Below the pieces are notes generated by a model, which searched no databases, was not told the DNA's origin, and was given only the letters and a program-made list of their open reading frames with translations. Of a stretch of DNA of 64,000 bases, positions 1 through 64,000 are shown in pieces. How positions within the stretch are numbered: the first letter of the stretch is position 1; each line of letters begins with the position of its first letter. The stretch spans positions 1 to 64,000 of the forward strand of contig CALULJ010000005.1 of assembly GCA_944321445.1 (NCBI GenBank), in the 5' to 3' direction. The position numbers and the translations under genes are program-made. This DNA is from an uncultured Collinsella sp. GTDB taxonomy: Bacteria; Actinomycetota; Coriobacteriia; Coriobacteriales; Coriobacteriaceae.

Positions 1-1938
1 ATGGCCCGCGAGGCCGAGGAGTACAGCCGCGAGAAGGTTCTCGAGGAGGCCCGTGCCGCCGTCGAGGAGGCGAGCCGCGAGTCCACCGGTCGCCGCAAGA
101 AGCGCAAGGAGAAGCGCGAGCGCGAGGCCGCTCAGCTGCGCGAGGAGAAGAAGATCGAGGAGGCGCTCGCCCAGGGCGTGAACCCCGAGGAGCTCGACGC
201 CGTGCGCGTCTCCCAGGGCGTCACCGTGGCCGAGCTCGCCGAGGCCCTCGACGTCTCCGCCAACGACATCATCAAGCGCCTGTTCCTGCTGGGCACCCCG
301 CTCACCATGACGCAATCCATGTCCGACGACCTCGTCGAGCTCGTTGCCGACGACTTGGGCCGTCAGATTCGCATCGTCACGCCGGAGGAGGAGAACTCCT
401 TCAGCTTCTACGACGATCCGAAGGACCTCAAGCCGCGCCCGCCCGTGGTCACCGTCATGGGCCACGTCGACCACGGCAAGACGTCGCTGCTCGACGCCAT
501 CCGCCACACCGGTGTGGCGAGCCACGAGGCCGGCGGCATCACCCAGCATATCGGTGCCTCCCAGGTCACCATCAACGGCCGTCAGATCACCTTCGTCGAC
601 ACCCCGGGCCACGAGGCGTTCACCGCCATGCGTGCCCGCGGTGCCAAGATCACCGACGTCGTCGTGCTGGTCGTGGCTGCCGACGACGGCGTCATGCCCC
701 AGACGGTCGAGGCCATCAACCACTCCAAGGCCGCCGGCGTGCCCATCGTCGTCGCCGTCAACAAGTGCGACAAGCCCGATGCGAACCCCGACCGCGTGCG
801 CCAGGAGCTCGTCGAGCACGGCGTCATCCCCGAGGAGTGGGGCGGCCAGAACATGTTCGTGAACGTGTCCGCCCGCCAGAAGATGGGTATCGACGACCTG
901 CTCGAGACCATCCTGCTCCAGGCCGACGTACTCGAGCTCAAGGCGAACCCCGACACCTTCGCGTCCGGCTACATCATCGAGGCCAAGCTCGACCGCGGTC
1001 GCGGTCCCGTGGCCACGGTGCTTGTGAACCGCGGCACCCTGCGCGTGGGCGACACCCTGGTTGCCGGCATGAGCTACGGCCGCGTCCGCGCCATGCTCGA
1101 CCAGCACGGTCAGCCCGTCAAGGAGGCGCGTCCCAGCGACGCCGTCGAGATTCTTGGCCTGAACTCCGTGCCCGCCGCCGGTGACGAGTTCCGCGTCTTC
1201 GAGGACGAGCGCGACGCGCGCGACCTCGCCGAGCAGCGCTCTCTCAAGGCCCGCATCGAGGAGCAGAACAAGGTCAAGCACGTCACGCTCGAGACCCTGT
1301 TCTCCGAGATGAGCGAAAACGAGCTCGCCGAGCTCAACCTCGTCGTCAAGGCCGACGTCCAGGGCTCCATCGAGGCGCTCGCCGACGCTCTGGGCAAGAT
1401 GGACCAGTCCGAGGTCCGCATCAACATCATCCACTCCGCCGTCGGTGCCATCTCCGAGACCGACGTCGTGCTGGCAGCTGCCTCGAACGCCATCATCATC
1501 GGCTTCGGCGTGCGCCCGCAGGGCAAGGCCCGCGACCTTGCGGAGAAGGAGAACGTGCAGATCAAGACGTACTCCATCATCTACAAGGCCATCGAGGACA
1601 TCGACGCCGCTCGCGTCGGCCTGCTCAAGCCCACCGAGGAGGAGGTCCGCACCGGCGAGGCCGAGGTCCGCGAGACCTTCCGCGTGCCCAAGGTCGGCCT
1701 CATCGCCGGCTGCATGGTCACCGAGGGAGAGATCGAGCGCACCGACTCCGTGCGCGTCGTGCGCGACGGCGTCGTGGTGTTCGACGGCTCCTTCGCCTCC
1801 ATGCGTCGCTTCAAGGACGACGTCAAGAGCGTCAAGAGCGGCTACGAGTGCGGCCTGGGCATCGAGAAGTTCCAGGACATCAAGGTGGGCGACATCCTCG
1901 AGGCCTACAAGGTCGTCGAGGTCGCTCGCACCGAGTAA
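1..1938 (+). CDS. infB: translation initiation factor IF-2 (5' end outside window)
   Basis: IF-2 is the GTPase that places fMet-tRNA on the 30S subunit and promotes 50S joining. The frame is open from base 1, and 645 residues are visible where actinobacterial IF-2 usually has about 900, so the variable N-terminal part is outside the window. Residues 1-60 are a charged Lys/Arg/Glu-rich linker. An IF2-N domain follows (about 68-120). The G domain shows G1 GHVDHGKT (154-161), G3 DTPGH (200-204) and G4 NKCD (254-257). The C-terminal IF2 domains II-IV follow. It heads a tight run of translation and RNA genes: rbfA begins 12 bases after its stop. Confidence 0.97.
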
Positions 1939-1950
1939 GGGGAGGCGGCT

Positions 1951-2361
1951 GTGAAGCAGACGTCGGCCACGCGCCGTACGGGCGAGCAGCTTCGCGAGAA
2001 GCTGGGCTACATCCTTCTGTTCGAGATCTCCGATCCGCGCCTTGACCTCGTGACCCTCACGGGGGCAGAGGTCAGCGTGGACCGCACCTACGCGCGCGTC
2101 TACGTGTCGTGCGAGCCGGAGCGCTACGGCGAGGTCCTCGAGGCGCTCGAGAGCGCCCGCGGCCGCATCCGCAGCCTGCTGGCGCGCTCGCTCGATTGGC
2201 GCGGCGTGCCGGAGCTCGACTTCCGCATCGACCAGTCCACCGACGAGGCCGAGGCCATCGCCCGCGCCCTCGAGAACGTCCCGTCCACCATGGCGGTGGA
2301 GAAAGACGAAGAGGGCTATCCCATATCTCCTGAGGAAGGGGTGGAGCCGCTCGATGAGTAG
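1951..2361 (+). CDS. rbfA: 30S ribosome-binding factor A
   Basis: RbfA is a small KH-like factor needed for late 30S maturation, acting on the 5' end of 16S rRNA. The 136-residue product has the expected length and N-terminal pattern (a Lys/Arg-rich start, then GEQLREKLGYILLFEISDPR). I chose GTG at 1951 because GGGGAGG lies just upstream. The C-terminal tail (about 115-136) is acidic. The stop overlaps the next gene's ATG (ATGAGTAG), so translation is probably coupled to the downstream phosphoesterase. The infB-rbfA adjacency is a classic arrangement and supports the call. Confidence 0.95.
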   Translation: MKQTSATRRTGEQLREKLGYILLFEISDPRLDLVTLTGAEVSVDRTYARVYVSCEPERYGEVLEALESARGRIRSLLARSLDWRGVPELDFRIDQSTDEAEAIARALENVPSTMAVEKDEEGYPISPEEGVEPLDE

Positions 2362-3397
2362 CTGCTGCCGCCAACGCACCCCGGAACTTGAGAGCGCATA
2401 TCGACGCATCCTCGACCTGGTCGAGGATGCGTCCTCCATCGCGATCTCGGGGCATACGTCGCCCGACGGCGACGCGCTGGGGTCCGTGTTGGGTCTTGGG
2501 CTCGCGCTTTCGGCGCGCTACCCGCACAAAGAGGTTACGTTCCTGCTGGCAGACCGCGCGCCGGTGCCTCGCATCTACCAGTTCATGGAGGGGGCGGACC
2601 GCTTCGTGCCTGCTGCCGATGTGAGCGGCGACCCGGATCTGTTCATCTCGGTCGACTGCCCGGTCACCGAGCGCCTTGCCGATTCCGCGCAGGTGCTCGC
2701 CCGCGCCCGTACCGTCGCGTGCTTCGATCACCATCCTGCGCGCGAGGAGTTCGCCGACGCGACCGTCCGCTGCGTGAACGCCGCGGCGACCGCCGTGCTT
2801 ATCGAGGACTTCCTCAACTGGGCGGGCATCGAGCTCACGGGCGAGATCGCGACCTGCTTGCTGTGCGGCTTGGTCACCGATACGGGCCGCTTCCAGTACC
2901 AAAACGCCGATCCCGCCGCGTTCGCTTGCGCCGCGCGCCTGGTTGACGCAGGCGCTGAGCCCTCGCGCATCTCCCTTGAGGTCTATCAGAGCCAGCGCCT
3001 GGGCTACCTCAAGCTCGAGTCGCTCGTCATGAGCCGCATCCACACCGTCGCCGACGGCAAGGTGGCCTACAGCTACGCCTACGCGTCGGACCTCACCGGG
3101 TACGGCGTCACGTCGGACGAATGCGACGGCCTCGTGGACGTGGTGCGCGCCGTGCGCGGCGTCGAGGTGTGCCTGTTCGTGAAGGAGACGGAGTGCTGCC
3201 ACCGCGTGCGCGGCAACCTGCGCTCCAAGTGCGACCTCGATGTCTCCGGCGTGGCTGCGGCCTTCGGTGGCGGCGGGCACGTCGCCGCTGCGGGATTCAC
3301 CTACGAGGGCAGCATCGTCGAGACGCTGAACGATGCGCTGCCCATGCTCTGCGAGCTCGTGGGCGTGGATGCCGAGGGCATCCACGTCGAGCTGTAG
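2354..3397 (+). CDS. nrnA: DHH/DHHA1 phosphoesterase, NrnA-type oligoribonuclease / pAp phosphatase
   Basis: NrnA proteins degrade nano-RNAs and dephosphorylate pAp using two metal ions. The 347-residue product shows the family motifs in order: SGHTSPDGDALGS near residue 33, VDCPV near 98, the DHH motif in CFDHHPAR near 125, TDTGRFQYQNAD near 176, and a DHHA1 glycine-rich GGGGHVAAAG near 312. ATG at 2354 overlaps the rbfA stop by 8 bases. It lies between rbfA and truB, where this family often occurs in actinobacteria and firmicutes. Whether it acts mainly on pAp or on short RNAs cannot be told from sequence. Confidence 0.92.
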   Translation: MSSCCRQRTPELESAYRRILDLVEDASSIAISGHTSPDGDALGSVLGLGLALSARYPHKEVTFLLADRAPVPRIYQFMEGADRFVPAADVSGDPDLFISVDCPVTERLADSAQVLARARTVACFDHHPAREEFADATVRCVNAAATAVLIEDFLNWAGIELTGEIATCLLCGLVTDTGRFQYQNADPAAFACAARLVDAGAEPSRISLEVYQSQRLGYLKLESLVMSRIHTVADGKVAYSYAYASDLTGYGVTSDECDGLVDVVRAVRGVEVCLFVKETECCHRVRGNLRSKCDLDVSGVAAAFGGGGHVAAAGFTYEGSIVETLNDALPMLCELVGVDAEGIHVEL

Positions 3398-3407
3398 CGG
3401 GGTGGGC

Positions 3408-4349
3408 ATGGCGCGTCGCACACCCAGTTCAATACACCTGCTGTTCGCCGTCGACAAGCCGGTCGGCTGCACCTCGCACGACGTCGTCGCGCGGGCGCGC
3501 CGCGCGCTGTCCGAGCGCCGCGTGGGCCATGCGGGCACGCTTGACCCGCTGGCCTCGGGCGTTATGGTGCTCGGCGTCGGCCAGGCCACGCGGCTGCTTG
3601 GCCGTATCACGCAGGAAACCAAATCGTATATCGCCGACATCGCGTTCGGCTTCGAGACGAATACCGATGACGCGGAAGGGGAGGCGACCCGCCGCGTCGA
3701 GGTGGTGCCCGAGCTTTTCGACCGTGCATTCGCCGAGCGTGCGGTCGCGGCGAGCGTCGGCCCCCAGATGCAAGTGCCGCCTGCGTTTTCCGCCATCTCG
3801 GTGAACGGTGTGCGCTCCTACAAGCGCGCCCGCGCGGGCGATGCCGTCGAGCTGCCGCCGCGCTCCGTCGAGGTGCTCTCCGCGACCCTCGTTGCGGTGA
3901 GCGACGTCGCGGGCTCACCTGTGTGGACGGTTGCCTACACCGTGAGCAAGGGAACCTACATCCGCGCCCTCGCGCGCGACCTGGGCCGCTCCGTGGATTC
4001 CGCGGCGCATGTGGCGTCGCTGCGCCGTACCGCTTCGGGCACGGTGACGCTTTCCGACTGTCTGGACATCGATGCGCTCACGGTGGATGCCGCGCAAAGT
4101 CGCTGCCTTGATCCCGTGCGCGTGCTGGGCTGCCCCGCCATCTCGGTGCCCACGGAGACGCTCGAGGATATCCGCTGCGGCAGGCGCCTGTCGCCTAAGC
4201 TCGTATCGGCCGCGACCCGCCCGGTGGGCGAGGGCGACATTGTCGCGCTCGTGCACGAGGGATCGCTGCATGCCGTCGCGCGTCTCGAGGCGGGCCGCAT
4301 CGCCATGTGCGACGTGTTCCCGCAGGCGATCGGCGGCGTTGCCCTATGA
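3408..4349 (+). CDS. truB: tRNA pseudouridine(55) synthase
   Basis: TruB converts U55 in the T-loop of elongator tRNAs to pseudouridine. The 313-residue product has the RNA-clamping lysine start (FAVDKPVGCTSHDVV) and the catalytic motif GHAGTLDPLASGVMVLG, with the nucleophilic Asp at residue 46. Motif YTVSKGTYIRALARDLG lies near 180-195. An upstream in-frame ATG at 3333 would run into the preceding gene; ATG 3408, ten bases after the nrnA stop and preceded by GGGGTGG, gives the normal N-terminus. The stop overlaps the ribF start (ATGATG). Confidence 0.95.
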   Translation: MARRTPSSIHLLFAVDKPVGCTSHDVVARARRALSERRVGHAGTLDPLASGVMVLGVGQATRLLGRITQETKSYIADIAFGFETNTDDAEGEATRRVEVVPELFDRAFAERAVAASVGPQMQVPPAFSAISVNGVRSYKRARAGDAVELPPRSVEVLSATLVAVSDVAGSPVWTVAYTVSKGTYIRALARDLGRSVDSAAHVASLRRTASGTVTLSDCLDIDALTVDAAQSRCLDPVRVLGCPAISVPTETLEDIRCGRRLSPKLVSAATRPVGEGDIVALVHEGSLHAVARLEAGRIAMCDVFPQAIGGVAL

Positions 4350-5347
4350 TGCCCTTGCGCGAGGAACTTGAGCGCGATTTTCTTATCGCAACGTCTGGTG
4401 CCCCCGTTGTCCGTGTGGACGGGAATGCTCCCGTCGACCTCGGCGAGGCGGTCCTCGCTATCGGCGCGTTCGACGGCATCCACATCGGTCATCGCTCGCT
4501 CATCGAGCGGACCGTTGCCGATGCGCGCCGCCGGGGCGTCGCCGCTGTTGCCGTGACGTTCGACCCCGATCCCGATAGCGTTGTCGGCCCGGGTCCCGCT
4601 CCCAAGCTCACCTCGGTCGACGACCGCCTGCATGCTCTTGCAGCAAGCGGGGTCGACACGGTCGCGGTCGTCCCCTTCTCGCGCGAGCTTGCCGCCATGG
4701 ACCATCGTGCGTTTTTCGAGCAGGTGCTTCTGCCCGTTATGCGCGTACGCGCGGTCCACGTGGGCAGCGATTTTCGCCTGGGCAGGGGCGGTAAGGGCAC
4801 AGTCGAGGTCCTGAGAGCCTGGGGCGCCACCTGCGGCATCGAGGTCTTCGGCCACAGCCTGGTGCTCGACGACGGCTCTGCGGTCTCCGCCTCGCGCATC
4901 CGCAGCCTCGTCGCTGCGGGCGATGTCGCTGCCGCCCGGTCGGAGCTCGGGCGCCGCTTCATGGTGCGCGGCACCATCGGCAGCGGACGCGGGCAGGGAA
5001 CCGGCATGGGCTTTCCCACCGCGAACGTCATCGTCGACCCGGGCCTTCAGGTGCCGGGCGATGGCGTGTACGCGGCGCTCGCGCTGGTCGATGGCTGCGT
5101 GTGGCCCGCTGCGGTCAACGCGGGGCTTCCGCCCACGTTCGCCATGCTCCCGGGTGCCGCGCGCCTGGAGGCGAATCTCATCGGCTTTTCCGGCAACATC
5201 CGCGGCGAGAACATCTCGCTCGCGTTCGATGCGTTCCTGCGCCCCTCGCGCGTCTTTGACAGCACCGACGAGCTCATCGCGACGGTTTTGGGGAATATAG
5301 AGACTATTCGCGAAACGTTCGGCGAAAGCGGGGTGCGACTCGTTTGA
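4346..5347 (+). CDS. ribF: bifunctional riboflavin kinase / FAD synthetase
   Basis: RibF makes FMN from riboflavin and then FAD. The 333-residue product has the N-terminal FAD synthetase domain of the nucleotidyltransferase type (AIGAFDGIHIGHRSLI near 46-61, TFDPDP near 84) and the C-terminal kinase domain (GRGQGTGMGFPTANV near 214, the ATP/flavin-binding PTAN motif). ATG 4346 overlaps the truB stop; a second ATG follows at 4349, so either codon could be used. The truB-ribF pair is a common bacterial arrangement. The end overlaps the dnaG start. Confidence 0.95.
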   Translation: MMPLREELERDFLIATSGAPVVRVDGNAPVDLGEAVLAIGAFDGIHIGHRSLIERTVADARRRGVAAVAVTFDPDPDSVVGPGPAPKLTSVDDRLHALAASGVDTVAVVPFSRELAAMDHRAFFEQVLLPVMRVRAVHVGSDFRLGRGGKGTVEVLRAWGATCGIEVFGHSLVLDDGSAVSASRIRSLVAAGDVAAARSELGRRFMVRGTIGSGRGQGTGMGFPTANVIVDPGLQVPGDGVYAALALVDGCVWPAAVNAGLPPTFAMLPGAARLEANLIGFSGNIRGENISLAFDAFLRPSRVFDSTDELIATVLGNIETIRETFGESGVRLV

Positions 5348-7368
5348 TTTCCGATGAGGACAAGGACCGCGTGCGCGCGGCGACCGACCTGGTACAGCTG
5401 GTGCAGGAGACCGTGGAGCTCAAGCCCCGCGGTCAGGAGTTTTGGGGCTGCTGCCCCTTCCATGGCGAGAAGACCCCGTCGTTCCACGTCATTCCCGCTA
5501 CCCAGGTGTGGCACTGCTTCGGCTGCGGCGAGGGTGGCGACGCCTTCACCTACGTCATGAAGCGCGAGAACCTTTCGTTTCCCGAGTCCATCCGCTATCT
5601 CGCCGACCGCGCCGGCATCGAGATCGCCGACGACGCGCCGCGGGCCCGCCAGGGCACGAAGCGCTCGCGCATCATCGATGTGTGCGAGGAGGCGTGCGCC
5701 TTTTTCCATACCATGCTCATGCGTGGGAAAGACGGGCGCGGGCGCGAGTACTTCTCCTCGCGCGGCATTGGATCGGCCATGTGCCAGCGCTACCGGCTGG
5801 GCTACGCCCCCGGGCGTGGCAGCCTGGTGGCACATCTTTCCGCCAAGGGTTTCAAGCCGCGCGAGATGATCGATGCGAACGTTGCGGTGAGCCGCGATCG
5901 CGGAAGGCTTTCCGACCGGTTCTACGACCGCGTGATGTTCCCCATCTTCGACGAGCAGGGCCGCTGCATCGCCTTCGGCGGACGCATCATGGGGAAGGGC
6001 GAGCCCAAGTACCTCAACACGGCCGAGACGCCGGTGTTCCACAAGAAGCGCAACCTCTATGGCTTCAACTGGGCAAAGGAACATATCGTCGCCGCGGACG
6101 AGGCCATTGTCGTGGAGGGCTACACCGATGCCATCGCCTGCTGGGAGGCAGGCATCAAAAACGTGGTCGCCACGCTGGGCACGGCGCTTACCGAGCACCA
6201 CGTGAAGACGCTGACGCGCTTCGCCAAGCGCATCGTGTACCTGTTCGACGGCGATGCCGCCGGTCAGAAAGCCGCCGAGCGCGCCATCCAGTTCGTCGAG
6301 ACGGGCTCGGTGGACCTGCGCTGCGTCATTTTGCCCGACGACCTCGACCCCGCAGACTTCCTGCGCGACCGCAGCGGGGAGGACCTGCGCGCGATGCTCG
6401 ATGCGGCGGAGCCCCTGCTGGACTTCGTCTTCCGCAAACTTGAGGGCAGAAGCGACGTCACGACGCCCGCCGGGCGCGCCCGCGCGCTCGAGGACGCGTG
6501 CCGTCTCATCTATCCGCTCCGTACGAGCTATATGATCGATACGTATTACATGCAGATCGCCGACCGGCTGGGGGCTGACCCGGATATGGTCCGCGAGGCC
6601 GCGACCCGCGTCTTTCGTCAGGTGGCGCGCGAGGAGGAAACAGCGCGCAATCGCGAGCGCATGCGCGACCGCGCCCAGCGCGACCGTTCCGCCGCCGCAG
6701 CTCCTGCGTCCGCGCCTGCGCGTCCATCTACCGCGCCCGGCGGGGGAGAGCCGTGGGGGTCCGAGCCTTTCGATGAGGAGCCGTACGACTACGTGCCGAT
6801 GGAGGCTGACGGGGGAGCGGGTGCATCCGTTTCCTCGGAACCTGCCGTTGCCGCCGCGCCCGCGGCACCCCTCACCGAGCTCGAGCGACGCTCGCTCACC
6901 GGCGAGCGCGAGCTGCTGTGCCTGCTCACCACGTATCCGGACAGCTTCCGCTCCTTTGCCGAGCGCATCACCGAGATCGACTGGATCGATTCGCGGCACG
7001 AGGCCATAGCCTGGGCGGTTCTCGCCACGCCCGAGGGCAGTACCGCCGCCGACGTCATGGCCGCTGCGCGCTCGGTGTGTCCCGAGGCCCCGCAGCTCGT
7101 GAGCGCGGGCACGATCGACGCGACAAGCGCGCACCCCACCGAGACCAACATCGAGTTTCTCCTCGATACGCTCGAGCTGTACACGATTCGCCGTCGCATG
7201 CGGCAGGCTCAGGCTCGCCTGCGCAGCGACCGGTCGCTCACGGTCGAGGAGCGCCGCGACATGGCCATACGCGCCACGCAGGATGCCGCGCGCGTGCGAG
7301 AGCTCGAGCGTGCGGTCGAAGGCGTTGCCGATCCGTTCCGACAGTACGACCAGCAGGGCGGTGCATAG
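5344..7368 (+). CDS. dnaG: DNA primase
   Basis: DnaG synthesises RNA primers at the replication fork. The 674-residue product has the N-terminal zinc finger (CPFHGEKTPSF near 37, CFGCGEGGDAF near 59), the RNA polymerase core, and a TOPRIM domain with EGYTDAIA near 258 and DGDAAGQ near 301 carrying the metal-binding acids. A low-complexity Ala/Pro/Glu linker (about 440-510) leads to the C-terminal helicase-binding domain. The start is TTG at 5344, overlapping the ribF stop by 4 bases; it is the only position giving the standard N-terminus. rpoD follows 150 bases later, as in the macromolecular synthesis operon. Confidence 0.96.
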   Translation: MISDEDKDRVRAATDLVQLVQETVELKPRGQEFWGCCPFHGEKTPSFHVIPATQVWHCFGCGEGGDAFTYVMKRENLSFPESIRYLADRAGIEIADDAPRARQGTKRSRIIDVCEEACAFFHTMLMRGKDGRGREYFSSRGIGSAMCQRYRLGYAPGRGSLVAHLSAKGFKPREMIDANVAVSRDRGRLSDRFYDRVMFPIFDEQGRCIAFGGRIMGKGEPKYLNTAETPVFHKKRNLYGFNWAKEHIVAADEAIVVEGYTDAIACWEAGIKNVVATLGTALTEHHVKTLTRFAKRIVYLFDGDAAGQKAAERAIQFVETGSVDLRCVILPDDLDPADFLRDRSGEDLRAMLDAAEPLLDFVFRKLEGRSDVTTPAGRARALEDACRLIYPLRTSYMIDTYYMQIADRLGADPDMVREAATRVFRQVAREEETARNRERMRDRAQRDRSAAAAPASAPARPSTAPGGGEPWGSEPFDEEPYDYVPMEADGGAGASVSSEPAVAAAPAAPLTELERRSLTGERELLCLLTTYPDSFRSFAERITEIDWIDSRHEAIAWAVLATPEGSTAADVMAAARSVCPEAPQLVSAGTIDATSAHPTETNIEFLLDTLELYTIRRRMRQAQARLRSDRSLTVEERRDMAIRATQDAARVRELERAVEGVADPFRQYDQQGGA

Positions 7369-7518
7369 CGCTCGCCCGTGTGAGCAGCCATCGCAACCGT
7401 CCCCCGACGCATGTACCCGTTTTTCAGAAGAATGCTTGACGAAAGATGGATTCTCGGCTAGGCGGGTATAACACGATGTGCTAAAGTAGTGTGTCCTGTG
7501 ACTAAGAAGGGAGAATCT

Positions 7519-8850
7519 GTGCCAAAGAAGACCGATAGCATGGGTCCCGAGCTCGAATCGCTTGTTGACAAGCTTCTGGACCAGGGCTCAAGGACCGGCT
7601 CTGTCACCGAGGACGACATCCAGATCGCACTCAAAGATGTCGACGTGTCCGATGCACAGCTGAACTCCGTATACCGCAACCTGCGCGACCATGGTGTCGA
7701 CGTTATCTCAGCCGGCGATGACGACGATACCGCGCTCGGCGTGGACGATACCGATGACGTGCTCGACGATGATGAGTTGGGCGACGAGAGCATCGAGGAC
7801 CACGAGATCAAGGTCGCCAAGAACGCCGATGCCGAGATGGCCTCGACGCGCTCCAAGCGCAAGTCTCGCGTGAGGACGTCCCGTTCGCGTTCGCGCGCTC
7901 GCGGTATCGACGCTTCGACCGTGATGCTCACCGGTGATCCGGTGCGCATGTACCTGAAGGAGATCGGCAAGGTCGACCTGCTGACCGCCGCCGACGAGGT
8001 CGACCTCGCCATGAAGATCGAGGCGGGCCTTGACGCGAGCAACAAGCTCGAGGCCGCCGAGGCGGGCGAGCTCAAGCTCACGCGCGCCGAGATGCGCCGC
8101 CTTTCCCGCGTGGAGCAGGTGGGTCTCGAGGCCAAGCAGGCCCTCATTTCCGCGAACCTGCGCCTGGTCGTCTCTATCGCCAAGCGCTACGTTGGTCGCG
8201 GCATGCTGTTCCTCGACCTCATCCAGGAGGGCAACCTGGGCCTCATCCGCGCGGTTGAGAAGTTCGACTACGAGAAGGGCTTCAAGTTCTCGACGTACGC
8301 CACCTGGTGGATCCGTCAGGCCATCACGCGCGCCATCGCCGACCAGGCCCGTACCATCCGCATCCCGGTGCACATGGTCGAGACCATCAACAAGCTCGTG
8401 CGCGTGCAGCGCCAGCTGCTGCAGGATCTGGGCCGCGACCCGACGCCCGAGGAGATCGGTGCCGAGATGGATATGAGCGCCGACCGCGTGCGCGAGATCC
8501 AGAAGATCAGCCAGGAGCCCGTCTCGCTCGAGACGCCTATTGGCGAGGAAGAGGATTCCCAGCTGGGCGACTTCATCGAGGACTCCAACGCCGAGGTTCC
8601 GCCTGATGCCGCGAGCTTCTCGATGCTTCAGGAGCAGCTCACCCAGGTGCTCGATTCGCTGGCCGATCGCGAGCGCAAGGTCATCGAGCTGCGCTTCGGT
8701 CTTGTTGACGGCCATCCGCGCACGCTCGAGGAAGTGGGCCGCGAGTTCGGCGTCACCCGCGAGCGCATCCGTCAGATCGAGTCCAAGACGCTCGCCAAGC
8801 TGCGCCACCCGAGCCGCTCGAGCAAGCTCAAGGACTACATCGAGAACTAG
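7519..8850 (+). CDS. rpoD: primary RNA polymerase sigma factor (sigma 70/SigA)
   Basis: This is the housekeeping sigma factor. The 443-residue product has an acidic region 1.1-like N-terminus (about 1-110), a basic linker ([14 protein letters not shown]), region 1.2 ([16 protein letters not shown]), region 2 ([47 protein letters not shown]), region 3, and region 4 with the -35 reading helix ([15 protein letters not shown]). GTG at 7519 was chosen because AAGGGAG precedes it at good spacing; upstream GTGs at 7489 and 7498 are in frame but lack a site. A strong terminator follows at 8863. No convincing promoter was found between dnaG and this gene. Confidence 0.96.
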
Positions 8851-8862
8851 TTTTCCCAGTAA

Positions 8863-8893
8863 AGCCGCCCTGTGAATTGCAGGGCGGCTTTTT
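8863..8893 (+). terminator. rho-independent terminator after rpoD
   Basis: Perfect 9-bp stem AGCCGCCCT / AGGGCGGCT with a 9-base loop, followed directly by a run of T. It starts 12 bases after the rpoD stop. Confidence 0.92.
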
Positions 8894-8915
8894 GGTTGGC
8901 CATGTTGTTTGCAAC

Positions 8916-8946
8916 GAAAAAGCCCCGCCGGAGAACCGACGGGGCT
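8916..8946 (-). terminator. rho-independent terminator of tRNA-Asn copy 1
   Basis: Read on the - strand, AGCCCCGTCGG pairs with CCGGCGGGGCT and is followed by TTTTT. It lies 9 bases beyond the CCA end of the tRNA gene at 8956-9030. Confidence 0.88.
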
Positions 8947-8955
8947 TAAAACTTC

Positions 8956-9030
8956 TGGCTCCTCGAGTAGGACTCGAACCTACAACAACGCGGTTAACAG
9001 CCGCGGGCTCTACCATTGAGCTATCGAGGA
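8956..9030 (-). tRNA. tRNA-Asn (GTT), copy 1
   Basis: On the - strand the gene reads from TCCTCGATAGCTCAATGG to TACTCGAGGAGCCA. The 7-bp acceptor stem TCCTCGA/TCGAGGA is perfect, the anticodon loop CTGTTAA carries GTT, the T-loop is GGTTCGAGTCC, and the 3' CCA is encoded. It is a near-identical twin of the copy at 9193-9267. A promoter lies just upstream (9059-9086) and a terminator just downstream. Confidence 0.96.
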
Positions 9031-9058
9031 ATATGGTTGCTCGGTCGCAACAAGGAAC

Positions 9059-9086
9059 AGTATACGCAAATACAGGTGGCTTGCAA
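9059..9086 (-). promoter_or_regulatory. sigma-70 promoter for tRNA-Asn copy 1
   Basis: On the - strand, -35 TTGCAA (9081-9086), a 16-base spacer and -10 TATACT (9059-9064). The -10 with its flank (TTTGCGTATACTGTTCCTTG) is shared exactly with the promoter of copy 2, so it was duplicated along with the tRNA. Confidence 0.85.
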
Positions 9087-9154
9087 GATATTTTTTAAAA
9101 AACTGTGGCCAGGGCTCTTCGATTGCCAGTTGGCACGGTGCCTCTTAAACCAAC

Positions 9155-9184
9155 AAAAAGCCCCGCCGGGAATCCGACGGGGCT
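9155..9184 (-). terminator. rho-independent terminator of tRNA-Asn copy 2
   Basis: On the - strand, AGCCCCGTCGG pairs with CCGGCGGGGCT and is followed by TTTTTG. It is homologous to the terminator of copy 1. Confidence 0.87.
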
Positions 9185-9192
9185 GATGTCTC

Positions 9193-9267
9193 TGGCTCCT
9201 CGAGTAGGACTCGAACCTACAACAACGCGGTTAACAGCCGCGGGCTCTACCATTGAGCTATCGAGGA
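9193..9267 (-). tRNA. tRNA-Asn (GTT), copy 2
   Basis: Same 75-base sequence as copy 1 with encoded CCA: acceptor TCCTCGA/TCGAGGA, anticodon GTT, standard T-arm. It has its own promoter (9295-9322) and terminator (9155-9184), so the two are independent transcription units rather than one tRNA operon. Confidence 0.96.
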
Positions 9268-9294
9268 ATATGGGCTCCAAACGAAGCAAGGAAC

Positions 9295-9322
9295 AGTATA
9301 CGCAAATCACGGGGCCGCGCAA
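9295..9322 (-). promoter_or_regulatory. sigma-70 promoter for tRNA-Asn copy 2
   Basis: On the - strand, -35 TTGCGC (9317-9322), a 16-base spacer and -10 TATACT (9295-9300). The same TTTGCG-TATACT context as copy 1. Between here and 9488 I see no gene. Confidence 0.85.
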
Positions 9323-9488
9323 GGGCTATTCGAAAAGTTTTTGCTTGCGCATGGTGTACCGAGCGCGTCATGCGCAACTGGTGACGTAAATGCACGACTG
9401 GCGCCATGCCTCATGTCCGGTTCGCGTCAACTCATACAATTGAGAAGGGAAGATCGAAATCGCGAGGGGAGCGGGTATTAACGATACA

Positions 9489-9809
9489 TTGCTTGCGTTT
9501 ATGAAGAGAGTTTCCGAGGATACGGAGCTCAGGGCGCAGGTCGATGGCCTCAAGGGTCTCGGGCCTGAGGACATGGCCGCTCGCGCCGCTGCGATTGCCC
9601 AAGATGCGGGCTTCGAGCTTTCGTCCGAGGATTTCATGGCTGAATTCGATGAACCGGGTGCATGCGAACTCGATGAGCGCGAGCTTTCTGCTGTCGGCGG
9701 CGGGGAAGGCGGCCATGCGGCGGAAGGCTGCATATGTGTCATCTCCGGCGTACATGGTGATTCCATCTACTACTGCGTTTGCCTTGCCGGCGGCCAGGGA
9801 ACGCTCTAG
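9489..9809 (+). CDS. Nif11-type leader peptide, putative RiPP precursor
   Basis: The 106-residue product looks like a Nif11-class leader fused to a short core peptide. Residues 1-60 match the leader pattern (FMKRVSEDTELRAQV..., AAIAQDAGFELSSEDF). This is followed by an acidic stretch and ELSAVGGG, a double-glycine-type cleavage site near residue 72. The roughly 35-residue core is Gly-rich and has two CxC motifs (CIC near 81 and CVC near 95). TTG 9489 is the first conventional start, but its ribosome site is distant. An ATT at 9477 sits six bases after GGGGAG and would add INDT, giving a more typical leader start. No LanM, YcaO or peptidase-transporter gene is visible nearby; the next gene is KamA-like. 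Confidence 0.72.
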   Translation: MLAFMKRVSEDTELRAQVDGLKGLGPEDMAARAAAIAQDAGFELSSEDFMAEFDEPGACELDERELSAVGGGEGGHAAEGCICVISGVHGDSIYYCVCLAGGQGTL

Positions 9810-9965
9810 CGTCGCGGCTCTGCATGTCCGCTTCATCCGGTTGCAGCCCAAATACGACCACACAGCGGGAGAAACGCATAAAGAACAGCCAATGCTGGTA
9901 TCTATAAAACCATACCGGGACACGGTTCGCGGGCACCCCGAACGGGATGTCCGCTTCTTGCGAGA

Positions 9966-10016
9966 AACGGGCGCGTCGCCCGTTCCCGCGTGAACGTAGG
10001 GGCGCCGTTTCGGCGC
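9966..10016 (+). other. two hairpins in the leader of the KamA-like gene
   Basis: AACGGGCG/CGCCCGTT forms a perfect 8-bp stem (9966-9984), and GCGCCG/CGGCGC forms a second (10002-10016). Neither has a T run, so they look like 5' UTR structure, or weak terminators of the peptide gene, rather than a strong terminator. The remaining 9810-9965 stretch holds no recognised gene. Confidence 0.45.
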
Positions 10017-10065
10017 GCTTCCCGTGGGTTGCGCGCCCCGGCGGAATTCGAATCGAGGTCTTGCA

Positions 10066-11157
10066 ATGAGTCGTTGGCAGAAACTTCTGGATGAAAGCTA
10101 TCGCACCCTATCTGACCTGAAAGAGCCTCTGGGGCTCAGCGACGAGCGCTATGCCGAGCTCGCTCCCTTCGAGGAGCGCTATCCTGTGCTCGTTACCCCG
10201 TACTACCTGCGGCTCATGAACAAGCTCGACGCGGACGACCCCATCAAGAAGATGATCGTGCCCGACCTGACCCTTCCGGCCGCCATCGACGCCAAGGCGC
10301 AGGAGAACACCGAGTCGGTGATACAGGGCGGTCAGCACAAGTACCAGAAGTCGGTGCTCATCATCTCCAACAACCATGCCCTCGGCTACGCGCGCCACTG
10401 CTATCGTCGCGACTTCGCGCGTCTCGATGAGGACGAGGCGTCGCTCCGTATCCCCAAGCTCGCGGAGTACATCGGCGACCATCCCGAGATCGATAACATC
10501 TCGGTGTCCGGCGGCGATGCGTTCCTGAACTCCAACGATCGCATCGGCGAGTACCTCAAGGCGTTCGCGTTCCTGCCGAACGTGGACTACATCCGCTTCA
10601 CCACGAGCGTGCCCGCAACCTTCCCGCAGCGCATCACCGAGGACGACGGCGAGCTGCTGAAGCTCCTGTCGCGCTACGCGAAGGCAAAGGCCATCATCAT
10701 CGTCACGCAGTTCAACCATCCGCGCGAGATCACCGAGGACGCCTACACCGCGGTGCGCCTGCTGCGCGAGGCGGGCTGCACGGTGCGCAACGAGGGCGTG
10801 CTGCTGCGCGGCGTGAACGATGACGCCGAGACGCTGCGCGAGCTCATGACGGGGCTCGTGTCCATCGGCGTGGTGCCGTACTACCTGTACCAGTGCCGCG
10901 TTCCCGTTGGGTTCGAGGACCATCTGCAGGTCCCGCTCGCCGAGGGCATCCGCATCGTCGGCGACGCGAAGGCGCAGATGAGCGGCATGGCCAACAGCTT
11001 CCGCTACATCATGAGCCACCGTTTGGGCAAGGTGCAGATGGTCGGCTTCATCGACGACGGTCGTGCCGCCTTCAAGGTGCACAGCGCCCGCGACGAGAAG
11101 TACCAGGGCCGCATCTTCTTCGAGCAGCTCGCCGAAGATCAGGTCTGGCTCGACTAG
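10066..11157 (+). CDS. KamA (lysine 2,3-aminomutase)-like protein lacking the radical-SAM cysteine motif
   Basis: Over its 363 residues this follows KamA/EpmB radical-SAM aminomutases: YQKSVLIISNN..., SGGDAFLNSND (the GGD motif), RITEDD, QFNHPREIT, LLRGVNDD and YYLYQCRVPVGF. In KamA the CxxxCxxC motif binds the [4Fe-4S]-SAM cluster. Here the aligned positions read A105-LGY-A109-RH-C112: two of three cysteines are alanine (codons gcc and gcg), while the flanking RHCYRR is kept. Classical radical-SAM chemistry is therefore unlikely. ATG 10066 was chosen because GAGG precedes it by 7 bases. No frame disruption is seen, so the gene looks maintained. The function is unknown; a role with the upstream Nif11 peptide is speculative. 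Confidence 0.85.
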   Translation: MSRWQKLLDESYRTLSDLKEPLGLSDERYAELAPFEERYPVLVTPYYLRLMNKLDADDPIKKMIVPDLTLPAAIDAKAQENTESVIQGGQHKYQKSVLIISNNHALGYARHCYRRDFARLDEDEASLRIPKLAEYIGDHPEIDNISVSGGDAFLNSNDRIGEYLKAFAFLPNVDYIRFTTSVPATFPQRITEDDGELLKLLSRYAKAKAIIIVTQFNHPREITEDAYTAVRLLREAGCTVRNEGVLLRGVNDDAETLRELMTGLVSIGVVPYYLYQCRVPVGFEDHLQVPLAEGIRIVGDAKAQMSGMANSFRYIMSHRLGKVQMVGFIDDGRAAFKVHSARDEKYQGRIFFEQLAEDQVWLD

Positions 11158-11183
11158 CCTATCGTCGATATCAACGTTCGCTG

Positions 11184-11212
11184 CGAGGGGACGCCATCAT
11201 GGCGTCCCCTCG
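11184..11212 (+). terminator. long hairpin after the KamA-like gene
   Basis: CGAGGGGACGCC pairs perfectly with GGCGTCCCCTCG around an ATCAT loop. No T run follows (CACATAT), so termination is plausible but not certain. A diverged copy lies at 12006-12034, just past hicB. Confidence 0.6.
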
Positions 11213-11297
11213 TCACATATGCGACGCTTTGCGACGCGTCCTTGTAAAGGGAGATGACTTAGTCGATTTATACGCATTAATCGAGTTAAGTCTCCTG

Positions 11298-11326
11298 TTG
11301 ATAATACCTATAAACTGAGTTAAGAT
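11298..11326 (+). promoter_or_regulatory. promoter and candidate operator of the hicAB-like operon
   Basis: -35 TTGATA (11298-11303), a 17-base spacer and -10 TAAGAT (11321-11326). The octamer GAGTTAAG occurs twice, at 11283-11290 and 11317-11324, bracketing the promoter, and could be the operator for the HTH-bearing HicB antitoxin. The promoter elements are seen; the operator role is inferred. Confidence 0.65.
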
Positions 11327-11347
11327 ATCAATGACGAAAGGAGCGCG

Positions 11348-11521
11348 ATGGTCAAGAGGAAAGAGGTGACCGATTTTCTCAGGAGAGGCGGCCTTTGGCC
11401 CACTGGCGGAACGAACCATGAGCACTGGACAGACGGAGTTCATTTCACGCAGGTTCCGCGCCACAAAGAGATATCCAATCAGCTTTTCGAGAAGATTAAG
11501 AAACAAGCGGGATTGAAATAG
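11348..11521 (+). CDS. hicA: HicA-type mRNA interferase toxin
   Basis: This 57-residue basic protein (start MVKRKEVTDFLRRGG) has the HicA dsRBD-like pattern, with the catalytic-histidine region GGTNHEHWTDG near residues 20-30 and a basic tail (EKIKKQAGLK). HicA cleaves mRNA and tmRNA when free of its antitoxin. ATG 11348 is preceded by AAAGGAGCGC. The gene is followed after 41 bases by the HicB-like antitoxin, the usual toxin-first order. The residue context differs from the textbook GSHH, so the assignment rests on size, motif and partner. Confidence 0.75.
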   Translation: MVKRKEVTDFLRRGGLWPTGGTNHEHWTDGVHFTQVPRHKEISNQLFEKIKKQAGLK

Positions 11522-11562
11522 ATTCGATTCTTGGAGCATCGCACGTCATAGAGGAGCCTTAT

Positions 11563-11997
11563 ATGTTCGTTATGCAGGAGTTTGAGCTGTTCGAGGAGGA
11601 CGGATTCGTCCTCGCACTCCCGTTTGATCTCGAAGGCGGAACGCAAGGGGAATCGTTCGAGGACGCGGCAGAGATGGCTGCGGACTGGCTCAAGTGCACG
11701 GCGGAGGACTGGTTGATTCACGGCGTCGAGCCTCCTAAGCCTACCTTCGGCAACGAGCCAGAGCGTGGGGGTCGCGTCATTCTCATCGGCGTTGACGTAT
11801 CGCTTGCCTCCATTCCTACGGTGTCTGCGAGTGAGGCCGCTACCAGGCTCGGTGTTTCCCGGCCACGCGTGACGCAAATGCTCGCCTCCGGTGCCCTTGT
11901 CGGCTGGCGCGATGGCCGCAACACCCGCGTGACCATCGACTCAGTCAACGCCCGGCTGGAGTATCGCGATTACGAAAAGGAAATGGCCACGGCATAG
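11563..11997 (+). CDS. hicB: HicB-type antitoxin with C-terminal DNA-binding domain
   Basis: The 144-residue product has a HicB partial RNase H-like fold at the N-terminus (FELFEEDGFVLALPFDLEGG, then ESFEDAAEMAADWL, near 6-46). From about residue 86 it has an excisionase-like helix-turn-helix (VSASEAATRLGVSRPRVTQMLASGAL) followed by a wing (GWRDGRNTRVTIDSV). HicB antitoxins neutralise HicA and repress their own promoter. GAGGAG lies 9 bases before ATG 11563. The HTH resembles the MerR/Xis type used by several hicB families. It pairs with the upstream 57-residue toxin gene. Confidence 0.8.
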   Translation: MFVMQEFELFEEDGFVLALPFDLEGGTQGESFEDAAEMAADWLKCTAEDWLIHGVEPPKPTFGNEPERGGRVILIGVDVSLASIPTVSASEAATRLGVSRPRVTQMLASGALVGWRDGRNTRVTIDSVNARLEYRDYEKEMATA

Positions 11998-12005
11998 ATT
12001 GTTGG

Positions 12006-12034
12006 CGAGGGGACGTCATCACGGCGCTCCCTCG
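12006..12034 (+). terminator. imperfect hairpin after hicB
   Basis: CGAGGGGACGTC pairs with GGCGCTCCCTCG with one mismatch and G-U pairs. It shares GCGAGGGGACG-CATCA-GGCG and the following TCGTC with the hairpin at 11184-11212, so the toxin-antitoxin pair is bracketed by two copies of one sequence. Confidence 0.55.
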
Positions 12035-12133
12035 TCGTTTGCCGGGAAATCCCGGCGTACCGCCGTTTGCGGCAGATTGTATGCAGCTGACGAAAACTTT
12101 TATTCAGTCAGGCTTCTTTGTTGTAAGGGCGGC

Positions 12134-12306
12134 TATACTGAACCGTAACCTTTAAGCGCGTACGAGATACGGCAAGGGACGACATACAGCTGATTCGCAG
12201 CTTCTTCTTGTGGGTGTCTCGCCGCGCGCGGTTGGGCATCTATTTTTTTGGCGCGCGGCTCAGGCGCACCCGTGCCGGGCGCCGTGTCACCGAAGGAAGG
12301 AGCTTG
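12134..12306 (+). promoter_or_regulatory. promoter and structured leader of the pyr operon
   Basis: A -10 TATACT lies at 12134-12139 (the -35 is weak). The leader of about 160 bases has a small stem AGCTG/CAGCT followed by TTCTTCTT (12187-12208), a 9-bp inverted repeat GCCGCGCGC (12221-12229) / GCGCGCGGC (12251-12259) whose loop holds a T7 run, and a hairpin just before the ribosome site (12263-12283). This suggests attenuation or translational control by PyrR, but I do not see the canonical PyrR-binding CCAGAGAGG sequence. 11998-12133 otherwise holds only the hairpin above. Confidence 0.55.
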
Positions 12307-12891
12307 ATGAGCACGTCTTCACCCAAGGCCGTCATCATGGACGAGGCTTCGGTCTCGCGCGCGATCACCCGCATCGCTCACGAGATCCTCGAGCGCAACG
12401 AGGGCTGCGAGAACCTTGCCATCGTGGGCATCGTCACCCGCGGCGATCTGCTCGCCAAGGAGCTCGTGGACTGTATCAAGGACATCGAAGGGGTGGAGGT
12501 GCCGCTGGGAAGCCTGGACATCAGCTTCTATCGCGACGACTTCCTGACTCACTTCTCGCCCGAGGTCCACGCGACCAACATCCCGTTCGACGTGGACGGC
12601 AAGCGCATCGTGCTGGTCGATGACATCCTCTACACGGGCCGCACCATCCGCTGCGCCCTCGACGCCATCATGGACCTGGGCCGTCCCAGCCGCATCGAGC
12701 TCGCCGTGCTGGTCGACCGCGGCCATCGCGAGCTGCCCATCTGCCCGGATTTTGTGGGCAAGAACGTTCCCTCGTCGCACGAGGAGAACGTGCGTCTGTA
12801 CCTCAAGGAAGTCGACGGTCGCACGGCGGTCGAGATCACGGAAATCGAGGCCGGCGCCCACGTGGGCTCCGCGCCGCTGGGAGGTGAGTAG
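12307..12891 (+). CDS. pyrR: bifunctional pyr operon regulator / uracil phosphoribosyltransferase
   Basis: PyrR senses UMP and controls pyrimidine gene expression by binding leader RNA; it usually also has uracil phosphoribosyltransferase activity. The 194-residue product has the PRTase fold with the PRPP loop VLVDDILYTGRTIRCALDAI (about 101-120). A long upstream in-frame extension is rejected because ATG 12307 is preceded by GAAGGAAGGAG and gives the family length. It is the first gene of pyrRBCKDF, and its RNA target is presumably the structured leader just upstream. Confidence 0.94.
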   Translation: MSTSSPKAVIMDEASVSRAITRIAHEILERNEGCENLAIVGIVTRGDLLAKELVDCIKDIEGVEVPLGSLDISFYRDDFLTHFSPEVHATNIPFDVDGKRIVLVDDILYTGRTIRCALDAIMDLGRPSRIELAVLVDRGHRELPICPDFVGKNVPSSHEENVRLYLKEVDGRTAVEITEIEAGAHVGSAPLGGE

Positions 12892-12896
12892 CCGCT

Positions 12897-13841
12897 ATGG
12901 CCTTCAACCATAAGCATCTGATCGATATCAGGGAGTACTCCGATACCGATCTTATGACCATCCTCGAGACCGCCAAGGCGTTCTCGCAGGTCAACGAGCG
13001 TTCGATTAAGAAGGTTCCCACGCTCAAGGGCAAGACGATCGTCAACATGTTCAACGAGCCCTCCACGCGCACCCGCAGCTCCTTCGAGCTCGCCGAGAAG
13101 CGCCTTTCCGCCGACACCCTCAACTTCGGCGGCTCCTCGACCTCCACAGTCAAGGGCGAGAGCCTCATCGACACCGTGATGACGCTCAACTCCTACAAGA
13201 TTGACATGGTCGTCATCCGCGACAAGCACGCCGGCGCCCCCTACATCGTCACGCAGAGCTCGCCGGTTTCGGTCATCGACGCCGGCGACGGCAAGCACGG
13301 CCATCCCACGCAGGCGCTGCTCGATCTGTACTCCATTTGGGAGCGCAAGGGGAGCTTCGAGGGCCTGAAGGTGGGCATCGTGGGCGACATCGCGCACTCC
13401 CGCGTGTGCGGCTCGCTCATCCCCGCGCTCAAGATCATGGGCGCCGAGGTCACCATCATCGCCCCGGGCACGCTCATCCCCGCGCGTCCGGACGTGCTGG
13501 GCGCCGATCGCGTGAGCTACTGCTTGGACGATGTCCTGCCCGAGCTCGACGTGGTCTACATGCTGCGCATCCAGCGCGAGCGCCTCGAGGGAGCGCCGTT
13601 CCCCAGCCTGCGCGAGTACCATGAGCTGTTCGGCCTCACCAAGAAGCGCGAGCACCTCATGAAGCCCGACGCCATCATCTGCCACCCCGGCCCCATCAAC
13701 CGCGGTGTGGAGTTCGATTCCTACATGGCCGACCACCCCGAGCGCTCGGTCATCCTCGACCAGGTCTACGCCGGCATCTGCGTGCGCATGGCCGCCCTGT
13801 ATCTGCTGCTTGGAGGTGCCGATAATGGCCTTGCTTCTTAA
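12897..13841 (+). CDS. pyrB: aspartate carbamoyltransferase, catalytic chain
   Basis: PyrB catalyses carbamoyl phosphate + aspartate to carbamoyl aspartate, the committed step of UMP synthesis. The 314-residue product has the carbamoyl-phosphate site EPSTRTRSSFE near 53-63, the GGSSTSTVKGES loop, the GDGKHGHPTQALLDLY motif near 128, and the C-terminal HPGPINRGVE. Five bases separate it from pyrR, and its 3' end overlaps the pyrC start by 17 bases. No pyrI regulatory chain is present here, as expected for a PyrR-controlled bacterial system. Confidence 0.96.
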   Translation: MAFNHKHLIDIREYSDTDLMTILETAKAFSQVNERSIKKVPTLKGKTIVNMFNEPSTRTRSSFELAEKRLSADTLNFGGSSTSTVKGESLIDTVMTLNSYKIDMVVIRDKHAGAPYIVTQSSPVSVIDAGDGKHGHPTQALLDLYSIWERKGSFEGLKVGIVGDIAHSRVCGSLIPALKIMGAEVTIIAPGTLIPARPDVLGADRVSYCLDDVLPELDVVYMLRIQRERLEGAPFPSLREYHELFGLTKKREHLMKPDAIICHPGPINRGVEFDSYMADHPERSVILDQVYAGICVRMAALYLLLGGADNGLAS

Positions 13842-15114
13842 GAACGCCCACATCGTCGACCCGTCCGTCAACCTTGACGGCGTGGCCGACGTCGCGATCG
13901 TCGACGGCCGCATCGAGGCCGTGGGGGAGAACCTTACCCTCGACGGCGCCGAGGTCATCGACCTTACCGGCAAGTATCTCGTGCCCGGCCTCGTGGACAT
14001 GCACGTGCACCTGCGCGACCCGGGTCTGGAGCACAAGGAGGACATCGAGAGCGGCACGCGCGCTGCCGCCCGCGGCGGCTTCACCGGCGTGTGCTCGATG
14101 CCCAACACCAAGCCCGTGACCGATAACGGCGTGACCATCGAGTACGTGAAGTCCGTCGCCGCATCCTGCGGCCACTGCCGCGTGTACCCGTCCGGCGCCA
14201 TCACCAAGGGCCTCAAGGGCGAGATCATCTCCGAGATGGGCGACATGGTCGCGCACGGCTGCGTAGCCTTCACCGATGACGGCCACGGCGTCCAGGGCGC
14301 CGGCATGCTGCGCCGCGCCATGGACTACGGCAAGATGTTCGGCAAGGTCTTCATGAGCCACTGCCAGGACGAGGACCTCGTGGGCGAGGGCCAGGTGAAC
14401 GAGGGCGTGGTCTCCACGCGCCTGGGCCTTCTGGGCTGGCCCGCCGAGGGCGAGGAGCTCCAGATCCAGCGCGACATCATGATCGCGCGCCTCACCGGGG
14501 CCAAGCTGCACATCCAGCACATCTCCACCGCGTGCGGCCTGGACATGGTGCGCGCCGCCAAGGCCGAGGGCCTGCCCGTCACCTGCGAGGCGACCCCGCA
14601 CCATATGTTCCTCACCGAGGATGACATCACCGAGACCTACGACACCAACCTCAAGGTCAACCCGCCACTGCGCACGGCCGATGACGCCGCCGCCATCCGC
14701 GCCGGCGTGGCCGACGGCACGGTGGACGCCATCGTGACCGATCACGCCCCTCACGCCGACTGGGAGAAGTCCCGCGAGTTCGAGCTCGCGCCGTTCGGCA
14801 TGATCGGCCTCGAGACCTCCCTTGCGCTCGTGAACACGCACCTGGTGAAGACCGGCCAGATCAGCTACCAGCGCATGGTCGAGCTCATGGCCATCGCGCC
14901 GCGCCAGATTCTGGGCGTCGACCAGGTGAAGATCGAGGCGGGCTCCGTCGCCGATATCACCGTGTTCGACCCCGAGGTCCGCTGGACGGTGGGCGAGGAC
15001 GGCTTCGAGTCGCGCTCCCAGAACAGCGGCTTCAAGGGAGCCGAGGTATGCGGCCGCGCGACCGATGTGTTCGTGGGCGGCGTGCCCACGCTGCGCGACG
15101 GCGTCGTCTGCTAA
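13825..15114 (+). CDS. pyrC: dihydroorotase
   Basis: PyrC cyclises carbamoyl aspartate to dihydroorotate. The 429-residue length and motifs fit the class I (long, bacterial PyrC/amidohydrolase) type: zinc ligands in DMHVHLRDPG near 58-67, SMPNTKP near 91, further metal His in HIQHIST near 230, and catalytic Asp in VTDHAPH near 303. The start is ATG 13825, with GGAGG 9 bases upstream inside the pyrB end; the in-frame extension to 13705 merely reads through pyrB. The next gene is 102 bases away, the largest gap in the operon. Confidence 0.95.
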   Translation: MALLLKNAHIVDPSVNLDGVADVAIVDGRIEAVGENLTLDGAEVIDLTGKYLVPGLVDMHVHLRDPGLEHKEDIESGTRAAARGGFTGVCSMPNTKPVTDNGVTIEYVKSVAASCGHCRVYPSGAITKGLKGEIISEMGDMVAHGCVAFTDDGHGVQGAGMLRRAMDYGKMFGKVFMSHCQDEDLVGEGQVNEGVVSTRLGLLGWPAEGEELQIQRDIMIARLTGAKLHIQHISTACGLDMVRAAKAEGLPVTCEATPHHMFLTEDDITETYDTNLKVNPPLRTADDAAAIRAGVADGTVDAIVTDHAPHADWEKSREFELAPFGMIGLETSLALVNTHLVKTGQISYQRMVELMAIAPRQILGVDQVKIEAGSVADITVFDPEVRWTVGEDGFESRSQNSGFKGAEVCGRATDVFVGGVPTLRDGVVC

Positions 15115-15132
15115 CATTCAACCCGTGAGATC

Positions 15133-15176
15133 GCGGGCCGCATGCCTCCTTGGGTATAAGGACGGCGGCGGCCCGC
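15133..15176 (+). other. intra-operon hairpin between pyrC and pyrK
   Basis: GCGGGCCGC (15133-15141) is perfectly complementary to GCGGCCCGC (15168-15176) around a 26-base loop. The downstream CCGCTTATTTCC is only weakly T-rich. It may reduce read-through or be a processing site; pyrK follows at 15217. Confidence 0.5.
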
Positions 15177-15216
15177 CCGCTTATTTCCGTGCAACGTCAA
15201 AGGAGAGGATTCGCAT

Positions 15217-16011
15217 ATGCCCCAGCCTTCTTCCGCGCGCCTGCATGAGTTTCGCATCGTATCGAACGACAAGATTGCGCAAGACATCTTCTCGCTCGTC
15301 ATCGAGGCTCCGCAGCTCGCGAAAACCATCAAGCCCGGTCAGTTCATGAATTTCGAGGTGCCCGGCAACGCCATGAGCCTGCTGCGCATCCCGCTGTCCT
15401 TTGCCCGCGCCGACGCGGACGCCGGCACGGTTGAGATTTGGTACGCCGTGGTGGGCGATGGCACGGAGCGCCTCTCGCGCATGAAGCCCGGCGACACCTC
15501 GACGGTGCTGGGTCCCGGCGGCAAGGGCTGGGGCGTGCCTGCTGAGTGCTCCCGCGCGCTTCTGGTGGGCGGCGGCATCGGTGTTCCGCCCCTGGTCCCG
15601 CTTGCGGCAGAGCTCGCCCGCGCGGGCATTCCCTTCGACGTGTGCCTGGGCGCGAAGACCGCCAGCGAGCTGGTGGGCGAAAGCGAACTCGACGCCCTGG
15701 GTGCGCAGACCCTGTCCGTCGCGACCGATGACGGCACCGAGGGCCACTGCGGCTTCGTGACCGATTTGGCGGCCGAGCTTCTGCAGCAGGGCGGCTACGA
15801 CTACGTGGCGACCTGCGGCCCCGGCGTCATGATGCAAAAGGTCGCCGAGGCGGCGCTCGCTGCCGGTGCGTACTGCGAGGCGTCGCTGGAGCGCATGATG
15901 AGCTGCGGCTTCGGTGCCTGCAGCACCTGCAACGTGGAAACAACCGAAGGCATGAAGGGCGCCTGCATGTGCGGCCCGGTCTTCGACGCATCGAAGGTGG
16001 TGGTCTGGTGA
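15217..16011 (+). CDS. pyrK: dihydroorotate dehydrogenase electron transfer subunit
   Basis: PyrK carries FAD and a [2Fe-2S] cluster and passes electrons from dihydroorotate (via PyrD FMN) to NAD. The 264-residue product has the flavin-binding RIPLSFAR motif near 59-66, the NAD-binding segment LLVGGGIGVPPLVPLA near 111-126, and a C-terminal cysteine cluster (SCGFGACSTCNVET...GACMCGPVF, about 229-256) that ligates the iron-sulphur centre. AAAGGAGAGG precedes ATG 15217. The stop overlaps the pyrD start, as expected for subunits made in equal amounts. Confidence 0.95.
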   Translation: MPQPSSARLHEFRIVSNDKIAQDIFSLVIEAPQLAKTIKPGQFMNFEVPGNAMSLLRIPLSFARADADAGTVEIWYAVVGDGTERLSRMKPGDTSTVLGPGGKGWGVPAECSRALLVGGGIGVPPLVPLAAELARAGIPFDVCLGAKTASELVGESELDALGAQTLSVATDDGTEGHCGFVTDLAAELLQQGGYDYVATCGPGVMMQKVAEAALAAGAYCEASLERMMSCGFGACSTCNVETTEGMKGACMCGPVFDASKVVVW

Positions 16012-16931
16012 GCCAGGTGAGCATGGCCGTCGACTTCGGCGGCATCAAGATGAAGAACCCCATCAACACCGCGGCCGGCACGTTTGGCCAGGGGTGGCAG
16101 TTCGAGCCGTTCATCGACGTCTCGGAGCTGGGCGCCATCACCACCAAGGGGTGCGCCGCCGAGCCCTGGCCCGGCAACCCCGCGCCCCGCATGTGCGAGA
16201 TCCCCGGCGGCATGATGAACTCCGTGGGCCTGCAGAATCCCGGCGTGCGTGGTTTTGCCGAGGAGTCCGGTGAGTACCTGGCCGACCTCACGGCCAAGGG
16301 CACGCAGGTCATCTGTCAGGTCGCCGGCCACTCCACCGAGGAGTACGTCCGCGCGCTCGAGCTGTTCTGTGAGCTGTGCCCCTGGGCCGCTGGCTTCGAG
16401 ATCAACGTGAGCTGCCCCAACATCGCTGCGGGCGGCGCTGCGTGCGGCTCCACGCCCGAGGGCGCGGCCGAGGTCATGCGCGCGTGCCGCAAGGTCACGG
16501 ACAAGCCTCTCGTCGTCAAGATGGCCCCGGTGCGCGTGGCCGAGATCGCGCGCGCCCTCGAGGCCGAGGGCGCCGACGGCCTTTCGGTCATCAACTCCAT
16601 CTCCGGTATGGCGATCGACGTCCACACGCGCCGCTCGCGCCTGTCCAAGCCCACGGGCGGTATGTCCGGCCCGCTGTGCCACCACATCGCCGTGCGCATG
16701 GTGTGGGAGGTCGCCAATGCGGTGAAGATCCCGGTGAACGGCGTCGGCGGCGTCATGACCGGCGAGGATGCCGCGGAGTTCATCCTGGCGGGCGCCACCT
16801 GCGTGTCGGTGGGTATGGCCAACTTCGCCGACCCCACCGCATCGGTGCGCATCCTGCACGAGCTCGAGGCCTGGGCCGAGAGCCAGGGGGTTTCCGACAT
16901 CAACGAGCTGAGGGGAGCCGTCATATGCTAG
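16008..16931 (+). CDS. pyrD: dihydroorotate dehydrogenase, class 1B catalytic subunit
   Basis: PyrD oxidises dihydroorotate to orotate with FMN. Pairing with pyrK identifies the NAD-linked class 1B enzyme. Motifs in the 307-residue product: GIKMKNPINTAAGTFG near 12, the substrate-loop region GLQNPGV near 79, the class 1B INVSCPN segment holding the catalytic Cys region near 132-140, and the phosphate-binding GVGGVMTGEDAAEF near 246. GTG 16008 overlaps the pyrK stop (GTGA); GTG 16017 and ATG 16023 are alternatives only a few residues shorter. It overlaps pyrF by 7 bases. Confidence 0.93.
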   Translation: MSQVSMAVDFGGIKMKNPINTAAGTFGQGWQFEPFIDVSELGAITTKGCAAEPWPGNPAPRMCEIPGGMMNSVGLQNPGVRGFAEESGEYLADLTAKGTQVICQVAGHSTEEYVRALELFCELCPWAAGFEINVSCPNIAAGGAACGSTPEGAAEVMRACRKVTDKPLVVKMAPVRVAEIARALEAEGADGLSVINSISGMAIDVHTRRSRLSKPTGGMSGPLCHHIAVRMVWEVANAVKIPVNGVGGVMTGEDAAEFILAGATCVSVGMANFADPTASVRILHELEAWAESQGVSDINELRGAVIC

Positions 16932-17644
16932 AGACCGATGCGCGCGACCGCATGATTGTCGCCATCGACTGCGGACGCGAGCGCGCCCTCGAGCTCGCCG
17001 ATGCGCTCTCCGGCCATGCGACGTGGCTGAAGGTGGGCATGACGCTCTTCTATGCCGAGGGGCCTGCCATCGTCGACGAGTTCCGCAAGCGCGGGTTCAA
17101 GGTATTCCTGGACCTCAAGCTCCACGACATCCCGCACCAGGTGCGCGGTGCTGCCGAGGCTGCTGCCCGCACCGGTGCCGACCTGCTCACCATCCACGGC
17201 TTGGGCGCCGGCGCCATGATGGCCGCGGCGCGTGAGGGCGTCGAGGCCGCGGCAGTGGACGGGGGGCGCGCAAAGGTGATCGCCGTCACGGTGCTCACGA
17301 GCATGGACGAGGAGGCCCTTGCGCAGATCGGCCTTACCTGCTCTGCGGCCGAGGAGGCCGACCGCCTGGCAGCGCTCGCGCAGGCAAACGGCATCGATGG
17401 CGTGGTGTGCTCGCCCCAGGAGGCCGCGCACATGCGTGAACTTCTGGGTGAGGACGCGCTCGTCGTCACGCCGGGTGTTCGCCCCGTCGGAGCCGCGCTG
17501 GGCGATCAGAGCCGCGTGGCCACGCCGTCCGAGGCCATCGCGCGCGGTGCGAGCCATATCGTGGTCGGCAGGCCTGTGACCGGCGCAAACGATCCCGTGG
17601 CCGCATTCGACGCGATCGTGGCCGAGCTCGTCGAGAACCTCTAG
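16925..17644 (+). CDS. pyrF: orotidine 5'-phosphate decarboxylase
   Basis: PyrF decarboxylates OMP to UMP. The 239-residue length and motifs match the group I enzyme: VAIDCG near 13, KVGMTLF near 38, the active-site DLKLHDIPHQV with the Asp-Lys-Asp triad (about 62-72), TVHGLG-like TIHGLGAGA, and the phosphate loop VGRPVTGANDP near 216. The in-frame extension upstream to 16376 is antisense-free read-through of pyrD and is rejected; ATG 16925 overlaps the pyrD end. This closes the operon. pyrE, needed between PyrD and PyrF, is not in the window. Confidence 0.95.
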   Translation: MLETDARDRMIVAIDCGRERALELADALSGHATWLKVGMTLFYAEGPAIVDEFRKRGFKVFLDLKLHDIPHQVRGAAEAAARTGADLLTIHGLGAGAMMAAAREGVEAAAVDGGRAKVIAVTVLTSMDEEALAQIGLTCSAAEEADRLAALAQANGIDGVVCSPQEAAHMRELLGEDALVVTPGVRPVGAALGDQSRVATPSEAIARGASHIVVGRPVTGANDPVAAFDAIVAELVENL

Positions 17645-17736
17645 GCGCGCTTCGCCCCACCGGTCCGTTCCTGCGCAAATATCGCGGACGTTCTATGGAG
17701 CAAGGTGCCGTTTGTCCGGTCTTCCTGCGCTTTTGC

Positions 17737-17765
17737 TTGAAGTTTGCAGGAACATCGACTAAGGT
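17737..17765 (+). promoter_or_regulatory. candidate promoter for mihF-gmk-rpoZ-thiI
   Basis: -35 TTGAAG (17737-17742), a 17-base spacer and -10 TAAGGT (17760-17765), about 80 bases ahead of mihF. The 17645-17852 gap holds nothing else that I recognise. Confidence 0.5.
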
Positions 17766-17852
17766 ATCTACGCGCATGAGCCACATGACCATACCGTATG
17801 TGTTCGTGCGCCATCTTTTCATCGTATGTATTCCTAAGTATTTGGAGGTATC

Positions 17853-18161
17853 ATGGCGCTTCCCCAGCTCACCGATGAGCAGCGCAAGGCCGCTCTTGAG
17901 AAGGCTGCTGCCGCCCGTCACGCCCGTGCCGAGCTTCGCGAGAAGATCAAGAAGGGCGAGGTTTCCCTCGAGTCCGTTCTCAACTCCGAGGACCCCATCG
18001 CTTCCCGCATGAAGGTCTCCACGCTCATCGAGTCCCTCCCCGGCTATGGCAAGGCCAAGGCCGCTAAGATCATGGACGAGCTGGGCATCTCCGCCACCCG
18101 TCGCGTTCAGGGCCTCGGCGTCCGTCAGCGCGAGCAGCTCCTCGAGCAGCTCTCCAAGTAA
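17853..18161 (+). CDS. mihF: actinobacterial integration host factor
   Basis: mIHF is a small nucleoid protein of actinobacteria that binds and bends DNA non-specifically. The 102-residue product has a long basic N-terminal helix (about 10-40) and the helix-two turns-helix fold typical of the family, with SLPGYGKAKAAKIMDELGI near 64-82 and RRVQGLGVRQREQLLEQL at the end. A GGAGG ribosome site precedes ATG 17853. Its stop is immediately followed by the gmk GTG. The mihF-gmk-rpoZ order is a conserved actinobacterial block and supports the taxonomic reading. Confidence 0.93.
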   Translation: MALPQLTDEQRKAALEKAAAARHARAELREKIKKGEVSLESVLNSEDPIASRMKVSTLIESLPGYGKAKAAKIMDELGISATRRVQGLGVRQREQLLEQLSK

Positions 18162-18731
18162 GTGAGCTGCATCAATCCTAAGCTCTTTGTGATTTCCGGA
18201 CCGTCAGGTGCAGGAAAGGGAACGTTGGTAGCCCGTGTGCGCGAGCTCCGTCCCGATCTTGGCCTGACGGTTTCGGCTACCACGAGAGAGCCGCGAGAGG
18301 GTGAAATCGACGGCACAAGCTACTACTTCCTCACGGAAGAGGAGTTCACGCGCCGCCTTGATGCCGACGAGTTCGTCGAGTGGGCAAACGTCCACGGTCA
18401 CCGCTACGGCACGCTGGTGAGCGAGGTCTCCTCCAAGCTCGCCGCGGGCTCTTCGCTGGTCCTCGAGATCGACGTCCAGGGTGCGTTCCAGGTGAAGGAG
18501 CGCTTCCCGGAGGCGGTGCTCGTGTTCATCATGCCGCCCTCTCTTCCCGTTTTGCAAGAGCGCCTGAGCAACCGCGGCACGGAAAGCGCCGATTCGCTCG
18601 CGCTGCGCCTTGCCAACGCTGAACGCGAGATGGCCCTGGCCGACCGGTACGACGACGTGGTCGTCAACGACGACCTCGATCGTGCCGTCGACGAGCTTCT
18701 GGCGGTACTCGATAAGCATGAAAGGAACTGA
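18162..18731 (+). CDS. gmk: guanylate kinase
   Basis: Gmk phosphorylates GMP/dGMP to GDP/dGDP. The 189-residue protein has the P-loop GPSGAGKGT (about 13-21), the GMP-binding TVSATTREPREGE and YYFLTEEEF motifs (about 38-60), and the lid region. Start GTG 18162 touches the mihF stop, so the two are translationally coupled. It is followed by rpoZ after 6 bases. Length and order match the actinobacterial arrangement. Confidence 0.95.
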   Translation: MSCINPKLFVISGPSGAGKGTLVARVRELRPDLGLTVSATTREPREGEIDGTSYYFLTEEEFTRRLDADEFVEWANVHGHRYGTLVSEVSSKLAAGSSLVLEIDVQGAFQVKERFPEAVLVFIMPPSLPVLQERLSNRGTESADSLALRLANAEREMALADRYDDVVVNDDLDRAVDELLAVLDKHERN

Positions 18732-18737
18732 GGCCCT

Positions 18738-19019
18738 GTGTCCGTAATCAAGCCCCGCATCGACGACCTGCTGGAGAAGACCGAGAACAACCGGTTCCTC
18801 CTGGCCTCGCTCGCTTCCAAGCGCGCCTGCGACATCAACAGCATGTTGCGCGGCCAGCACAGCCGTGTCTTGGCTGTTCAGGATGTTGACGACATCACGA
18901 TCGCTCTGTCCGGCGCCGACACGATTTCTATGGCGATGGACGAGATCCTCGATGGCAACATCTCGTTTGACCACGAGCGCTTCCACGAGGCGCTGAAGCA
19001 CAGCACGCCGGAAGCGTAA
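18738..19019 (+). CDS. rpoZ: RNA polymerase omega subunit
   Basis: Omega helps assemble and stabilise RNA polymerase by clamping the beta' subunit. The 93-residue product begins SVIKPRIDDLLEKTENNRF and has the conserved core ASKRACDINSML near 30-41. Start GTG 18738 sits 6 bases after gmk. The C-terminal half is acidic and diverged, which is usual for this small subunit. Position after gmk is the standard actinobacterial context. Confidence 0.9.
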   Translation: MSVIKPRIDDLLEKTENNRFLLASLASKRACDINSMLRGQHSRVLAVQDVDDITIALSGADTISMAMDEILDGNISFDHERFHEALKHSTPEA

Positions 19020-19023
19020 CAGC

Positions 19024-20223
19024 ATGGCGAGTCGCGTCTGCCTGGTCCACTATCACGAGATTGGACTGAAGGGCAAGAATCGCGCCCGTTTCGAGCACAT
19101 CCTCATGGATAACCTGAAGGCGGCCTTGGCCGCCTTTTCCGTGTCCACGATCGTGCGCATCTCGGGCCATATCCTCGTGACGTTCTCCGCGCCCGGCGAG
19201 GCCGAGCGCGCCTTCGACACCATCGCGCGCACGCCCGGCGTCGCGCGCGTGTCGCTCGCCTTCCACACCAACCGCGACCCGCACGAATACTGCGAGGCGG
19301 CGGTGCGCGCCCTGCGCGAGGCGGGGGACTTCTATAGCTTCAAGGTGGCGGCGCGCCGGTCGAACACCGATTACGAGCTCACCTCCATCGATCTCAACCG
19401 CCAGGTGGGCGAGGTGCTGTGCGAGGCCTTCCCGGACAAGAAGGTCCTCATGCACGACCCGGACGTGCAGGTGCACGTGCTCGTGGTGCAGGGTAGCGTC
19501 TACGTGTACGCGCGCAGCGAGCGCGGCGTGGGCGGTCTTCCCCAGGGGAGCGCCGGCAAGGTCATGACGCTGCTTTCGAGTGGCATCGATTCGCCGGTTG
19601 CCACCTGGATGCTCGCGCGCCGCGGCGCCGTTCCCGTGCCGGTGCATTTCTCGGGCAGGCCGCAGACGGCCGATACGAGCGAGTTTCTGGTGCAGGACAT
19701 CATCTCCGCCCTGGCGCCGTCGGTGCAGATCGGCCGCCTGTACGTCGTGCCGTTCGGCGACTGCCAGCGCGAGATCTCGCTCGCATGCCCCAGCGATCTG
19801 CGCGTGATCATGTATCGTCGCGTGATGTACGCGGTGACCGAGCGCCTGGCGGCCATCGAGGGCGCCAAGGCCATCGTGACGGGCGAGTCGCTCGGTCAGG
19901 TGGCGTCTCAGACGCTCGAGAACATCATGGCGGTGAACGAGGTCGTGAGCCTGCCGGTGTTCCGTCCGCTCATCGGCTCGGACAAGCAGGAGATCATCGC
20001 GCGCGCCAAAGATATTGGCACCTACGACATCTCGACGCAGGATGCGCCGGACTGCTGCACGCTGTTCATGCCGCGCCGCCCCGAGACCCATGCCAAGCTG
20101 GACGCCGTCCACGCCGCGTGGGACATGTTCGACCACGAGGCAATGATTCAGCACCTGGTCGATACCGTCGAGCACATCGACTATCCCGCGCCCTGCTACC
20201 ACGCGCCGCGCTCCCGCAAGTGA
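19024..20223 (+). CDS. thiI: tRNA 4-thiouridylation / thiamine sulfurtransferase
   Basis: ThiI transfers sulphur to U8 of tRNA and, in many bacteria, to ThiS for thiamine synthesis. The 399-residue product has the N-terminal ferredoxin-like and THUMP domains (about 1-165) and the PP-loop adenylation domain (LLSSGIDSPVATWML near 180-194). The C-terminal rhodanese domain of E. coli ThiI is absent, as in Bacillus, so an external sulphur donor (NifS-type desulfurase) is expected. It begins 5 bases after rpoZ. A hairpin repeat and a terminator-like stem follow. Confidence 0.93.
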   Translation: MASRVCLVHYHEIGLKGKNRARFEHILMDNLKAALAAFSVSTIVRISGHILVTFSAPGEAERAFDTIARTPGVARVSLAFHTNRDPHEYCEAAVRALREAGDFYSFKVAARRSNTDYELTSIDLNRQVGEVLCEAFPDKKVLMHDPDVQVHVLVVQGSVYVYARSERGVGGLPQGSAGKVMTLLSSGIDSPVATWMLARRGAVPVPVHFSGRPQTADTSEFLVQDIISALAPSVQIGRLYVVPFGDCQREISLACPSDLRVIMYRRVMYAVTERLAAIEGAKAIVTGESLGQVASQTLENIMAVNEVVSLPVFRPLIGSDKQEIIARAKDIGTYDISTQDAPDCCTLFMPRRPETHAKLDAVHAAWDMFDHEAMIQHLVDTVEHIDYPAPCYHAPRSRK

Positions 20224-20252
20224 CGCACTTCTCCCCTGGGGAGAAGTGCGTC
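20222..20252. repeat. 15-bp-arm palindrome, copy 1
   Basis: GACGCACTTCTCCCC / GGGGAGAAGTGCGTC around a single central T. It overlaps the thiI stop codon. The same palindrome, differing only in the central base (A), lies at 56678-56708. Confidence 0.85.
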
Positions 20253-20257
20253 GATGC

Positions 20258-20306
20258 AACATGCCCGCCAAGAGGTTCCATTATGGGGGCTCTTGGCAGG
20301 CATGTT
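20258..20306 (+). terminator. terminator-like stem after thiI
   Basis: AACATGCC..CCAAGAG pairs with CTCTTGG..GGCATGTT with a small symmetric internal loop, then TGATTTCTT. It is likely the end of the mihF-thiI operon. The rest of the gap to 20465 shows no recognised promoter or gene. Confidence 0.6.
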
Positions 20307-20465
20307 TGATTTCTTGCCCAGGAACAACCCTTTCAACGTCCCGTTTTCTTCCTTCCGCCGCCCCGCTTAGCCGTCGTGTCAGTGATTTCTTAGCTAAGCG
20401 CTACGATGGGTTTATCGGATTGGTGCGAGGCCCGTTGTGGCCTGCATGAGGGTGGGGAGTTGCCT

Positions 20466-21752
20466 ATGGCTATCATGCAACGATATCTCAGCTCGTTGGC
20501 ACGCATACTTGTTGCAACGGCTGCGGTGTGCGCGGCGCTGCTGCCGGCGCCTGCGCTCGCGGCGGAGGAGGAGCCCGTGCTGGCGGCTGCGCTCCAGCAG
20601 GAAGCGTCTGACGGCCCCTGTCTGGGCGAGCCAGCATCGCGCGAGAGCGACGTCATCGACCTGCAGGCTTCTTCGACCGCCGTGTTCAACATCGGGCTGA
20701 TCGGGGAATACCATCAAACCGAGGCGCGCAAGCTCGTCGACCTCATCAACCAGGCGCGCGCCGCCCAAGGCGTGCGTCCGCTCACCTACGACACGAACCT
20801 CGAGGCCGTGGCCATGCTGCGCGCGGCTGAGATCCAGGTCTCGTTCGACCACACCCGTCCCAACGGGCAGAGCTGCTTCAACGCTGCCGACGAGCTCGGC
20901 GTGAGCACCGGGTCTGCGGCGGGCGAGAACATCTTGATGGGCGCCTCGACCGCATCGTATGCCAATGCGCTGTGGACGAGCTCTCCCGGTCACTACTCCA
21001 ACATGATTAACGCGCGGTTCTCGAGCATTGGTGTCGCGGCGTTCGAGGCGGCCGGCCGTTGGTGCTGGGTCGAGTTCTTCGGTGCCACGAGCGGCACGGG
21101 CTTCGATGAGAGCGCCCTCGACGGCTACGCTACCGTGATCGTCCAGGCTCAGGCGATCTACCTCGACCAGGTGTTCATCGACGTGAACCCGAACGATTGG
21201 TACGTCGCTTCGGATGGCGGCGAGAACTTCCTGTACACGCTCAACCACGGCCTCATGAGCGGCTACAGCGACCGTCCTGCGTTCGGTCCGTACGACACCA
21301 TCACGCGCGGGCAGGTCGCGACGATCCTGTATCGCATGGCGGGTGAGCCCAAGCGCGAATCGGCGGCCTTCAGCGATGTGAACTACGGCGCGTACTATGG
21401 AGACGCGATCAAGTGGGCACGTGCCACCCGCGTTATCAACGGGTACGGTGACTCGAATACCTTTGGGCCAGACGACCCCATCACGCGCGAGCAGCTGTGC
21501 GTGATGCTGGCGAGCTACGCAAATAAGATCGGCGGGCTGAATACGACCGTGACCAGCTCTTCTGCCACCCGTATGCCCGATTGGTCCAAGGTGTCGTCAT
21601 GGGCGCAAGATGCGGTCAAATGGGTCATCAACGAGGGCATCATGAACGGCGTCGAGGTCGCGGGCGGCGGTCGCGAGCTGCAGCCCCAGGGCAACGCGGC
21701 GCGTGCCTCTGCGGCCGTGATGATCGCCGTGTTCCACCGCGATGTGCTGTAA
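20466..21752 (+). CDS. secreted CAP-domain protein with three SLH repeats
   Basis: This 428-residue exported protein combines a CAP/SCP (PR-1-like) domain with S-layer homology repeats. It starts with a signal peptide (hydrophobic LARILVATAAVCAALLP, probable cleavage after PALA near 33). The CAP domain spans about 80-215 (LVDLINQARAAQGVRPL, AAEIQVSFDHTRPNG, GENILMG, the HYSNMIN helix). Three SLH modules then follow from about 237 (VFIDVNPNDWY, FSDVNYGAYYGDAIKWA, WSKVSSWAQDAVKWV) and should bind it to cell-wall polymer. ATG 20466 has GGGGAG upstream; the upstream extension lacks a signal-like start. CAP-domain function in bacteria is poorly defined. Confidence 0.88.
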   Translation: MAIMQRYLSSLARILVATAAVCAALLPAPALAAEEEPVLAAALQQEASDGPCLGEPASRESDVIDLQASSTAVFNIGLIGEYHQTEARKLVDLINQARAAQGVRPLTYDTNLEAVAMLRAAEIQVSFDHTRPNGQSCFNAADELGVSTGSAAGENILMGASTASYANALWTSSPGHYSNMINARFSSIGVAAFEAAGRWCWVEFFGATSGTGFDESALDGYATVIVQAQAIYLDQVFIDVNPNDWYVASDGGENFLYTLNHGLMSGYSDRPAFGPYDTITRGQVATILYRMAGEPKRESAAFSDVNYGAYYGDAIKWARATRVINGYGDSNTFGPDDPITREQLCVMLASYANKIGGLNTTVTSSSATRMPDWSKVSSWAQDAVKWVINEGIMNGVEVAGGGRELQPQGNAARASAAVMIAVFHRDVL

Positions 21753-21942
21753 GCAGATTGAGTTATAAGCCTCTGAACAGGGCAGTTGTTGTCGGGCTGT
21801 CCGAGTGTTCGGGCGGCCCGACTGCTTTCCAACACGAATGTCGGAATCGCGTCGGCGTGCCGTAAGGTCGTGCGGGACGTTTTCGATTTGTGCCGGGTGC
21901 GTCCGCGCCGCCGTGGAACCATGGCGGCAGGGAGGTGGCGCC

Positions 21943-22674
21943 ATGGCGCAGATGGAAGAGTCTTTGAAAACAGGATCGAAGCGCGCGCTGCAGGTCGTGC
22001 GCAGCAGGAAGACCTATATGGCGGCCGTGCTCGCGCTCGCGGCGGTGCTCATCGGGGCGTGCGGGCTGGGCATCGTGTGGGCGACGGGCCCGCAGGACGT
22101 GCTCATCGAGCGCACGGGCTCCTCTGGGGAAGAGGCCGGTTCAGGCGGCGGCGCGGGCGATGTCGAAGACGGGCAAGATGCTGGGGATAAAGACGTTGCA
22201 GATGATGAGCCCGAGGCGAAGCCCGCAACGGTCATCGTCGACGTAGCGGGTGCGGTCGCGCGGCCCGGCGTCGTGGAGCTGCCGGAAGGTGCGCGGGTGA
22301 ACGATGCGATCGAGGCGGCGGGCGGCCTCGCGGCGGACGCGGACGCCTCTGCCATCAACCGCGCCGAGAAACTTACAGACGGCGTGAAGGTGTACGTGCC
22401 CCGCGTGGGCGAAGAGGTGCCTGCGGTATCGGGCGGGGCAGCAGGAGGCACGGATGCCGGAAGCGCGGGCACCGGCGCCGCTGCCCTGGTGAACATCAAC
22501 AGCGCCGGGCTCGATGAGCTCGATATCTTGCCTGGCGTGGGGCCCTCGACCGCCCAGGCCATCCTCGATGACCGCACGCAAAACGGCCCGTTTGCGAGCG
22601 TCGAGGACATCATGCGCGTCTCGGGCATCGGCGAGAAGAAGTACGAGAAGCTGAAGGACCTCATTTGCGTGTAG
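21943..22674 (+). CDS. comEA: competence DNA receptor ComEA
   Basis: ComEA binds double-stranded DNA outside the membrane and hands it to ComEC. The 243-residue protein has one N-terminal membrane anchor (MAAVLALAAVLIGACGLGIVW, about 26-46), a Gly/Asp-rich linker, a SLBB domain (VIVDVAGAVARPGVV near 98) and a C-terminal helix-hairpin-helix pair (VNINSAGLDELDILPGVG near 185, and VSGIGEKKYEKL). ATG 21943 follows GGGAGGTGG. Its end overlaps comEC by 10 bases. With comEC this indicates at least part of a DNA uptake machine; pilus genes are not in the window. Confidence 0.92.
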   Translation: MAQMEESLKTGSKRALQVVRSRKTYMAAVLALAAVLIGACGLGIVWATGPQDVLIERTGSSGEEAGSGGGAGDVEDGQDAGDKDVADDEPEAKPATVIVDVAGAVARPGVVELPEGARVNDAIEAAGGLAADADASAINRAEKLTDGVKVYVPRVGEEVPAVSGGAAGGTDAGSAGTGAAALVNINSAGLDELDILPGVGPSTAQAILDDRTQNGPFASVEDIMRVSGIGEKKYEKLKDLICV

Positions 22675-24980
22675 AGGAGGGTGCGCCCCCGCGGCCGTAC
22701 ATTCCGCCGACGGCCGCGGGGGCGCTTGCTGCCTGCGCGGTCGCCGCCGTGCTGTTGGAGTGCGCCTGGCAGGACTATCTTGGCGGGAAGGAACTCTGGC
22801 TCGGTGCGGGCCCACTTGCGCTGTGCGCCCTCGTTGTCTGCGCGTGCACGGCTGCTGCCTTTGCGGCACGGCGCGTCGGCATGTCTGCAGCGGCACGGTG
22901 GGCCGCATGGGCGGCGTGCGGTTGTGTTATCGGGGCCGTGTCGTGTGCGCTGTGGGCAGCGAGCATGCAGGCGTCGCATGCGGCGCTGACGGGCAGCGTG
23001 AGCGCCTATAGGTTCGTGGCGAGCTCGGAGGGAAACGTCGGGAGCTTCGGCGTCTCCTGCACCGCGCGGGCGGTCGATGCCGCGGGTGCGGAAGCGGGAC
23101 GGGTGCGGCTCACCGCTCCTGCGGCCTACGAGATGGGGGAGACGCTCACCCTCGTCGGGCGCTTCGAGGAGCTCGGCGACAGCGACTGGGCACGGTCGCG
23201 CTTCATGAAAGGTGAGGTCGCCTCGGTGGATGCCGTGCGCGTGATGTCCGTCGACCCTCCTTGCGGCTTCGACCCCATACGCGATCTGCGCGCGGCGGCA
23301 CTGCGTGCGATCGACCCCGCGCGCAGCGAGGCGTGCGCCCTTATTGCGGGAACGGTGTGCGGGTCGGTGGCGGAGCTCAACCAAACCGAAGCCTCGGACC
23401 GGTTCGCCGCAACCGGCCTTTCGCACCTCATCGCCGTGTCGGGGAGCCACCTGGCACTCATCGCCGCGTTCGTCGAGCGGCTCATGGCGCGCACGCGCCT
23501 GTCGCGTGGCACCCGCTTCAGCGGCATCGGCGCGCTGTCGATTGCCTACGTGCTGTTCACGGGCGGTGCCGCCTCCGCTGTGCGCTCGGTGGCCATGGTG
23601 TGTCTCACCATGTTCGCTCAGGGTGGACGCAGGCGCGCCCACGGCATCTCGGCGCTGTGCCTCACGACCATGGGCTTCGTGGCGCTGAACCCCGGCGTTG
23701 TCTACGATTTGGGCTTTCAGCTGTCGGCGACAAGCGTGCTGTTCATCGCGGTGTTCAGCCGCTCCATCGCCTGGCACTTGGCGCGGCTGGGCTGCCCGGG
23801 CGCCATCGGCGAGGCGTTGTCGCTCACGCTCTCGGCACAGTGGGCCACGCTTCCCCTCACCATCCCCGTCTTCGGCACCCTTTCGCTCATCGCGCCGGTG
23901 GCGAACCTCGTCGTGGGACCGCTCATGAGCGGGCTTCTTCTGTGCGGCATCGTAGCGGTGCCGCTGTGCGTGCTGGCGCCCGTCTTGGCTCCGCTCATGG
24001 CGGTTCCCGAAGGCATCGCGAATGCTTCGATCTTCGCGGCACGCTTGCTCGCATCGGTGCCGCTGGCTTCGATTCCCGTGGCGCTCGACGGTCTTTCGCT
24101 CGCGGTGCCTTACGTGCTTGCCGTCGCGTGCTACCTGCTGTGGCCCGTGCTCTCGCGCCGAGCGCTTGCAGGCGCGCTCATCGCTGCCACGTCCGTGTGC
24201 GCGGGGTGGCTCGTGTTCTGGCTTTTCTTCGCGCCTGCCGGCATCACGGTGCTCGATGTGGGGCAGGCCGATGCCATTTTGGTGCGGGACGGCTCCGGGT
24301 GCATGCTGGTCGACGCGGGTGTTGACGATGCCGTGTTCGATGCTCTCGCCAGAAACCCCGTGTACCAGCTTGACGCGGTCGTTGTCACGCATTGGGATCG
24401 CGACCATTGGGGCGGGTTGCCCGATGTGCTTGACGCTGTGGGCGTAGGGCAGGTATTCGTGGCACGCGGGGCTGCGGGGGCCGTTCCCGAAGAGCTTGAG
24501 GATGATCTAGCGGGGCGCATTATGGAGCTCGACGCGGGCGACACGGTGCGCGCCGGTGGCTTTACCTGTAATGTCGTTTGGCCCCAGCAAGAGGTGGCGG
24601 GGGAGGAGAACGGCGACTCCCTGGTGCTCGACGTGCGCTACGACAGCGGAGGACGCTCCCTTTCCGTCGTGCTCACCGGAGACACGGAGGTCGATCAGGA
24701 GCATGATTACGCGGAGCTGGTGGGCCGCATCGACGTGCTGAAGCTCGGCCACCACGGGTCGGCAGCATCGGTGGATGCACAGGTGCTGGACGTGTTCGAC
24801 CCTGAACTGGCCATTGCGAGCGCAGGCGAGGGCAACAGCTACGGGCATCCCGACCCCGCATGCGTGCGCGCCGTCGAAGAGCATGGGTCGCGCTTCCTCT
24901 GCACCAAGGATGTCGGCGATATCGCGATCGAGCCAGGGCGGGAGGGATTCCGCGTGCGCTGCGCGGGCGGCAGCGGGTAG
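22665..24980 (+). CDS. comEC: competence DNA channel ComEC/Rec2
   Basis: ComEC forms the membrane channel for single-stranded DNA during transformation. The 771-residue product has an N-terminal DUF4131-type region with hydrophobic helices (about 15-110), the Competence domain (HLIAVSGSHLALIAAF near 250 and many membrane segments up to about 520), and a C-terminal metallo-beta-lactamase domain (VLDVGQADAILV near 532, HxDxDH as THWDRDHWGG near 576, LGHHGS near 695). The start TTG 22665 overlaps comEA; AAGGAC precedes it. The domain set is complete, so the gene appears intact. Confidence 0.92.
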   Translation: MRVEEGAPPRPYIPPTAAGALAACAVAAVLLECAWQDYLGGKELWLGAGPLALCALVVCACTAAAFAARRVGMSAAARWAAWAACGCVIGAVSCALWAASMQASHAALTGSVSAYRFVASSEGNVGSFGVSCTARAVDAAGAEAGRVRLTAPAAYEMGETLTLVGRFEELGDSDWARSRFMKGEVASVDAVRVMSVDPPCGFDPIRDLRAAALRAIDPARSEACALIAGTVCGSVAELNQTEASDRFAATGLSHLIAVSGSHLALIAAFVERLMARTRLSRGTRFSGIGALSIAYVLFTGGAASAVRSVAMVCLTMFAQGGRRRAHGISALCLTTMGFVALNPGVVYDLGFQLSATSVLFIAVFSRSIAWHLARLGCPGAIGEALSLTLSAQWATLPLTIPVFGTLSLIAPVANLVVGPLMSGLLLCGIVAVPLCVLAPVLAPLMAVPEGIANASIFAARLLASVPLASIPVALDGLSLAVPYVLAVACYLLWPVLSRRALAGALIAATSVCAGWLVFWLFFAPAGITVLDVGQADAILVRDGSGCMLVDAGVDDAVFDALARNPVYQLDAVVVTHWDRDHWGGLPDVLDAVGVGQVFVARGAAGAVPEELEDDLAGRIMELDAGDTVRAGGFTCNVVWPQQEVAGEENGDSLVLDVRYDSGGRSLSVVLTGDTEVDQEHDYAELVGRIDVLKLGHHGSAASVDAQVLDVFDPELAIASAGEGNSYGHPDPACVRAVEEHGSRFLCTKDVGDIAIEPGREGFRVRCAGGSG

Positions 24981-25014
24981 AATGGAGCAACACGTGTACG
25001 AAGGAGGTCCGGTG

Positions 25015-25977
25015 ATGGCGGAAGCGTCTTTGCTGCCTGCATACCTGATTGTGGGCGCCGACGAATACAAGCGCTCCCGCGCGGTGGAGCGCATGAAGGC
25101 GCGCCTCGAGAAGAGCGGCATGGCCGCGTTCAACCTCGACGAGCGCGACATGACGCGCGACCCCGCCATCGACGACATCATCGCCTCGCTCAACACCTTC
25201 CCCATGGGCACGGACTTTCGCTTGGTCATTTTGGACGGGTGCGATCGCTTGCCCAAGGCCGTGAGCGAGCCGCTCGTGGAGTACTTCGCCGACCCGTCGC
25301 CCACCACCGTGTGCCTGGTGGTAGCGAACACGCTCGCCAAGAACACGCGGCTGTACAAGGCCATCGCCAAGATCGACAAGAAGGCCGTGGTCGACTGCAC
25401 GCCCAAGAAGGCGTGGGAGATGCCCAAGCAGGTCGTGTCCATGGCGCGCGCACACGGTAAGACCATCGGGCTGCCGGCGGCCGAGGCCCTGGTAAGCCGT
25501 GCGGGCGAGCAGTCGCGCATGCTCGACAACGAACTCAAGCGCCTGTCGCAGATGGTCGAGGGCCCCGAGATCGCGCTTGCCGACGTCGAGCGCCTGGTGA
25601 TGCGTACCGCCGAGGTCAAGCCCTGGGACTTCCTGAACGCGGTGTCTGCCCGCGACCTGCCGCGTGCCCTCGAGCTGCTGGCGCTCCAGCCGGACCGCAG
25701 CGAGGTGCGCCTGTTCTCGCTTTTGGTAACGCGGCTGCGCGAACTCATCACCGCCAAGGCGCTCGATGCGCGCGGAGCCGGCCGCGAGCTGGCAAGCACG
25801 CTGGGTGTGCAGAGCTGGCAGGTGAAAAACCACCTTGGCTGGGCGCGCCGCTACAAGATGTCCGAGCTCATCGACGCGCTTTCAGCCGCAGCCGACGTCG
25901 AGGCAGCCCTCAAGGGCTCCGCCGATTCCGCCCTAGCCCTGCGCCTCTGGGTCATCCAAATCTGCACGGGAAAATAG
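25015..25977 (+). CDS. holA: DNA polymerase III delta subunit
   Basis: HolA opens the sliding clamp as part of the clamp loader. The 320-residue product starts LPAYLIVGADEYKRSRAVERM, has the delta N-terminal fold with DFRLVILDGCDRLPK near 68-82, and the AAA+-like lid and collar domains with DFLNAVSARDLPRAL near 205. ATG 25015 has a strong GGAGGT seven bases upstream; the earlier ATG 24982 lacks one. holA downstream of comEC is a common synteny. The last codons overlap a REP-like repeat that begins at 25968 and supplies the stop codon (GGAAAATAG). Confidence 0.92.
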   Translation: MAEASLLPAYLIVGADEYKRSRAVERMKARLEKSGMAAFNLDERDMTRDPAIDDIIASLNTFPMGTDFRLVILDGCDRLPKAVSEPLVEYFADPSPTTVCLVVANTLAKNTRLYKAIAKIDKKAVVDCTPKKAWEMPKQVVSMARAHGKTIGLPAAEALVSRAGEQSRMLDNELKRLSQMVEGPEIALADVERLVMRTAEVKPWDFLNAVSARDLPRALELLALQPDRSEVRLFSLLVTRLRELITAKALDARGAGRELASTLGVQSWQVKNHLGWARRYKMSELIDALSAAADVEAALKGSADSALALRLWVIQICTGK

Positions 25978-26096
25978 GGACAGGCACTTTTTCCCACTAT
26001 GCCGTGCGTCCTGAAAACGTTTTCGGTTCTTTGAAGGCTGTCCCGCGGACGCTGGGTTGTTCTTATCGGGAAAATAGGGACAGGCACTTTTTTCCC
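25968..26096. repeat. two REP-A units after holA
   Basis: Direct copies of the unit GGGAAAATAGGGACAGG-CACTTTTT-CCC at 25968-25995 and 26068-26096, 72 bases apart. The first supplies the holA stop codon (AAATAG). The spacer holds no gene. Confidence 0.9.
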
Positions 26097-26220
26097 GCGG
26101 TGCTCCTCGGGACATGAACCGTTCGGTCTTGCGAATAGTTTTTGAGCACTATTTCGATATGATGAGGCATGCGGAGAAGATTACACTGGTATTCGAGAGC
26201 GCGCGAGGCGGAGGACGGCC

Positions 26221-26568
26221 ATGGAGTGGATTACGGCGGCAGAGGCGGCGCAACGTTGGGGCATCACGGCGCGTCGCGTGCAGGTCTTCTGTTCTCAGGG
26301 ACGCATCTCGGGCGCGGAAAAGCTCGGTGGCAGCTGGCGTATCCCCGAGGGCGCGGTCAAGCCCGACGACCCGCGCAGGGGAGCGCTCGATGTCCACCCA
26401 TCAGCCGTACCTCAACCGCAGCGTGCGTACCCCCCCCCGCTGCGCCAACCTCATGCCGCTCATGAACACCGCGTTCACGCCTGGTACCGCCAGCGCCTTC
26501 GTGGATTCTCTCGCTCCGGGTCCGCGTGCAAGTGTGGCTCGCGCAGAGCTCGCGTACTTCACCGGTGA
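26221..26568 (+). CDS. excisionase-type helix-turn-helix reading frame (possible N-terminal part of the LuxR regulator)
   Basis: The first 55 codons encode a clear MerR/excisionase-like HTH (MEWITAAEAAQRWGIT..., ARRVQVFCSQGRI, LGGSWRIPEGAVKPDDPR). After that the frame continues as Pro/Arg/His-rich sequence of no recognisable kind, overlapping the next gene by 179 bases in another frame. ATG 26221 has GGAGG about 10 bases upstream. Either the HTH gene once stopped near 26390, or it was originally fused to the LuxR frame and a small indel between about 26375 and 26400 broke the fusion. A C8 run lies at 26429, beyond that point. I am confident of the domain, not of the gene's 3' end. Confidence 0.6.
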   Translation: MEWITAAEAAQRWGITARRVQVFCSQGRISGAEKLGGSWRIPEGAVKPDDPRRGALDVHPSAVPQPQRAYPPPLRQPHAAHEHRVHAWYRQRLRGFSRSGSACKCGSRRARVLHR

Positions 26569-27433
26569 TGCCGCGTCTGCGCGTTCCCTCGCCGCCCCGC
26601 TCCTCAAAAGCGATGACGTCCAAGCCCGACTTTCCGCATGCCTCATCTACACGTATGCAAACCTAGCCCTCGGCTGCGTGAACGACGCGCGCTTCGCCCT
26701 CGATGCTGCGCGCGGTGCCATCAACATCGCATCAGGGGGTTCACCGGAACTGATAGCGCTCGCGGCGTTCATCGCGAACACCGCGAGCGCGCTTCTGCAC
26801 CTGCCGACGCCCGAAGGCATGCCGTCTGCAGCCGATGCCCTGCCGCATCTGCCTGCTGGTCTGCGATTCTTCTCTTGCTACGTGCAAGCGCATCGCCTGT
26901 ATTTGGAGGGTTCGTACGAAACGAGCCTCGGTATCATTCAGGGGGCGTTCGCCATGGCGGATGCGGTGTATCCCATTCCCGCCATCTACCTGCATCTGGC
27001 TGCCGTTATGAACCTCGTGAGCCTTCGTCGCACCGATGAGGCGCGAAGGCACATCCTCGCCGCGTGGGAACTCGCGCGCCCCGACGGATTAATCGAGGCG
27101 TTCGGCGAGCACCACGGCCTTCTGGGCGGCATGCTGGAGGCCGCGATCAAGCCGGCGTGGCCGGATGACTTCAGGCGCATCATCGACATCACGTACCGCT
27201 TTTCTGCCGGCTGGCGACGCGTCCATAACCCGCTTTCGGGCGACAGCGTGGCGGATAACCTTACCACCACCGAGTTCGCGGTGTGCATGCTCGCTGCGCG
27301 CGGATGGTCTAACTCCGAGATCGCCGAGCACATGGGCTTCTCGGTGAACCGTGTGAAGGAGTGCCTGTCCAACGCGTTTCGCAAGCTCGGGGTGACGAGC
27401 CGCAAGGATCTCGCGCAATTCATGCTTTCATAG
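26390..27433 (+). CDS. LuxR-family transcriptional regulator
   Basis: The 347-residue product ends in a GerE/LuxR helix-turn-helix (LTTTEFAVCMLAARGWSNSEIAEHMGFSVNRVKECLSNAFRKLGV, about 289-335). The first 280 residues are Ala/Leu-rich helices resembling TPR-type sensing domains (ARAELAYFTGDAASA, LSACLIYTYANLALG, CYVQAHRLYLEGSYETSLG). ATG 26390 has GGGGAGCG upstream but lies inside the overlapping HTH frame; the start MSTHQPYLNRSV may be the middle of a longer ancestral protein. The ligand is unknown. The large SLH surface protein next door is a possible target. Confidence 0.8.
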   Translation: MSTHQPYLNRSVRTPPRCANLMPLMNTAFTPGTASAFVDSLAPGPRASVARAELAYFTGDAASARSLAAPLLKSDDVQARLSACLIYTYANLALGCVNDARFALDAARGAINIASGGSPELIALAAFIANTASALLHLPTPEGMPSAADALPHLPAGLRFFSCYVQAHRLYLEGSYETSLGIIQGAFAMADAVYPIPAIYLHLAAVMNLVSLRRTDEARRHILAAWELARPDGLIEAFGEHHGLLGGMLEAAIKPAWPDDFRRIIDITYRFSAGWRRVHNPLSGDSVADNLTTTEFAVCMLAARGWSNSEIAEHMGFSVNRVKECLSNAFRKLGVTSRKDLAQFMLS

Positions 27434-27563
27434 CGCCTGCCGGCAACTTTCCTCCTCCCCAAATTGCGCTAGCTGCCGGGTAGGAGACGTGGATATCTCC
27501 TCCTTAATAATGGGTTTATGGCTCGTAATGAGGCAGAAAACCCGACAGAGCAGGAGGTAGAAG

Positions 27564-30500
27564 ATGCCGAGAAGAAGGATCTGGTCGGTGCTCGCGGCGG
27601 TGCTGCTGTGCCTGGTGATGCTTCCGGCCACGGCGTGGGCTGAGTATGTTGCTCCGAACAAGTTGTTAGTGGGCAGCACAAACGTTGTGGCAGGTGGCTA
27701 TTGGACGACAAATGACGATGGCAGCCTGACGGCGGCAGACAGCTCCAACTACAATGTTCATTACGATGGCAACGGCAATCTCTGGCTGAAGGATGCCAAT
27801 ATCGCTGGACAGGGACAGGGCTTTGAAGGCGCCACCGGCATTTATGCATATTATGATGAATGGGTAGATACTGATATCGCTCTGACCATTCATCTGGATG
27901 GCGAGAATTCCGTATCGAATGGCTATCCTATCTATGTTGGTCCTTGGGGCGGAAGCGCAAGTCTGACCATTACCGGTGCGGGCAGTCTAACCGCTACTGG
28001 AACATTTGGGGGAAACGGTGGAATATTTGTTAAAGGCGATACGAGCAGTCTGACCATTGAAGATGGAGCGAATGTAATGGTCAACTGTGAGCGCTCGTCA
28101 GCTGTCACAATCATCGCGGACGCGCTCGGTAAGGGTACTTTGAAGGTCGACGATGCTACGCTCCAGGCTTACGGCTTCGTGATAGATGAGCCTGGCAATC
28201 CGTACGGAATTTGTTTTAGTTATTCGGGGAGTAAAGACGAAATCGTTGATGGTAGCAGGGTTCTGACGGTATCCGGCGACAGTATTGTCCGTACAAATTA
28301 TATGCAGGCAACATATACCGATCTCGTTATCATGCCTTCGACACAAGATGGCGGCATCGTCTTCGACGGCAGCGACGGTACCGTGTACGGCGATATGACC
28401 CTGCAAGAGGATCTGTCCATTGGCGAGGGTGAGAGCCTGACATTGGATAATGGGGCAAGCCTGGACGCCAATGGCCACAATGTGATCGTGGATGGCGGCA
28501 CGGTGGACGACGGTATCAAGAACAGCTTGGGCGACAGCGTGAAGTACACGCCGTCAATCACGACCGCAAGCCTGTCTAACGGCACCGTGGGCACATCCTA
28601 CAAGCAGACCCTTGTGGCCACTGGCTCCGACACCATCACATGGAGCGTCACCAGCGACTCCCTGCCCACGGGCTTGAGCCTTGATGGCAGCACCGGCGCG
28701 ATAACCGGCACCCCCACCGCGGAGGGCTCGAGCACCTTTACCGTGAAGGCTGAAAACAGCTACGGCAGCGATAGCAAGGAATATACCCTGACCATCGCCC
28801 CCAAGCAGACGGTCTCCGTCACCGGCGTGACGCTGAGCGCAACCAGCCTGACCCTGAATGAGAAGGAGACGGCCATCCTCACCGCCACGGTGGAGCCGGC
28901 CGACGCCACCAACCAGAAGGTGACGTGGAGCAGCAGCGCTCCCGGTGTCGCCACGGTGGACGCGAACGGCAAGGTGACCGCCGTGGGCGCGGGCACCGCC
29001 ACCATCACCGTCACCACGGCGGACGGCGGCAAGACCGCGACCTGCACGGTTACTGTGACCGCGAAGACGAGCATCGTCGGTCATCCCGTTGACGTCACCG
29101 TTGATGAGGGGTCAAGTGCCACTTTTTCCGTTCAGGCAACAGGAAGCGGAACCCTGACCTACCAGTGGCAGCAGAGCGCTGACGGTACCGCGTGGACAGA
29201 CATTCCCGGCGCCACCTCCGCTTCCTACACCGTCCCTGCTGCCACGATGGAGATGGATGGCCACCAGTATCGCTGCGTCGTCACGGGCGACGGCGGTGAA
29301 GCAGCGAGCGATGCTGCCACACTGTCGGTAACCGCGGCCGTGTTCAAGATCTCCGCTTCTCCCGAGGCGCTGGACTTCGGTTCTGTCTACGTTGGCTACG
29401 ACGTGCCTGCGGCGCAAACGGTGACTGTTGCGAACGAGGGCAACAAGAACGTGACCCTTGTGCAGCCGTCGTCTGCGGAATTCGAGATTGGTGCGCTCTC
29501 CGCGACCGAGCTCGCGCCGGGCGATGACGCCACGTTTACCGTGCAGCCCAAGGAAGGGCTCGGGGTCGGCGCGCATAACGAGGATCTGGCCGTTGCCGCA
29601 TCGGATGGCGCTACCGCGCGCGTTGAGCTGTCCTTTACCGTTCGCTCGCGCCCCTATATCCCGCCGGTGTCGTCCGGTCCCGATTGGGATGATGTGGTCG
29701 AGGACATCTCTTCCGCCAAACCGGGAGATCGCGTTTCGGTAGACATGGACAGCGAGACCGTGCTGCCCGCCGAGGTCATCGAGGCGCTTGCCGGCCGCGA
29801 CGTGACGCTCGTGTTGGAGATGGAAGACGACGTTGCCTGGGAGATCGCGGGTACCGATGTGCCTGCGGACGCGTCGTATGAGGATGTCGACATGGGCGTG
29901 TCGCTGGGTGGCGACGCCATTCCCGTCGATGTGGTGAACCTCGTGACCGGTGAGTTTGGCACCGTGCAGGTGATGCTTGAGCACGACGGCCCGTTTGGCT
30001 TCAAGGCGACGCTTGTCGCGCCCATGGGCGAGGACGTCGCGGGTATGTATGCCAACCTGTACCGCTACGACGACGATGCGGAAGCGCTGGACTTCGAGGT
30101 GTCCGGTGTTGTGGATGAGAACGGCGCCGTTCGCCTGGCGATCGACCATGCCTCTTCGTGGCTCATCGCGCTCGATGCGCGCAGCCATGCGCTGCCGTTT
30201 GCCGATGCCGACGAGGACCTGTGGTACTCCGAGGCCGTGCGCTGGGCGTGGCTGCACGGCGTCATGACCGGCTACGCCGACGGCTCGGGGCGCTTCGGTA
30301 CGGACGACTCGCTCACCCGCGCGCAGATGGCCGCGGTGCTGTACAACGTGGCGGGCAAGCCTGATGTGGATGTGTCTGGGCTGCCGGGGGACTGCGACGG
30401 TGACGCCTGGTACGCCTCCTGCGTGTCCTGGGCGCTTGGTGTCGGCGTGTTCAACGGGTACGGCGACGGTTCGGCCTTCGGTCCGGACGATCCGCTCACC

Positions 30501-30764
30501 CGCGAGCAGGCGGCCTGCGTCCTCATGAACGCCGCGTCGGTGCTGGGGGCCGATGTGTCTGCCCGCGCGGACCTCTCCGCGTTCCCCGATGCCGATGAGG
30601 TTTCCTCCTGGGCGTCTGACGCCTTGTCCTGGGCTGTCGCCGGGGGCGTGCTTTCCGGCGTCGAGACCGCGGGCGGCACGCGCGAGCTGCAGCCGACCCG
30701 CGCTTGCACGCGTGCCGAGATGGCCGCCCTCATGATGAACCTCTCCGCCCGCTCTGCGGAGTAG
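27564..30764 (+). CDS. large secreted Ig-like/SLH surface protein
   Basis: This 1066-residue exported protein begins with a signal peptide (RRRIWSVLAAVLLCLVMLP, cleavage likely after AWA near 26). Residues 30-335 are Gly/Asp/Thr-rich beta-type repeats without a clear family. They are followed by a putative-Ig (He_PIG-like) domain (SLSNGTVGTSYKQTL near 340), a Big_2 domain (VTGVTLSATSLTLNEKETA near 422), an Ig-like domain near 510, a transition region, and three C-terminal SLH modules from about 872 (LPFADADEDLWYSEAVRWA onwards). GGAGGT precedes ATG 27564. DNA for residues 30-320 is visibly AT-richer than the rest, suggesting a mosaic origin. Likely an adhesin or cell-surface structural protein. 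Confidence 0.88.
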   Translation: MPRRRIWSVLAAVLLCLVMLPATAWAEYVAPNKLLVGSTNVVAGGYWTTNDDGSLTAADSSNYNVHYDGNGNLWLKDANIAGQGQGFEGATGIYAYYDEWVDTDIALTIHLDGENSVSNGYPIYVGPWGGSASLTITGAGSLTATGTFGGNGGIFVKGDTSSLTIEDGANVMVNCERSSAVTIIADALGKGTLKVDDATLQAYGFVIDEPGNPYGICFSYSGSKDEIVDGSRVLTVSGDSIVRTNYMQATYTDLVIMPSTQDGGIVFDGSDGTVYGDMTLQEDLSIGEGESLTLDNGASLDANGHNVIVDGGTVDDGIKNSLGDSVKYTPSITTASLSNGTVGTSYKQTLVATGSDTITWSVTSDSLPTGLSLDGSTGAITGTPTAEGSSTFTVKAENSYGSDSKEYTLTIAPKQTVSVTGVTLSATSLTLNEKETAILTATVEPADATNQKVTWSSSAPGVATVDANGKVTAVGAGTATITVTTADGGKTATCTVTVTAKTSIVGHPVDVTVDEGSSATFSVQATGSGTLTYQWQQSADGTAWTDIPGATSASYTVPAATMEMDGHQYRCVVTGDGGEAASDAATLSVTAAVFKISASPEALDFGSVYVGYDVPAAQTVTVANEGNKNVTLVQPSSAEFEIGALSATELAPGDDATFTVQPKEGLGVGAHNEDLAVAASDGATARVELSFTVRSRPYIPPVSSGPDWDDVVEDISSAKPGDRVSVDMDSETVLPAEVIEALAGRDVTLVLEMEDDVAWEIAGTDVPADASYEDVDMGVSLGGDAIPVDVVNLVTGEFGTVQVMLEHDGPFGFKATLVAPMGEDVAGMYANLYRYDDDAEALDFEVSGVVDENGAVRLAIDHASSWLIALDARSHALPFADADEDLWYSEAVRWAWLHGVMTGYADGSGRFGTDDSLTRAQMAAVLYNVAGKPDVDVSGLPGDCDGDAWYASCVSWALGVGVFNGYGDGSAFGPDDPLTREQAACVLMNAASVLGADVSARADLSAFPDADEVSSWASDALSWAVAGGVLSGVETAGGTRELQPTRACTRAEMAALMMNLSARSAE

Positions 30765-30787
30765 GTCTCGAGCTGCAACGCGTAACA

Positions 30788-30820
30788 CGGCGCCGGCGGG
30801 AATTTCCCCCGCCGGTGCCG
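30788..30820 (+). terminator. hairpin after the Ig/SLH gene
   Basis: CGGCGCCGGCGGG pairs with CCCGCCGGTGCCG around AATTTCC. The tail CTCTGT is weakly T-rich. Confidence 0.6.
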
Positions 30821-30821
30821 C

Positions 30822-30945
30822 TCTGTCCCCAATGGGGACGGGGGTCCCAGGGGACAAAATGTCCCCTCCCGGGACAGGCCTCGTGGCGTCTCGGGGGACG
30901 GGGGTGGCAGGCGCCATTTTGGCGTCTGGGGGGACGGGTTTCCTG
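30822..30945. repeat. REP-B type repeat cluster
   Basis: GC-rich palindromic stretch with the half-palindromes GGGGACAAAATGTCCCC and GGCGCCATTTTGGCG and repeated GGGGACGGGGGT-GCAGG motifs. Reverse-complement relatives lie at 36797-36895 and 53510-53608. No coding sequence. Confidence 0.75.
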
Positions 30946-30962
30946 CGGCGGAGCTGCAAAGT

Positions 30963-31022
30963 GGGAAAAAAGTGCCTGTCCCTATTTTCCCAAGCGGGAA
31001 AATAGGGACAGGCACTTTTTTC
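30963..31022. repeat. inverted pair of REP-A units before rpsT
   Basis: The unit at 30963-30991 is in reverse orientation and the unit at 30996-31022 forward (its last CCC is lost), so together they form a long hairpin with a 4-base loop. Confidence 0.9.
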
Positions 31023-31024
31023 AC

Positions 31025-31057
31025 AAAAAAGGACCTCGCTGGCGAAGGCGGGGTCCT
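31025..31057 (-). terminator. rho-independent terminator of rpsT
   Basis: On the - strand, GGACCCCGC and GCGAGGTCC pair around CTTCGCCA and are followed by TTTTTTG. It starts about 28 bases after the rpsT stop. Confidence 0.8.
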
Positions 31058-31084
31058 TTGCAATCAACGTTGTACCGTTGGGTG

Positions 31085-31348
31085 CTACTCCATGGAGTTG
31101 ACCAGGTGCTGCACGCCGGACTTGCGGTTGGCAGCCTGGTTCTTGTGGATGACGCCCTTGGCGACAGCCTTGTCGAGCGCACGGTTGGCGCGGGTGGCCG
31201 CAGCGGAGGCGGCAGCCTTGTCGCCGGACTCGACGGCGGCGTGCACGTGCTTGATCAGGGTCTTGAGCTCGGAGCGAATCGCCTTGTTGCGGACGCGGGC
31301 CACCTCGGCGGTGCGGATACGCTTCTTCTGAGACTTGATGTTTGCCAC
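31085..31348 (-). CDS. rpsT: 30S ribosomal protein S20
   Basis: S20 is a primary 16S rRNA-binding protein. The 87-residue basic, helical product begins MANIKSQKKRIRTAEVAR, the typical S20 start, and ends HKNQAANRKSGVQHLVN. It is the only protein gene called on the - strand and is transcribed away from lepA, its frequent neighbour. The ribosome site GAAAGGAAC lies just ahead of ATG. Its promoter (-10 at 31427-31432) and a leader of about 70 bases lie upstream; S20 is autoregulated in other bacteria but no specific RNA element is recognised. Confidence 0.96.
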   Translation of the reverse strand: MANIKSQKKRIRTAEVARVRNKAIRSELKTLIKHVHAAVESGDKAAASAAATRANRALDKAVAKGVIHKNQAANRKSGVQHLVNSME

Positions 31349-31426
31349 TTGCAGAGTTCCTTTCGAATGTTTCTAAAAGCCTAAAACGCTCGGCCTCTGA
31401 GACACGGTTGAGGTCACAACTTGGGG

Positions 31427-31435
31427 AGTATAGCA
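31427..31435 (-). promoter_or_regulatory. extended -10 promoter of rpsT
   Basis: On the - strand TGC-TATACT (31435 to 31427) is an extended -10 element; the -35 region is poor. It drives rpsT away from lepA. Confidence 0.7.
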
Positions 31436-31533
31436 CGCATACGCTGGGAGGAAAAGACAAGAAGCTGTGGAATAGCCGTGATGCTCACGATATGTGCACG
31501 AGTGCGCACGCGCGCCAGACCATCTGCATCGGG

Positions 31534-31539
31534 TATGAT
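31534..31539 (+). promoter_or_regulatory. -10 element of lepA, suggesting a leaderless mRNA
   Basis: TATGAT (31534-31539) ends 7 bases before the lepA ATG (31547), so transcription should begin at or next to the start codon. No ribosome-binding site lies between. The -35 region is not consensus. Confidence 0.5.
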
Positions 31540-31546
31540 AGGCCAC

Positions 31547-33355
<1,809 letters not shown>

Positions 33356-33366
33356 CGTGCCCCGGC

Positions 33367-33430
33367 GGGAAAATAGGGACAGGCACTTTTTTCCCAGCAA
33401 TGGGAAAAAAGTGCCTGTCCCTATTTTCCC
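33367..33430. repeat. perfect inverted pair of REP-A units between lepA and dusB
   Basis: Two 29-base units (33367-33395 and 33402-33430) are exact reverse complements with a 6-base loop AGCAAT. This is the cleanest example of the family in the window, and can act as a bidirectional terminator (A-rich 5', T-rich 3'). Confidence 0.93.
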
Positions 33431-33453
33431 GCTCCGTATTGGAAAGGTGACTC

Positions 33454-34485
33454 GTGGGAATCTCTAACGGATCGGAGCTTTTGCGCGCTGCCTATGCCGT
33501 GCAGCCGTTTTTGCTGGCGCCGATGGCGGGTGTGACCGATGCGGCATATCGCATCATGTGCCGCCGCCGCGGTGCCGCCATGGCATATTCCGAGATGGTG
33601 AGCGTCGCCGGCCTGGCCTATGCGAGCAACAAGACCTGGCGGCTCGTGCTTCCCGAAGACGAGGAGCCACAGATCTGCGTGCAGCTGTTCGGCTCCAAGC
33701 CCGAGCAGTTCGCGAGCGCGGTCGACGCCGTGCAGGAGCGCGTGGGGGAGAAGCTTTCGCTCATCGACATCAACATGGCGTGTCCGGCGCGCAAGGTCAT
33801 CACCAAAGGCGAGGGCTCGGCGCTGATGGAGACGCCTGAGCTTGCGGCCGACATCGTGCGCGCGGCGGTCTCGCGCGCCGAGGTGCCCATCACCGTGAAG
33901 ATGCGCATCGCCTTCCGCACGGGCGAGCGCACGGCTCCCGAGCTGGCGCGCCGCCTGGAGGATGCGGGCGTGGCCGCGGTGGCGGTGCACGGGCGCACGG
34001 CAAAGCAGCTCTATACCGGGCAAGCCGACTGGTCGATCATCGACGAGGTAGCGCGCGCCGTTGACGTGCCCGTCGTGGGCTCGGGCGACGTGTTTTGCTC
34101 CGAGGACGCAGCACGGATGCTACGCGAGACGGCGGCATCTGCCGTGTTCATCGCCCGTGGCACCTATGGCAACCCCTGGGTGTTCGATGATGCCCGCGCG
34201 CTTGCGACGGACGGAACGCCGGTGCCCCAACGTAGCGCACACGAGCGCCTGGAGGCGCTGCGCGAGCACTTGGGGCTTGTTCATCGCTATCTTCCCTTCA
34301 TGGCGCGCGCTCGTACGTTTGCCACCTGGTACTTGAAGGGCATGCCGCACGCCGCTGCCTGGCGCGGCCGCGTGGTGAAATGCACGAGCTACGAGGACTT
34401 CATGGCGCTGGTGGACGAGATCGAGGCCGATGTGACCGCCTGCGAGGGGATTTTGGCCGCGGGCGGGTCTTTGCCGCCACTGTAA
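33454..34485 (+). CDS. dusB: tRNA-dihydrouridine synthase
   Basis: Dus enzymes reduce uridines in the tRNA D-loop using FMN and NADPH. The 343-residue product has LAPMAGVTDAAYR near 21, the active-site cysteine motif INMACPARKVITKGEGSALM near 107-126, the FMN phosphate loop VHGRTAKQLYTGQADW near 175, and GSGDVF near 209. This matches the bacterial DusB/Nif3-like group. GTG 33454 is preceded by AAAGGTGA. It sits alone between two repeat elements (REP-A pair upstream, long palindrome downstream). Confidence 0.93.
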   Translation: MGISNGSELLRAAYAVQPFLLAPMAGVTDAAYRIMCRRRGAAMAYSEMVSVAGLAYASNKTWRLVLPEDEEPQICVQLFGSKPEQFASAVDAVQERVGEKLSLIDINMACPARKVITKGEGSALMETPELAADIVRAAVSRAEVPITVKMRIAFRTGERTAPELARRLEDAGVAAVAVHGRTAKQLYTGQADWSIIDEVARAVDVPVVGSGDVFCSEDAARMLRETAASAVFIARGTYGNPWVFDDARALATDGTPVPQRSAHERLEALREHLGLVHRYLPFMARARTFATWYLKGMPHAAAWRGRVVKCTSYEDFMALVDEIEADVTACEGILAAGGSLPPL

Positions 34486-34523
34486 AAAGCGGCCAGATCC
34501 AATTCACATATCGCAAGAGTATC

Positions 34524-34667
34524 TTTGCAAAAACTCGGCGGTTTGGATTGATTTTAAATGCCGGGTCCGTATTGGAATCCTTTTGACCTTGGCGTTTATG
34601 CTGGTCTAGAGGTTGCTTATGTAGACCCGTGCTAGAAAATCAATCCAAACCGCCGAGTTTTTGCAAA
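34524..34667. repeat. 144-bp palindromic element, copy 1
   Basis: Outer arms (34524-34550 and 34641-34667) begin TTTGCAAAAACTCGGCGG and are perfect reverse complements over about 27 bases. An inner stem GGGTC/GACCC follows, then a loop of about 60 bases. Related copies: 36604-36744 and 44564-44705. Confidence 0.9.
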
Positions 34668-34870
34668 GTGGGTCTGTGCGCCAAAAGGATGCATTCGCCT
34701 GAATGAAAAGGCGCAAAACACCGAACGCAAAGGGTGCAAAATACCGAATGGGCAGGGCGTAAAATCCCGAACGGCCAACAAAGCCCCTGGTAGTCAACGA
34801 TGATATGGCATGCAATCTCAAACGGCAGTGTGGGAATCGTCGCCCTAGGCATCAGGCTTGCTGAAAGGCA

Positions 34871-34898
34871 GAACATACGTTCGTATATTGGGTATACT
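34871..34898 (+). promoter_or_regulatory. SOS (LexA) box over a promoter for a 25-residue peptide
   Basis: GAACATACGTTC (34871-34882) is an exact GAAC-N4-GTTC LexA box of the Bacillus/actinobacterial type, and its N4 (ATAC) fits RNRY. A -10 TATACT follows at 34893-34898, which places the box on the -35 position (34870-34875), where LexA would block polymerase. The motif is seen; SOS control is inferred. Confidence 0.72.
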
Positions 34899-34919
34899 AA
34901 CGGTATCGAGCGGGCGGTG

Positions 34920-34949
34920 CCCTCCGAGTCTCGCAGGGAGAAAGGAGGG
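34920..34949 (+). promoter_or_regulatory. anti-Shine-Dalgarno hairpin in the peptide leader
   Basis: CCCTCC (34920-34925) is complementary to GGAGGG (34944-34949), which is the ribosome site AAAGGAGGG of the following small gene. Pairing would mask it across an 18-base loop. Confidence 0.5.
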
Positions 34950-34955
34950 ATCCCG

Positions 34956-35033
34956 TTGGTGAAGCTCACTGAGCTGCTTCTCGCAGCTGCGATCCTTATC
35001 GCGTTTGTCGTCGTCTTGATCCTCGTGGTCTAG
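34956..35033 (+). CDS. 25-residue hydrophobic membrane peptide, apparently SOS-controlled
   Basis: The peptide starts MVKLTELLLAAA and continues as one uninterrupted Ile/Leu/Val/Ala helix to the C-terminus, i.e. a single membrane span with a short charged N-terminus (Lys3, Glu6). TTG 34956 lies 7 bases after a near-perfect AAAGGAGG; GTG 34959 is the next possible start. An exact LexA-type box and -10 lie about 60-85 bases upstream, and a 10-bp hairpin follows at 35067. Size, hydrophobicity and control recall TisB (29 aa, E. coli) and SidA (29 aa, Caulobacter), but there is no sequence homology to claim. Function is unknown; membrane toxin or division inhibitor are the leading ideas. Confidence 0.65.
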   Translation: MVKLTELLLAAAILIAFVVVLILVV

Positions 35034-35066
35034 CGACCCTTCCGGTGGGTGAGCCCTTAAACGGGA

Positions 35067-35092
35067 ACAACCGCCTCGGCCAAGGCGGTTGT
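35067..35092. terminator. hairpin after the small hydrophobic peptide gene
   Basis: ACAACCGCCT/AGGCGGTTGT, a perfect 10-bp stem with loop CGGCCA. The + strand tail (CCTGTGTG) is not T-rich; the - strand tail (TCCCGTTT) is slightly more so. From here to 35385 (about 290 bases) I see no gene; an AGTATACCCAA at 35160-35170 inverts the promoter of the peptide. Confidence 0.6.
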
Positions 35093-35385
35093 CCTGTGTG
35101 GGTAAACCCACCATTTCAATTAGTCTGGCAGGAGGGCTTTAAACCTTCTGCTCGTACTGAGTATACCCAAACGCAGCCCTGCGTGGCGTGGGTATTTTCC
35201 AGGGCGCGGGGCGCCCGAGCACAGCGGTCGCTACTCGTTATGAGATGCCTGCGCGTGTATGGGCGCCCTGAGCTATCGCGGGGGATAGGCGTTTCGTCAT
35301 CGCGTAGGTTGGCGCGTTTCTATGGGAGAATGTCCATCGAATGCCCGATCGCGATAGCCGGTCGTCATGCGAATGGAGGATACCT

Positions 35386-36579
35386 GTGGTCGACGCGCTG
35401 TACATACATGTGCCGTTTTGCCATGCGAAGTGCCTGTACTGCGACTTCGATTCGCGTGCATGTCGCGACCGCGCGGCCTACGAGACCTACGCGGCGTCGA
35501 TGATCGCGTGTTTGGGGCGCCTGGGTTCGACGAGCGCGCTGGCGTCCTGTCGCACCGCCTACATCGGCGGCGGCACCCCGAGCGTGCTGGGGGAGCGGCT
35601 CGTTGCGTTGGCGAGCTCCGTGTGCATGATGGTGCCGGCGCTGGAAGAGTTCACGTGCGAGGCGAATCCCGAGTCGTTCACGGGGCGGCTTGCCCGCGCG
35701 CTGGCTGGCGCGGGCGTGACGCGCATCTCACTCGGCGTGCAGAGCTTCGACGACGCGGAGTTGCGCGCTCTCGGCCGCCTGCACACGGCAGATAAGGCGC
35801 GCGCGGCAATCGCGGCGGCGCTCGATGCCGGCCTTGCCGTGTCGTGCGACCTCATGTGCGGCATCCCCCTGCAGACGGAGGAGAGCTGGGTCGCGACGTT
35901 GGATGCGGCCGTTGGGACGGGCGTCGGCCACGTATCGATCTACCCGCTCACCATCGAGGAGGGCACGCCGCTGGCGCGCAAGTTGGATGCGGGGGAGCTT
36001 GCCGAGCCCGACCCTGACTTCCAGGCTTGGTGCATGGAGGAAGCGCGCCGGCGTTTGATAGCGGCCGGCATGTATCCTTACGAGGTTGCGAGCTACGCGC
36101 GTCCCGGCAAGGAGTGCGCGCACAATATCGCGTACTGGACAGGGAAGAGCTACCTGGGTCTCGGTCGTTCGGCGGCGAGCATGCTCGACCGCGAAACGTA
36201 CGATGCGCTGCGCACGGGGCTTGGTGCGCCTGAGGTAGCAGGCGCAACGGCGCGCATCCGCTTCGTTCAAACGACCGACGCGCTGCCTGGCGAGGCGGAG
36301 GTGCCGCGCTACGAGGTGGAGGAGCTGTCCGTCCGCGAGGCCGCGGCGGAGGACCTCATGCTCGGCATGCGCATGTCGCAAGGCGTAGGCGAGGGGCTGC
36401 TCGCACACGCCCGGGAGGCCATCGGCATCGATGCGGTCGATGCTGCGATCGATGAAGCTCTCACCCGCGGCCTTGCCGTCTGGGAAGAGCTCGATGGCGC
36501 CCGTCACCTTGCACCCACCCACGACGGCTGGCTGCTCGGTAACGAGCTCTACGGCTTGTTCTGGGATCTTGCAGCGTGA
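35386..36579 (+). CDS. hemW: HemW-type radical SAM protein (heme chaperone-like)
   Basis: HemW is a radical-SAM protein related to HemN that binds and delivers heme; it was often annotated as coproporphyrinogen oxidase. The 397-residue product has the cluster motif C12-HAK-C16-LY-C19 and IGGGTPSVL near 62, and carries the HNxxYW signature (AHNIAYW near 245) that marks HemW rather than HemN. GTG 35386 follows TGGAGGA at good spacing; the in-frame ATG 35341 lacks a site. In E. coli-type HemN the N-terminus differs, so heme trafficking is the better call, although the partner respiratory enzyme is not visible here. Confidence 0.88.
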   Translation: MVDALYIHVPFCHAKCLYCDFDSRACRDRAAYETYAASMIACLGRLGSTSALASCRTAYIGGGTPSVLGERLVALASSVCMMVPALEEFTCEANPESFTGRLARALAGAGVTRISLGVQSFDDAELRALGRLHTADKARAAIAAALDAGLAVSCDLMCGIPLQTEESWVATLDAAVGTGVGHVSIYPLTIEEGTPLARKLDAGELAEPDPDFQAWCMEEARRRLIAAGMYPYEVASYARPGKECAHNIAYWTGKSYLGLGRSAASMLDRETYDALRTGLGAPEVAGATARIRFVQTTDALPGEAEVPRYEVEELSVREAAAEDLMLGMRMSQGVGEGLLAHAREAIGIDAVDAAIDEALTRGLAVWEELDGARHLAPTHDGWLLGNELYGLFWDLAA

Positions 36580-36603
36580 AATCAGGACAGAGGTCTTCAC
36601 ATC

Positions 36604-36744
36604 TGCAAAAAGTCGGGACTTTGGGCGGATTTTTAGCCTCGGGCCCGTATCGGCGCCGTTTCTACCTGCAGAAATACGAGGCCAGAAAGCCGCTTGTCTA
36701 AACCCGGGCTGAAAAATCCGCCCAAAGTCCCGACTTTTTGCAAA
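36604..36744. repeat. 141-bp palindromic element, copy 2
   Basis: Outer arms starting TGCAAAAAGTCGGGACTTTG pair perfectly over about 28 bases with the arm ending at 36744; inner stem AGCC-CGGG/CCCGGGCT. It lies directly after hemW. Together with the repeat at 36797 it fills the 400-base gap before dnaJ. Confidence 0.9.
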
Positions 36745-36796
36745 ACGGTCAAAGCAAAGAACGGCGAGCGTCATCGCCTAGGCTCCGGCACATCCA

Positions 36797-36895
36797 GGCC
36801 TGTCCCAAATGGGGACAAAATGTCCCCAACGACCCCCGTCCCCAGAGAGGACAAAGTGGCGCGTGGCACCCCCGTCCCCAGAGGCGCCATTTGCC
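36797..36895. repeat. REP-B type repeat
   Basis: Contains TGGGGACAAAATGTCCCC and twice CCCCCGTCCCCAGAG, followed by GGCGCCATTTGCCC. Related in reverse orientation to 30822-30945 and forward to 53510-53608. Confidence 0.75.
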
Positions 36896-36912
36896 CATTT
36901 ATCGTGGGGCGT

Positions 36913-36941
36913 GGTTATATTCTGCATCGGTTCGGTACAAT
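36913..36941 (+). promoter_or_regulatory. candidate promoter of the first dnaJ
   Basis: GGTTAT (36913-36918), 17 bases, then -10 TACAAT (36936-36941), about 40 bases before the start codon. The same GGTTATAT...GGTACAAT arrangement and spacing precede rnj (56754-56782). Confidence 0.5.
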
Positions 36942-36980
36942 AGAAATGTTGTGCATCAAAGCAGGAGGTACCACCGCCGC

Positions 36981-38084
36981 ATGGCAACGATGAACGAGAA
37001 AGATTACTACGCGATTCTGGGCGTCTCGAAGGACGCCACCGCGCGCGATATCCAAAAGGCCTTCCAGCAGAAGGCGCGCAAGCTGCATCCGGACGTCAAC
37101 AAGGCGCCGGACGCGGAGGAGAAGTTCAAGGAAGTCTCCGAGGCCTACGCCGTGCTCTCGGACGAGCAAAAGCGCGCCCGCTATGACGCAATGCGCTCGG
37201 GCAATCCCTTTGCGGGCGCCGCTCCTTCCTCCAACCCCTATGGCGGCGGCTATGCGGGTGGCTATGGCGGCAACCCGTTCGGCGGCTTCCCGTTCGATAT
37301 GGGCGCTTACGGTCAGCGGCGCCGTCGCGGTTCCGCCTACAACCCCGAGACGGGCGCGGACGTGGTCGTCGACGTCGAGCTCACCTCCGAGCAGGCGAAA
37401 AACGGTGCCAAGCGCGCGGTGAAGTACCGCCGCTACGAGCCGTGCGGCCGCTGCCACGGTTCCGGTTCGGTCTCGAGCGAAACGGCGCACACCTGTCCGT
37501 TTTGCGGGGGCACCGGCTCCATCGAGGTCGATCTTTCCGCCTTCTTCGGCGCCGGCGCGTTCAAGACCGTCTGCCCGGAGTGCGGCGGTTCGGGCCGCGT
37601 GGTGGCAGACCCCTGCCCGGATTGCGGGGGATCGGGCCGCACGCCCGTGGTGACCGAGGCCGTGGTCGAGTTTCCGCCCAACACGCACGATGGCGACATG
37701 GTGCGCGTGAAGGCCAAGGGTCATGCGGGAACGAACGGCGCTGCCGGCGGTGACCTCGTGGGTCGTGCGCACGTGGCCGCCGAGCGCCTGGAGGGAGCGG
37801 CGCGCAACGGCTTCTACATCGTGGGCTTCATCCTGCCGTTCCTCATCCTCTCCGCTGTGTCCGGCGTGCTCACCGTGTTCGCCATCATCTGCGCGGTGCC
37901 GTTCTTCATGGGCCTCTCCATGATCTTCAGGTCCAACATCACGTCGCGGCGCGGCATTTGGTGGAAGCGCGGGTTCCAGGTCATGCTGAGCGGGTGCGCC
38001 AACGGGCTTCTGCTCGCGCTCATCTCCGTGAGCTTCGCCTCGTGCTCGCAGGGCATGTTCATGCGCCCATACGCGGCGGTGTAG
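36981..38084 (+). CDS. membrane-anchored DnaJ-type co-chaperone
   Basis: The 367-residue product starts like DnaJ: J domain with HPD at 36-38, Gly/Phe-rich linker (about 72-115), and a zinc-finger region with four CxxCxGxG-type repeats ([32 protein letters not shown], about 155-220). The substrate-binding C-terminal domain is only partly present ([21 protein letters not shown]). It is replaced after about residue 275 by two hydrophobic hairpins ([19 protein letters not shown]..., and [11 protein letters not shown]), indicating a membrane-bound J protein. AGGAGGT precedes ATG 36981. It probably recruits DnaK to the membrane; the frame is intact, so this is an architecture, not a truncation. 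Confidence 0.85.
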
Positions 38085-38212
38085 CATCGCGCGCCCCACA
38101 GCGCGGGCCTGCGGGGCCGCGTCTGCGGAATGTGCGCGCGTGATTTGGGTATATCTGTTGCGGCTGCTCAAAGGCAGCCTGTTGCTGTGATTTGCTGGGA
38201 AGGAAGTTCGTC

Positions 38213-39358
38213 GTGGCGGACAAAAGGGATTACTACGAGGTGCTGGGCGTCGATCGCGATGCAGACCAGCGCACGATCAAGCGCGCGTTTTTGAAGAAGG
38301 CGCGCGAGGTCCATCCGGATGTTTCCGACGACCCGAACGCCGAGGAGAAGTTCAAAGAGGTGAACGAGGCGTACTCGGTGCTGTCCGACGAGCAGAAGCG
38401 CGCCAACTACGACCGCTTCGGGTCGGCTGACGGTCCCGGCATGGGCAGCGGTTACGTCGATTTCTCGGATATCTTCGGCGGCATGGGCATGGACGACATC
38501 TTCTCGTCCTTCTTCGGCGGCGGTCCGTCGGGCCGCGGCGGAAGCGCCCGTCGCACGCACGGCCGCGATATGGCCATCACGCTCACGGTCACCCTGGAGG
38601 AGGCTGCGCGCGGCTGCACGAAGACCATCAGCTATGACCGCCTCGCTACCTGCGAGGACTGCCACGGCACGGGTGCCGCGGACGGTGCCCAAGAGAAGCA
38701 GTGCCCGCGTTGCCACGGCACGGGCTTCGTGACCACGGTCCAGCGTTCCATCTTCGGCCAGGTCCAGTCCAGCTCGCCGTGCCCCGAGTGCCACGGCGAC
38801 GGCACGGTCATCGACCATCCCTGCGAGATGTGCGACGGCCAGGGCCGCACGCCCACGCATGAAAAGATCGACATCGAGGTGCCGGCGGGCATCGCCTCCG
38901 GCCGCCAGCTGCGCGTGCGCGGTTACGGCGAGGCCGGCTTCCGCGGCGCTGCGGCGGGCGACCTCATCGTTACGGTCCAGGTGGCCGAGCACGAGCGCTT
39001 CCAGCGCAGCGGCGACGACCTGTACTGCATGGTTGAGGTCCCCATGGCAAGCGCCGCCCTTGGCTGCACGGTCGAGGTCGAGGGCATCTTGGACGGCGAG
39101 CGCATCGAGGTCGCCGTTCCCGCGGGCACGCAGTACGGCGACACCGTCACGGTCGAGAATCGTGGCATGCCGCGTGCGGGCGGCGGCGGTTCGCGCGGAC
39201 GCCTGGTGGCGCGCATCGCGGTCACGGTTCCGCGCAAGATGAGCCCGGCTGCGCGCGAGGCACTCGAGCGCTTTGCCCGCGAGATGGGCGAGAATCCCAC
39301 CCCCAAGAAGTCCGTGGGCGACCGCATCCGCGACGCCATCGACGATATCCTGGAGTAG
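38213..39358 (+). CDS. dnaJ: chaperone protein DnaJ
   Basis: Standard type I DnaJ of 381 residues: J domain with HPD at 34-36, Gly/Phe linker (GGMGMDDIFSSFFGGG), zinc centre with CEDCHGTG, CPRCHGTG, CPECHGDG and CEMCDGQG (about 143-210), then the two C-terminal substrate-binding domains and a short tail. DnaJ stimulates DnaK ATPase and delivers substrates. GTG 38213 has AAGGAAG upstream; an in-frame ATG at 38192 is less well placed. It follows the membrane J protein after 128 bases and is followed by mtaB after 3 bases. dnaK and grpE are not in the window. Confidence 0.95.
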   Translation: MADKRDYYEVLGVDRDADQRTIKRAFLKKAREVHPDVSDDPNAEEKFKEVNEAYSVLSDEQKRANYDRFGSADGPGMGSGYVDFSDIFGGMGMDDIFSSFFGGGPSGRGGSARRTHGRDMAITLTVTLEEAARGCTKTISYDRLATCEDCHGTGAADGAQEKQCPRCHGTGFVTTVQRSIFGQVQSSSPCPECHGDGTVIDHPCEMCDGQGRTPTHEKIDIEVPAGIASGRQLRVRGYGEAGFRGAAAGDLIVTVQVAEHERFQRSGDDLYCMVEVPMASAALGCTVEVEGILDGERIEVAVPAGTQYGDTVTVENRGMPRAGGGGSRGRLVARIAVTVPRKMSPAAREALERFAREMGENPTPKKSVGDRIRDAIDDILE

Positions 39359-39361
39359 CCC

Positions 39362-40675
39362 TTGCCTATGCCTTTCGTGAGTGTCGTGAACCTCGGGTGC
39401 CGCGTCAACCGGGTGGAGAGCGACCGCATGACCGCAGACCTCGTGCGCGCGGGGTTTGCCCTGGTGGATGAAGACGACGCCGATCTGGTCGTGATCAACA
39501 CGTGCGCGGTGACCGGCGAGGCCGAGGCCAAGACCCGCAAGGCGGTGCGCCATGCGGCGAACCTGCCGCGGCAACCCTACGTCATCGTGACCGGGTGCGT
39601 GGTGAACCTGCACCCCGACGCGCTGACCGAGCTTTCGCCCCGTGTGATCGCCGAGCCCATGAAGTCCGACGTCGCCCGTACCGCTGCGCGCGTGCTGGAC
39701 TACGATGGCGGGCTGTGGCCAGACGGTGCCGATGCTGCCCCCGACGCGCGCGACATCGCGCAGATGCTCGGGCGCTCGCGCCTGGGCATCAAGATCCAGG
39801 ACGGTTGCAACAACCGTTGCACGTACTGCATCGTGTGGAAGGCGCGCGGGCCGGAGCGCTCGGTGCCTGTGGACGCCGTGCTCGCGCAGGTGCGCGAGGC
39901 GATTGACGCAGGTGTTCCCGAGGTCGTGCTCACCGGCGTGAACCTGGGTGCCTACGACGCGGAAGACGAGCGCGACGCGCATGTGGAGATCGACGACCTG
40001 CTGGACCGCATCCTCACACAAACCGACATCCCGCACGTGCGCCTTTCCTCTATCGAGCCCATGGACGTGTCCGAGCGCCTCATTCGCCGCATGGCGGCAT
40101 CGCCCGCGCGCGTGGCGCCTTTCTTGCACCTGCCTGTGCAGTCTGGTTGCACCACGACGCTCGAGCGCATGGGGAGGCCGTACACGGCCGAGGAGTTCGA
40201 GCGCACGGTCGCGTCCATTCGCGCCGTGCTGCCGCAAATCGCCATCTCGGGCGACCTCATCGTGGGTTTTCCGGGCGAGACGGACGAGGAGTTCGAGCAA
40301 ACGCGCGCTTTCGTCGAGCGCGTCGGGTTCTCGCGCCTGCACGTGTTCCGCTACAGCGCCCGACCCGGCACAATCGCCGCCGACATGCCCGATCAGGTGC
40401 CGCCCGAGGTCATGGCCGAGCGCTCCGCCGTCATCCGCGGCCTGGTGGAGCAGACCGCTCGCCGCGATCGCGAGGCACGCGTGGGCACGGTTGAGCGCGC
40501 AGTGATCGAATATCCCGGTCGCGGTACGCTCGGGTCGTTCCATCGCGTACGACTCGACGGCGCGGACGACGTCCCGGTCGCAAGCTTGGTCGACGTTGCT
40601 ATCATGTACATGGATGAGGAGGGCGAGCTGCACGGCCGCATCGTGCCCTCCGTAAGCGCGAGCGAGGCCCAGTAA
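39362..40675 (+). CDS. mtaB: tRNA (t6A37) methylthiotransferase MtaB
   Basis: MtaB is a radical-SAM methylthiotransferase that converts t6A37 to ms2t6A37 in tRNA. The 437-residue product has the N-terminal UPF0004 domain with its three cluster cysteines (NLGCRVN near 10, INTCAVT near 46, VTGCVV near 78), the radical-SAM motif C149-NNR-C153-TY-C156, and a C-terminal TRAM-like region. TTG 39362 is favoured because GGAG is 7 bases upstream; ATG 39368 is possible. The dnaJ-mtaB-phoH-ybeY order resembles firmicute and actinobacterial dnaJ regions. It is distinct from rimO at 63442. Confidence 0.9.
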   Translation: MPMPFVSVVNLGCRVNRVESDRMTADLVRAGFALVDEDDADLVVINTCAVTGEAEAKTRKAVRHAANLPRQPYVIVTGCVVNLHPDALTELSPRVIAEPMKSDVARTAARVLDYDGGLWPDGADAAPDARDIAQMLGRSRLGIKIQDGCNNRCTYCIVWKARGPERSVPVDAVLAQVREAIDAGVPEVVLTGVNLGAYDAEDERDAHVEIDDLLDRILTQTDIPHVRLSSIEPMDVSERLIRRMAASPARVAPFLHLPVQSGCTTTLERMGRPYTAEEFERTVASIRAVLPQIAISGDLIVGFPGETDEEFEQTRAFVERVGFSRLHVFRYSARPGTIAADMPDQVPPEVMAERSAVIRGLVEQTARRDREARVGTVERAVIEYPGRGTLGSFHRVRLDGADDVPVASLVDVAIMYMDEEGELHGRIVPSVSASEAQ

Positions 40676-40684
40676 AGGGGGAGC

Positions 40685-41686
40685 ATGGATTCTGCTAAGG
40701 TTCGCCTGTCCATCCCGGAGGGTTTGGACCCGGCTCGGGTCATGGGTACGGAAGACGCGGTGCTGCGGGCCATCGAGGACAATACCAGCGCGTCTGTCGT
40801 TGTGCGCGGAGACGCCATCTCGCTTTCCGGCACGCCCGATGAGGTCGAGCTGCTCTGCCGCCTGTTCACCCATCTGATCAAGCTCGCGTCGGGCGGCACC
40901 TATCCCAGCGGCGACGACGCCCTGCGCGCCCTCGATGCGCTGCGTGCGGAGTCTGCCGACATTTCTGGGCTGTCCGATGACATTCTGCTCACGTACCGCG
41001 GGCACGCCATCCGACCCAAGACGCTTGGCCAAAAGCGTTACATCGACGCCATCCGCAACAACACCGTGACGTTTTGCACGGGACCTGCGGGTACGGGCAA
41101 AACCTACCTCGCTATGGCGATCGCCATCGCTGCGCTCAAGCGCCACGAGGTGGGGCGCATCGTGCTCACGCGTCCGGTCGTGGAGGCGGGGGAGAACCTG
41201 GGCTTTTTGCCGGGAACCCTGCAAGAGAAGATCGACCCGTACGTGCGCCCGCTGTTCGATGCGCTGTTCGACATGACCGACATGGAGCGCGGCACTGCGC
41301 TCGTGGAACAGGGCATCATCGAGATCGCGCCGCTCGCCTACATGCGTGGCCGCACGCTGAACGACGCCATCGTAGTGCTTGACGAGGCGCAGAACACCAC
41401 GCCCGAGCAAATGAAGATGTTCCTCACGCGCCTGGGCTTCAACTCCAAATTCATCATCACCGGCGACACCACCCAGCGCGACCTGCCTGGCCGCCGCGGT
41501 GGTCTCACGGACATCGAGGAGATCCTCGCCGGCGTGGACGACATCGCGTTCATCCATCTCAACCGCTCCGACGTGGTGCGCCACGCGCTCGTGGGGCGCA
41601 TCGTCGAGGCGTATGACGCATACGAGGAGGCGCAGGAGGCGCGCCGTCCGGGAAGGGGTGAGGGCCGTGGCCGTGCTCATCAGTAA
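40685..41686 (+). CDS. phoH: PhoH-like ATPase (YbeZ type)
   Basis: YbeZ/PhoH is an RNA-associated P-loop ATPase that works with the RNase YbeY. The 333-residue protein has an N-terminal KH-like region, Walker A GPAGTGKT (133-140), LTRPVVEAGE near 155, Walker B VLDEAQNTT near 230, and a GDTTQRDLPG sensor near 259. AAAGGGGGAGC precedes ATG 40685. The end overlaps ybeY by 20 bases, in keeping with their shared role in rRNA processing. Confidence 0.94.
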   Translation: MDSAKVRLSIPEGLDPARVMGTEDAVLRAIEDNTSASVVVRGDAISLSGTPDEVELLCRLFTHLIKLASGGTYPSGDDALRALDALRAESADISGLSDDILLTYRGHAIRPKTLGQKRYIDAIRNNTVTFCTGPAGTGKTYLAMAIAIAALKRHEVGRIVLTRPVVEAGENLGFLPGTLQEKIDPYVRPLFDALFDMTDMERGTALVEQGIIEIAPLAYMRGRTLNDAIVVLDEAQNTTPEQMKMFLTRLGFNSKFIITGDTTQRDLPGRRGGLTDIEEILAGVDDIAFIHLNRSDVVRHALVGRIVEAYDAYEEAQEARRPGRGEGRGRAHQ

Positions 41687-42176
41687 CGACGCCGAGCTCG
41701 ACACGTTGATCGATGCCGCCCAGATCGAGGCGGCGGTCGCGCAGGTGCTCGCATCCGAGGGCGTATCGCGTCCGGTCGAGGTGTCCGTATCGTTTGTCGA
41801 GGCCGACGAGATGCAGGGCCTGAACCGCACGTGGCGCGGAATCGACGCTCCCACCGACGTGCTCTCGTTTGAGTGCGACTCCCCCTTTGACGAGAACATT
41901 CCCGCCGATGAATCCGTCGAGCTCGGCGACGTCATCTTGGCGCCCGAGGTCATTGCCGCGCAGGCGCCGACGTTCGACGCGACGCCCGCCGAGGAGTGCC
42001 GCCTCATGCTCGTGCACGGCATGCTGCACCTGCTGGGGTACGACCACGTTGACGAGGACGGCGCGCGCGAGATGGAAGCGCGCGAGCTTGCCGTACTGCG
42101 CGAGCTCGCCCGGCTTCGCGGCGAGGACGCGGACGCCGTGCGCATTGGCCCCACGACCCGCCACCACGACGATTAA
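41667..42176 (+). CDS. ybeY: endoribonuclease YbeY
   Basis: YbeY is a zinc-dependent endoribonuclease in 16S 3'-end maturation and ribosome quality control. The 169-residue product has the metal site HGMLHLLGYDH (three His, about 113-123) and the upstream core GIDAPTDVLSFECD and LGDVILAPEV. Three in-frame GTG codons (41658, 41667, 41673) are candidate starts; 41667 has GGGGTGAGG at a workable distance, so the exact N-terminus is uncertain. It overlaps phoH and is followed by dgkA after 12 bases. Confidence 0.92.
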   Translation: MAVLISNDAELDTLIDAAQIEAAVAQVLASEGVSRPVEVSVSFVEADEMQGLNRTWRGIDAPTDVLSFECDSPFDENIPADESVELGDVILAPEVIAAQAPTFDATPAEECRLMLVHGMLHLLGYDHVDEDGAREMEARELAVLRELARLRGEDADAVRIGPTTRHHDD

Positions 42177-42188
42177 GCGAGGGCACGC

Positions 42189-42569
42189 ATGATTCCCGGC
42201 TCGAACAAGGACCATCCATCGTTCATCCGCTCGTTCGGCTACGCGATCGAGGGCTTTTTCACGGCGGTGCGCACCGAGCGCAACATCAAGGTGATGCTCG
42301 TGATCGGCGCGGCTGCGGTCGTGGCCGGCATTGTGCTCAAGATCGACCTGTTGAGCTGGTGTTTGGTGGCGCTGTGCTGCGGCATGGTGATCTTCGCTGA
42401 GCTCGTGAACACGGCGATGGAGGCCATCGTCGACCTGGTGACGCAGGAGTTCCACCCGCTTGCCAAGCGCGCGAAAGACATCGCCGCGGCAAGCGTTTAC
42501 ACGCTGGCGATCACGGCGGCCATCGTCGGCATCATCGTGTTCGCCCGGGCGCTCGGGTTCATCGGATAG
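42189..42569 (+). CDS. dgkA: diacylglycerol / undecaprenol kinase
   Basis: A small integral membrane kinase of 126 residues with three membrane segments (VMLVIGAAAVVAGIVL, LVALCCGMVIFAELV, VYTLAITAAIVGIIVFA). The catalytic pattern E-x-N-x2-E (ELVNTAMEAIVDL near 71-83) and KRAKDIAAASV are conserved. Gram-positive members phosphorylate undecaprenol more than diacylglycerol, supporting envelope lipid recycling. Position between ybeY and era is the classic ybeY-dgkA-era order. Confidence 0.93.
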   Translation: MIPGSNKDHPSFIRSFGYAIEGFFTAVRTERNIKVMLVIGAAAVVAGIVLKIDLLSWCLVALCCGMVIFAELVNTAMEAIVDLVTQEFHPLAKRAKDIAAASVYTLAITAAIVGIIVFARALGFIG

Positions 42570-42632
42570 CGACGTTTCGTTGGCCGCGCGGCATTCGGCG
42601 TGCGGCTGTTTTGGATAAGGAGATCATCACGC

Positions 42633-43712
42633 ATGGATAGCGAGCTTCGCGACGACCTGCTCGAAGACGAGTTCGAGGACATCGAAGCTAACGAGGAGGC
42701 CGACGACATGCTGGTCGAGTTCGACCCCTTTGCCGATCTTTCCGACGAGGAGCTTGACGCCATGGTCGAGGCCGCAGGCGATGCCGGCGCGGCCTACGGC
42801 CTGGTTGCCGGCGACACGCCGGAGGGCTTCCGCAGCGGGTTCGTCGCGCTGGTGGGACGTCCCAACGCGGGCAAGTCGACCCTGCTGAACGCGTGCGTGG
42901 GCACGAAGGTCGCCATCACCTCGCCGGTTGCCCAGACCACGCGCCGCCGCATGCGCGCCGTGGTGAACCGCGATGATTTCCAGCTGGTCTTCGTCGACAC
43001 GCCTGGCATCCACAAGCCCAAGGACGGCCTGGGCTCCGAGCTCAACCGCAGCGCGCTTGCCGAGCTGTCGGATGTCGACGTCGTCGCGTTCGTCATCGAC
43101 GCGTCGGTGCCCGTGGGCCGCGGCGACGCGTGGGTGGCCGAGCGCGTGCGTGCCTCGCGTGCGACGAAGATCTTGGTGCTCACGAAGGCCGACAAGGTCG
43201 ACCAGGCCAAGATGATGCAGCAAATCGAGGCGGCCCGCGCGCTCGTGGACTTCGATGACGTGATCGTGGTGTCGGCGACCGAGGGCTTCAACGTCGAGCC
43301 GTTCATCGAGCTCATGGCGAGCTACCTGCCGGAAAGCCCGCGCTGGTACCCTGAGGGCATGGACACCGATACCGATGACGCGACGCTTGTGGCCGAGTTC
43401 GTGCGCGAGAAGGTGCTGCTGCGAACGCGCGAGGAGGTGCCGCATTCGGTGGGCGTGGTGTGCGATTCCTTTGAGCGCAGCCGCAAGCTCGTGCGCGTGC
43501 ATGCCACGGTGTACGTGGAGCGCGACGGCCAGAAGGGCATTCTCATCGGCCGCAAGGGCGAGATGATCAAGCACATCGGCACTGATGCGCGCCACGATTT
43601 GGAGCGGCTGTTCGGCCGCAAGGTGTATCTGGAGCTCGACGTGAAGGTCAAGCCGGGTTGGCGCGACGATGCGGGCGAGATCCGCCGCATGGGGTACGCG
43701 TTCGAGGAGTAG
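42633..43712 (+). CDS. era: GTPase Era
   Basis: Era binds the 3' end of 16S rRNA during 30S maturation. The 359-residue protein has G1 GRPNAGKS (75-82), G3 DTPGIH near 129, G4 TKAD near 188, and a C-terminal KH domain (GILIGRKGEMIKHIG near 303). It carries an acidic N-terminal extension of about 67 residues (DDLLEDEFEDIEANEEADD...) not found in the ~300-residue E. coli protein. ATG 42633 follows AAGGAG at 10 bases; the upstream in-frame ATG 42600 has no site. recO follows. Confidence 0.95.
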   Translation: MDSELRDDLLEDEFEDIEANEEADDMLVEFDPFADLSDEELDAMVEAAGDAGAAYGLVAGDTPEGFRSGFVALVGRPNAGKSTLLNACVGTKVAITSPVAQTTRRRMRAVVNRDDFQLVFVDTPGIHKPKDGLGSELNRSALAELSDVDVVAFVIDASVPVGRGDAWVAERVRASRATKILVLTKADKVDQAKMMQQIEAARALVDFDDVIVVSATEGFNVEPFIELMASYLPESPRWYPEGMDTDTDDATLVAEFVREKVLLRTREEVPHSVGVVCDSFERSRKLVRVHATVYVERDGQKGILIGRKGEMIKHIGTDARHDLERLFGRKVYLELDVKVKPGWRDDAGEIRRMGYAFEE

Positions 43713-43757
43713 CGGCCGGCTGCGGCGCTGGGCGTAGAGGCGAGAGAGGGGGTCGGC

Positions 43758-44510
43758 ATGGCCGGTTCGCGCACGTACCGCACGCGTGCCATCGTGCTCG
43801 ACAAGGTCAAGCTCAAAGAGACCGACCTCATCTTGACGCTGCTGGCAGAAACGGGCTGGCAGGTACAGGCCGTAGCCAAGGGCGCACGCAAGCCGGGTTC
43901 GCGGCTCGCGGCGCGCTGCGAGCTGTTTTGTACGGCCGATTTGCTGCTTGCCCACGGGCGCAACTTGGACGTGGTGTCCCAGGCCGAGCTGATGGCGGCG
44001 CCGCTGGGGTCGAGCCCCAGCTACGAGCGCCTGTGCGCGGCGAGCGCGATCGCCGAGGTGGCTAAGTTCTGCAGCTTCCAGGATTCCGAGGACCCGTTTG
44101 TTTTCGCCATCACCGAGCGGGCGCTTGCGATGGCGGGGGATGCCGCATGCGATGCGGTCCATTTGGACGTAATCGTTGCCGCCTATGTGTTCAAGCTGCT
44201 GTCGCACGAGGGCTACCGGCCCGATCTTTCCTCGTGCGTGCTGTGCGGCGACACCGCGCTCAGTCATTTCTCGGCAGCGGCGGGCGGCCTTCTGTGCGCG
44301 AGCTGCGCGGCGAGCGTGCCCGGTGCCGATGAGCTCGATGCCAACCAGGTGCGCTGGTTGCAGTCGCTGCTCGCGCTGCGCTTCGACGATCTGGCGAATG
44401 CGCCCATCGATGCCATGACCGCGACGTTTTTGCTTGCGCTCGCGCATGTGTGGGCTGCCACGCATCTCGACGCTCGCCTGCGCGCGCTGGAGTTCATGCT
44501 GGGGCGCTAA
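43758..44510 (+). CDS. recO: DNA repair protein RecO
   Basis: RecO anneals complementary ssDNA and loads RecA onto SSB-coated DNA. The 250-residue product has an N-terminal OB-fold (YRTRAIVLDKVKLKETDLILTLL), a helical core, and a zinc finger with CVLCGD and CASCAA (about 161-182). GAGGGGGT precedes ATG 43758. It closes the ybeY-dgkA-era-recO run; the long palindrome copy 3 begins 54 bases later and may terminate the operon. Confidence 0.92.
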   Translation: MAGSRTYRTRAIVLDKVKLKETDLILTLLAETGWQVQAVAKGARKPGSRLAARCELFCTADLLLAHGRNLDVVSQAELMAAPLGSSPSYERLCAASAIAEVAKFCSFQDSEDPFVFAITERALAMAGDAACDAVHLDVIVAAYVFKLLSHEGYRPDLSSCVLCGDTALSHFSAAAGGLLCASCAASVPGADELDANQVRWLQSLLALRFDDLANAPIDAMTATFLLALAHVWAATHLDARLRALEFMLGR

Positions 44511-44563
44511 GTTGCCCGCCTTTTGTGTCACTTTCGCGTTGGAGACGGGTCAGCGTCTGTCGG

Positions 44564-44705
44564 TTTGCAAAAAGTCCGGACTTTGGGCGGATTTTTCGCC
44601 CCGGGTCCATATCGGCGGCCTTTTGACCTCGTGTTTTCGCAGCTAGAATTGGCGTGTTTATAGACCCGGGGTCAAAAATCCGCCCAAAGTCCGGACTTTT
44701 TGTAC
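44564..44705. repeat. ~140-bp palindromic element, copy 3
   Basis: Arms starting CAAAAAGTCCGGACTTTGGG pair perfectly with the right arm (to 44704). An almost contiguous inner stem CCCCGGGTC/GACCCGGGG gives about 37 paired bases. The element lies between recO and the methyltransferase gene, whose start is 73 bases further on. Confidence 0.9.
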
Positions 44706-44777
44706 GGGCGTGGTGCGAGAAGGCGATTCAGAGCTTTATGGGATGCCCGATAGGTGCGATTGAGAGGAGGCTTTCTC

Positions 44778-45416
44778 ATGGATAGGCGTCAGACTGTGTT
44801 CGAGGCGGATGCGCGGCGCGATTGGGAGGTGTGCGGCTGCTCGCTGGTGTGCGATGAGAATGCGCGCGTCGCGGCCCCCGGTGCCCATGAGCCCACGCCC
44901 ACGCCGTACTTCGTGCTCGACGAGCTGTTCTTGCACGTTGACTTTGACAAAGATTCGCACCTGCTCGACGTGGGTTGTGGCACGGGAAGGGTTCTTGCGT
45001 ATGTTGCCAGTCGCCTCCCGGGGCGTGCCACGGGCATTGAGCTCGACGGCGTGCTCGTGGCCCGCGTGCGTGCGTGGGCGCAGCGATATCCGCGGCTCGA
45101 TGTTCGCTGCGGCAACGTGCTGGACGAACCGCTTGCGCCGTACACGCACTTCTATTTGTTCAACCCATTCGACACCGAGGTCCTCGTGAAGTTTCTGGAC
45201 AAGGTTGAAGCTGAGGTGATGCGCCCGGTTACGCTCATCCACATGTCCGATAACGGCGAGCGCTATGCCTATCTGGGCCGGCCAGGGTGGACGCTCGTGC
45301 AAGAGGGGTCCATCCAGGGATGCCGTGCAGAGGACGGGTCGTTAACCCCGGTGTACGGATGCCCGCAGACCTGGGCTATTTGGACTTACGTGCCTTCGAT
45401 GAGAAAAAATTATTAG
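44778..45416 (+). CDS. class I SAM-dependent methyltransferase
   Basis: The 212-residue product has a Rossmann methyltransferase core: SAM-binding motif I LLDVGCGTGRVLAYVASR near 62-79, the acidic end of strand 2 (GIELDGV), and a motif IV-like FYLFNPFDTE near 125. It lacks the N/DPPY signature of nucleic-acid methylases, so the target is unknown and could be a small molecule or RNA. GAGGAGG precedes ATG 44778. It stands alone between a palindromic element and the hydrogenase operon and shows no disruption. Confidence 0.75.
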   Translation: MDRRQTVFEADARRDWEVCGCSLVCDENARVAAPGAHEPTPTPYFVLDELFLHVDFDKDSHLLDVGCGTGRVLAYVASRLPGRATGIELDGVLVARVRAWAQRYPRLDVRCGNVLDEPLAPYTHFYLFNPFDTEVLVKFLDKVEAEVMRPVTLIHMSDNGERYAYLGRPGWTLVQEGSIQGCRAEDGSLTPVYGCPQTWAIWTYVPSMRKNY

Positions 45417-45528
45417 CTGTTGTGCTTTCGAGCTATTCTCTCGTGCTCGGAGCTCCATCAACCCAGTGGTGTCCACTCGGACCCCTTCATCAATATTCCT
45501 GAATTTCTGAGCTGCCGATACGTTCACG

Positions 45529-45605
45529 AGACGGATTCGTCCGTCTGTAGGGTTCGTGATAGCGGGCGGCAGTCCATCTGTAATAAAAAGTTATTGACAT
45601 TACAG
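45529..45605 (+). promoter_or_regulatory. leader hairpin and dyad upstream of the hydrogenase operon
   Basis: A perfect AGACGGA-TTCG-TCCGTCT hairpin (45529-45546) is followed by the dyad CTGTAAT (45578-45584) - N14 - ATTACAG (45599-45605), just before the ribosome site. The dyad may bind a dimeric repressor; its regulator is not known. 45417-45528 holds nothing else recognised. Confidence 0.5.
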
Positions 45606-45619
45606 AGGGGAGAACGTTT

Positions 45620-47449
45620 ATGGCACGACTTCATGTCATGGAGCGCAGCCATGCCCAGGCCGTCATGGACGACCTGCATGATGCGCTCGGAAGGCGCTTG
45701 GCCGCACGGTCGCTCGCGCCCTGCCCGGTCGAGTTCACGGCGGCGCTCGTCAACCTGTGCGCCACGCAGAGCTGCGGCAAGTGCACGCCTTGCCGCGTGG
45801 GTCTGAAGGCCCTGGCCGACCTGCTCGAGGATGTGCTGGCGAACCGCGCCACGCTCGAGACCATCGACCTCATCGAAAAGACCGCGAACACCATCTATCT
45901 GTCGAGCGACTGCGCCATCGGCTACGAGGCCGGCTCCATGGCGCTCATGGCCGTGCGCGGCTTCCGCGACGACTTCGAGCACCACGTGCGCGAGCACGCC
46001 TGCGGTTTCGAGCAGAACGAGCGCGTCCCGTGCGTCGCCGGCTGCCCGGCCAACGTCGACATCCCGGGCTACATCTCGCTCGTGGAGGCCGGTCGCTACA
46101 CCGATGCGGTCCGTCTCATCCGCAAGGACAACCCGCTGCCCATCGTGTGCGGCCGCGTGTGCGAGCACCCGTGCGAGATGCACTGCCGTCGCGGCATCGT
46201 CGACGACCCACTGAACATTCTGGCACTCAAGCGCTACGCTACCGACCATATGGAGAGCGACTACCGTCCGCACATGGCCGAGGCCACCGGCAAGCGCGTC
46301 GCCGTCATCGGCGGCGGCCCGGCCGGCATCTCGTGCGCCTACTACCTGGCGCTCATGGGTCACAAGGTCAAGATCTTCGAGCAGCGCAAGCACCTGGGCG
46401 GCATGCTGCGCTACGGCATTCCGAGCTACCGCCTGCCGCGCGAGGACCTCGAGGCCGAGATCCAGTGGATCTTGGACTGCGGCATCGAGGTCGAGACCGA
46501 GCGCTCCATCGACGGCATGGACCGCGACCGCATGCGCACCACCTACGACGCGGTGTATCTGGCCATCGGCGCCCACAGCGATAAGAAGCTGGGCCTGGAG
46601 GGCGAGGACGCCGAGGGTGTCGTGTCTGCGGTGCAGATGCTGCGCGCCATCGGCGACGGCGAGATGCCGGACTTCACCGGCGAGCGCGTCGTGGTCATCG
46701 GCGGCGGCAACGTCGCCATGGACGTTGCGCGCTCGAGTGTGCGCCTGGGCGCCGAGAAGGTCATCATCGCGTACCGCCGCCGCATCTGCGACATGACCGC
46801 GCAGGACGCCGAGATTGCCGGCGCCGAGGCGGAAGGCTGCCAGATCATGGAGCTGAACGCCCCTGTGCGTATCGAGACCACCGAGGACGGCCGTGTCGCC
46901 GGCGTTGTGGTTCAGCCGCAGATCATCGGCGCCCCGCGCCGCGGCCGTCCCGCGCCCCGCGCCGCCGCCGCTCCCGAGCAGCTCATTCCGTGCGACCGCG
47001 TCATCGTGGCCATCGGCCAGGACATCGACTCCGGGTCGTTCGAGGCCTGCGGCATCCCATGCAAGTGGGGCCGCATCATCACCGACACCGAGGGCGCCGT
47101 GCCCGAGTTCGAGGGCGTGTACTCCGGCGGCGACTGCCAGACCGGTCCCGCGACCGTCATCCGCGCCATCAACGCCGGCAAGGTCGCCGCTGCGAACATC
47201 GACCATTATCTCGGGTTCGACCATACCATCGAGCTCGACGTCGACCTGCCGCCCGTGCAGTTCAAGGGCAAGCGCTTGTGCGGCCGCTGCGAGCTCAAGG
47301 AGCGCGACGCCGCTGAGCGCATCGGCGACTTCGAGATGGCCGAGATCGGTCTCACCGAGGAGGAGGCGCACCAGGAGGCTTCGCGCTGCCTGCGCTGCGA
47401 TCACTTCGGCTTCGGTGCGTTCCGTGGGGGGAGGAATTTCCAGTGGTAA
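45620..47449 (+). CDS. NuoF-tail/GltD-like flavoprotein, NAD(P)H partner of the hydrogenase
   Basis: The 609-residue product fuses two modules. Residues 1-125 resemble the C-terminal iron-sulphur domain of NuoF/HydB, with C52-GK-C55-TP-C58 and a later Cys near 98, but the FMN/NADH-binding part of NuoF is missing. From about 137 it follows the GltD/NfnB flavoprotein type: cysteine motifs CVAGCP and CGRVCEHPCEMHC for 4Fe-4S centres, FAD site VIGGGPAGISCAYYL near 229, NAD(P) site VIGGGNVAMDVARS near 357, and a C-terminal CGRCELKE...RCLRCD cluster. It overlaps hydA by 7 bases, so it probably exchanges electrons between NAD(P)(H) and the hydrogenase. GAGGGGAG precedes ATG 45620. Confidence 0.85.
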   Translation: MARLHVMERSHAQAVMDDLHDALGRRLAARSLAPCPVEFTAALVNLCATQSCGKCTPCRVGLKALADLLEDVLANRATLETIDLIEKTANTIYLSSDCAIGYEAGSMALMAVRGFRDDFEHHVREHACGFEQNERVPCVAGCPANVDIPGYISLVEAGRYTDAVRLIRKDNPLPIVCGRVCEHPCEMHCRRGIVDDPLNILALKRYATDHMESDYRPHMAEATGKRVAVIGGGPAGISCAYYLALMGHKVKIFEQRKHLGGMLRYGIPSYRLPREDLEAEIQWILDCGIEVETERSIDGMDRDRMRTTYDAVYLAIGAHSDKKLGLEGEDAEGVVSAVQMLRAIGDGEMPDFTGERVVVIGGGNVAMDVARSSVRLGAEKVIIAYRRRICDMTAQDAEIAGAEAEGCQIMELNAPVRIETTEDGRVAGVVVQPQIIGAPRRGRPAPRAAAAPEQLIPCDRVIVAIGQDIDSGSFEACGIPCKWGRIITDTEGAVPEFEGVYSGGDCQTGPATVIRAINAGKVAAANIDHYLGFDHTIELDVDLPPVQFKGKRLCGRCELKERDAAERIGDFEMAEIGLTEEEAHQEASRCLRCDHFGFGAFRGGRNFQW

Positions 47450-49185
47450 AGCTGATCATCGACGACCGCGAGGTCGAGGTACCCGAGCATACGACCATCC
47501 TCGATGCCGCCGCGAGCGTGGGCATCAAGATTCCGACGCTGTGCTATCTGCGCGACCTGAACGAGGTCGGCGCCTGCCGCGTGTGCGTGGTTGAGATCGA
47601 GGGCATCGACCAGCTCGTCGCCGCTTGCAACAACTACGTGCTCGACGGCATGGTCGTGCACACCAACAGCCAAAAGGCCCGCGTCGCGCGCAAGACGAAC
47701 GTGGAGTTCCTGCTGTCGCAGCATGACTCCGAGTGCACGAGCTGCACGCGTTCGGGCAACTGCTCGCTGCAGTCGCTCGCCAACGACCTTGGCATCACCG
47801 ACCTGCCGTTTTCCAAGCATCTCGAGGGCTTCCGCTCCGACCCCACCTTCCCGCTCATTCGCAACAACGACAAGTGCATCAAGTGCCTGCGCTGCATCCA
47901 GATTTGCGAGAAGGTCCAGGCGACGGGTGTGTGGGACCTCACGAGCCGCGCGAGCCACACCGTGGTGAACGTCGCCGGCGGCAAGAAGCTGTCCGAGACC
48001 GACTGCGCCCTGTGCGGCCAGTGCATCACCCATTGTCCGACCGGCGCCCTGCGCGCCCGTGACGACACCGAGCGCGTCTTCGACGCCCTGGGCGACCCCG
48101 ATAAGATCTGTCTTGTGCAGGTGGCGCCCGCAGTGCGCACCTCCTGGGGCGAGAGCCTGGGCCTCGCGCACGAGGACGCGACGGTCAAGCGCCTGGCGAG
48201 TGTCCTGCGCATGATGGGCTTCGACTACGTATTCGATACCAATTTCTCGGCCGACCTCACCATCATGGAAGAGGGCTCCGAGCTGCTCGAGCGCATCAAG
48301 AAGGCCGGCGAGCCCGGCGGCGAAAACATCAAGTTCCCCATGTTCACCTCCTGCTGCCCGGGCTGGATTCGCTACGTCAAGTCGCATTACCCCGACATGC
48401 TCGACCAGGTGTCCACCTCCAAGTCGCCGCAGCAGATGTTCGGCGCTGTGGCCAAGACCTACTACGCCGACGCGCTCGGCGTGGACCCGTCGAAGATCTT
48501 CAGCGTGTCCATCATGCCGTGTGTGGCCAAGAAGTCCGAAGCCGCGCTGCCCACGATGGTGGGGGAGAACGGCGACCCCGACGTGGACGTCGTCCTTACC
48601 GTGCGCGAGGTCGACCGCATGATTCGCGCGTCGCACATCGACGCGACGACCCTGCCCGAGCAGGAGCTCGACCAGCCGCTTGGCGTGGGTACCGGTGCTG
48701 CCGTCATCTTCGGCGCGACCGGTGGCGTCATGGACGCGGCGCTGCGCTCCGCCTACTTCCTGGCGACGGGCGAGAACCCCGACCCGGATGCCTTCAGCGG
48801 CGTGCGCGGTCTGGACGGCTGGAAAGAGAAGACCTTCGATTTGGCCGGGACACCCCTGCGCGTGGCCGTGGCGCACGGCTTGGGCAACGCCCATAAGCTC
48901 ATCGAGGCCCTGCGCGCCGGCGAGGTCGAGTACGACTTCGTCGAGATCATGGCCTGCCCCGGCGGCTGCGTGGGTGGCGGCGGTCAGCCCATCCACGACG
49001 GCCGCGAGCTCGCCGGCGAGCGCGGCGACGTGCTGTGGGGTCTCGACGCCGAGGCGCCGATCCGCTTCAGCCACGAGAACCCCAGCGTGAAGCTCGTCTA
49101 CGACGACTACCTGGAGCATCCGCTCTCCGAGCGCGCCGAAGAGCTCCTCCACACCGACCACACCGCCTGGTCCATGGGAAAATAG
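47443..49185 (+). CDS. hydA: [FeFe] hydrogenase, group A
   Basis: This enzyme makes or consumes H2 at an H-cluster. The 580-residue product has an N-terminal 2Fe-2S domain (CYLRDLNEVGACRVC...AACN), a His-Cys3 4Fe-4S domain (HDSECTSCTRSGNC), two ferredoxin-type clusters (CIKCLRCIQICEK, CALCGQCITHCP), and the H-cluster loops L1 TSCCPGW (302-308), L2 MPCVAKKSE (358-366) and L3 MACPGGCVGGGGQP (503-516). All ligands are present. GTG 47443 follows GGGGGGAGGAA. The domain order matches group A multimeric hydrogenases of anaerobes. Maturases HydEFG are not in the window. The stop lies inside a REP-A unit. Confidence 0.95.
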   Translation: MVKLIIDDREVEVPEHTTILDAAASVGIKIPTLCYLRDLNEVGACRVCVVEIEGIDQLVAACNNYVLDGMVVHTNSQKARVARKTNVEFLLSQHDSECTSCTRSGNCSLQSLANDLGITDLPFSKHLEGFRSDPTFPLIRNNDKCIKCLRCIQICEKVQATGVWDLTSRASHTVVNVAGGKKLSETDCALCGQCITHCPTGALRARDDTERVFDALGDPDKICLVQVAPAVRTSWGESLGLAHEDATVKRLASVLRMMGFDYVFDTNFSADLTIMEEGSELLERIKKAGEPGGENIKFPMFTSCCPGWIRYVKSHYPDMLDQVSTSKSPQQMFGAVAKTYYADALGVDPSKIFSVSIMPCVAKKSEAALPTMVGENGDPDVDVVLTVREVDRMIRASHIDATTLPEQELDQPLGVGTGAAVIFGATGGVMDAALRSAYFLATGENPDPDAFSGVRGLDGWKEKTFDLAGTPLRVAVAHGLGNAHKLIEALRAGEVEYDFVEIMACPGGCVGGGGQPIHDGRELAGERGDVLWGLDAEAPIRFSHENPSVKLVYDDYLEHPLSERAEELLHTDHTAWSMGK

Positions 49186-49274
49186 GGACAGTCCCTTTTT
49201 TCCCACTTGCCGCGGCTGGGACCAGTTCCCGGCCGCGGCTTTTTTGGGAAAATGGGGACAGGCACTTTTTTCCC
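49176..49274. repeat. two REP-A units after hydA with a hairpin between
   Basis: Variant unit at 49176-49204 (its GGGAAAATAG supplies the hydA stop) and unit at 49246-49274. Between them CCGCGGC-TGGGACCAGTTCCC-GGCCGCGG forms a stem followed by CTTTTTT, a likely terminator of the hydrogenase operon (49211-49245). Confidence 0.85.
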
Positions 49275-49290
49275 AATGAAAGGGGGTGCG

Positions 49291-49383
49291 ATGTCGTTGT
49301 TTGCGCGCGTGTGGCGAGCGCTCGATAGGGAATTGCGCCGGGCTCTCATTAAGCCATGCTGTTCGGTGCTGCCTCAGCGGTGA
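49291..49383 (+). pseudogene. short reading frame, probable N-terminal piece of the following membrane protein
   Basis: ATG 49291 has the best ribosome site here (AAAGGGGG) and encodes MSLFARVWRALDRELRRALI before running out of frame and stopping at 49383. Its amphipathic, basic start would fit directly before the membrane protein that begins at 49356 in another frame. A single added base near 49351-49356 would join the two. The call as a frameshifted 5' end is inferred. Confidence 0.5.
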
Positions 49384-49778
49384 TACTGGGCGCGCTCGAC
49401 ATCGCACTGCTGTGGGCGCTCGATGCGGGCCACCTCCCCTGGGACGGAACGGGAGGAATGCTACTGATTGCGTTGCTCGTGCTTATTGTCATAAGCTGCA
49501 TCGTGACGACCGTGCTTGCCCGGCCCGCACGGCGGATGGTAATCGGCTGGATGGCGCGGTACGGAGTGAACGCTGACGCGCCGGCGCTCGGGGCCTCTAC
49601 GCTGAAGGTTATGGCACCGATTGCCATTTCGAACGTGGCGTGTTTTCCGCAGCTCATTTTGCTCCTGGTCGTCGGTGCTCTCAACGGCCCACACATTTGG
49701 ATGGCCGTCATTCCCCTCATCGCTCTTATCCGAGTGGTTGCAACAACTCGAGCCCTTGCATCGCAACTGGGAAAATAG
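49356..49778 (+). CDS. hypothetical four-helix membrane protein (possibly 5'-frameshifted)
   Basis: The 140-residue product is strongly hydrophobic: segments near 2-22 (FGAASAVILGALDIALLW), 34-53 (GMLLIALLVLIVISCIVTTV), 94-111 (ACFPQLILLLVVGAL) and 114-128 (IWMAVIPLIALIRVV). No family is recognised. ATG 49356 has no ribosome site of its own, whereas ATG 49291, in another frame, has a good one, so it is translated by coupling, by frameshift, or not at all. The last codons and stop are inside the REP-A palindrome at 49769. The 52321 gene encodes a protein of similar general type. Confidence 0.55.
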   Translation: MLFGAASAVILGALDIALLWALDAGHLPWDGTGGMLLIALLVLIVISCIVTTVLARPARRMVIGWMARYGVNADAPALGASTLKVMAPIAISNVACFPQLILLLVVGALNGPHIWMAVIPLIALIRVVATTRALASQLGK

Positions 49779-49797
49779 GGACTGTCCCTATTTTCCC
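49769..49797. repeat. REP-A palindrome on the left of the RAYT gene
   Basis: GGGAAAATAGGGAC-TG-TCCCTATTTTCCC region, an almost perfect palindrome made from two half units. It provides the stop of the upstream gene. Confidence 0.88.
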
Positions 49798-49935
49798 ACC
49801 GTATGCGGTTTAGCGCATCCGCAGGGCGGGCATAAGAATCCAACCCTCTTCCGCTCACACCTGGGATCCCCAGGGTCGGTTTTGTGCGGCCATCCGGCCT
49901 TTTGGGACCCGTGTCGAGAAAGAAGAGGGTGTGAC

Positions 49936-50688
49936 ATGAGAACCGCAAGAAAACGTTCAGAGACCGGGTTCTACCATGTGGTGAATCGAGGCAACAACAA
50001 GCAGGCGATCTTCAAGGACGATGCCGACCGGCTGAAGTTCCTGGATCTCCTCGATCGCGCCAAGCGGGAATTCGGCATGCGCATCGTCGCGTGGTGCCTG
50101 ATGGGCAACCATGTGCACCTGTTGCTCGACGATGCGGACGATCGGCTGAGCGACTTCATGCACAAAGTCCTCGGCGGGTATGCCTCCTACCTGAACGCCC
50201 GTCACGGGCGCGGGGGACACCTCTTCCAGGGGAGGTTCTTCAGCGACCCCATTGAATCCGACGAGCGCCTGCTGGAATGCGTTCGCTACATCCTCAACAA
50301 CCCCGCCAACGCAGGCATCTGCTCAACCAACGTTTACCGGTGGAGCTCTTACTCCGAGTACGTGGGGGAGCCCTCCCTCACGGATACGTCGACCGTGCTC
50401 GATATGCTCGGGGGCACAGAACAGTTCGCAAGTTTCATCGCCGATCGAGACCGTTGCACCTATGCCTTCGAGGGCGGCAGGTATCTGCCGGACGACGAGG
50501 CCCGGCGCTTGGCAGTCGCCGTTGCAGGGCGTTTCGGGACGTCCTTGGACGGGGTGCGTACGTTGCGAGCACCAGCACGAAACGATGTGATCCGGGCATT
50601 GAGCGCCGGAGGCCTGAGCTACAGGCAGATAGAAAGCCTGTGCGGCATCAGCTCTTCCGTGGTCGGCCGTGCGATAGCGGGAAAATAG
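49936..50688 (+). CDS. REP-associated tyrosine transposase (RAYT, Y1/HUH type)
   Basis: RAYTs are single-copy, domesticated-looking relatives of IS200/IS605 TnpA that cut and spread REP palindromes. The 250-residue product starts SETGFYHVVNRGNNKQAIF, has the HUH metal motif in MGNHVHLLL near 49-57, the Tyr-bearing helix GGYASYLNARHGRGGHLFQGRF near 81-102, and VRYILNNPANAGI, all typical of Y1 transposases. The C-terminus adds a helix-turn-helix-like segment (GLSYRQIESLCGISSSVVGRAI). ATG 49936 is used; its AAGAGGG ribosome site can pair with CCCTCTT at 49844-49850. REP-A units sit on both sides, and its last codons run into the right-hand one. Confidence 0.88.
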   Translation: MRTARKRSETGFYHVVNRGNNKQAIFKDDADRLKFLDLLDRAKREFGMRIVAWCLMGNHVHLLLDDADDRLSDFMHKVLGGYASYLNARHGRGGHLFQGRFFSDPIESDERLLECVRYILNNPANAGICSTNVYRWSSYSEYVGEPSLTDTSTVLDMLGGTEQFASFIADRDRCTYAFEGGRYLPDDEARRLAVAVAGRFGTSLDGVRTLRAPARNDVIRALSAGGLSYRQIESLCGISSSVVGRAIAGK

Positions 50689-50707
50689 TGCCTGTCCCCA
50701 TTTTCCC
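50679..50707. repeat. REP-A unit on the right of the RAYT gene
   Basis: GGGAAAATAG-TGCCTGTCCCCATTTTCCC: left half as in REP-A, right half as its reverse complement with the CC variant. It contains the RAYT stop codon. Confidence 0.88.
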
Positions 50708-50714
50708 GCGGACG

Positions 50715-50723
50715 TGCTACAGT
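50715..50723 (+). promoter_or_regulatory. candidate extended -10 promoter of the purine permease gene
   Basis: TGC-TACAGT (50715-50723) is an extended -10-like element just after the REP-A unit, about 50 bases before the start codon. No purine riboswitch is recognisable in this short leader. Confidence 0.4.
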
Positions 50724-50772
50724 GCCAAGTGCGTCCAATCGGGCGCATCTCTTATTGGGAGGGAAGAGGGAT

Positions 50773-52086
50773 ATGGAACAATTCTTCAAACTCGGCGAGC
50801 GCGGCTCCTCGGTGGCAACCGAGCTGCGCGCGGGAATCACCACGTTTTTGGCGATGGCCTACATCATCGTGGTGAACCCGCTCATCCTGGAGGCGGGCGG
50901 CGTGCCCGTCACCGCGGCGGTGACCGCCACCTGCGTGGGCGCCGGCATCATGACCATCGCGATGGGCATCTTCGCTAACCGTCCGCTCGCGTGCGCCTCG
51001 GGCATGGGCATCAACTCCATCGTCGCCTACACGCTGTGCGGCGCGATGGGCCTCGGCTGGCAGACCGCCATGGCCGTCGTCCTCATCGAGGGCATCGCCA
51101 TTCTGCTGCTCGTGCTCTGCGGCCTGCGCGAGGCCATCATGGAGGCCATCCCGGTGTCGCTGCGCCGCGGCATCTCCATCGGCCTCGGCCTGTTTATCGC
51201 GATGATCGGCCTCAAGGACGGCGGCATCATCCTGGCCAACCCCGATACGCTCGTGTCGCTTGGCGACGTGACCGATCCGACCTTCCTGGTGGGCACCATC
51301 TCCATCGTGGCGACGGTCGTGCTCTATTCCATGAACGTCAAGGGCGCGCTTCTGTGGGGCATCCTCGTCGCCGCGCTGTGCGGCGTTCCGCTGGGCGTCG
51401 TGCAGCCGCCCACGGGCGTTGTCGCCCCGCTCGACTTCTCGACGTTCGGCGCGCCGTTCATGAACGACGCAGACGGCGTGATGGGCCTCGTCAAAGCGAT
51501 CACCACCCCCACGATCCTGCTGTTCGCCTTCTCGCTCATGATGAGCGACTTCTTCGACACTATGGGTACCGCCATGGCCGTGGCCAAGCAGGGTGAGTTC
51601 CTGACCGAGGACGGCAAGGTCGAGGACATCAAGCCGATCCTCGTCGTCGACTCCGCCGCCGCTGCCGTGGGTGGCCTCATGGGCGCTTCGTCCATCACGA
51701 CGTTCGTCGAGTCCGCTTCGGGCGCCGCTGACGGTGGCCGCACCGGTCTGACCTCTGTCTTCACCGGCATCCTGTTCATCCTGGCCGCGTTCCTGTCGCC
51801 GCTCATCTCGTGCATCAGCTCCGCTGCGACCTGCGGCGCGCTCGTGTTCGTCGGCTTCCTCATGATGGGCGACGCCGTGATGGTCAAGTGGAACGACGTG
51901 CTCGAGGGCTTCCCGACGTTCATGATCATCGCCGGCGTTCCGTTCACCTATTCGATCTCCAACGGCATCGGCCTCGGCTTCATCACCTATATCGTCGTCG
52001 CCGTGGTCACGCGCCGCGCCATGTACGTGCGCCCGCTCATGTGGGTCGCCGGCCTCGCGTTCCTGCTGTACTTCCTGCTGCTCTAG
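50773..52086 (+). CDS. NCS2-family purine permease (AzgA/PbuG-like)
   Basis: The 437-residue membrane protein belongs to the AzgA-like branch of the nucleobase-cation symporters, which import hypoxanthine, guanine or adenine. Features: LGERGSSVATELRAGITTFLAMAYIIVVNP at the N-terminus, ACASGMGINS near 75, about 12-14 hydrophobic segments, DSAAAAVGGLMGASSITTFVESASG near 300-325 (the family signature) and AYxR-free C-terminus. ATG 50773 has GGGAAGAGGG upstream. Substrate cannot be fixed from sequence. Bounded by REP-A repeats on both sides. Confidence 0.9.
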   Translation: MEQFFKLGERGSSVATELRAGITTFLAMAYIIVVNPLILEAGGVPVTAAVTATCVGAGIMTIAMGIFANRPLACASGMGINSIVAYTLCGAMGLGWQTAMAVVLIEGIAILLLVLCGLREAIMEAIPVSLRRGISIGLGLFIAMIGLKDGGIILANPDTLVSLGDVTDPTFLVGTISIVATVVLYSMNVKGALLWGILVAALCGVPLGVVQPPTGVVAPLDFSTFGAPFMNDADGVMGLVKAITTPTILLFAFSLMMSDFFDTMGTAMAVAKQGEFLTEDGKVEDIKPILVVDSAAAAVGGLMGASSITTFVESASGAADGGRTGLTSVFTGILFILAAFLSPLISCISSAATCGALVFVGFLMMGDAVMVKWNDVLEGFPTFMIIAGVPFTYSISNGIGLGFITYIVVAVVTRRAMYVRPLMWVAGLAFLLYFLLL

Positions 52087-52147
52087 CTGCGAGGACAATA
52101 CCAGTTCATGTCGTGTGAGCCGCGGTCGGGACCAACCTCCCGGCCGC

Positions 52148-52213
52148 GGGAAAATGGGGACAGGCACTTTTTTCCCACCGAGGTGGGAAAAAAGTGCCTG
52201 TCCCCATTTTCCC
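52148..52213. repeat. inverted pair of REP-A units after the permease gene
   Basis: Units at 52148-52176 and 52185-52213 are exact reverse complements around CACCGAGGT and can terminate the permease transcript. The remaining 52214-52320 stretch holds only leader sequence of the next gene. Confidence 0.92.
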
Positions 52214-52320
52214 GCGGCCTGCGGAATCGTGCCGTTCGCGGATTGTTCGCTCGCCGTGTGGCGGCAGGCTTCTTCCATGAAATACTTCCTATAAGGCAAA
52301 CCCATAGGGGAGGAGCGGAC

Positions 52321-52830
52321 ATGGAGGCCATCAAGCGGTATTGGCGCGCTCTGGGAGAGGCCCCACGTGCGGCGATTTTCAAGTGTTTGCGGTTCGAGCT
52401 CGTTCTCAGCGTGGTGGTGACGATCATCTGCGTGATCGCTGCATGCATCGCGTTCGATGCGCTCGAGCGGGAGGATATACTCGGTGCATTTCAGGTGCCG
52501 GGCTTCCTGGTTTTGCTTTTAATCGTTTCCCTCATCTGCGTCATTTACGGCTACGTGCTCGTGTATCGCGCGTATCGCGCGGTCAAACAGTGGCTGTTCT
52601 CGTTGAACGCTTCGGGGTATCCCACCGAAGCGACCTGGACGGCAAAAGACACCTGGCTGCTTGCTGTGGCGCTTGTCGGCTTCACAGGCCTGCTGCCCAA
52701 TCTCATCGGCGTCATCACGGAAATCGCACTCGGTGAATGGTCCGCCTCCCTGCCTGGCATAGTTGTCTGGGTGGTCATCGGCATCGTTACGACGCCTATC
52801 GCTGCTCGGCGCTACATCCCCCTCTCGTGA
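52321..52830 (+). CDS. hypothetical membrane protein, four predicted spans
   Basis: The 169-residue product has hydrophobic segments near 24-46 (LVLSVVVTIICVIAACIAF), 58-80 (VPGFLVLLLIVSLICVIYGYVLV), 113-130 (TWLLAVALVGFTGLLPNLIG) and 143-158 (LPGIVVWVVIGIVTTPI). It starts with a short basic segment (MEAIKRYWRALGEAPRAAIF). ATG 52321 has GGGGAGGAG upstream. No family is recognised. It lies between REP-type repeats, a typical accessory location. Confidence 0.7.
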   Translation: MEAIKRYWRALGEAPRAAIFKCLRFELVLSVVVTIICVIAACIAFDALEREDILGAFQVPGFLVLLLIVSLICVIYGYVLVYRAYRAVKQWLFSLNASGYPTEATWTAKDTWLLAVALVGFTGLLPNLIGVITEIALGEWSASLPGIVVWVVIGIVTTPIAARRYIPLS

Positions 52831-52860
52831 AAGTTTGGGGCCTATCCCCAAACTTGCATG
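52831..52860. repeat. left inverted terminal repeat of a small cassette
   Basis: AAGTTTGGGGCC-TATCCCCAAACTTGCATG: a hairpin plus CTTGCATG. The right copy (53459-53488) is its reverse complement over 30 bases with one central mismatch. Confidence 0.88.
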
Positions 52861-52908
52861 ATTTACACTGGGTGTCGAGGATGATGCCTCTTGAAAGGGG
52901 ATTAGGGC

Positions 52909-53181
52909 ATGATGTACCCGTTTATGACCCTCAACGACGGAACTGAGATCGTTCACTCCGATATGGACTCAAGTGGAAGGGTGAAGGTCTATATCGAGAA
53001 GGCAGATGCCAAGGACTGCTTCCACCATGTGACCTGCTATCTTCCTGAGGGCGTTTGGAAGGACAATTACGGCTTTACCGATGATGAACTCGCATATCTG
53101 AGGGATGTTGTCGATTCCACTTCCAATCTCATCCTGGAGTTCGCTGCTGATGGGGGATTCGAACATGCCGCAGGTTTTTAA
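52909..53181 (+). CDS. hypothetical protein, partner of a DUF4160-like gene
   Basis: The 90-residue acidic product starts MMYPFMTLNDGTEIVHSDM and has DGRVKVYIEKADAKDCFHH-like beta/alpha sequence, ending AADGGFEHAAGF. I recognise no characterised family. GAAAGGGGA precedes the ATG. Its end overlaps the start of the following frame by 17 bases, so the two are translationally coupled. Overlapping small pairs with DUF4160/DUF2442 proteins are often considered toxin-antitoxin-like, but that is only suggestive here. Both genes are enclosed by the inverted repeats at 52831 and 53459. Confidence 0.6.
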   Translation: MMYPFMTLNDGTEIVHSDMDSSGRVKVYIEKADAKDCFHHVTCYLPEGVWKDNYGFTDDELAYLRDVVDSTSNLILEFAADGGFEHAAGF

Positions 53182-53442
53182 AATCGGTTCCTATTGGGTT
53201 ATTTCTGGACCAATGAAGGCGATCCCCTCGAGCCGGTGCATGTTCACGTGTCCGAAGGCTGTCCGACAGCTCAATCGACTAAGATTTGGATAACGAAAGC
53301 AGGGAAGACGTATCTCTGCAATAACAACTCGCACATTCCCGCTCGCACGCTTCGCAACATCATGCGCATTATCGAAGCGCGTTCTGCTGAGATTATTGAA
53401 AAGTGGGTTGAGTATTTCGGCTCTGCTCATTTCTATTGCTAA
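53165..53442 (+). pseudogene. DUF4160-type protein interrupted by a one-base frameshift
   Basis: ATG 53165 encodes MPQVFKIGSYWV, and then the frame goes wrong (ISGPMK). The alternative frame from 53199 continues with the expected YFWTNEGDPLEPVHVHVSEG...KIWITKAGKTYL...IPARTLRNIMRII. Adding one T in GGGTTATTTC (53196-53205) would restore YWVYFWTNEGDP, so a one-base deletion is likely. The restored product would be about 92 residues, the usual DUF4160 length. Either the gene is dead, or expression needs frameshifting at this T-rich site. It ends within the inverted-repeat cassette. Confidence 0.7.
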
Positions 53443-53458
53443 GCGAGTGATTCCTTCG

Positions 53459-53488
53459 CATGCAAGTTTGGGGCCTGTCCCCAAACTT
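53459..53488. repeat. right inverted terminal repeat of the small cassette
   Basis: CATGCAAGTTTGGGGCC-TGTCCCCAAACTT, the reverse complement of 52831-52860 apart from the central base. Confidence 0.88.
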
Positions 53489-53509
53489 TAAGGGGGAGCG
53501 CTCGCCAGG

Positions 53510-53608
53510 GGGGGGGACCTGTCCCCGCGCGCGCCAAAGTGGCCTCCCTCACCCCCACGCACGCCAAAGTGGCGTTTGGCACCCCCGTCCCCAGAGACGC
53601 CAATCTGC
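53510..53608. repeat. REP-B type repeat before rpsO
   Basis: Contains GGGGACCTGTCCCC, two GCCAAAGTGGC palindromes (from about 53547 and 53569) and CACCCCCGTCCCCAGAGACG. Similar to 36797-36895. The remaining gap to rpsO contains a possible -10 TACTAT (53639-53644). Confidence 0.75.
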
Positions 53609-53731
53609 GTGCAGTTCTCGTGAACGCCGGGGGCTGTGGTACTATTAGCAGCTGTTGGATACCCGCACTTAGATGCTCGCTGCACCGGCGGCTTCCCAGT
53701 GCTGGGCGTACGTTTAGAGAAAGGTGTAACC

Positions 53732-54010
53732 ATGACCATCTCCAAGGAGCGCAAGGCCGAGCTCACCGCGCAGTTTGGCAACAGCCCCGTCGACACCGGC
53801 AACCCCAAGGTTCAGGTTGCCATCCTCACCGAGCGCATCCGTGAGCTCACCGAGCACATGAAGACCCACCAGAAGGACTTCCACACCCGCCGCGGTCTGC
53901 TCATGCTCGTCGGTCGTCGTCGCCGCCTGCTTTCCTACATCAAGAAGCACGACATCTTCGAGTACCGTGCTCTCATCAAGGAGCTCGGCATCCGCGACAA
54001 CATCCAGTAA
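53732..54010 (+). CDS. rpsO: 30S ribosomal protein S15
   Basis: S15 binds the central domain of 16S rRNA early in assembly. The 92-residue product has the family core FGNSPVDTGNPKVQVAILTERIRELTEHM and HDIFEYRALIKELGIRDN. ATG 53732 follows AAAGGTGTAACC; the longer in-frame extension is not S15-like. rpsO-pnp adjacency is nearly universal. The leader of about 90 bases may hold the S15 autoregulatory structure, but I cannot assign one. Confidence 0.96.
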   Translation: MTISKERKAELTAQFGNSPVDTGNPKVQVAILTERIRELTEHMKTHQKDFHTRRGLLMLVGRRRRLLSYIKKHDIFEYRALIKELGIRDNIQ

Positions 54011-54025
54011 CACATTGTGCATGCA

Positions 54026-54049
54026 GGAGCCCCCGCGGGGGCTCCTTTT
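54026..54049 (+). terminator. rho-independent terminator after rpsO
   Basis: GGAGCCCCCGCGGGGGCTCC followed by TTTT. It lies 15 bases after the rpsO stop; read-through or a second promoter would feed pnp. Confidence 0.88.
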
Positions 54050-54082
54050 CATGTAAGGGGCCGCAATCGCGTCCTCTACACC

Positions 54083-54137
54083 GCCTGCGGGGCAAACCGC
54101 AGGCCCTATCGAGGCCCGTACGCAATGGGGCGTACGG
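54083..54137 (+). promoter_or_regulatory. two leader hairpins upstream of pnp
   Basis: GCCTGCGG/CCGCAGGC (54083-54104) and CCGTACGC/GCGTACGG (54116-54137), the second ending a few bases before the ribosome site. Such stems are targets of RNase III/PNPase autoregulation in other bacteria; here that role is inferred. Confidence 0.55.
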
Positions 54138-54152
54138 AGATGAAGGAGAAAA

Positions 54153-56420
54153 ATGTCACTCGTTTCGAAAACCTTTGAGCTGTACGGCAAGACCTACACC
54201 CTCGAGTCCGGCGAGCTCGCCAAGCAGGCCACCGGCGCCGCGCTGGTCAAGCAGGGCGACACCACCGCGCTCGTCACGGTGGTCGTGTCCAAGGAGCGCA
54301 AGAACTACGACTTCTTCCCGCTGACCGTCGACTTCAACGAGAAGATGTACGCCGCGGGCCGCATCCCCGGCGGCTACCTCAAGCGCGAGGGCCGTCCCAG
54401 CGAGAAGGCTACGCTCACCGCGCGCATGATCGACCGCCCTATCCGTCCGAGCTTCCCGGACGGCTTCCGCAACGAGGTCCAGATCGTGGCGACCTCGCTC
54501 GTGGCCGACCAGAAGAACCCCATCGACGTCATCTGCACCATGGGTGCCTCGCTTTCCCTCACGCTCGGCGGCGTGCCCTTTGAGGGCCCGCTCGCGTGCG
54601 TGCGCATCGGCCGCAACGTCGAGACCGGCGAGTTCATCGTCAACCCCACCTATGAGGAGCGCGAGAACTCCGACCTCGACCTGGAGCTCGCGGGCACCCG
54701 CGACTTCATCTCCATGGTGGAGGCCGGCGCCAACGAGGTGACCGAGGAGGACATGCTGGCCGCCATGCAGTTCGGCCAGGAGGCCATCGGTGCCTTCTGC
54801 GACGCCCAGCTCGCCTTCGTCGAGGAGTGGGAGCGCGTTAACGGCCCCATCGAGCCCAAGGAGTACATCCTCGACCAGCCCGTGCCGGAGGTCGAGGAGC
54901 GCATCTTCGCCCACTACGACGAGATGTACGCCGCACTTTCCGACGCCGACAAGCTTTCGCGTATCGCCCACGTCGAGGAGCTGAAGGAGCGCATCCGCGC
55001 AGAGTTCACCGAGGAGGAGCAGCTCGAGTGGGAGCGCGAGATTCCGGTGAACCTCAAGAAGCTCGAGAAGAAGGCCATGCGCACCATGGTCGTCGAGACG
55101 GGCGAGCGCGTCGACGGTCGTGCCGCCGACGAGATTCGCCCCATCATGGTGAAGGATTCCTACCTGCCGCTCGTGCACGGCTCCGGCCTGTTCCAGCGCG
55201 GCCAGACCCAGGTGCTCTCCGTGCTTTCGCTCGGTATGCTGAACGAGGGCCAGCGCCTGGATACCATCGAGCCGGTCGAGGGTAAGCGCTACATGCACCA
55301 GTACAACTTCCCGCCGTTCTGCACCGGCGAGACCGGCCGCATGGGTTCCCCGAAGCGCCGCGAGATCGGCCACGGCAACCTCGCGGAGCGCGCGCTTCTG
55401 CCCGTGCTGCCCGATGAGGTGGAGTTCCCCTACGCCATCCGCGTCGTCTCCGAGGTCATGGAGTCCAACGGCTCCTCGTCCATGGCGTCCACCTGCGCGA
55501 GCACGCTTGCGCTCATGGACGGCGGCGTGCCGCTGAAGCGCCCCGTGTCCGGCATCGCCATGGGCCTCATCCAGGAGGAGGGCAAGACCGTCGTTTTGTC
55601 CGACATCCAGGGCATCGAGGACTTCCTGGGCGACATGGACTTCAAGGTGACCGGTACCGAGCGCGGCATCACGGCGCTCCAGATGGACAACAAGGCCACC
55701 GGCCTCACCTTCGACATCCTGCGCTCTGCGCTCGAGCAGGCCAAGGCCGGCCGCGCGTTCATCCTGGGCAAGATGCTCGACGTCATCCCTGCGCCGCGTG
55801 AGGCCACGCGCGACACCGCGCCGCGCATCACCTCGATCACCATCCCGGTCGAGAACATCCGCGACGTCATCGGCAAGGGCGGCGAGACCATCCGCGGCAT
55901 TCAGGACGAGACCGGCGCCTCCATCGACATCCACGAGGACGGCACCGTGTTCGTGGGCGGCGTGGGCGATTCCGTCGACGCTGCTGTCGAGCGCATCCAG
56001 CTCATCGTCAAGGTCCCCGAGGTGGGGGAGGAGTACACCGGTCGTGTCGTCTCCATCCAGCCCTTCGGTGCCTTCGTGAACCTGCTGCCCGGCAAGGACG
56101 GTCTGCTGCACATCTCCCGTGTCGCCCAGGGCCGCATCGATAAGGTCGAGGACGTGCTGAACGTCGGCGACGAGGTCAAGGTCAAGGTCATCGAGGTTGA
56201 CGAGCGCGGCAAGATCTCGCTTGACCGCCTCGACAAGCCCGAGGCGCCGGCTGGTTCCGGCTCCGGTGAGGGTGCCGGCAACGGCTTTGGCGGCCGCGCC
56301 CGTCGTGAGCGCTCCGACCGCCCCGGTCGTCCGCGCCGTGAGCACGGGGAGGGCGGCCGCAGCCGTCGCACCCCCGGCGACAACGGCGGCCGCACCCCGC
56401 GCCGTCACCACGAGGGATAA
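54153..56420 (+). CDS. pnp: polyribonucleotide nucleotidyltransferase (PNPase)
   Basis: PNPase degrades RNA 3'-5' by phosphorolysis and can add tails. The 755-residue product has two RNase PH domains (SKERKNYDFFPLTVDFNEKMYAAGRIPGG region near 46-75; the second with GGVPLKRPVSGIAMG near 457), then a KH domain (IRDVIGKGGETIRGIQDETG near 569) and an S1 domain (YTGRVVSIQPFGAFVNLLPGKDGLLHIS near 630). An Arg/Gly-rich tail (about 707-755) is added, as in several actinobacteria. GAAGGAG precedes ATG 54153. rnj follows after a repeat-filled gap, so both RNA decay enzymes are neighbours. Confidence 0.97.
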   Translation: MSLVSKTFELYGKTYTLESGELAKQATGAALVKQGDTTALVTVVVSKERKNYDFFPLTVDFNEKMYAAGRIPGGYLKREGRPSEKATLTARMIDRPIRPSFPDGFRNEVQIVATSLVADQKNPIDVICTMGASLSLTLGGVPFEGPLACVRIGRNVETGEFIVNPTYEERENSDLDLELAGTRDFISMVEAGANEVTEEDMLAAMQFGQEAIGAFCDAQLAFVEEWERVNGPIEPKEYILDQPVPEVEERIFAHYDEMYAALSDADKLSRIAHVEELKERIRAEFTEEEQLEWEREIPVNLKKLEKKAMRTMVVETGERVDGRAADEIRPIMVKDSYLPLVHGSGLFQRGQTQVLSVLSLGMLNEGQRLDTIEPVEGKRYMHQYNFPPFCTGETGRMGSPKRREIGHGNLAERALLPVLPDEVEFPYAIRVVSEVMESNGSSSMASTCASTLALMDGGVPLKRPVSGIAMGLIQEEGKTVVLSDIQGIEDFLGDMDFKVTGTERGITALQMDNKATGLTFDILRSALEQAKAGRAFILGKMLDVIPAPREATRDTAPRITSITIPVENIRDVIGKGGETIRGIQDETGASIDIHEDGTVFVGGVGDSVDAAVERIQLIVKVPEVGEEYTGRVVSIQPFGAFVNLLPGKDGLLHISRVAQGRIDKVEDVLNVGDEVKVKVIEVDERGKISLDRLDKPEAPAGSGSGEGAGNGFGGRARRERSDRPGRPRREHGEGGRSRRTPGDNGGRTPRRHHEG

Positions 56421-56423
56421 GTA

Positions 56424-56451
56424 GGTTCCGCGGTTCTACCGAACCGCGGAA
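56424..56451. terminator. terminator-like hairpin after pnp
   Basis: GTTCCGCGGTTC/GAACCGCGGAAC with loop TACC, a perfect 12-bp stem 4 bases after the pnp stop, without a T run. Confidence 0.6.
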
Positions 56452-56466
56452 CTGCTCGACGCTGCG

Positions 56467-56564
56467 GCTGCCCCAGGCGCCCGACCTCGCCGTTCAGCTT
56501 CGGCGGCATGGCCCGAAGGCCTATGCCGCCTCGCTTCGCGGCGATCTCGGGCGCCTGGGGCAGC
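56467..56564. repeat. 98-bp nested palindrome
   Basis: Arms GCTGCCCCAGGCGCCCGA (56467-56484) and its reverse complement (56547-56564) enclose an inner inverted repeat GGCGGCAT...ATGCCGCC and CGCCG/CGGCG segments. Not seen elsewhere in the window. Confidence 0.85.
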
Positions 56565-56611
56565 CTCGCTGACTGAGTACTCGACCTACAAGTCACCATC
56601 GCGCTAAATCG

Positions 56612-56675
56612 CCAAATGGGGGCAGGTCATTTTTTGTCGACATGTGTCGACCAAAAGTGACCTGCCCCCATTTGG
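56612..56675. repeat. 64-bp nested palindrome
   Basis: CCAAATGGGGGCAGGTCA (56612-56629) pairs exactly with 56658-56675; inside it GTCGAC-ATG-TGTCGAC forms another stem. Confidence 0.85.
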
Positions 56676-56677
56676 AT

Positions 56678-56708
56678 GACGCACTTCTCCCCAGGGGAGA
56701 AGTGCGTC
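56678..56708. repeat. 15-bp-arm palindrome, copy 2
   Basis: GACGCACTTCTCCCC-A-GGGGAGAAGTGCGTC, identical to 20222-20252 apart from the central base. Confidence 0.88.
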
Positions 56709-56753
56709 CACATGTGGCGATTACGCTGTTCGTGTAGGGATAGATTTGGGTAA

Positions 56754-56782
56754 GGTTATATCCTTTCGCTTGTTGGTACAAT
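56754..56782 (+). promoter_or_regulatory. candidate promoter of rnj
   Basis: GGTTAT (56754-56759), 17 bases, -10 TACAAT (56777-56782), with a leader of about 105 bases. The sequence GGTTATAT...GGTACAAT matches the dnaJ-upstream promoter at 36913-36941 in bases and spacing. Confidence 0.5.
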
Positions 56783-56892
56783 CAACTATCACTGTGATTC
56801 GCCCGCATCTCACGCGCGGCGCGATATGAACGTCACGGCGGCGCGACCGCCGTTTTGAATAGAGGTACACAAGAAAGGATTTTCCGCTCAAC

Positions 56893-58569
56893 ATGGCAAC
56901 AACCAAGAAGAAGCCCGCGCCGCTCAAGATCATTCCCTTGGGCGGCCTTGACGGCATCGGCAAGAACATGACCGTCTTCGAGTGCGGAGACGACATGGTT
57001 CTCGTCGACGCCGGCCTTATGTTCCCCGACGACACGCAGCCCGGCATCGACCTGGTGCTGCCCGATTACACCTACGTCCTTGAGCACGAGGACAAGCTCC
57101 GCGGCATCGTGGTCACCCACGGCCACGAGGACCACACCGGTTCGCTGCCGTATTTGCTGCAGGACCTCAACAACAAGGTGCCCATCTTCTCCAGCAAGCT
57201 CACGCTCGGCTTCATCGAGGGCAAGCTCAGCGAGTTCCGCATCCGCGCGCCGAAGTTCCGCGAGGTCACGGGCGGCAGCCATGTGAACCTGGGCTGCATC
57301 CAGCTCGATTTCTTCTCCATGACGCACTCCATCCCCGGTGCGCTGGGCGTCTTCATCCGCACGCCGCAGGGCACGGTGCTCCACACGGGCGACTTCAAGC
57401 TCGACCAGACGCCCATCGACGGTGTGACGCCGGACTACGGCGCCATCAGCCGCTTCGCCAAGCAGGGCATCGACCTGCTCATGTCCGACTCCACGAACGC
57501 CAACCGCCCGGGCTTCACCAAGTCCGAGGCCGAGGTCGGCCCGTCGCTCTACGCCGCCATCAAGAACGCGCCCGGCCGCGTGTTCGTGGCGAGCTTCTCG
57601 AGCCACATCCACCGCCTCCAGCAGATCTGTGACGCCGCGCGCCGCTGCCACCGCAAGATCGTGGTAACCGGTCGCTCTATGCTCACGAACACCCGCGTCG
57701 CGCGCGAGCTCGGCTATCTCGACATCCCCGAAGAGGACATCATCGACGCCTACGAGATCAACAACATCCCGGAGGACCAGATCGTCGTCATGTGCACCGG
57801 TTCGCAGGGCGAGCCGCTTTCGGCGCTCTCGCGCATGGCCAACGGCGAGCACAAGACGCTTTCCATGCACGACGGCGACACCGTCATCATCTCCGCAACG
57901 CCCATCCCCGGCAACGAGAAGGGCGTCCAGCAGGTGGTGAACAGCCTCGCGAAGATCGGCTGTGACGTCTACGACAAGAACCGCACGCTCGTGCACGTAT
58001 CCGGCCATGGTAGTCAAGAGGAGCTCAAGCTCATGCTCGCCATGACGCGTCCGAGCTACTTCATGCCCGTCCACGGCGAGGCCGTGCACCTGCGCGCCCA
58101 CGCCGAGCTCGCGCGCAAGGTGGGCATCCCCAACGACCACATCTTCATCCTCGATAACGGCGATTCGCTCGAGATGCGCTCCGGCCAGGTCAAGCGCGGC
58201 CCGTCGGTGGAGTCCGGCGTGGTTTACGTCGACGGCCTGCGCATCGGCGACACCGACCCCATCGTCCTGCGCGATCGCCAGAAGCTCGCGAACGACGGCA
58301 TGGTCACCGCCGTCGCCATCGTCTCGCTCAAGCGCAAGCGCATCGACGCCATCGAGTTCTCGGGCCGCGGCGTGTCGTTCACCATCGACGACGAGTTCTC
58401 GGCCGATGCCTCCGCTGCCATCATGAAGATGATCGAGAAGGGCTCGTTCAACTTCACCAGCAGCGGTACCGACGCGCTGCGCAAGGCCGTGCGCGACTCG
58501 CTGTCCAACTTCATCTGGAATCGCACGCACACGCGCCCGATGATCATTCCGGTCGTCATGGAGGTCTAG
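56893..58569 (+). CDS. rnj: ribonuclease J
   Basis: RNase J is a metallo-beta-lactamase/beta-CASP nuclease with 5'-3' exo- and endonuclease activity, central to mRNA decay and rRNA maturation. The 558-residue product has PLGGLDGIGKNMTVFE at the start, the zinc motif HGHEDHTG (76-83), the SDSTNANRPG beta-CASP segment near 197, and HVSGHGSQEELKLML near 370. GAAAGGAT precedes ATG 56893. It lies between pnp and ftsK; there is no RNase E gene in view, consistent with an RNase J-based decay system. Confidence 0.95.
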   Translation: MATTKKKPAPLKIIPLGGLDGIGKNMTVFECGDDMVLVDAGLMFPDDTQPGIDLVLPDYTYVLEHEDKLRGIVVTHGHEDHTGSLPYLLQDLNNKVPIFSSKLTLGFIEGKLSEFRIRAPKFREVTGGSHVNLGCIQLDFFSMTHSIPGALGVFIRTPQGTVLHTGDFKLDQTPIDGVTPDYGAISRFAKQGIDLLMSDSTNANRPGFTKSEAEVGPSLYAAIKNAPGRVFVASFSSHIHRLQQICDAARRCHRKIVVTGRSMLTNTRVARELGYLDIPEEDIIDAYEINNIPEDQIVVMCTGSQGEPLSALSRMANGEHKTLSMHDGDTVIISATPIPGNEKGVQQVVNSLAKIGCDVYDKNRTLVHVSGHGSQEELKLMLAMTRPSYFMPVHGEAVHLRAHAELARKVGIPNDHIFILDNGDSLEMRSGQVKRGPSVESGVVYVDGLRIGDTDPIVLRDRQKLANDGMVTAVAIVSLKRKRIDAIEFSGRGVSFTIDDEFSADASAAIMKMIEKGSFNFTSSGTDALRKAVRDSLSNFIWNRTHTRPMIIPVVMEV

Positions 58570-58570
58570 C

Positions 58571-61435
58571 GTGGCGGCTGCGGGCAACAAGGGAGCAAAG
58601 GGCGCCCAAGGTGCGAAGAAGGGCGCTGCACGCGGTCGCGGCAAGGGCCAGGGCGGCGCTTCCGCTGCGGCCCTGCGCGCCAACGCGGCGCGCGAGAAGG
58701 GGAGCGACATCGAGGTCGCGCCGCTGCTCGAGAACGGATCGGGCCGTGACATAGCTGGCGTCGTGCTGGCCATCGTGGCGGTCGCCTCGTTCATCGCGGT
58801 CGTCTCGCCTTCGACGGCGCCTGTCACCAGCGCTATCGCCGGCTTCTATCACCTGGGCTTCGGCCTGGGTGCCTACGTCTTGCCGCTGTGCATGCTCGCC
58901 GGAGCGGCCCTGCTGTTTTTGCGCGGCACCCTGCCGGTGTCTGCGCGCACCGGGGCGGGCGCCGTGCTCATCTTCTGCGCCGTAGTCGCTATGCTCTCGC
59001 TTTCGTGCGCGGGGGCTGACGGTTCCTCCGCTCCGCTCTTCGAGCCGCAAAACCTTTCCGCAACCGGCGGATACCTGGGTGCCTTCATCGCCAGCGTCCT
59101 GCTCGCGGCGCTGGGCAAGACTATCTCCTACGTCGTGCTGGTGGGCGTGGTGCTCCTCGGCCTCATCATCGTCGGCTTCTCGGTGAGCGACTTCGCGCGC
59201 AGCGCCATCGAGCGCGCCGAGCGCCTTGCGCGCCGCCGTCAGGTCGACGTGAACGAGCGCCCGTGGGGCGACGAGGGCATGCGGGAGCCCGTGGTGCCGC
59301 AGCGCGCTGCCACCCAGCAACCCGTGCAACCGCATCTGTTCGACGACGACGGCTCGGCCGAGACGACCTATTTGGGTAATCGTGCAACCACGTTGCTCGA
59401 CCGCGAGGACGAGCCTGATGTCGAAGAGGACCCGTTCGTGGACCTCTCTGCCCAGGTTCGTGCCGAGCAGGCAAAGACGACGCTCATCCCGGTGAAGGAG
59501 CGCGACGCCGCAGACGTTGCGGAGGTGGACCCCATGCCCTCCCCCGCTTCATCGGCCATTGAGCTGAGCTGCGAGGACGCATCCGAGATGACATCGAGGG
59601 CGCGCGGACGGGGCGGCAGCACCGTCGTCGGGGCGGAGGGCCAGGAGGACGAGCTTCCCTGGAATCCCGCTCCCGAGCAGAAGGCCGCGCCCGCGAAGCG
59701 TCGTGGAGCTGCCAAGGCGAAAGCTGCCCCCGAGGCGGCAGCCGAGATGCCGATTCAGGGCCGTCCCATCCCGAGCTTCCTCAAGCCCGCCGCTGCCGCC
59801 GGTGCTGCCGCTGCTGGCGCCGCTGTTGCTGGCGCAAAGCCGCAGGCAGCAACGCAGCAGCCCGCAAGTTCCAAGAAGCCTGCCAAGCCCGCACCCGCTC
59901 CGGTGGCATGTGCCGCGCCCGGCGTGGAGGAAGAGGAGGGCCGCCAGCTGCCGCCCATCTCGATGCTGCGCCACAACCCGGCGGCCTCGGCAAGCACCAG
60001 CTCCAGCAAGGAGCTCGAGCAGACGGCTGAGGGCCTGCAGGCGACGCTTCAGGAGTTCGGCCTGCACTCGCGCGTCGTCGGCTGGATCGCCGGCCCCACG
60101 GTCACCACGTTCAAGGTGCAGCCGGGCGAGGGCGAGCGCGTGAGCCGCATCACCAACCTGGAAGACGACATCGCGCTGTCGCTCGCGACGGACTCCGTGC
60201 GCATCTTCGCGCCCATTCCGGGCACGTCGCTCGTGGGCATCGAGATCCCCAACCGCACGCGCCAAACGGTCGCGTTCGGCGACATCCTGCCCTACGTCCA
60301 GGGCGGCCCGCTCGAGTTCGCGCTCGGCCGCGACGCGGAGGGCCAGCCCATGGTGGCGGACCTCGCCAAGATGCCCCACCTGCTCATCGCCGGCACCACC
60401 GGTTCGGGTAAGTCGGTCGTCATCAGCTCTATCCTCATGAGCCTGCTCATGCGCACGTTCCCCGAGGACGTTCGCCTCATCATGGTCGACCCCAAGCGCG
60501 TTGAGTTCGCGCCCTACGACGGTCTGCCGCACCTGTACGTGCCGGTGGTCACCGAGCCCAAGCAGGCGGCGAGCGCGCTGCAGTGGGCCGTGTCCGAGAT
60601 GGAGCGCCGCCTGAAGATCTTCGAGCGCATCGGCGTGCGCAAGATCTCGACTTTCAACGAGAAACAGGCCGCAGGCGAGTTCGAGAAGTACGACAACCCG
60701 CCGGCGAAGATGCCCTACCTCGTCATCGTGATCGACGAGCTTTCCGACCTCATGATGGTCGCGGGCAAGGACGTCGAGGCGTCCATCGTGCGCATCGCGC
60801 AGCTCGGCCGCGCGGCCGGTATCCACATGATCGTGGCCACGCAGCGCCCGAGCTCCAACGTCGTGACGGGCCTCATCAAGGCGAACATCACCAACCGCAT
60901 CGGCCTCACGGTTGCCACGGGCATCGACAGCCGCGTCATCCTCGACCAAACGGGTGCCGAGAAGCTCATCGGCCAGGGCGACATGCTGTTCAGCCGCGTC
61001 GACTGGGGCAAGCCCAAGCGCATCCAGGGCTGCTACGTCTCCGACGAGGAGATCTTCAGCGTCGTGGAGTTCGTGAAGGAGCAAAGCCCTGCCGACTACC
61101 ACGAGGAGATTCTCTCCGCGGTGGCCCCTGCAACCATGGGCGGAGGCGGCGGAGGCGGCGCTTCGCACGAGGCGGGCGACGATGACCCACTCGTGTGGGA
61201 GGCCGCGCGCATCGTCGTGGAGTCCCAGCTGGGTTCAACCTCTGGTCTGCAGCGCCGCCTGAAGGTGGGCTATGCGCGCGCCGGCCGTATTATGGATATG
61301 CTCGAGGAAAAGGGCGTGGTCGGTCCGCCGGACGGATCCAAGCCGCGCGAAGTCCTCTTGGATGAAGAAGGATTGGCCGAGCTTGAAGCCGTCGAGGCTC
61401 GCATGGCCGTCGAGGACGAGTTTGGAGGGTTCTGA
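58571..61435 (+). CDS. ftsK: FtsK/SpoIIIE DNA translocase
   Basis: FtsK pumps chromosomal DNA through the division septum. The 954-residue product has a basic Ala/Gly-rich start, about four membrane spans (about 57-220), a long acidic and Ala/Pro-rich linker (about 225-455), then the motor: alpha/beta with Walker A GTTGSGKS (608-615), Walker B LVIVIDELSDLMMV near 717, and a C-terminal gamma winged-helix domain (VGYARAGRIMDMLEEKGVVGPPDGSKPREVL) that reads KOPS-like sites. GTG 58571 comes one base after the rnj stop. The stop overlaps the next ATG (TGATG), coupling it to the RodZ-like gene. Confidence 0.96.
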   Translation: MAAAGNKGAKGAQGAKKGAARGRGKGQGGASAAALRANAAREKGSDIEVAPLLENGSGRDIAGVVLAIVAVASFIAVVSPSTAPVTSAIAGFYHLGFGLGAYVLPLCMLAGAALLFLRGTLPVSARTGAGAVLIFCAVVAMLSLSCAGADGSSAPLFEPQNLSATGGYLGAFIASVLLAALGKTISYVVLVGVVLLGLIIVGFSVSDFARSAIERAERLARRRQVDVNERPWGDEGMREPVVPQRAATQQPVQPHLFDDDGSAETTYLGNRATTLLDREDEPDVEEDPFVDLSAQVRAEQAKTTLIPVKERDAADVAEVDPMPSPASSAIELSCEDASEMTSRARGRGGSTVVGAEGQEDELPWNPAPEQKAAPAKRRGAAKAKAAPEAAAEMPIQGRPIPSFLKPAAAAGAAAAGAAVAGAKPQAATQQPASSKKPAKPAPAPVACAAPGVEEEEGRQLPPISMLRHNPAASASTSSSKELEQTAEGLQATLQEFGLHSRVVGWIAGPTVTTFKVQPGEGERVSRITNLEDDIALSLATDSVRIFAPIPGTSLVGIEIPNRTRQTVAFGDILPYVQGGPLEFALGRDAEGQPMVADLAKMPHLLIAGTTGSGKSVVISSILMSLLMRTFPEDVRLIMVDPKRVEFAPYDGLPHLYVPVVTEPKQAASALQWAVSEMERRLKIFERIGVRKISTFNEKQAAGEFEKYDNPPAKMPYLVIVIDELSDLMMVAGKDVEASIVRIAQLGRAAGIHMIVATQRPSSNVVTGLIKANITNRIGLTVATGIDSRVILDQTGAEKLIGQGDMLFSRVDWGKPKRIQGCYVSDEEIFSVVEFVKEQSPADYHEEILSAVAPATMGGGGGGGASHEAGDDDPLVWEAARIVVESQLGSTSGLQRRLKVGYARAGRIMDMLEEKGVVGPPDGSKPREVLLDEEGLAELEAVEARMAVEDEFGGF

Positions 61436-62886
61436 TGGCTAGTCGTTTTGGCGAGATGCTGCTCAATCGTCGCCGCGAGTTGGGCATGTCGATCCAGCAG
61501 GTGGCAAACGTCATCAAAATTCGCCCGCAGATCATTGAGTTTTTCGAGACGGGCAACTTCGCCTCCATGCCGCCGCGCGGCTACGCGCAAGGCATGATCG
61601 CAAGCTACGCCCGCTATTTGGGGCTGAATCCCCGCGAGGTCGTCAACGCGTACTTCGACGAGCTGTACATCTACGAGCGCGGCGGAAGCGCTTCGGGAAG
61701 CCAGTTCACCGAAGGCGCGACGAACCCCGTCCCGCGCAGCGTGAGCACAAGCGGGCGCTACCTTATGGTGGATCCACCCTCCAGCTCGCGCTACGGGCAG
61801 CGCCCCCAGCAGGCGGGCTATGTGTCCGATTCCACGACGGGGCACCAGTCGCTGCGCGTGGCGGAAAGCGAGCGCCGCGCGGCGAACCTGCAGAACACGG
61901 GAACGGATATGCGCCCGATCGGCCCGTCCTATGCCGATGATCACTACCACAATCGCGGGACGCTGGGTTCTGCCCGTCCTGCCGCCGACCGCACGGTGCG
62001 CATGGGCCCCCCGTCCTCTGACCCCGCAGAAACAAGGAACTTGAACCTCCGTGGCCGGGGGAGCGGTCGTCCGGGGTATGGCGCGCCCAATCGCGGCAGG
62101 TCTCAGAACCCTTCCCGTGGTGGACGCGGTGCGGGCGCCCGCGTGGGCGCACGGCGCGGTTCTGCCCCTTCGGGACTGGCGAGCCTCGACCCGCGTTTCT
62201 TGATGGGCGGCATCGCAGCGATCGTCGTGGTGCTCATCCTCATCATCTTCCTGCTTGTGCGCGGGTGCAGCTCCTCGGCTCCGCAGGGCTCCGATACGAC
62301 GCCGGCAAGCTCGCCTGTGGTGCAGGATGTCACAACGGGCGATACGTCTGCTGCGGACGATACCGCTGAGGGTGACGATACAACGGATGGTACGGACACC
62401 ACGGACGATACGACCGATGGGGACAACACGGACGCTGATGCTACCGACGCCGACGCTGACGCCACGGCGGATGGCGAGGATACCACCGGCGAGGGTGACG
62501 ATATCCAGGACGGCGAGAATGCCGACCAGCCGGCGGAGCCGGTCGAGACCGTTGTCGCCGTATCCGTTGACGACAAGGTTACCTCGTGGATCGAGATTAA
62601 GGTCGATGGCCAGGTGGTGTACGGCGCCCAGACCGCCGGCCCCTTCGAGAAAGAGTTCCGCCCCACCGAGTCGATTGAGATCACGGTCGACCATCCGGGT
62701 GATGTCCACGTGACGGAAAACGGCGAGACGGTGGACTGGGATACCCGGACCTCCGGCATCGGGCGCGTCTCCATCTCCGTTCCGCAGCCGCAAACCGACG
62801 ACACCGCCAAGGACGGCGAGGCAACCGACGGCACCGATACCACCGATGACACCCAAACCGACGAGAGCGGCGACACCACGGAGTAG
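61435..62886 (+). CDS. RodZ-like helix-turn-helix membrane protein
   Basis: The 483-residue product starts with a Cro/RodZ-type HTH (FGEMLLNRRRELGMSIQQVANVIKIRPQIIEFFETGNF, GYAQGMIASYARYLGL, about 5-70), followed by a long low-complexity cytoplasmic region (about 85-250), one membrane span (GIAAIVVVLILIIFLLVRG, about 255-275), an extracytoplasmic Asp/Thr-rich repeat (about 300-360) and a C-terminal beta domain of the DUF4115/RodZ kind (SWIEIKVDGQVVYGAQ, about 380-450). RodZ links MreB to cell-wall synthesis; here the family role is inferred. It overlaps ftsK by one base. The acidic Thr/Asp linker is unusual and repeat-like. Confidence 0.85.
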   Translation: MASRFGEMLLNRRRELGMSIQQVANVIKIRPQIIEFFETGNFASMPPRGYAQGMIASYARYLGLNPREVVNAYFDELYIYERGGSASGSQFTEGATNPVPRSVSTSGRYLMVDPPSSSRYGQRPQQAGYVSDSTTGHQSLRVAESERRAANLQNTGTDMRPIGPSYADDHYHNRGTLGSARPAADRTVRMGPPSSDPAETRNLNLRGRGSGRPGYGAPNRGRSQNPSRGGRGAGARVGARRGSAPSGLASLDPRFLMGGIAAIVVVLILIIFLLVRGCSSSAPQGSDTTPASSPVVQDVTTGDTSAADDTAEGDDTTDGTDTTDDTTDGDNTDADATDADADATADGEDTTGEGDDIQDGENADQPAEPVETVVAVSVDDKVTSWIEIKVDGQVVYGAQTAGPFEKEFRPTESIEITVDHPGDVHVTENGETVDWDTRTSGIGRVSISVPQPQTDDTAKDGEATDGTDTTDDTQTDESGDTTE

Positions 62887-62910
62887 CCGCTGCATGCGAA
62901 AGGAGCCGCA

Positions 62911-63408
62911 ATGGCTAAGGATTCCAGCTTCGACGTTGTCTCTCAGGTCGACATGCAGGAGGTCGACAACGCCTACCAGCAGGCCGCTCGAGAGATCTCC
63001 CAGCGCTACGACCTCAAGGACTCCGGTGCGACCATCGAGCTTTCCAAGGGTGACAAGCTCGTGACCGTCAACGCGCCGGCCGATTTCGTCTCGCGCCAGA
63101 TCATCGACCTGTTCAACACCAAGCTCATCAAGCGCGGCATCGACCTCAAGGCTGTGAAGTGGGATGCCCCCCAGGCGGCATCGGGCGGTACGGTCCGCGT
63201 GCTCGGCCATATCGTCGAGGGCATCGACCAGGCGACCGCCAAGAAGATCAACAAGGACGTCAAGGACACGAAGATTAAGGTGAAGGTCACCATCGAGTCC
63301 GATAAGCTTCGCGTGTCCTCTCCGTCCAAGGACGCCTTGCAGCAGGTCATCCAGTTCCTGCGCGACCAGGACTACGGTCAGCCGCTGCAGTTCACCAACT
63401 ATCGCTAA
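62911..63408 (+). CDS. YajQ-family nucleotide-binding protein
   Basis: The 165-residue protein (start AKDSSFDVVSQVDMQEVDNAYQQAAREI) matches the YajQ/UPF0234 family: SQRYDLKDSGATIELSKGD near 32, QAASGGTVRVLGHIVEGIDQATAKKINKDVKD near 89-118, and the end QPLQFTNYR. Members bind nucleic acid or cyclic di-GMP in some bacteria; function here is unknown. GAAAGGAG precedes ATG 62911. It follows the RodZ-like gene after 24 bases and precedes rimO, so it is part of the same cluster. Confidence 0.92.
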   Translation: MAKDSSFDVVSQVDMQEVDNAYQQAAREISQRYDLKDSGATIELSKGDKLVTVNAPADFVSRQIIDLFNTKLIKRGIDLKAVKWDAPQAASGGTVRVLGHIVEGIDQATAKKINKDVKDTKIKVKVTIESDKLRVSSPSKDALQQVIQFLRDQDYGQPLQFTNYR

Positions 63409-63441
63409 CGTATCGCATTCGTTATAGAAAGCCCTGTGCCC

Positions 63442-64000
63442 ATGGATTCTTCTACTCGTTCGCTCCTGTTCATCACGCTCGGTTGCGCGAAGAACGAGGT
63501 CGATACGGACCGTATGCGCTCGTTGCTCTCCGCAGCGGGCTATGACGAGGCTTCCGATGTCGAGAGCGCCGACCTTGTGATCATCAACACCTGCTCGTTT
63601 TTGGCGTCGGCGACTTCCGAGAGCATCGAAACGACGCTCGAGTTGGCAGATGAGGTGGCGAGCGGCGTGCGCTCGGTGCCCATCGTGATGTGCGGCTGCG
63701 TGCCTTCTCGCTACGGTGATGACCTGCCGGACGAGCTGCCCGAGGTGGCCGCTTTCGTCCGTGCGGACGAGGAGGACGGGATCGTGGGCGTCGTCGATAG
63801 CCTGCTGGGCGTGGAGCGCGCTGTCCCCGCGCATATCCCGCAGATCAAGCGTACAGTCGAAGGCTCCGTCGCCTACCTCAAGATCTCCGATGGCTGCGAC
63901 CGATTCTGCAGCTTCTGCGCCATTCCCTACATCCGCGGCAGGTACCATTCGCGCTCGGCGTCCTCGATTATCGACGAGGCACGCGATCTGGTGGCCGGCG
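63442..64000 (+). CDS. rimO: ribosomal protein S12 methylthiotransferase RimO (3' end outside window)
   Basis: RimO is a radical-SAM enzyme that methylthiolates Asp of ribosomal protein S12. Only the first 186 codons are in the window and there is no stop. Visible are the N-terminal UPF0004 domain (ITLGCAKNEVDTDRM near 11, NTCSFL near 48, MCGCVP near 86), and the radical-SAM motif CDRFCSFC near 153-160 with the RimO-like IPYIRGRYHSRS after it. ATG 63442 is chosen, although GTG 63436 with GAAAG upstream is possible. It is clearly distinct from mtaB at 39362. Confidence 0.92.
   Translation, partial: MDSSTRSLLFITLGCAKNEVDTDRMRSLLSAAGYDEASDVESADLVIINTCSFLASATSESIETTLELADEVASGVRSVPIVMCGCVPSRYGDDLPDELPEVAAFVRADEEDGIVGVVDSLLGVERAVPAHIPQIKRTVEGSVAYLKISDGCDRFCSFCAIPYIRGRYHSRSASSIIDEARDLVAG

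Follow-up and report, generated by a model that had tools for sequence, protein, structure and literature searches.

A KamA-like protein lacking the radical-SAM cluster motif is kept in a clade of Collinsella

The locus and the family of the protein

The window, a stretch of 64,000 nucleotides from an uncultured Collinsella species (contig CALULJ010000005.1), carries an open reading frame of 363 amino acids, counted from its ATG, that encodes a KamA-like protein without the radical-SAM cluster motif (Table 1). Two tRNA-Asn(gtt) genes with near-identical repeated surroundings lie between rpoD and this gene, and it is likely that the repeat region is a spot for insertions and assembly breaks. 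Upstream of the gene there is a Nif11-type RiPP precursor (TIGR03798, 34.4 bits, cut-off 32.3); it has a double-glycine-like site, and its core contains Cys. A second Nif11-type precursor above the cut-off is found on another contig of the same genome (G000), in which no LanC-like protein was found. Downstream, a small HicA-like frame (PF07927, E 2.5e-4, below gathering) and the frame after it, with an excisionase-type HTH, are probably a HicAB-like toxin-antitoxin pair. Links between the KamA-like gene and these neighbours were considered and rejected. The Nif11 precursor is present in none of the seven sister loci (tblastn E <= 0.01; at the G039 locus the contig extends only 389 bases ahead of the gene), and the HicA/HicB-like pair is absent from all seven. 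Nor did the neighbours of related genes at 18 loci outside Collinsella give a functional hint: shared families reach at most 9 of the 18 loci, and the commonest resembles a general transporter ATPase by eye.

Table 1. Features of the window and related genes. Positions refer to the window unless a contig or locus is named.
Feature	Position	Strand	Remark
tRNA-Asn(gtt)	8956-9030	-	
tRNA-Asn(gtt)	9193-9267	-	
Nif11-type RiPP precursor	9489-9806	+	TIGR03798
KamA-like frame without cluster motif	10066-11157	+	open frame, homology
H91-K92-Y93	10336-10344	+	kept; KamA H111-R112-Y113
Ala105 (GCC)	10378-10380	+	replaces cluster Cys1 (KamA C125)
Ala109 (GCG)	10390-10392	+	replaces cluster Cys2 (KamA C129)
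Cys112 (TGC)	10399-10401	+	sole remaining cluster cysteine (KamA C132); kept 8/8
Arg114	10405-10407	+	kept; KamA R134
Asp116	10411-10413	+	Arg in all 44 radical-type sequences (KamA R136); Asp 8/8
Gly149-Gly150-Asp151 (GGD)	10510-10518	+	kept
Ser181	10606-10608	+	replaces Arg (KamA R202); Ser 8/8
Glu243	10792-10794	+	Gln in all 44 radical-type sequences (KamA Q258); Glu 8/8
Arg278	10897-10899	+	KamA D293 position (side-chain specificity); common to radical-type near relatives
Lys322	11029-11031	+	aligns with GGGK lysine of canonical KamA-like proteins; kept 8/8
HicA-like small frame	11348-11521	+	PF07927
Excisionase-type HTH frame	11563-11997	+	
Second Nif11-type precursor	G000:C33:7559-7795		another contig of the window's genome
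Canonical short KamA-family protein, Collinsella	L028:156-1250	+	Arg/Ser at D293/D330 positions
Canonical short KamA-family protein, Collinsella	L029:2839-3927	-	Arg/Ser at D293/D330 positions
Canonical short KamA-family protein, Collinsella	L027:161-1255	+	Arg/Ser at D293/D330 positions

The protein is homologous over its full length to KamA of Clostridium subterminale (PDB 2a5h, E 3.9e-54, 29–31% identity). It also matches the models of lysine 2,3-aminomutase (TIGR03820, E 1.3e-54) and of KamA-family radical-SAM proteins (TIGR00238, E 1.5e-54), in both cases with scores below the curated cut-offs (185.6 bits vs 525.4 and 185.2 vs 199.2, respectively). Scores are likewise too low for glutamate 2,3-aminomutase (TIGR04368, 180.8 vs 650), for EpmB, the enzyme of EF-P beta-lysylation (TIGR03821, 155.7 vs 369.3), and for the radical SAM superfamily (PF04055, 22.5 bits vs gathering 29.5). 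Where the two types occur in one genome (G041), the canonical copy passes TIGR00238 with 263.7 bits and the cluster-less copy reaches 174.7. The nearest relatives are short KamA-family proteins (TIGR00238) from Spirochaetaceae, Clostridia and Collinsella with 38–53% identity. They are similar in length to the window protein and share its Arg278/Ser317 side-chain signature, but all of them have CxxxCxxC.

Structure prediction, proposed in the sequence-only reading of this DNA, shows that the KamA fold is kept: the AlphaFold2 model has a pLDDT of 87.2 and superimposes on 2a5h with Z 34.2 and rmsd 2.9 over 328 residues. The low-confidence cluster loop was considered as a sign of decay and rejected, since residues 111–120 have a mean pLDDT of 55 in the window protein and 54 in a canonical Spirochaetaceae protein. 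The models thus fail to separate the canonical and cluster-less types.

Cluster motif and active site

In the alignment to 2a5h the cluster motif of the window protein is ALGYARHC, i.e. AxxxAxxC, with Ala105, Ala109 and Cys112 at the positions of C125, C129 and C132 of KamA. This alignment and the full-length homology bear out the claim that we are dealing with a KamA homologue in which two cluster cysteines have become alanine, and a count gives three cysteines in the whole protein, as had been stated. None of the eight cluster-less copies found in Collinsella (see below) has the complete motif. It reads TxxxSxxC in four, AxxxAxxC in two, TxxxAxxC in one and CxxxAxxC in one, the last being the copy of C. 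ihumii (G014), which retains Cys1 and Cys3. Specifically, Cys2 is lost in 8/8, Cys1 in 7/8, and Cys3 is kept in 8/8.

Other active-site positions can be read against KamA, in which K337 holds PLP, R112 and Y113 are on the PLP side, R134 binds the substrate carboxylate, and D293 and D330 contact the lysine side chain. We take Lys322 to be at the position of the PLP lysine K337 and Arg114 at that of the carboxylate-binding R134, with H91-K92-Y93 on the PLP side. Lys322, near the C-terminus, is invariant in 44 radical-type sequences and in all eight cluster-less ones. The fold, the position of the PLP lysine, GGD and the R134 position are shared with KamA. What differs, besides the two cysteines, are R136, R202 and Q258, all replaced, and D293/D330, where the window protein has Arg278/Ser317. 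From their place in the fold, the positions of Arg116, Arg181 and Gln243 (window numbering) would all lie on the radical-SAM side.

The 44 radical-type relatives have 31 invariant positions. All eight cluster-less proteins retain 25 of these, including H91, Y93, R110, C112, R114, G149-G150-D151, Y273, Q276, G321 and K322. The six altered positions are Y46 (1/8), the loop residue E80 (6/8), C105, C109, R116 (Asp in 8/8) and Q243 (Glu in 8/8). A less strict criterion, conservation in 27 near relatives, gives 101 positions. Of the 16 that fall in the cluster loop 96–119, 12 are changed, as compared to 26 of the 85 outside it (Fisher p 0.0014, with loop bounds set after the list had been inspected). 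Replacements fixed in the clade are T102N, F113Y, R116D, L146S, R181S, V184A, Q243E, F275Y and I325M. To judge from these alignments, the loss is targeted. It is the roles of the KamA residues that let us say that the PLP and substrate side has been kept and the SAM and cluster side has not. The sequence-only reading, according to which everything typical of the family is retained, needs a small correction for Arg116 (now Asp), Arg181 (Ser) and Gln243 (Glu).

Position 317 is Ser in three, Gly in four and Ala in one of the cluster-less copies. As Arg278 and Ser317 are also present in near radical-type relatives, lysine is unlikely to have been the ancestral substrate; an acidic amino acid may have served instead. 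Glutamate 2,3-aminomutase has Lys at the D293 position, so that a basic residue is common to both, although the window protein scores far below the cut-off of that family and lacks the cluster motif. The canonical Collinsella copies (Table 1) are possibly acidic-amino-acid 2,3-aminomutases.

Distribution, history and selection

The cluster-less gene is present in 8 of the 43 Collinsella genomes searched (the window's own included) and absent from all 22 further genomes of the family (65 in total, each species represented by one genome). The contig scan was pattern-based and reaches close relatives only; therefore cluster-less KamA proteins may occur elsewhere. CxxxCxxC is found in all other copies examined: at 18 and 23 loci outside Collinsella, in three canonical Collinsella copies and in eight further KamA-family copies from the source genomes of relatives, where one more match was not included. 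The 23 loci were drawn from 31 matching non-Collinsella genomes (the remaining eight gave fragments or weak matches, and some second matches were left out); in five of the 23 the motif was missed by the regular expression and shown by alignment. None of six candidate stretches on viral contigs encodes a relative, and none of the papers listed in literature searches describes a cluster-less KamA in its title or abstract opening.

All eight genes share one locus, rpoD/tRNA-Asn/pyrR, and where contigs permit a view they sit between rpoD/tRNA-Asn and the pyr genes. In two Collinsella genomes without the gene (G013 and G017) a pyrR match follows rpoD inside the 1.5 kb examined; the other genomes examined have no pyrR match inside the same distance. 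In G035, G040 and G041 a canonical copy (CAMYCRHC) precedes the cluster-less one by about 250 bp, both on one strand, and no terminator-like site was found between the two in the one pair scanned. Six Spirochaetes proteins share 64–69% identity with the canonical copy of G041. G000, G014, G020 and G036 lack a canonical copy. In G000 neither protein search nor HMM found another KamA-family gene, and the TIGR04368 model matches only this one. For G039 the presence of a canonical copy cannot be judged, as the contig ends 389 bases upstream of the gene. No remnant of a canonical copy was accepted in five regions upstream of lone cluster-less genes (best tblastn E 0.52, best blastn E 0.024).

The eight cluster-less proteins form one clade (support 100/100), so that the clade search suggested earlier did find a group sharing the cysteine loss, with the exact AxxxAxxC confined to two members. 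The clade lies within a larger group, supported at 97/92, to which the canonical copies of Collinsella and proteins of Spirochaetaceae also belong. It has a long branch at its base (0.69 changes per column); its first branch is C. ihumii. The canonical and cluster-less Collinsella groups are sisters at 78/74 only, and the AU test leaves two alternatives standing (p-AU 0.21 and 0.18). The eight host genomes are likewise one clade in an RpoD tree of those 30 of the 42 searched genomes that were fetched as loci (96/90).

Because a canonical copy lies about 250 bp upstream in three of the eight genomes, the cluster-less protein is most likely a tandem-duplicate paralogue. A single acquisition would then have come first, and the gene would have been duplicated in tandem close to where the clade begins. 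Cys2 would have been lost first and Cys1 afterwards, an order consistent with the position of C. ihumii as first branch, still with Cys1. The canonical copy would finally have been lost in most species and the cluster-less one retained. It is important to note that the duplication is not firmly shown: the sister support is modest and the alternative trees stand, which counts against the explanation we prefer below.

All eight frames are open, with no internal stops. NG86 estimates of dN/dS, a method that understates dS where dS is high, are 0.113 (window and G020), 0.184, 0.170, 0.060 (G035 and G041) and 0.143 (G035 and G040) for close cluster-less pairs and 0.231, 0.296 and 0.393 for distant ones. 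Canonical copies give 0.045 and 0.105, and the neighbours rpoD, pyrB and dnaG range from 0 to 0.162 in three genome pairs. The cluster-less gene is clearly constrained, somewhat less than its canonical twin.

Possible roles of the cluster-less protein

Loss of the cluster cysteines with the PLP and amino-acid site kept under selection suggests a new, non-radical job. On balance we favour the explanation that the protein, paralogous to a PLP-dependent radical-SAM aminomutase of the KamA type, no longer carries out radical chemistry and is kept for another role. Judged by its residues, it is probably a pseudo-radical-SAM protein in which binding of PLP and of an amino acid has been preserved and whose function is non-radical. 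The barrel would retain PLP on Lys322 and bind an amino acid as aldimine, with Arg114 holding its carboxylate and Arg278 probably an acidic side chain. The former SAM/cluster pocket would be more acidic (R116D, Q243E, R181S) and would no longer bind SAM or Fe-S. Such a protein could be a non-radical PLP enzyme or a PLP/amino-acid-binding protein, a sensor or carrier. More tentatively, we suggest that a radical PLP aminomutase gave rise to a PLP enzyme without radical chemistry, or to an amino-acid sensor, when the SAM/cluster pocket was dismantled and refitted with fixed polar or acidic residues (N102, Y113, D116, S146, T179, S181, E243), the PLP/amino-acid site being kept. The gene is present in all eight sampled species of the clade; if this suggestion is right, it has persisted beyond its radical parent in four or more of these. 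Some observations count against our preferred explanation. PLP and ligand binding is read from residues by their roles in KamA, GGD and Cys112 are retained though a SAM-free protein would not need them, and the C. ihumii copy still has Cys1 and Cys3.

The last two observations would suit a protein in which radical chemistry persists, the cluster being held by Cys112 and other ligands. We consider this very improbable: seven of the eight copies have Ala, Thr or Ser in place of both other ligands, and R116 and Q243, otherwise invariant, are altered in all. Equally improbable is a decaying pseudogene or a sequencing error. The long basal branch would fit decay, but eight open frames and dN/dS of 0.06–0.18 in close pairs do not, and an error is hard to reconcile with the same or similar replacement in eight genome assemblies. 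The sequence-only reading had argued from the intact frame against decay, and the shared loss and purifying selection across eight genomes bear this out; the finding that would have overturned it, CxxxCxxC in all relatives and hence a recent mutation or error, is not what we see. Its further suggestion, that this may be a binding or PLP-type protein, is compatible with retention of the PLP lysine and of residues on the substrate side. It did not note that sister genomes carry a canonical copy in tandem, or that the radical site has additional changes (R116D, R181S, Q243E).

An inactive partner subunit, one that would regulate or stabilise the canonical aminomutase within a mixed oligomer, has more in its favour and is still unlikely. 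KamA is an oligomer, and the two genes adjoin on one strand in three of the eight genomes, with no terminator-like site seen in the pair scanned. However, the cluster-less gene is intact in the four genomes that have neither a canonical copy nor an upstream trace of one; in G039 the contig breaks off just upstream of the gene. Dph1-Dph2, a pair of radical-SAM subunits, offers a likeness as regards the idea of two paralogous subunits. According to PMC11048331, Dph1-Dph2 has clusters on both subunits, unlike the cluster-less Collinsella protein. Slightly less likely again is that the fold is kept for a function that involves neither PLP nor amino acids, e.g. as a structural or regulatory protein. 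The new residues fixed across the clade are compatible with such a job, but it would not need the PLP-side and substrate-side residues that are invariant in 8/8.

If the protein is, as we prefer, a paralogue that has left radical chemistry, these Collinsella species hold a natural experiment in which an enzyme with two cofactors, Fe-S/SAM and PLP, has lost the site of one and kept that of the other. Living intermediates are at hand (CxxxAxxC in C. ihumii, TxxxAxxC, TxxxSxxC and AxxxAxxC), and in three genomes the intact parent adjoins. This opens to experiment the question of which tasks a radical-SAM PLP barrel can perform in the absence of radicals. The finding is also a warning that annotation of KamA-like aminomutases in gut Collinsella need not mean production of beta-amino acids.

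Follow-up and report, generated by a model that had tools for sequence, protein, structure and literature searches.

A TIRYT-type transposase of Collinsella and the dispersed hairpin repeat that is probably its cognate element

Introduction

TIRYT genes, which are RAYT-like, lie between inverted repeats that contain the motif GGGGWSAS and are unrelated to GTAG REPs. Some of these TIRtron repeat families are self-complementary and occur in moderate numbers as single copies or dimers, and no obvious correlation between gene and repeat family was seen (Di Nocera et al. 2013, PMC3733652). The TIRYTs are probably the same as TnpA-Y1 subclass 2.1, which has been equated with RAYT group 1 and is defined by an NHVH motif, FQ or WQ, Y-x-x-x-NP, and a C-terminal helix-turn-helix; for this subclass, automatic and manual searches near the genes yielded no REP-like sequences (Quentin et al. 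2018, PMC6006769).

The canonical RAYT/TnpA-REP systems of E. coli, Pseudomonas, and Stenotrophomonas consist of a single-copy HUH-Y1 gene between inverted palindromes, the palindromes being dispersed as singles and inverted pairs and co-evolving with the gene (PMC2817692, PMC3116915, PMC8266576). The ends of GTAG REPs are also reported to supply TAG stop codons (PMC3733652). In E. coli, a potential for ribosome stalling by the termination codon is reported for nearly half of the REPs (PMC12306157).

Here we describe a RAYT, RAYT-A, and a palindromic repeat, REP-A, in the 2.36-Mb genome of a Collinsella (the source genome, G000). The window, which is the whole 64-kb stretch of DNA that was analysed, belongs to its contig C5. 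We assign a probability of about 0.8 to the reading that RAYT-A is a TIRYT-type RAYT and that it acts on REP-A, both as the cognate element that it recognizes and as a mobile unit that is non-autonomous.

Results

RAYT-A contains a Y1_Tnp domain (PF01797; E = 2e-13 in a Pfam profile search), with the HUH motif NHVH at residues 58–61 and a putative catalytic tyrosine, Tyr118. N58, H59, H61, and Y118 are invariant in an alignment of 54 homologues, and the protein has the HUH motif and single tyrosine in a Y1 fold that define the HUH/Y1 superfamily. Further motifs are HLFQGRF and RYILNNP. In the AlphaFold2 model (pLDDT 90), the C-terminal third is helical and the helices at about residues 212–247 form a helix-turn-helix-like tail; the Pfam match to HTH_28 is weak. 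The best PDB match of the model is 4er8 (E = 1.7e-7, TM 0.72 on target), the E. coli REP-associated transposase (TnpA-REP) bound to a REP hairpin. The phmmer matches to designed repeat proteins covered the helical C terminus and gave no evidence of relation.

In terms of published classes, RAYT-A displays all of the motifs of subclass 2.1, including FQ in place of WQ and the helix-turn-helix extension, at a similar length (250 aa against a median of 238 aa; PMC6006769), an assignment that rests on the published motifs and not on the published subclass profiles or tree. It differs from the canonical RAYTs in its extra C-terminal helix-turn-helix, and its score against the NCBIfam model REP_Tyr_transpos, 61 bits, lies under the cut-off of 80.

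The initial annotation had placed 12 REP-A units in the window, as singles or inverted pairs, with the transposase gene between two of them. All 12 are present, compared with 0.01 expected from dinucleotide shuffles, and comprise two head-to-head pairs, one tail-to-tail pair, and otherwise singles (Table 1). A 29-nt IUPAC pattern matches 10 of them without mismatch, the units at 30996 and 25968 having one and two mismatches, respectively. The gene does lie between two units, the left one ending 138 bp before the start codon and the right one overlapping the gene end, which gives RAYT-A the two inverted copies of a dispersed palindrome that are characteristic of RAYTs. With 12 units in 64 kb, the window is about 3.5-fold enriched over the genome.

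Table 1. Positions of RAYT-A and of the REP-A units within the window
Feature	Position	Strand	Remark
RAYT-A, TIRYT-type HUH/Y1 transposase	49936-50688	+	ATG start, 250 aa
REP-A, left flank of RAYT-A	49769-49797	-	perfect palindrome variant; also stop of orf140
REP-A, right flank of RAYT-A	50679-50707	-	overlaps gene end, gives TAG stop (GGA AAA TAG)
REP-A	49176-49204	+	at stop of [FeFe]-hydrogenase-like gene 47443-49185 (MGK*)
REP-A, single	49246-49274	+	3' of terminator-like hairpin
REP-A, one base short	25968-25995	+	at stop of holA-like gene (TGK*)
REP-A, single	26068-26096	+	
REP-A, tail-to-tail pair	30963-31024	30963-, 30996+	spacer AAGC
REP-A, head-to-head pair (REPIN), 64 bp	33367-33430		spacer AGCAAT
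REP-A, head-to-head pair	52148-52213		spacer ACCGAGGT

Across the source genome, the pattern search returned 119–124 REP-A units and its reversed-pattern control none. The analysis of elements and gene context took in 106 of the approximately 120 units, which resolve into 74 elements. Of these, 42 are singles, 23 are pairs in head-to-head orientation, and 9 are tail-to-tail pairs. The spacer ACCGGT is common to 16 of the 23 head-to-head pairs, which form a 64-bp perfect palindrome in a few sequence variants. These 64-bp pairs occupy loci that are unrelated and differ in their flanks, which is direct evidence for the dispersal of REP-A as a REPIN. The pair at 33367 is missing from the orthologous site in two relatives.

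A single strand of REP-A is predicted to fold into a hairpin (z about −4 to −7, and −14 for the 64-bp pair). Some variants contain GGGGACAG, which agrees with GGGGWSAS, and others AGGGACAG. The core GGGAC[AG] is internal to the hairpin, in contrast to the GT[AG]G at the 5′ foot of canonical REPs. No GT[AG]G is present at the 5′ foot of the REP-A hairpin, and the bases outside it are variable except for a pyrimidine at −1 and a purine at +1 (T or C before 70 of 71 elements; A or G after 67 of 71). REP-A is thus not a canonical GTAG REP of the kind associated with RAYT groups 2 and 3, and its lack of a GTAG foot, together with the C-terminal helix-turn-helix of the protein, groups RAYT-A with TIRYT/subclass 2.1/RAYT group 1.

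Insertion into palindrome centres was considered as a general rule for REP-A and set aside, as it applies to few elements only (outer stem of at least five pairs, 5 observed and 0.4 expected). REP-A or its pair is nested in the middle of another REP-A or of a TIR-D-like palindrome at G000:C32:20172, C38:23, and C63:9998. The available relatives lie at species distance; no clean empty and filled site from a close strain was found among them and no insertion event was seen, and their divergence outside genes is too great for empty sites to prove a target-site rule.

Several other repeat families occur in the genus. REP-B (AAGTTTGGGGACAGGTCCCAAACTT) has 106 copies in genome G022, where perfect copies flank a RAYT that is 50% identical; 12 degenerate copies are present in the source genome and none in the other 43 Collinsella genomes. 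A close RAYT-B is absent from the source genome despite these degenerate copies, two of which, at 52826-52858 and 53457-53495, are in the window. Four genomes, G043, G016, G037, and G042, are rich in TIR-C (TGGGTTG...GGGGACGTG...CAACCCA), and in two of them, G043 and G042, the repeat was found to adjoin a RAYT. Exact copies of TIR-D stand on either side of a second RAYT of the source genome (G000:C2:12972-13697), which holds 66 copies, compared with one in the other 44 genomes; members in the window are at 30817-30938, 36794-36889, and 53546-53602. The window also carries a 32-bp palindrome, TGACGCACTTCTCCCC(T/A)GGGGAGAAGTGCGTC, in near-identical form at 20221-20252 and 56677-56708. It is probably another hairpin repeat family, and similar palindromes adjoin REP-A elsewhere (contigs C8 and C26). 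Long imperfect inverted repeats of about 140 bp (CAAAAAGTCSGGACTTTGGGCGGATTTTT...), a further MITE-like family, are present at 34523-34668, 36604-36747, and 44561-44702.

Some relative of RAYT-A is encoded in 39 of 45 Collinsella genomes, mostly at 35–50% identity, and orthologues beyond the source genome are found in only two members of this set (84% and 82% identical). The counts of REP-A are highest in exactly the three genomes with an orthologue at least 82% identical (119 in the source genome, 88 in G042, and 70 in G038). At least 28 units are found in only five of the 45 genomes, the other two being G037 (39 units) and G043 (28 units), which have no recognizable RAYT-A orthologue. In the remaining 40 genomes, all without an orthologue, the counts are 3, 2, and 1 in three and 0 in 37. 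The proposal of the initial annotation that REP-bearing genomes would carry this RAYT holds for the three richest genomes, with G037 and G043 as a qualification. G037 is only 87% complete and contains a short, unassigned RAYT fragment, and for these reasons it is uninformative. G043 is 99% complete; its 14 units within three mismatches include no intact consensus and no pair, as against 58 units, many of them in matched pairs, in G042 in the same comparison. Judged from these sequences, the degenerate single units of G043 look like decay after loss of the transposase.

The locus itself is conserved. In three species, RAYT-A is present as one copy per genome, in keeping with the single or low copy number typical of RAYTs, and has REP-A on both sides, with an [FeFe]-hydrogenase-like gene as one neighbour and a gene for a xanthine/uracil-type permease as the other. 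The source genome shares this arrangement with C. tanakaei ET10 and Ca. C. stercoripullorum. This fixed position bears on whether RAYT-A and REP-A together might be a mobile IS200/IS605-like element, with solo REP-A copies as its MITE-like relics. Inverted repeats flank the gene as IS ends do, and RAYT-A shares the HUH-Y1 catalytic core of IS200/IS605 TnpA (IS608, ISDra2), along with subterminal hairpins. However, there is no multicopy autonomous element: the gene has no duplicate in its genome, in which the short units exceed 100, it occupies one conserved locus in three species, and its score against the NCBIfam IS200 model, 16.9, is far under the cut-off of 55. We consider this reading very unlikely.

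Segments bounded by REP-A could also be gene cassettes moved by the RAYT. The 5-kb segment 25968-31024, which encodes a surface protein with an S-layer domain and a regulator of the LuxR type, is so bounded, and two relatives lack it at the orthologous site, but it has no second example, and movement of cassettes is in our estimation extremely improbable. The other candidates, orf140 and the gene at 52321-52830, were rejected: both are found beside the hydrogenase gene in relatives as well and are, for this reason, ancestral neighbours with REP-A at their ends and not inserts.

Across Coriobacteriia, 80 named RAYT loci were retrieved, 77 of them with enough flank for a repeat test. Matching inverted repeats on both sides (score of at least 16) are present at 68 of the 77 loci, compared with 4 of 227 when flanks were shuffled between loci. 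A GGG[AT]C[AG] core occurs in 59 of the 68 flanking repeats (on the sense strand in 55 and only on the opposite strand in 4) and in 8% of random stretches. A stem of at least seven pairs surrounds the core in 26 of 55 cases, against 2.3 expected with arms swapped between loci, and repeat similarity follows protein relatedness (Mantel r = 0.57; maximum of 1000 permutations, 0.13). Some families have GGGGACGG, which lies beyond the strict GGGGWSAS consensus. The enrichment of the core, the pairing of the arms, and the covariation of repeat and protein together indicate that the hairpin and its core are conserved and the stem is variable, lineage-specific hairpin stems being built around a common GGGAC[AG] core across Coriobacteriia. 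The prediction that the neighbourhoods of related RAYTs would have such repeats is borne out, in that both RAYT-A orthologues are flanked by REP-A and more distant RAYTs of Coriobacteriia are accompanied by a repeat of their own that contains this core.

In terms of gene context, REP-A is concentrated at gene ends. With genes called by a codon model that took known genes as its seed (long antisense ORFs occur in this high-GC genome), 67 of 68 elements lie outside genes. In gaps between tandem genes, 24 of 50 elements lie within 2 bp of the upstream stop codon or replace it, where 2.1 would be expected, and no gene starts within 12 bp of any of the 50. Single units are oriented with the gene in 22 cases and against it in 7. 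At least 16 genes, RAYT-A among them, take their stop codon from REP-A, in every case within GGA AAA TAG or a variant that differs from it in one base. The hydrogenase gene ends here in ATG-GGA-AAA-TAG, compared with ATG-CCC-CGC-TAG or ATG-CCG-AAG-TAG (MPR*/MPK*) in relatives that lack the repeat; as the TAG of these relatives aligns with that of the MGK* ending, the stop has remained at an unchanged codon. Two relatives, L183 and L186, lack REP-A here and instead have another hairpin, GACAAGTTGGTGC[CT]AGGTACAATCTTGTC, directly after this stop codon, which suggests that unrelated repeat families have landed at one and the same gene end. REP-B is likewise found near stops, and several genes use its terminal TGA as their stop codon. 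TIR-C shows a weaker excess near stops, some ten gene ends lying 2–13 bp from a copy. The stop-codon position parallels that of E. coli REPs and GTAG REPs and suggests convergence.

The excess at stops, the absence of gene starts within 12 bp, and the stalling potential of E. coli REPs (PMC12306157) would also be consistent with the notion that REP-A units are host-maintained regulatory hairpins, acting in the 3′-UTR, in ribosome stalling, or in transcription, that are under selection and merely decorate the RAYT gene. We regard this as unlikely: the presence of REP-A depends on an orthologous RAYT, the flanking of RAYTs on both sides recurs with different repeats at 68 of 77 Coriobacteriia loci, and identical 64-bp pairs stand at unrelated loci. 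A regulatory effect may be a by-product.

Discussion

The pairing of a RAYT with a REP in Collinsella that the initial annotation put forward is supported, with the qualification that REP-A is not of the GTAG kind. Against a cognate pairing of RAYT-A and REP-A stand the REP-A units in two genomes without a recognized orthologue, the degenerate REP-B copies without a close RAYT-B, the failure to see an insertion event among relatives at species distance, and the lack in REP-A of the GTAG motif to which TnpA-REP enzymes of the characterized groups respond. The annotation's further remark that it was not aware of a description in Coriobacteriia agrees with our search, which found no such description in a literature that lay mostly outside subscription journals. 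RAYT-A fits the described TIRYT/subclass 2.1 type and is thus new for the lineage and not a new kind.

The comparison with that type nonetheless reveals differences. TIRYTs were described in other lineages, whereas the system here is class-wide in Coriobacteriia, with more than 100 copies of REP-A and a dominant 64-bp REPIN; the correlation between gene and repeat family that was not obvious in the earlier work (PMC3733652) is strong within Collinsella. In contrast to the absence of REP-like repeats around subclass 2.1 genes (PMC6006769), those found here are abundant, hairpin-forming, and family-specific. With the canonical systems, the Collinsella locus shares the features outlined in the Introduction, including REP ends that give TAG stops.

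By analogy with TnpA-REP and the IS200/IS605 enzymes, we infer that RAYT-A binds, cleaves, and transposes REP-A. Single-stranded REP-A would fold into a hairpin with the conserved GGGGACAG core in its 5′ half, and RAYT-A would bind this hairpin on one strand, cut beside it through Tyr118, and rejoin REP-A elsewhere. The units copied would be the single REP-A and, chiefly, the inverted pair of 64 bp, with the RAYT-A gene itself staying at one locus and being inherited vertically. The build-up at gene 3′ ends may reflect an insertion preference or tolerance of REP-A only there. More tentatively, the subclass 2.1 RAYTs of Coriobacteriia might drive a distinct class of REPs that have a GGGGAC[AG] core inside the hairpin in place of a GTAG foot and that are inserted specifically at stop codons, regularly becoming the 3′ end (TAG or TGA) of host genes; we see this as a possibility on the doubtful side.

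No partner or function has been settled for the large subclass of RAYTs that lack GTAG REPs, and the Collinsella case offers a testable one. The transposase and its repeat are in hand. The genus also provides four repeat families whose host ranges match, as well as a natural series of losses, with intact REP-A pairs where the gene is present and decayed singles where it is not. The class-wide hairpins, with stems swapped around one core, make the rules of recognition directly testable, and the stop-codon position connects hairpins that are mobile with the ends of genes in a genus common in the gut.
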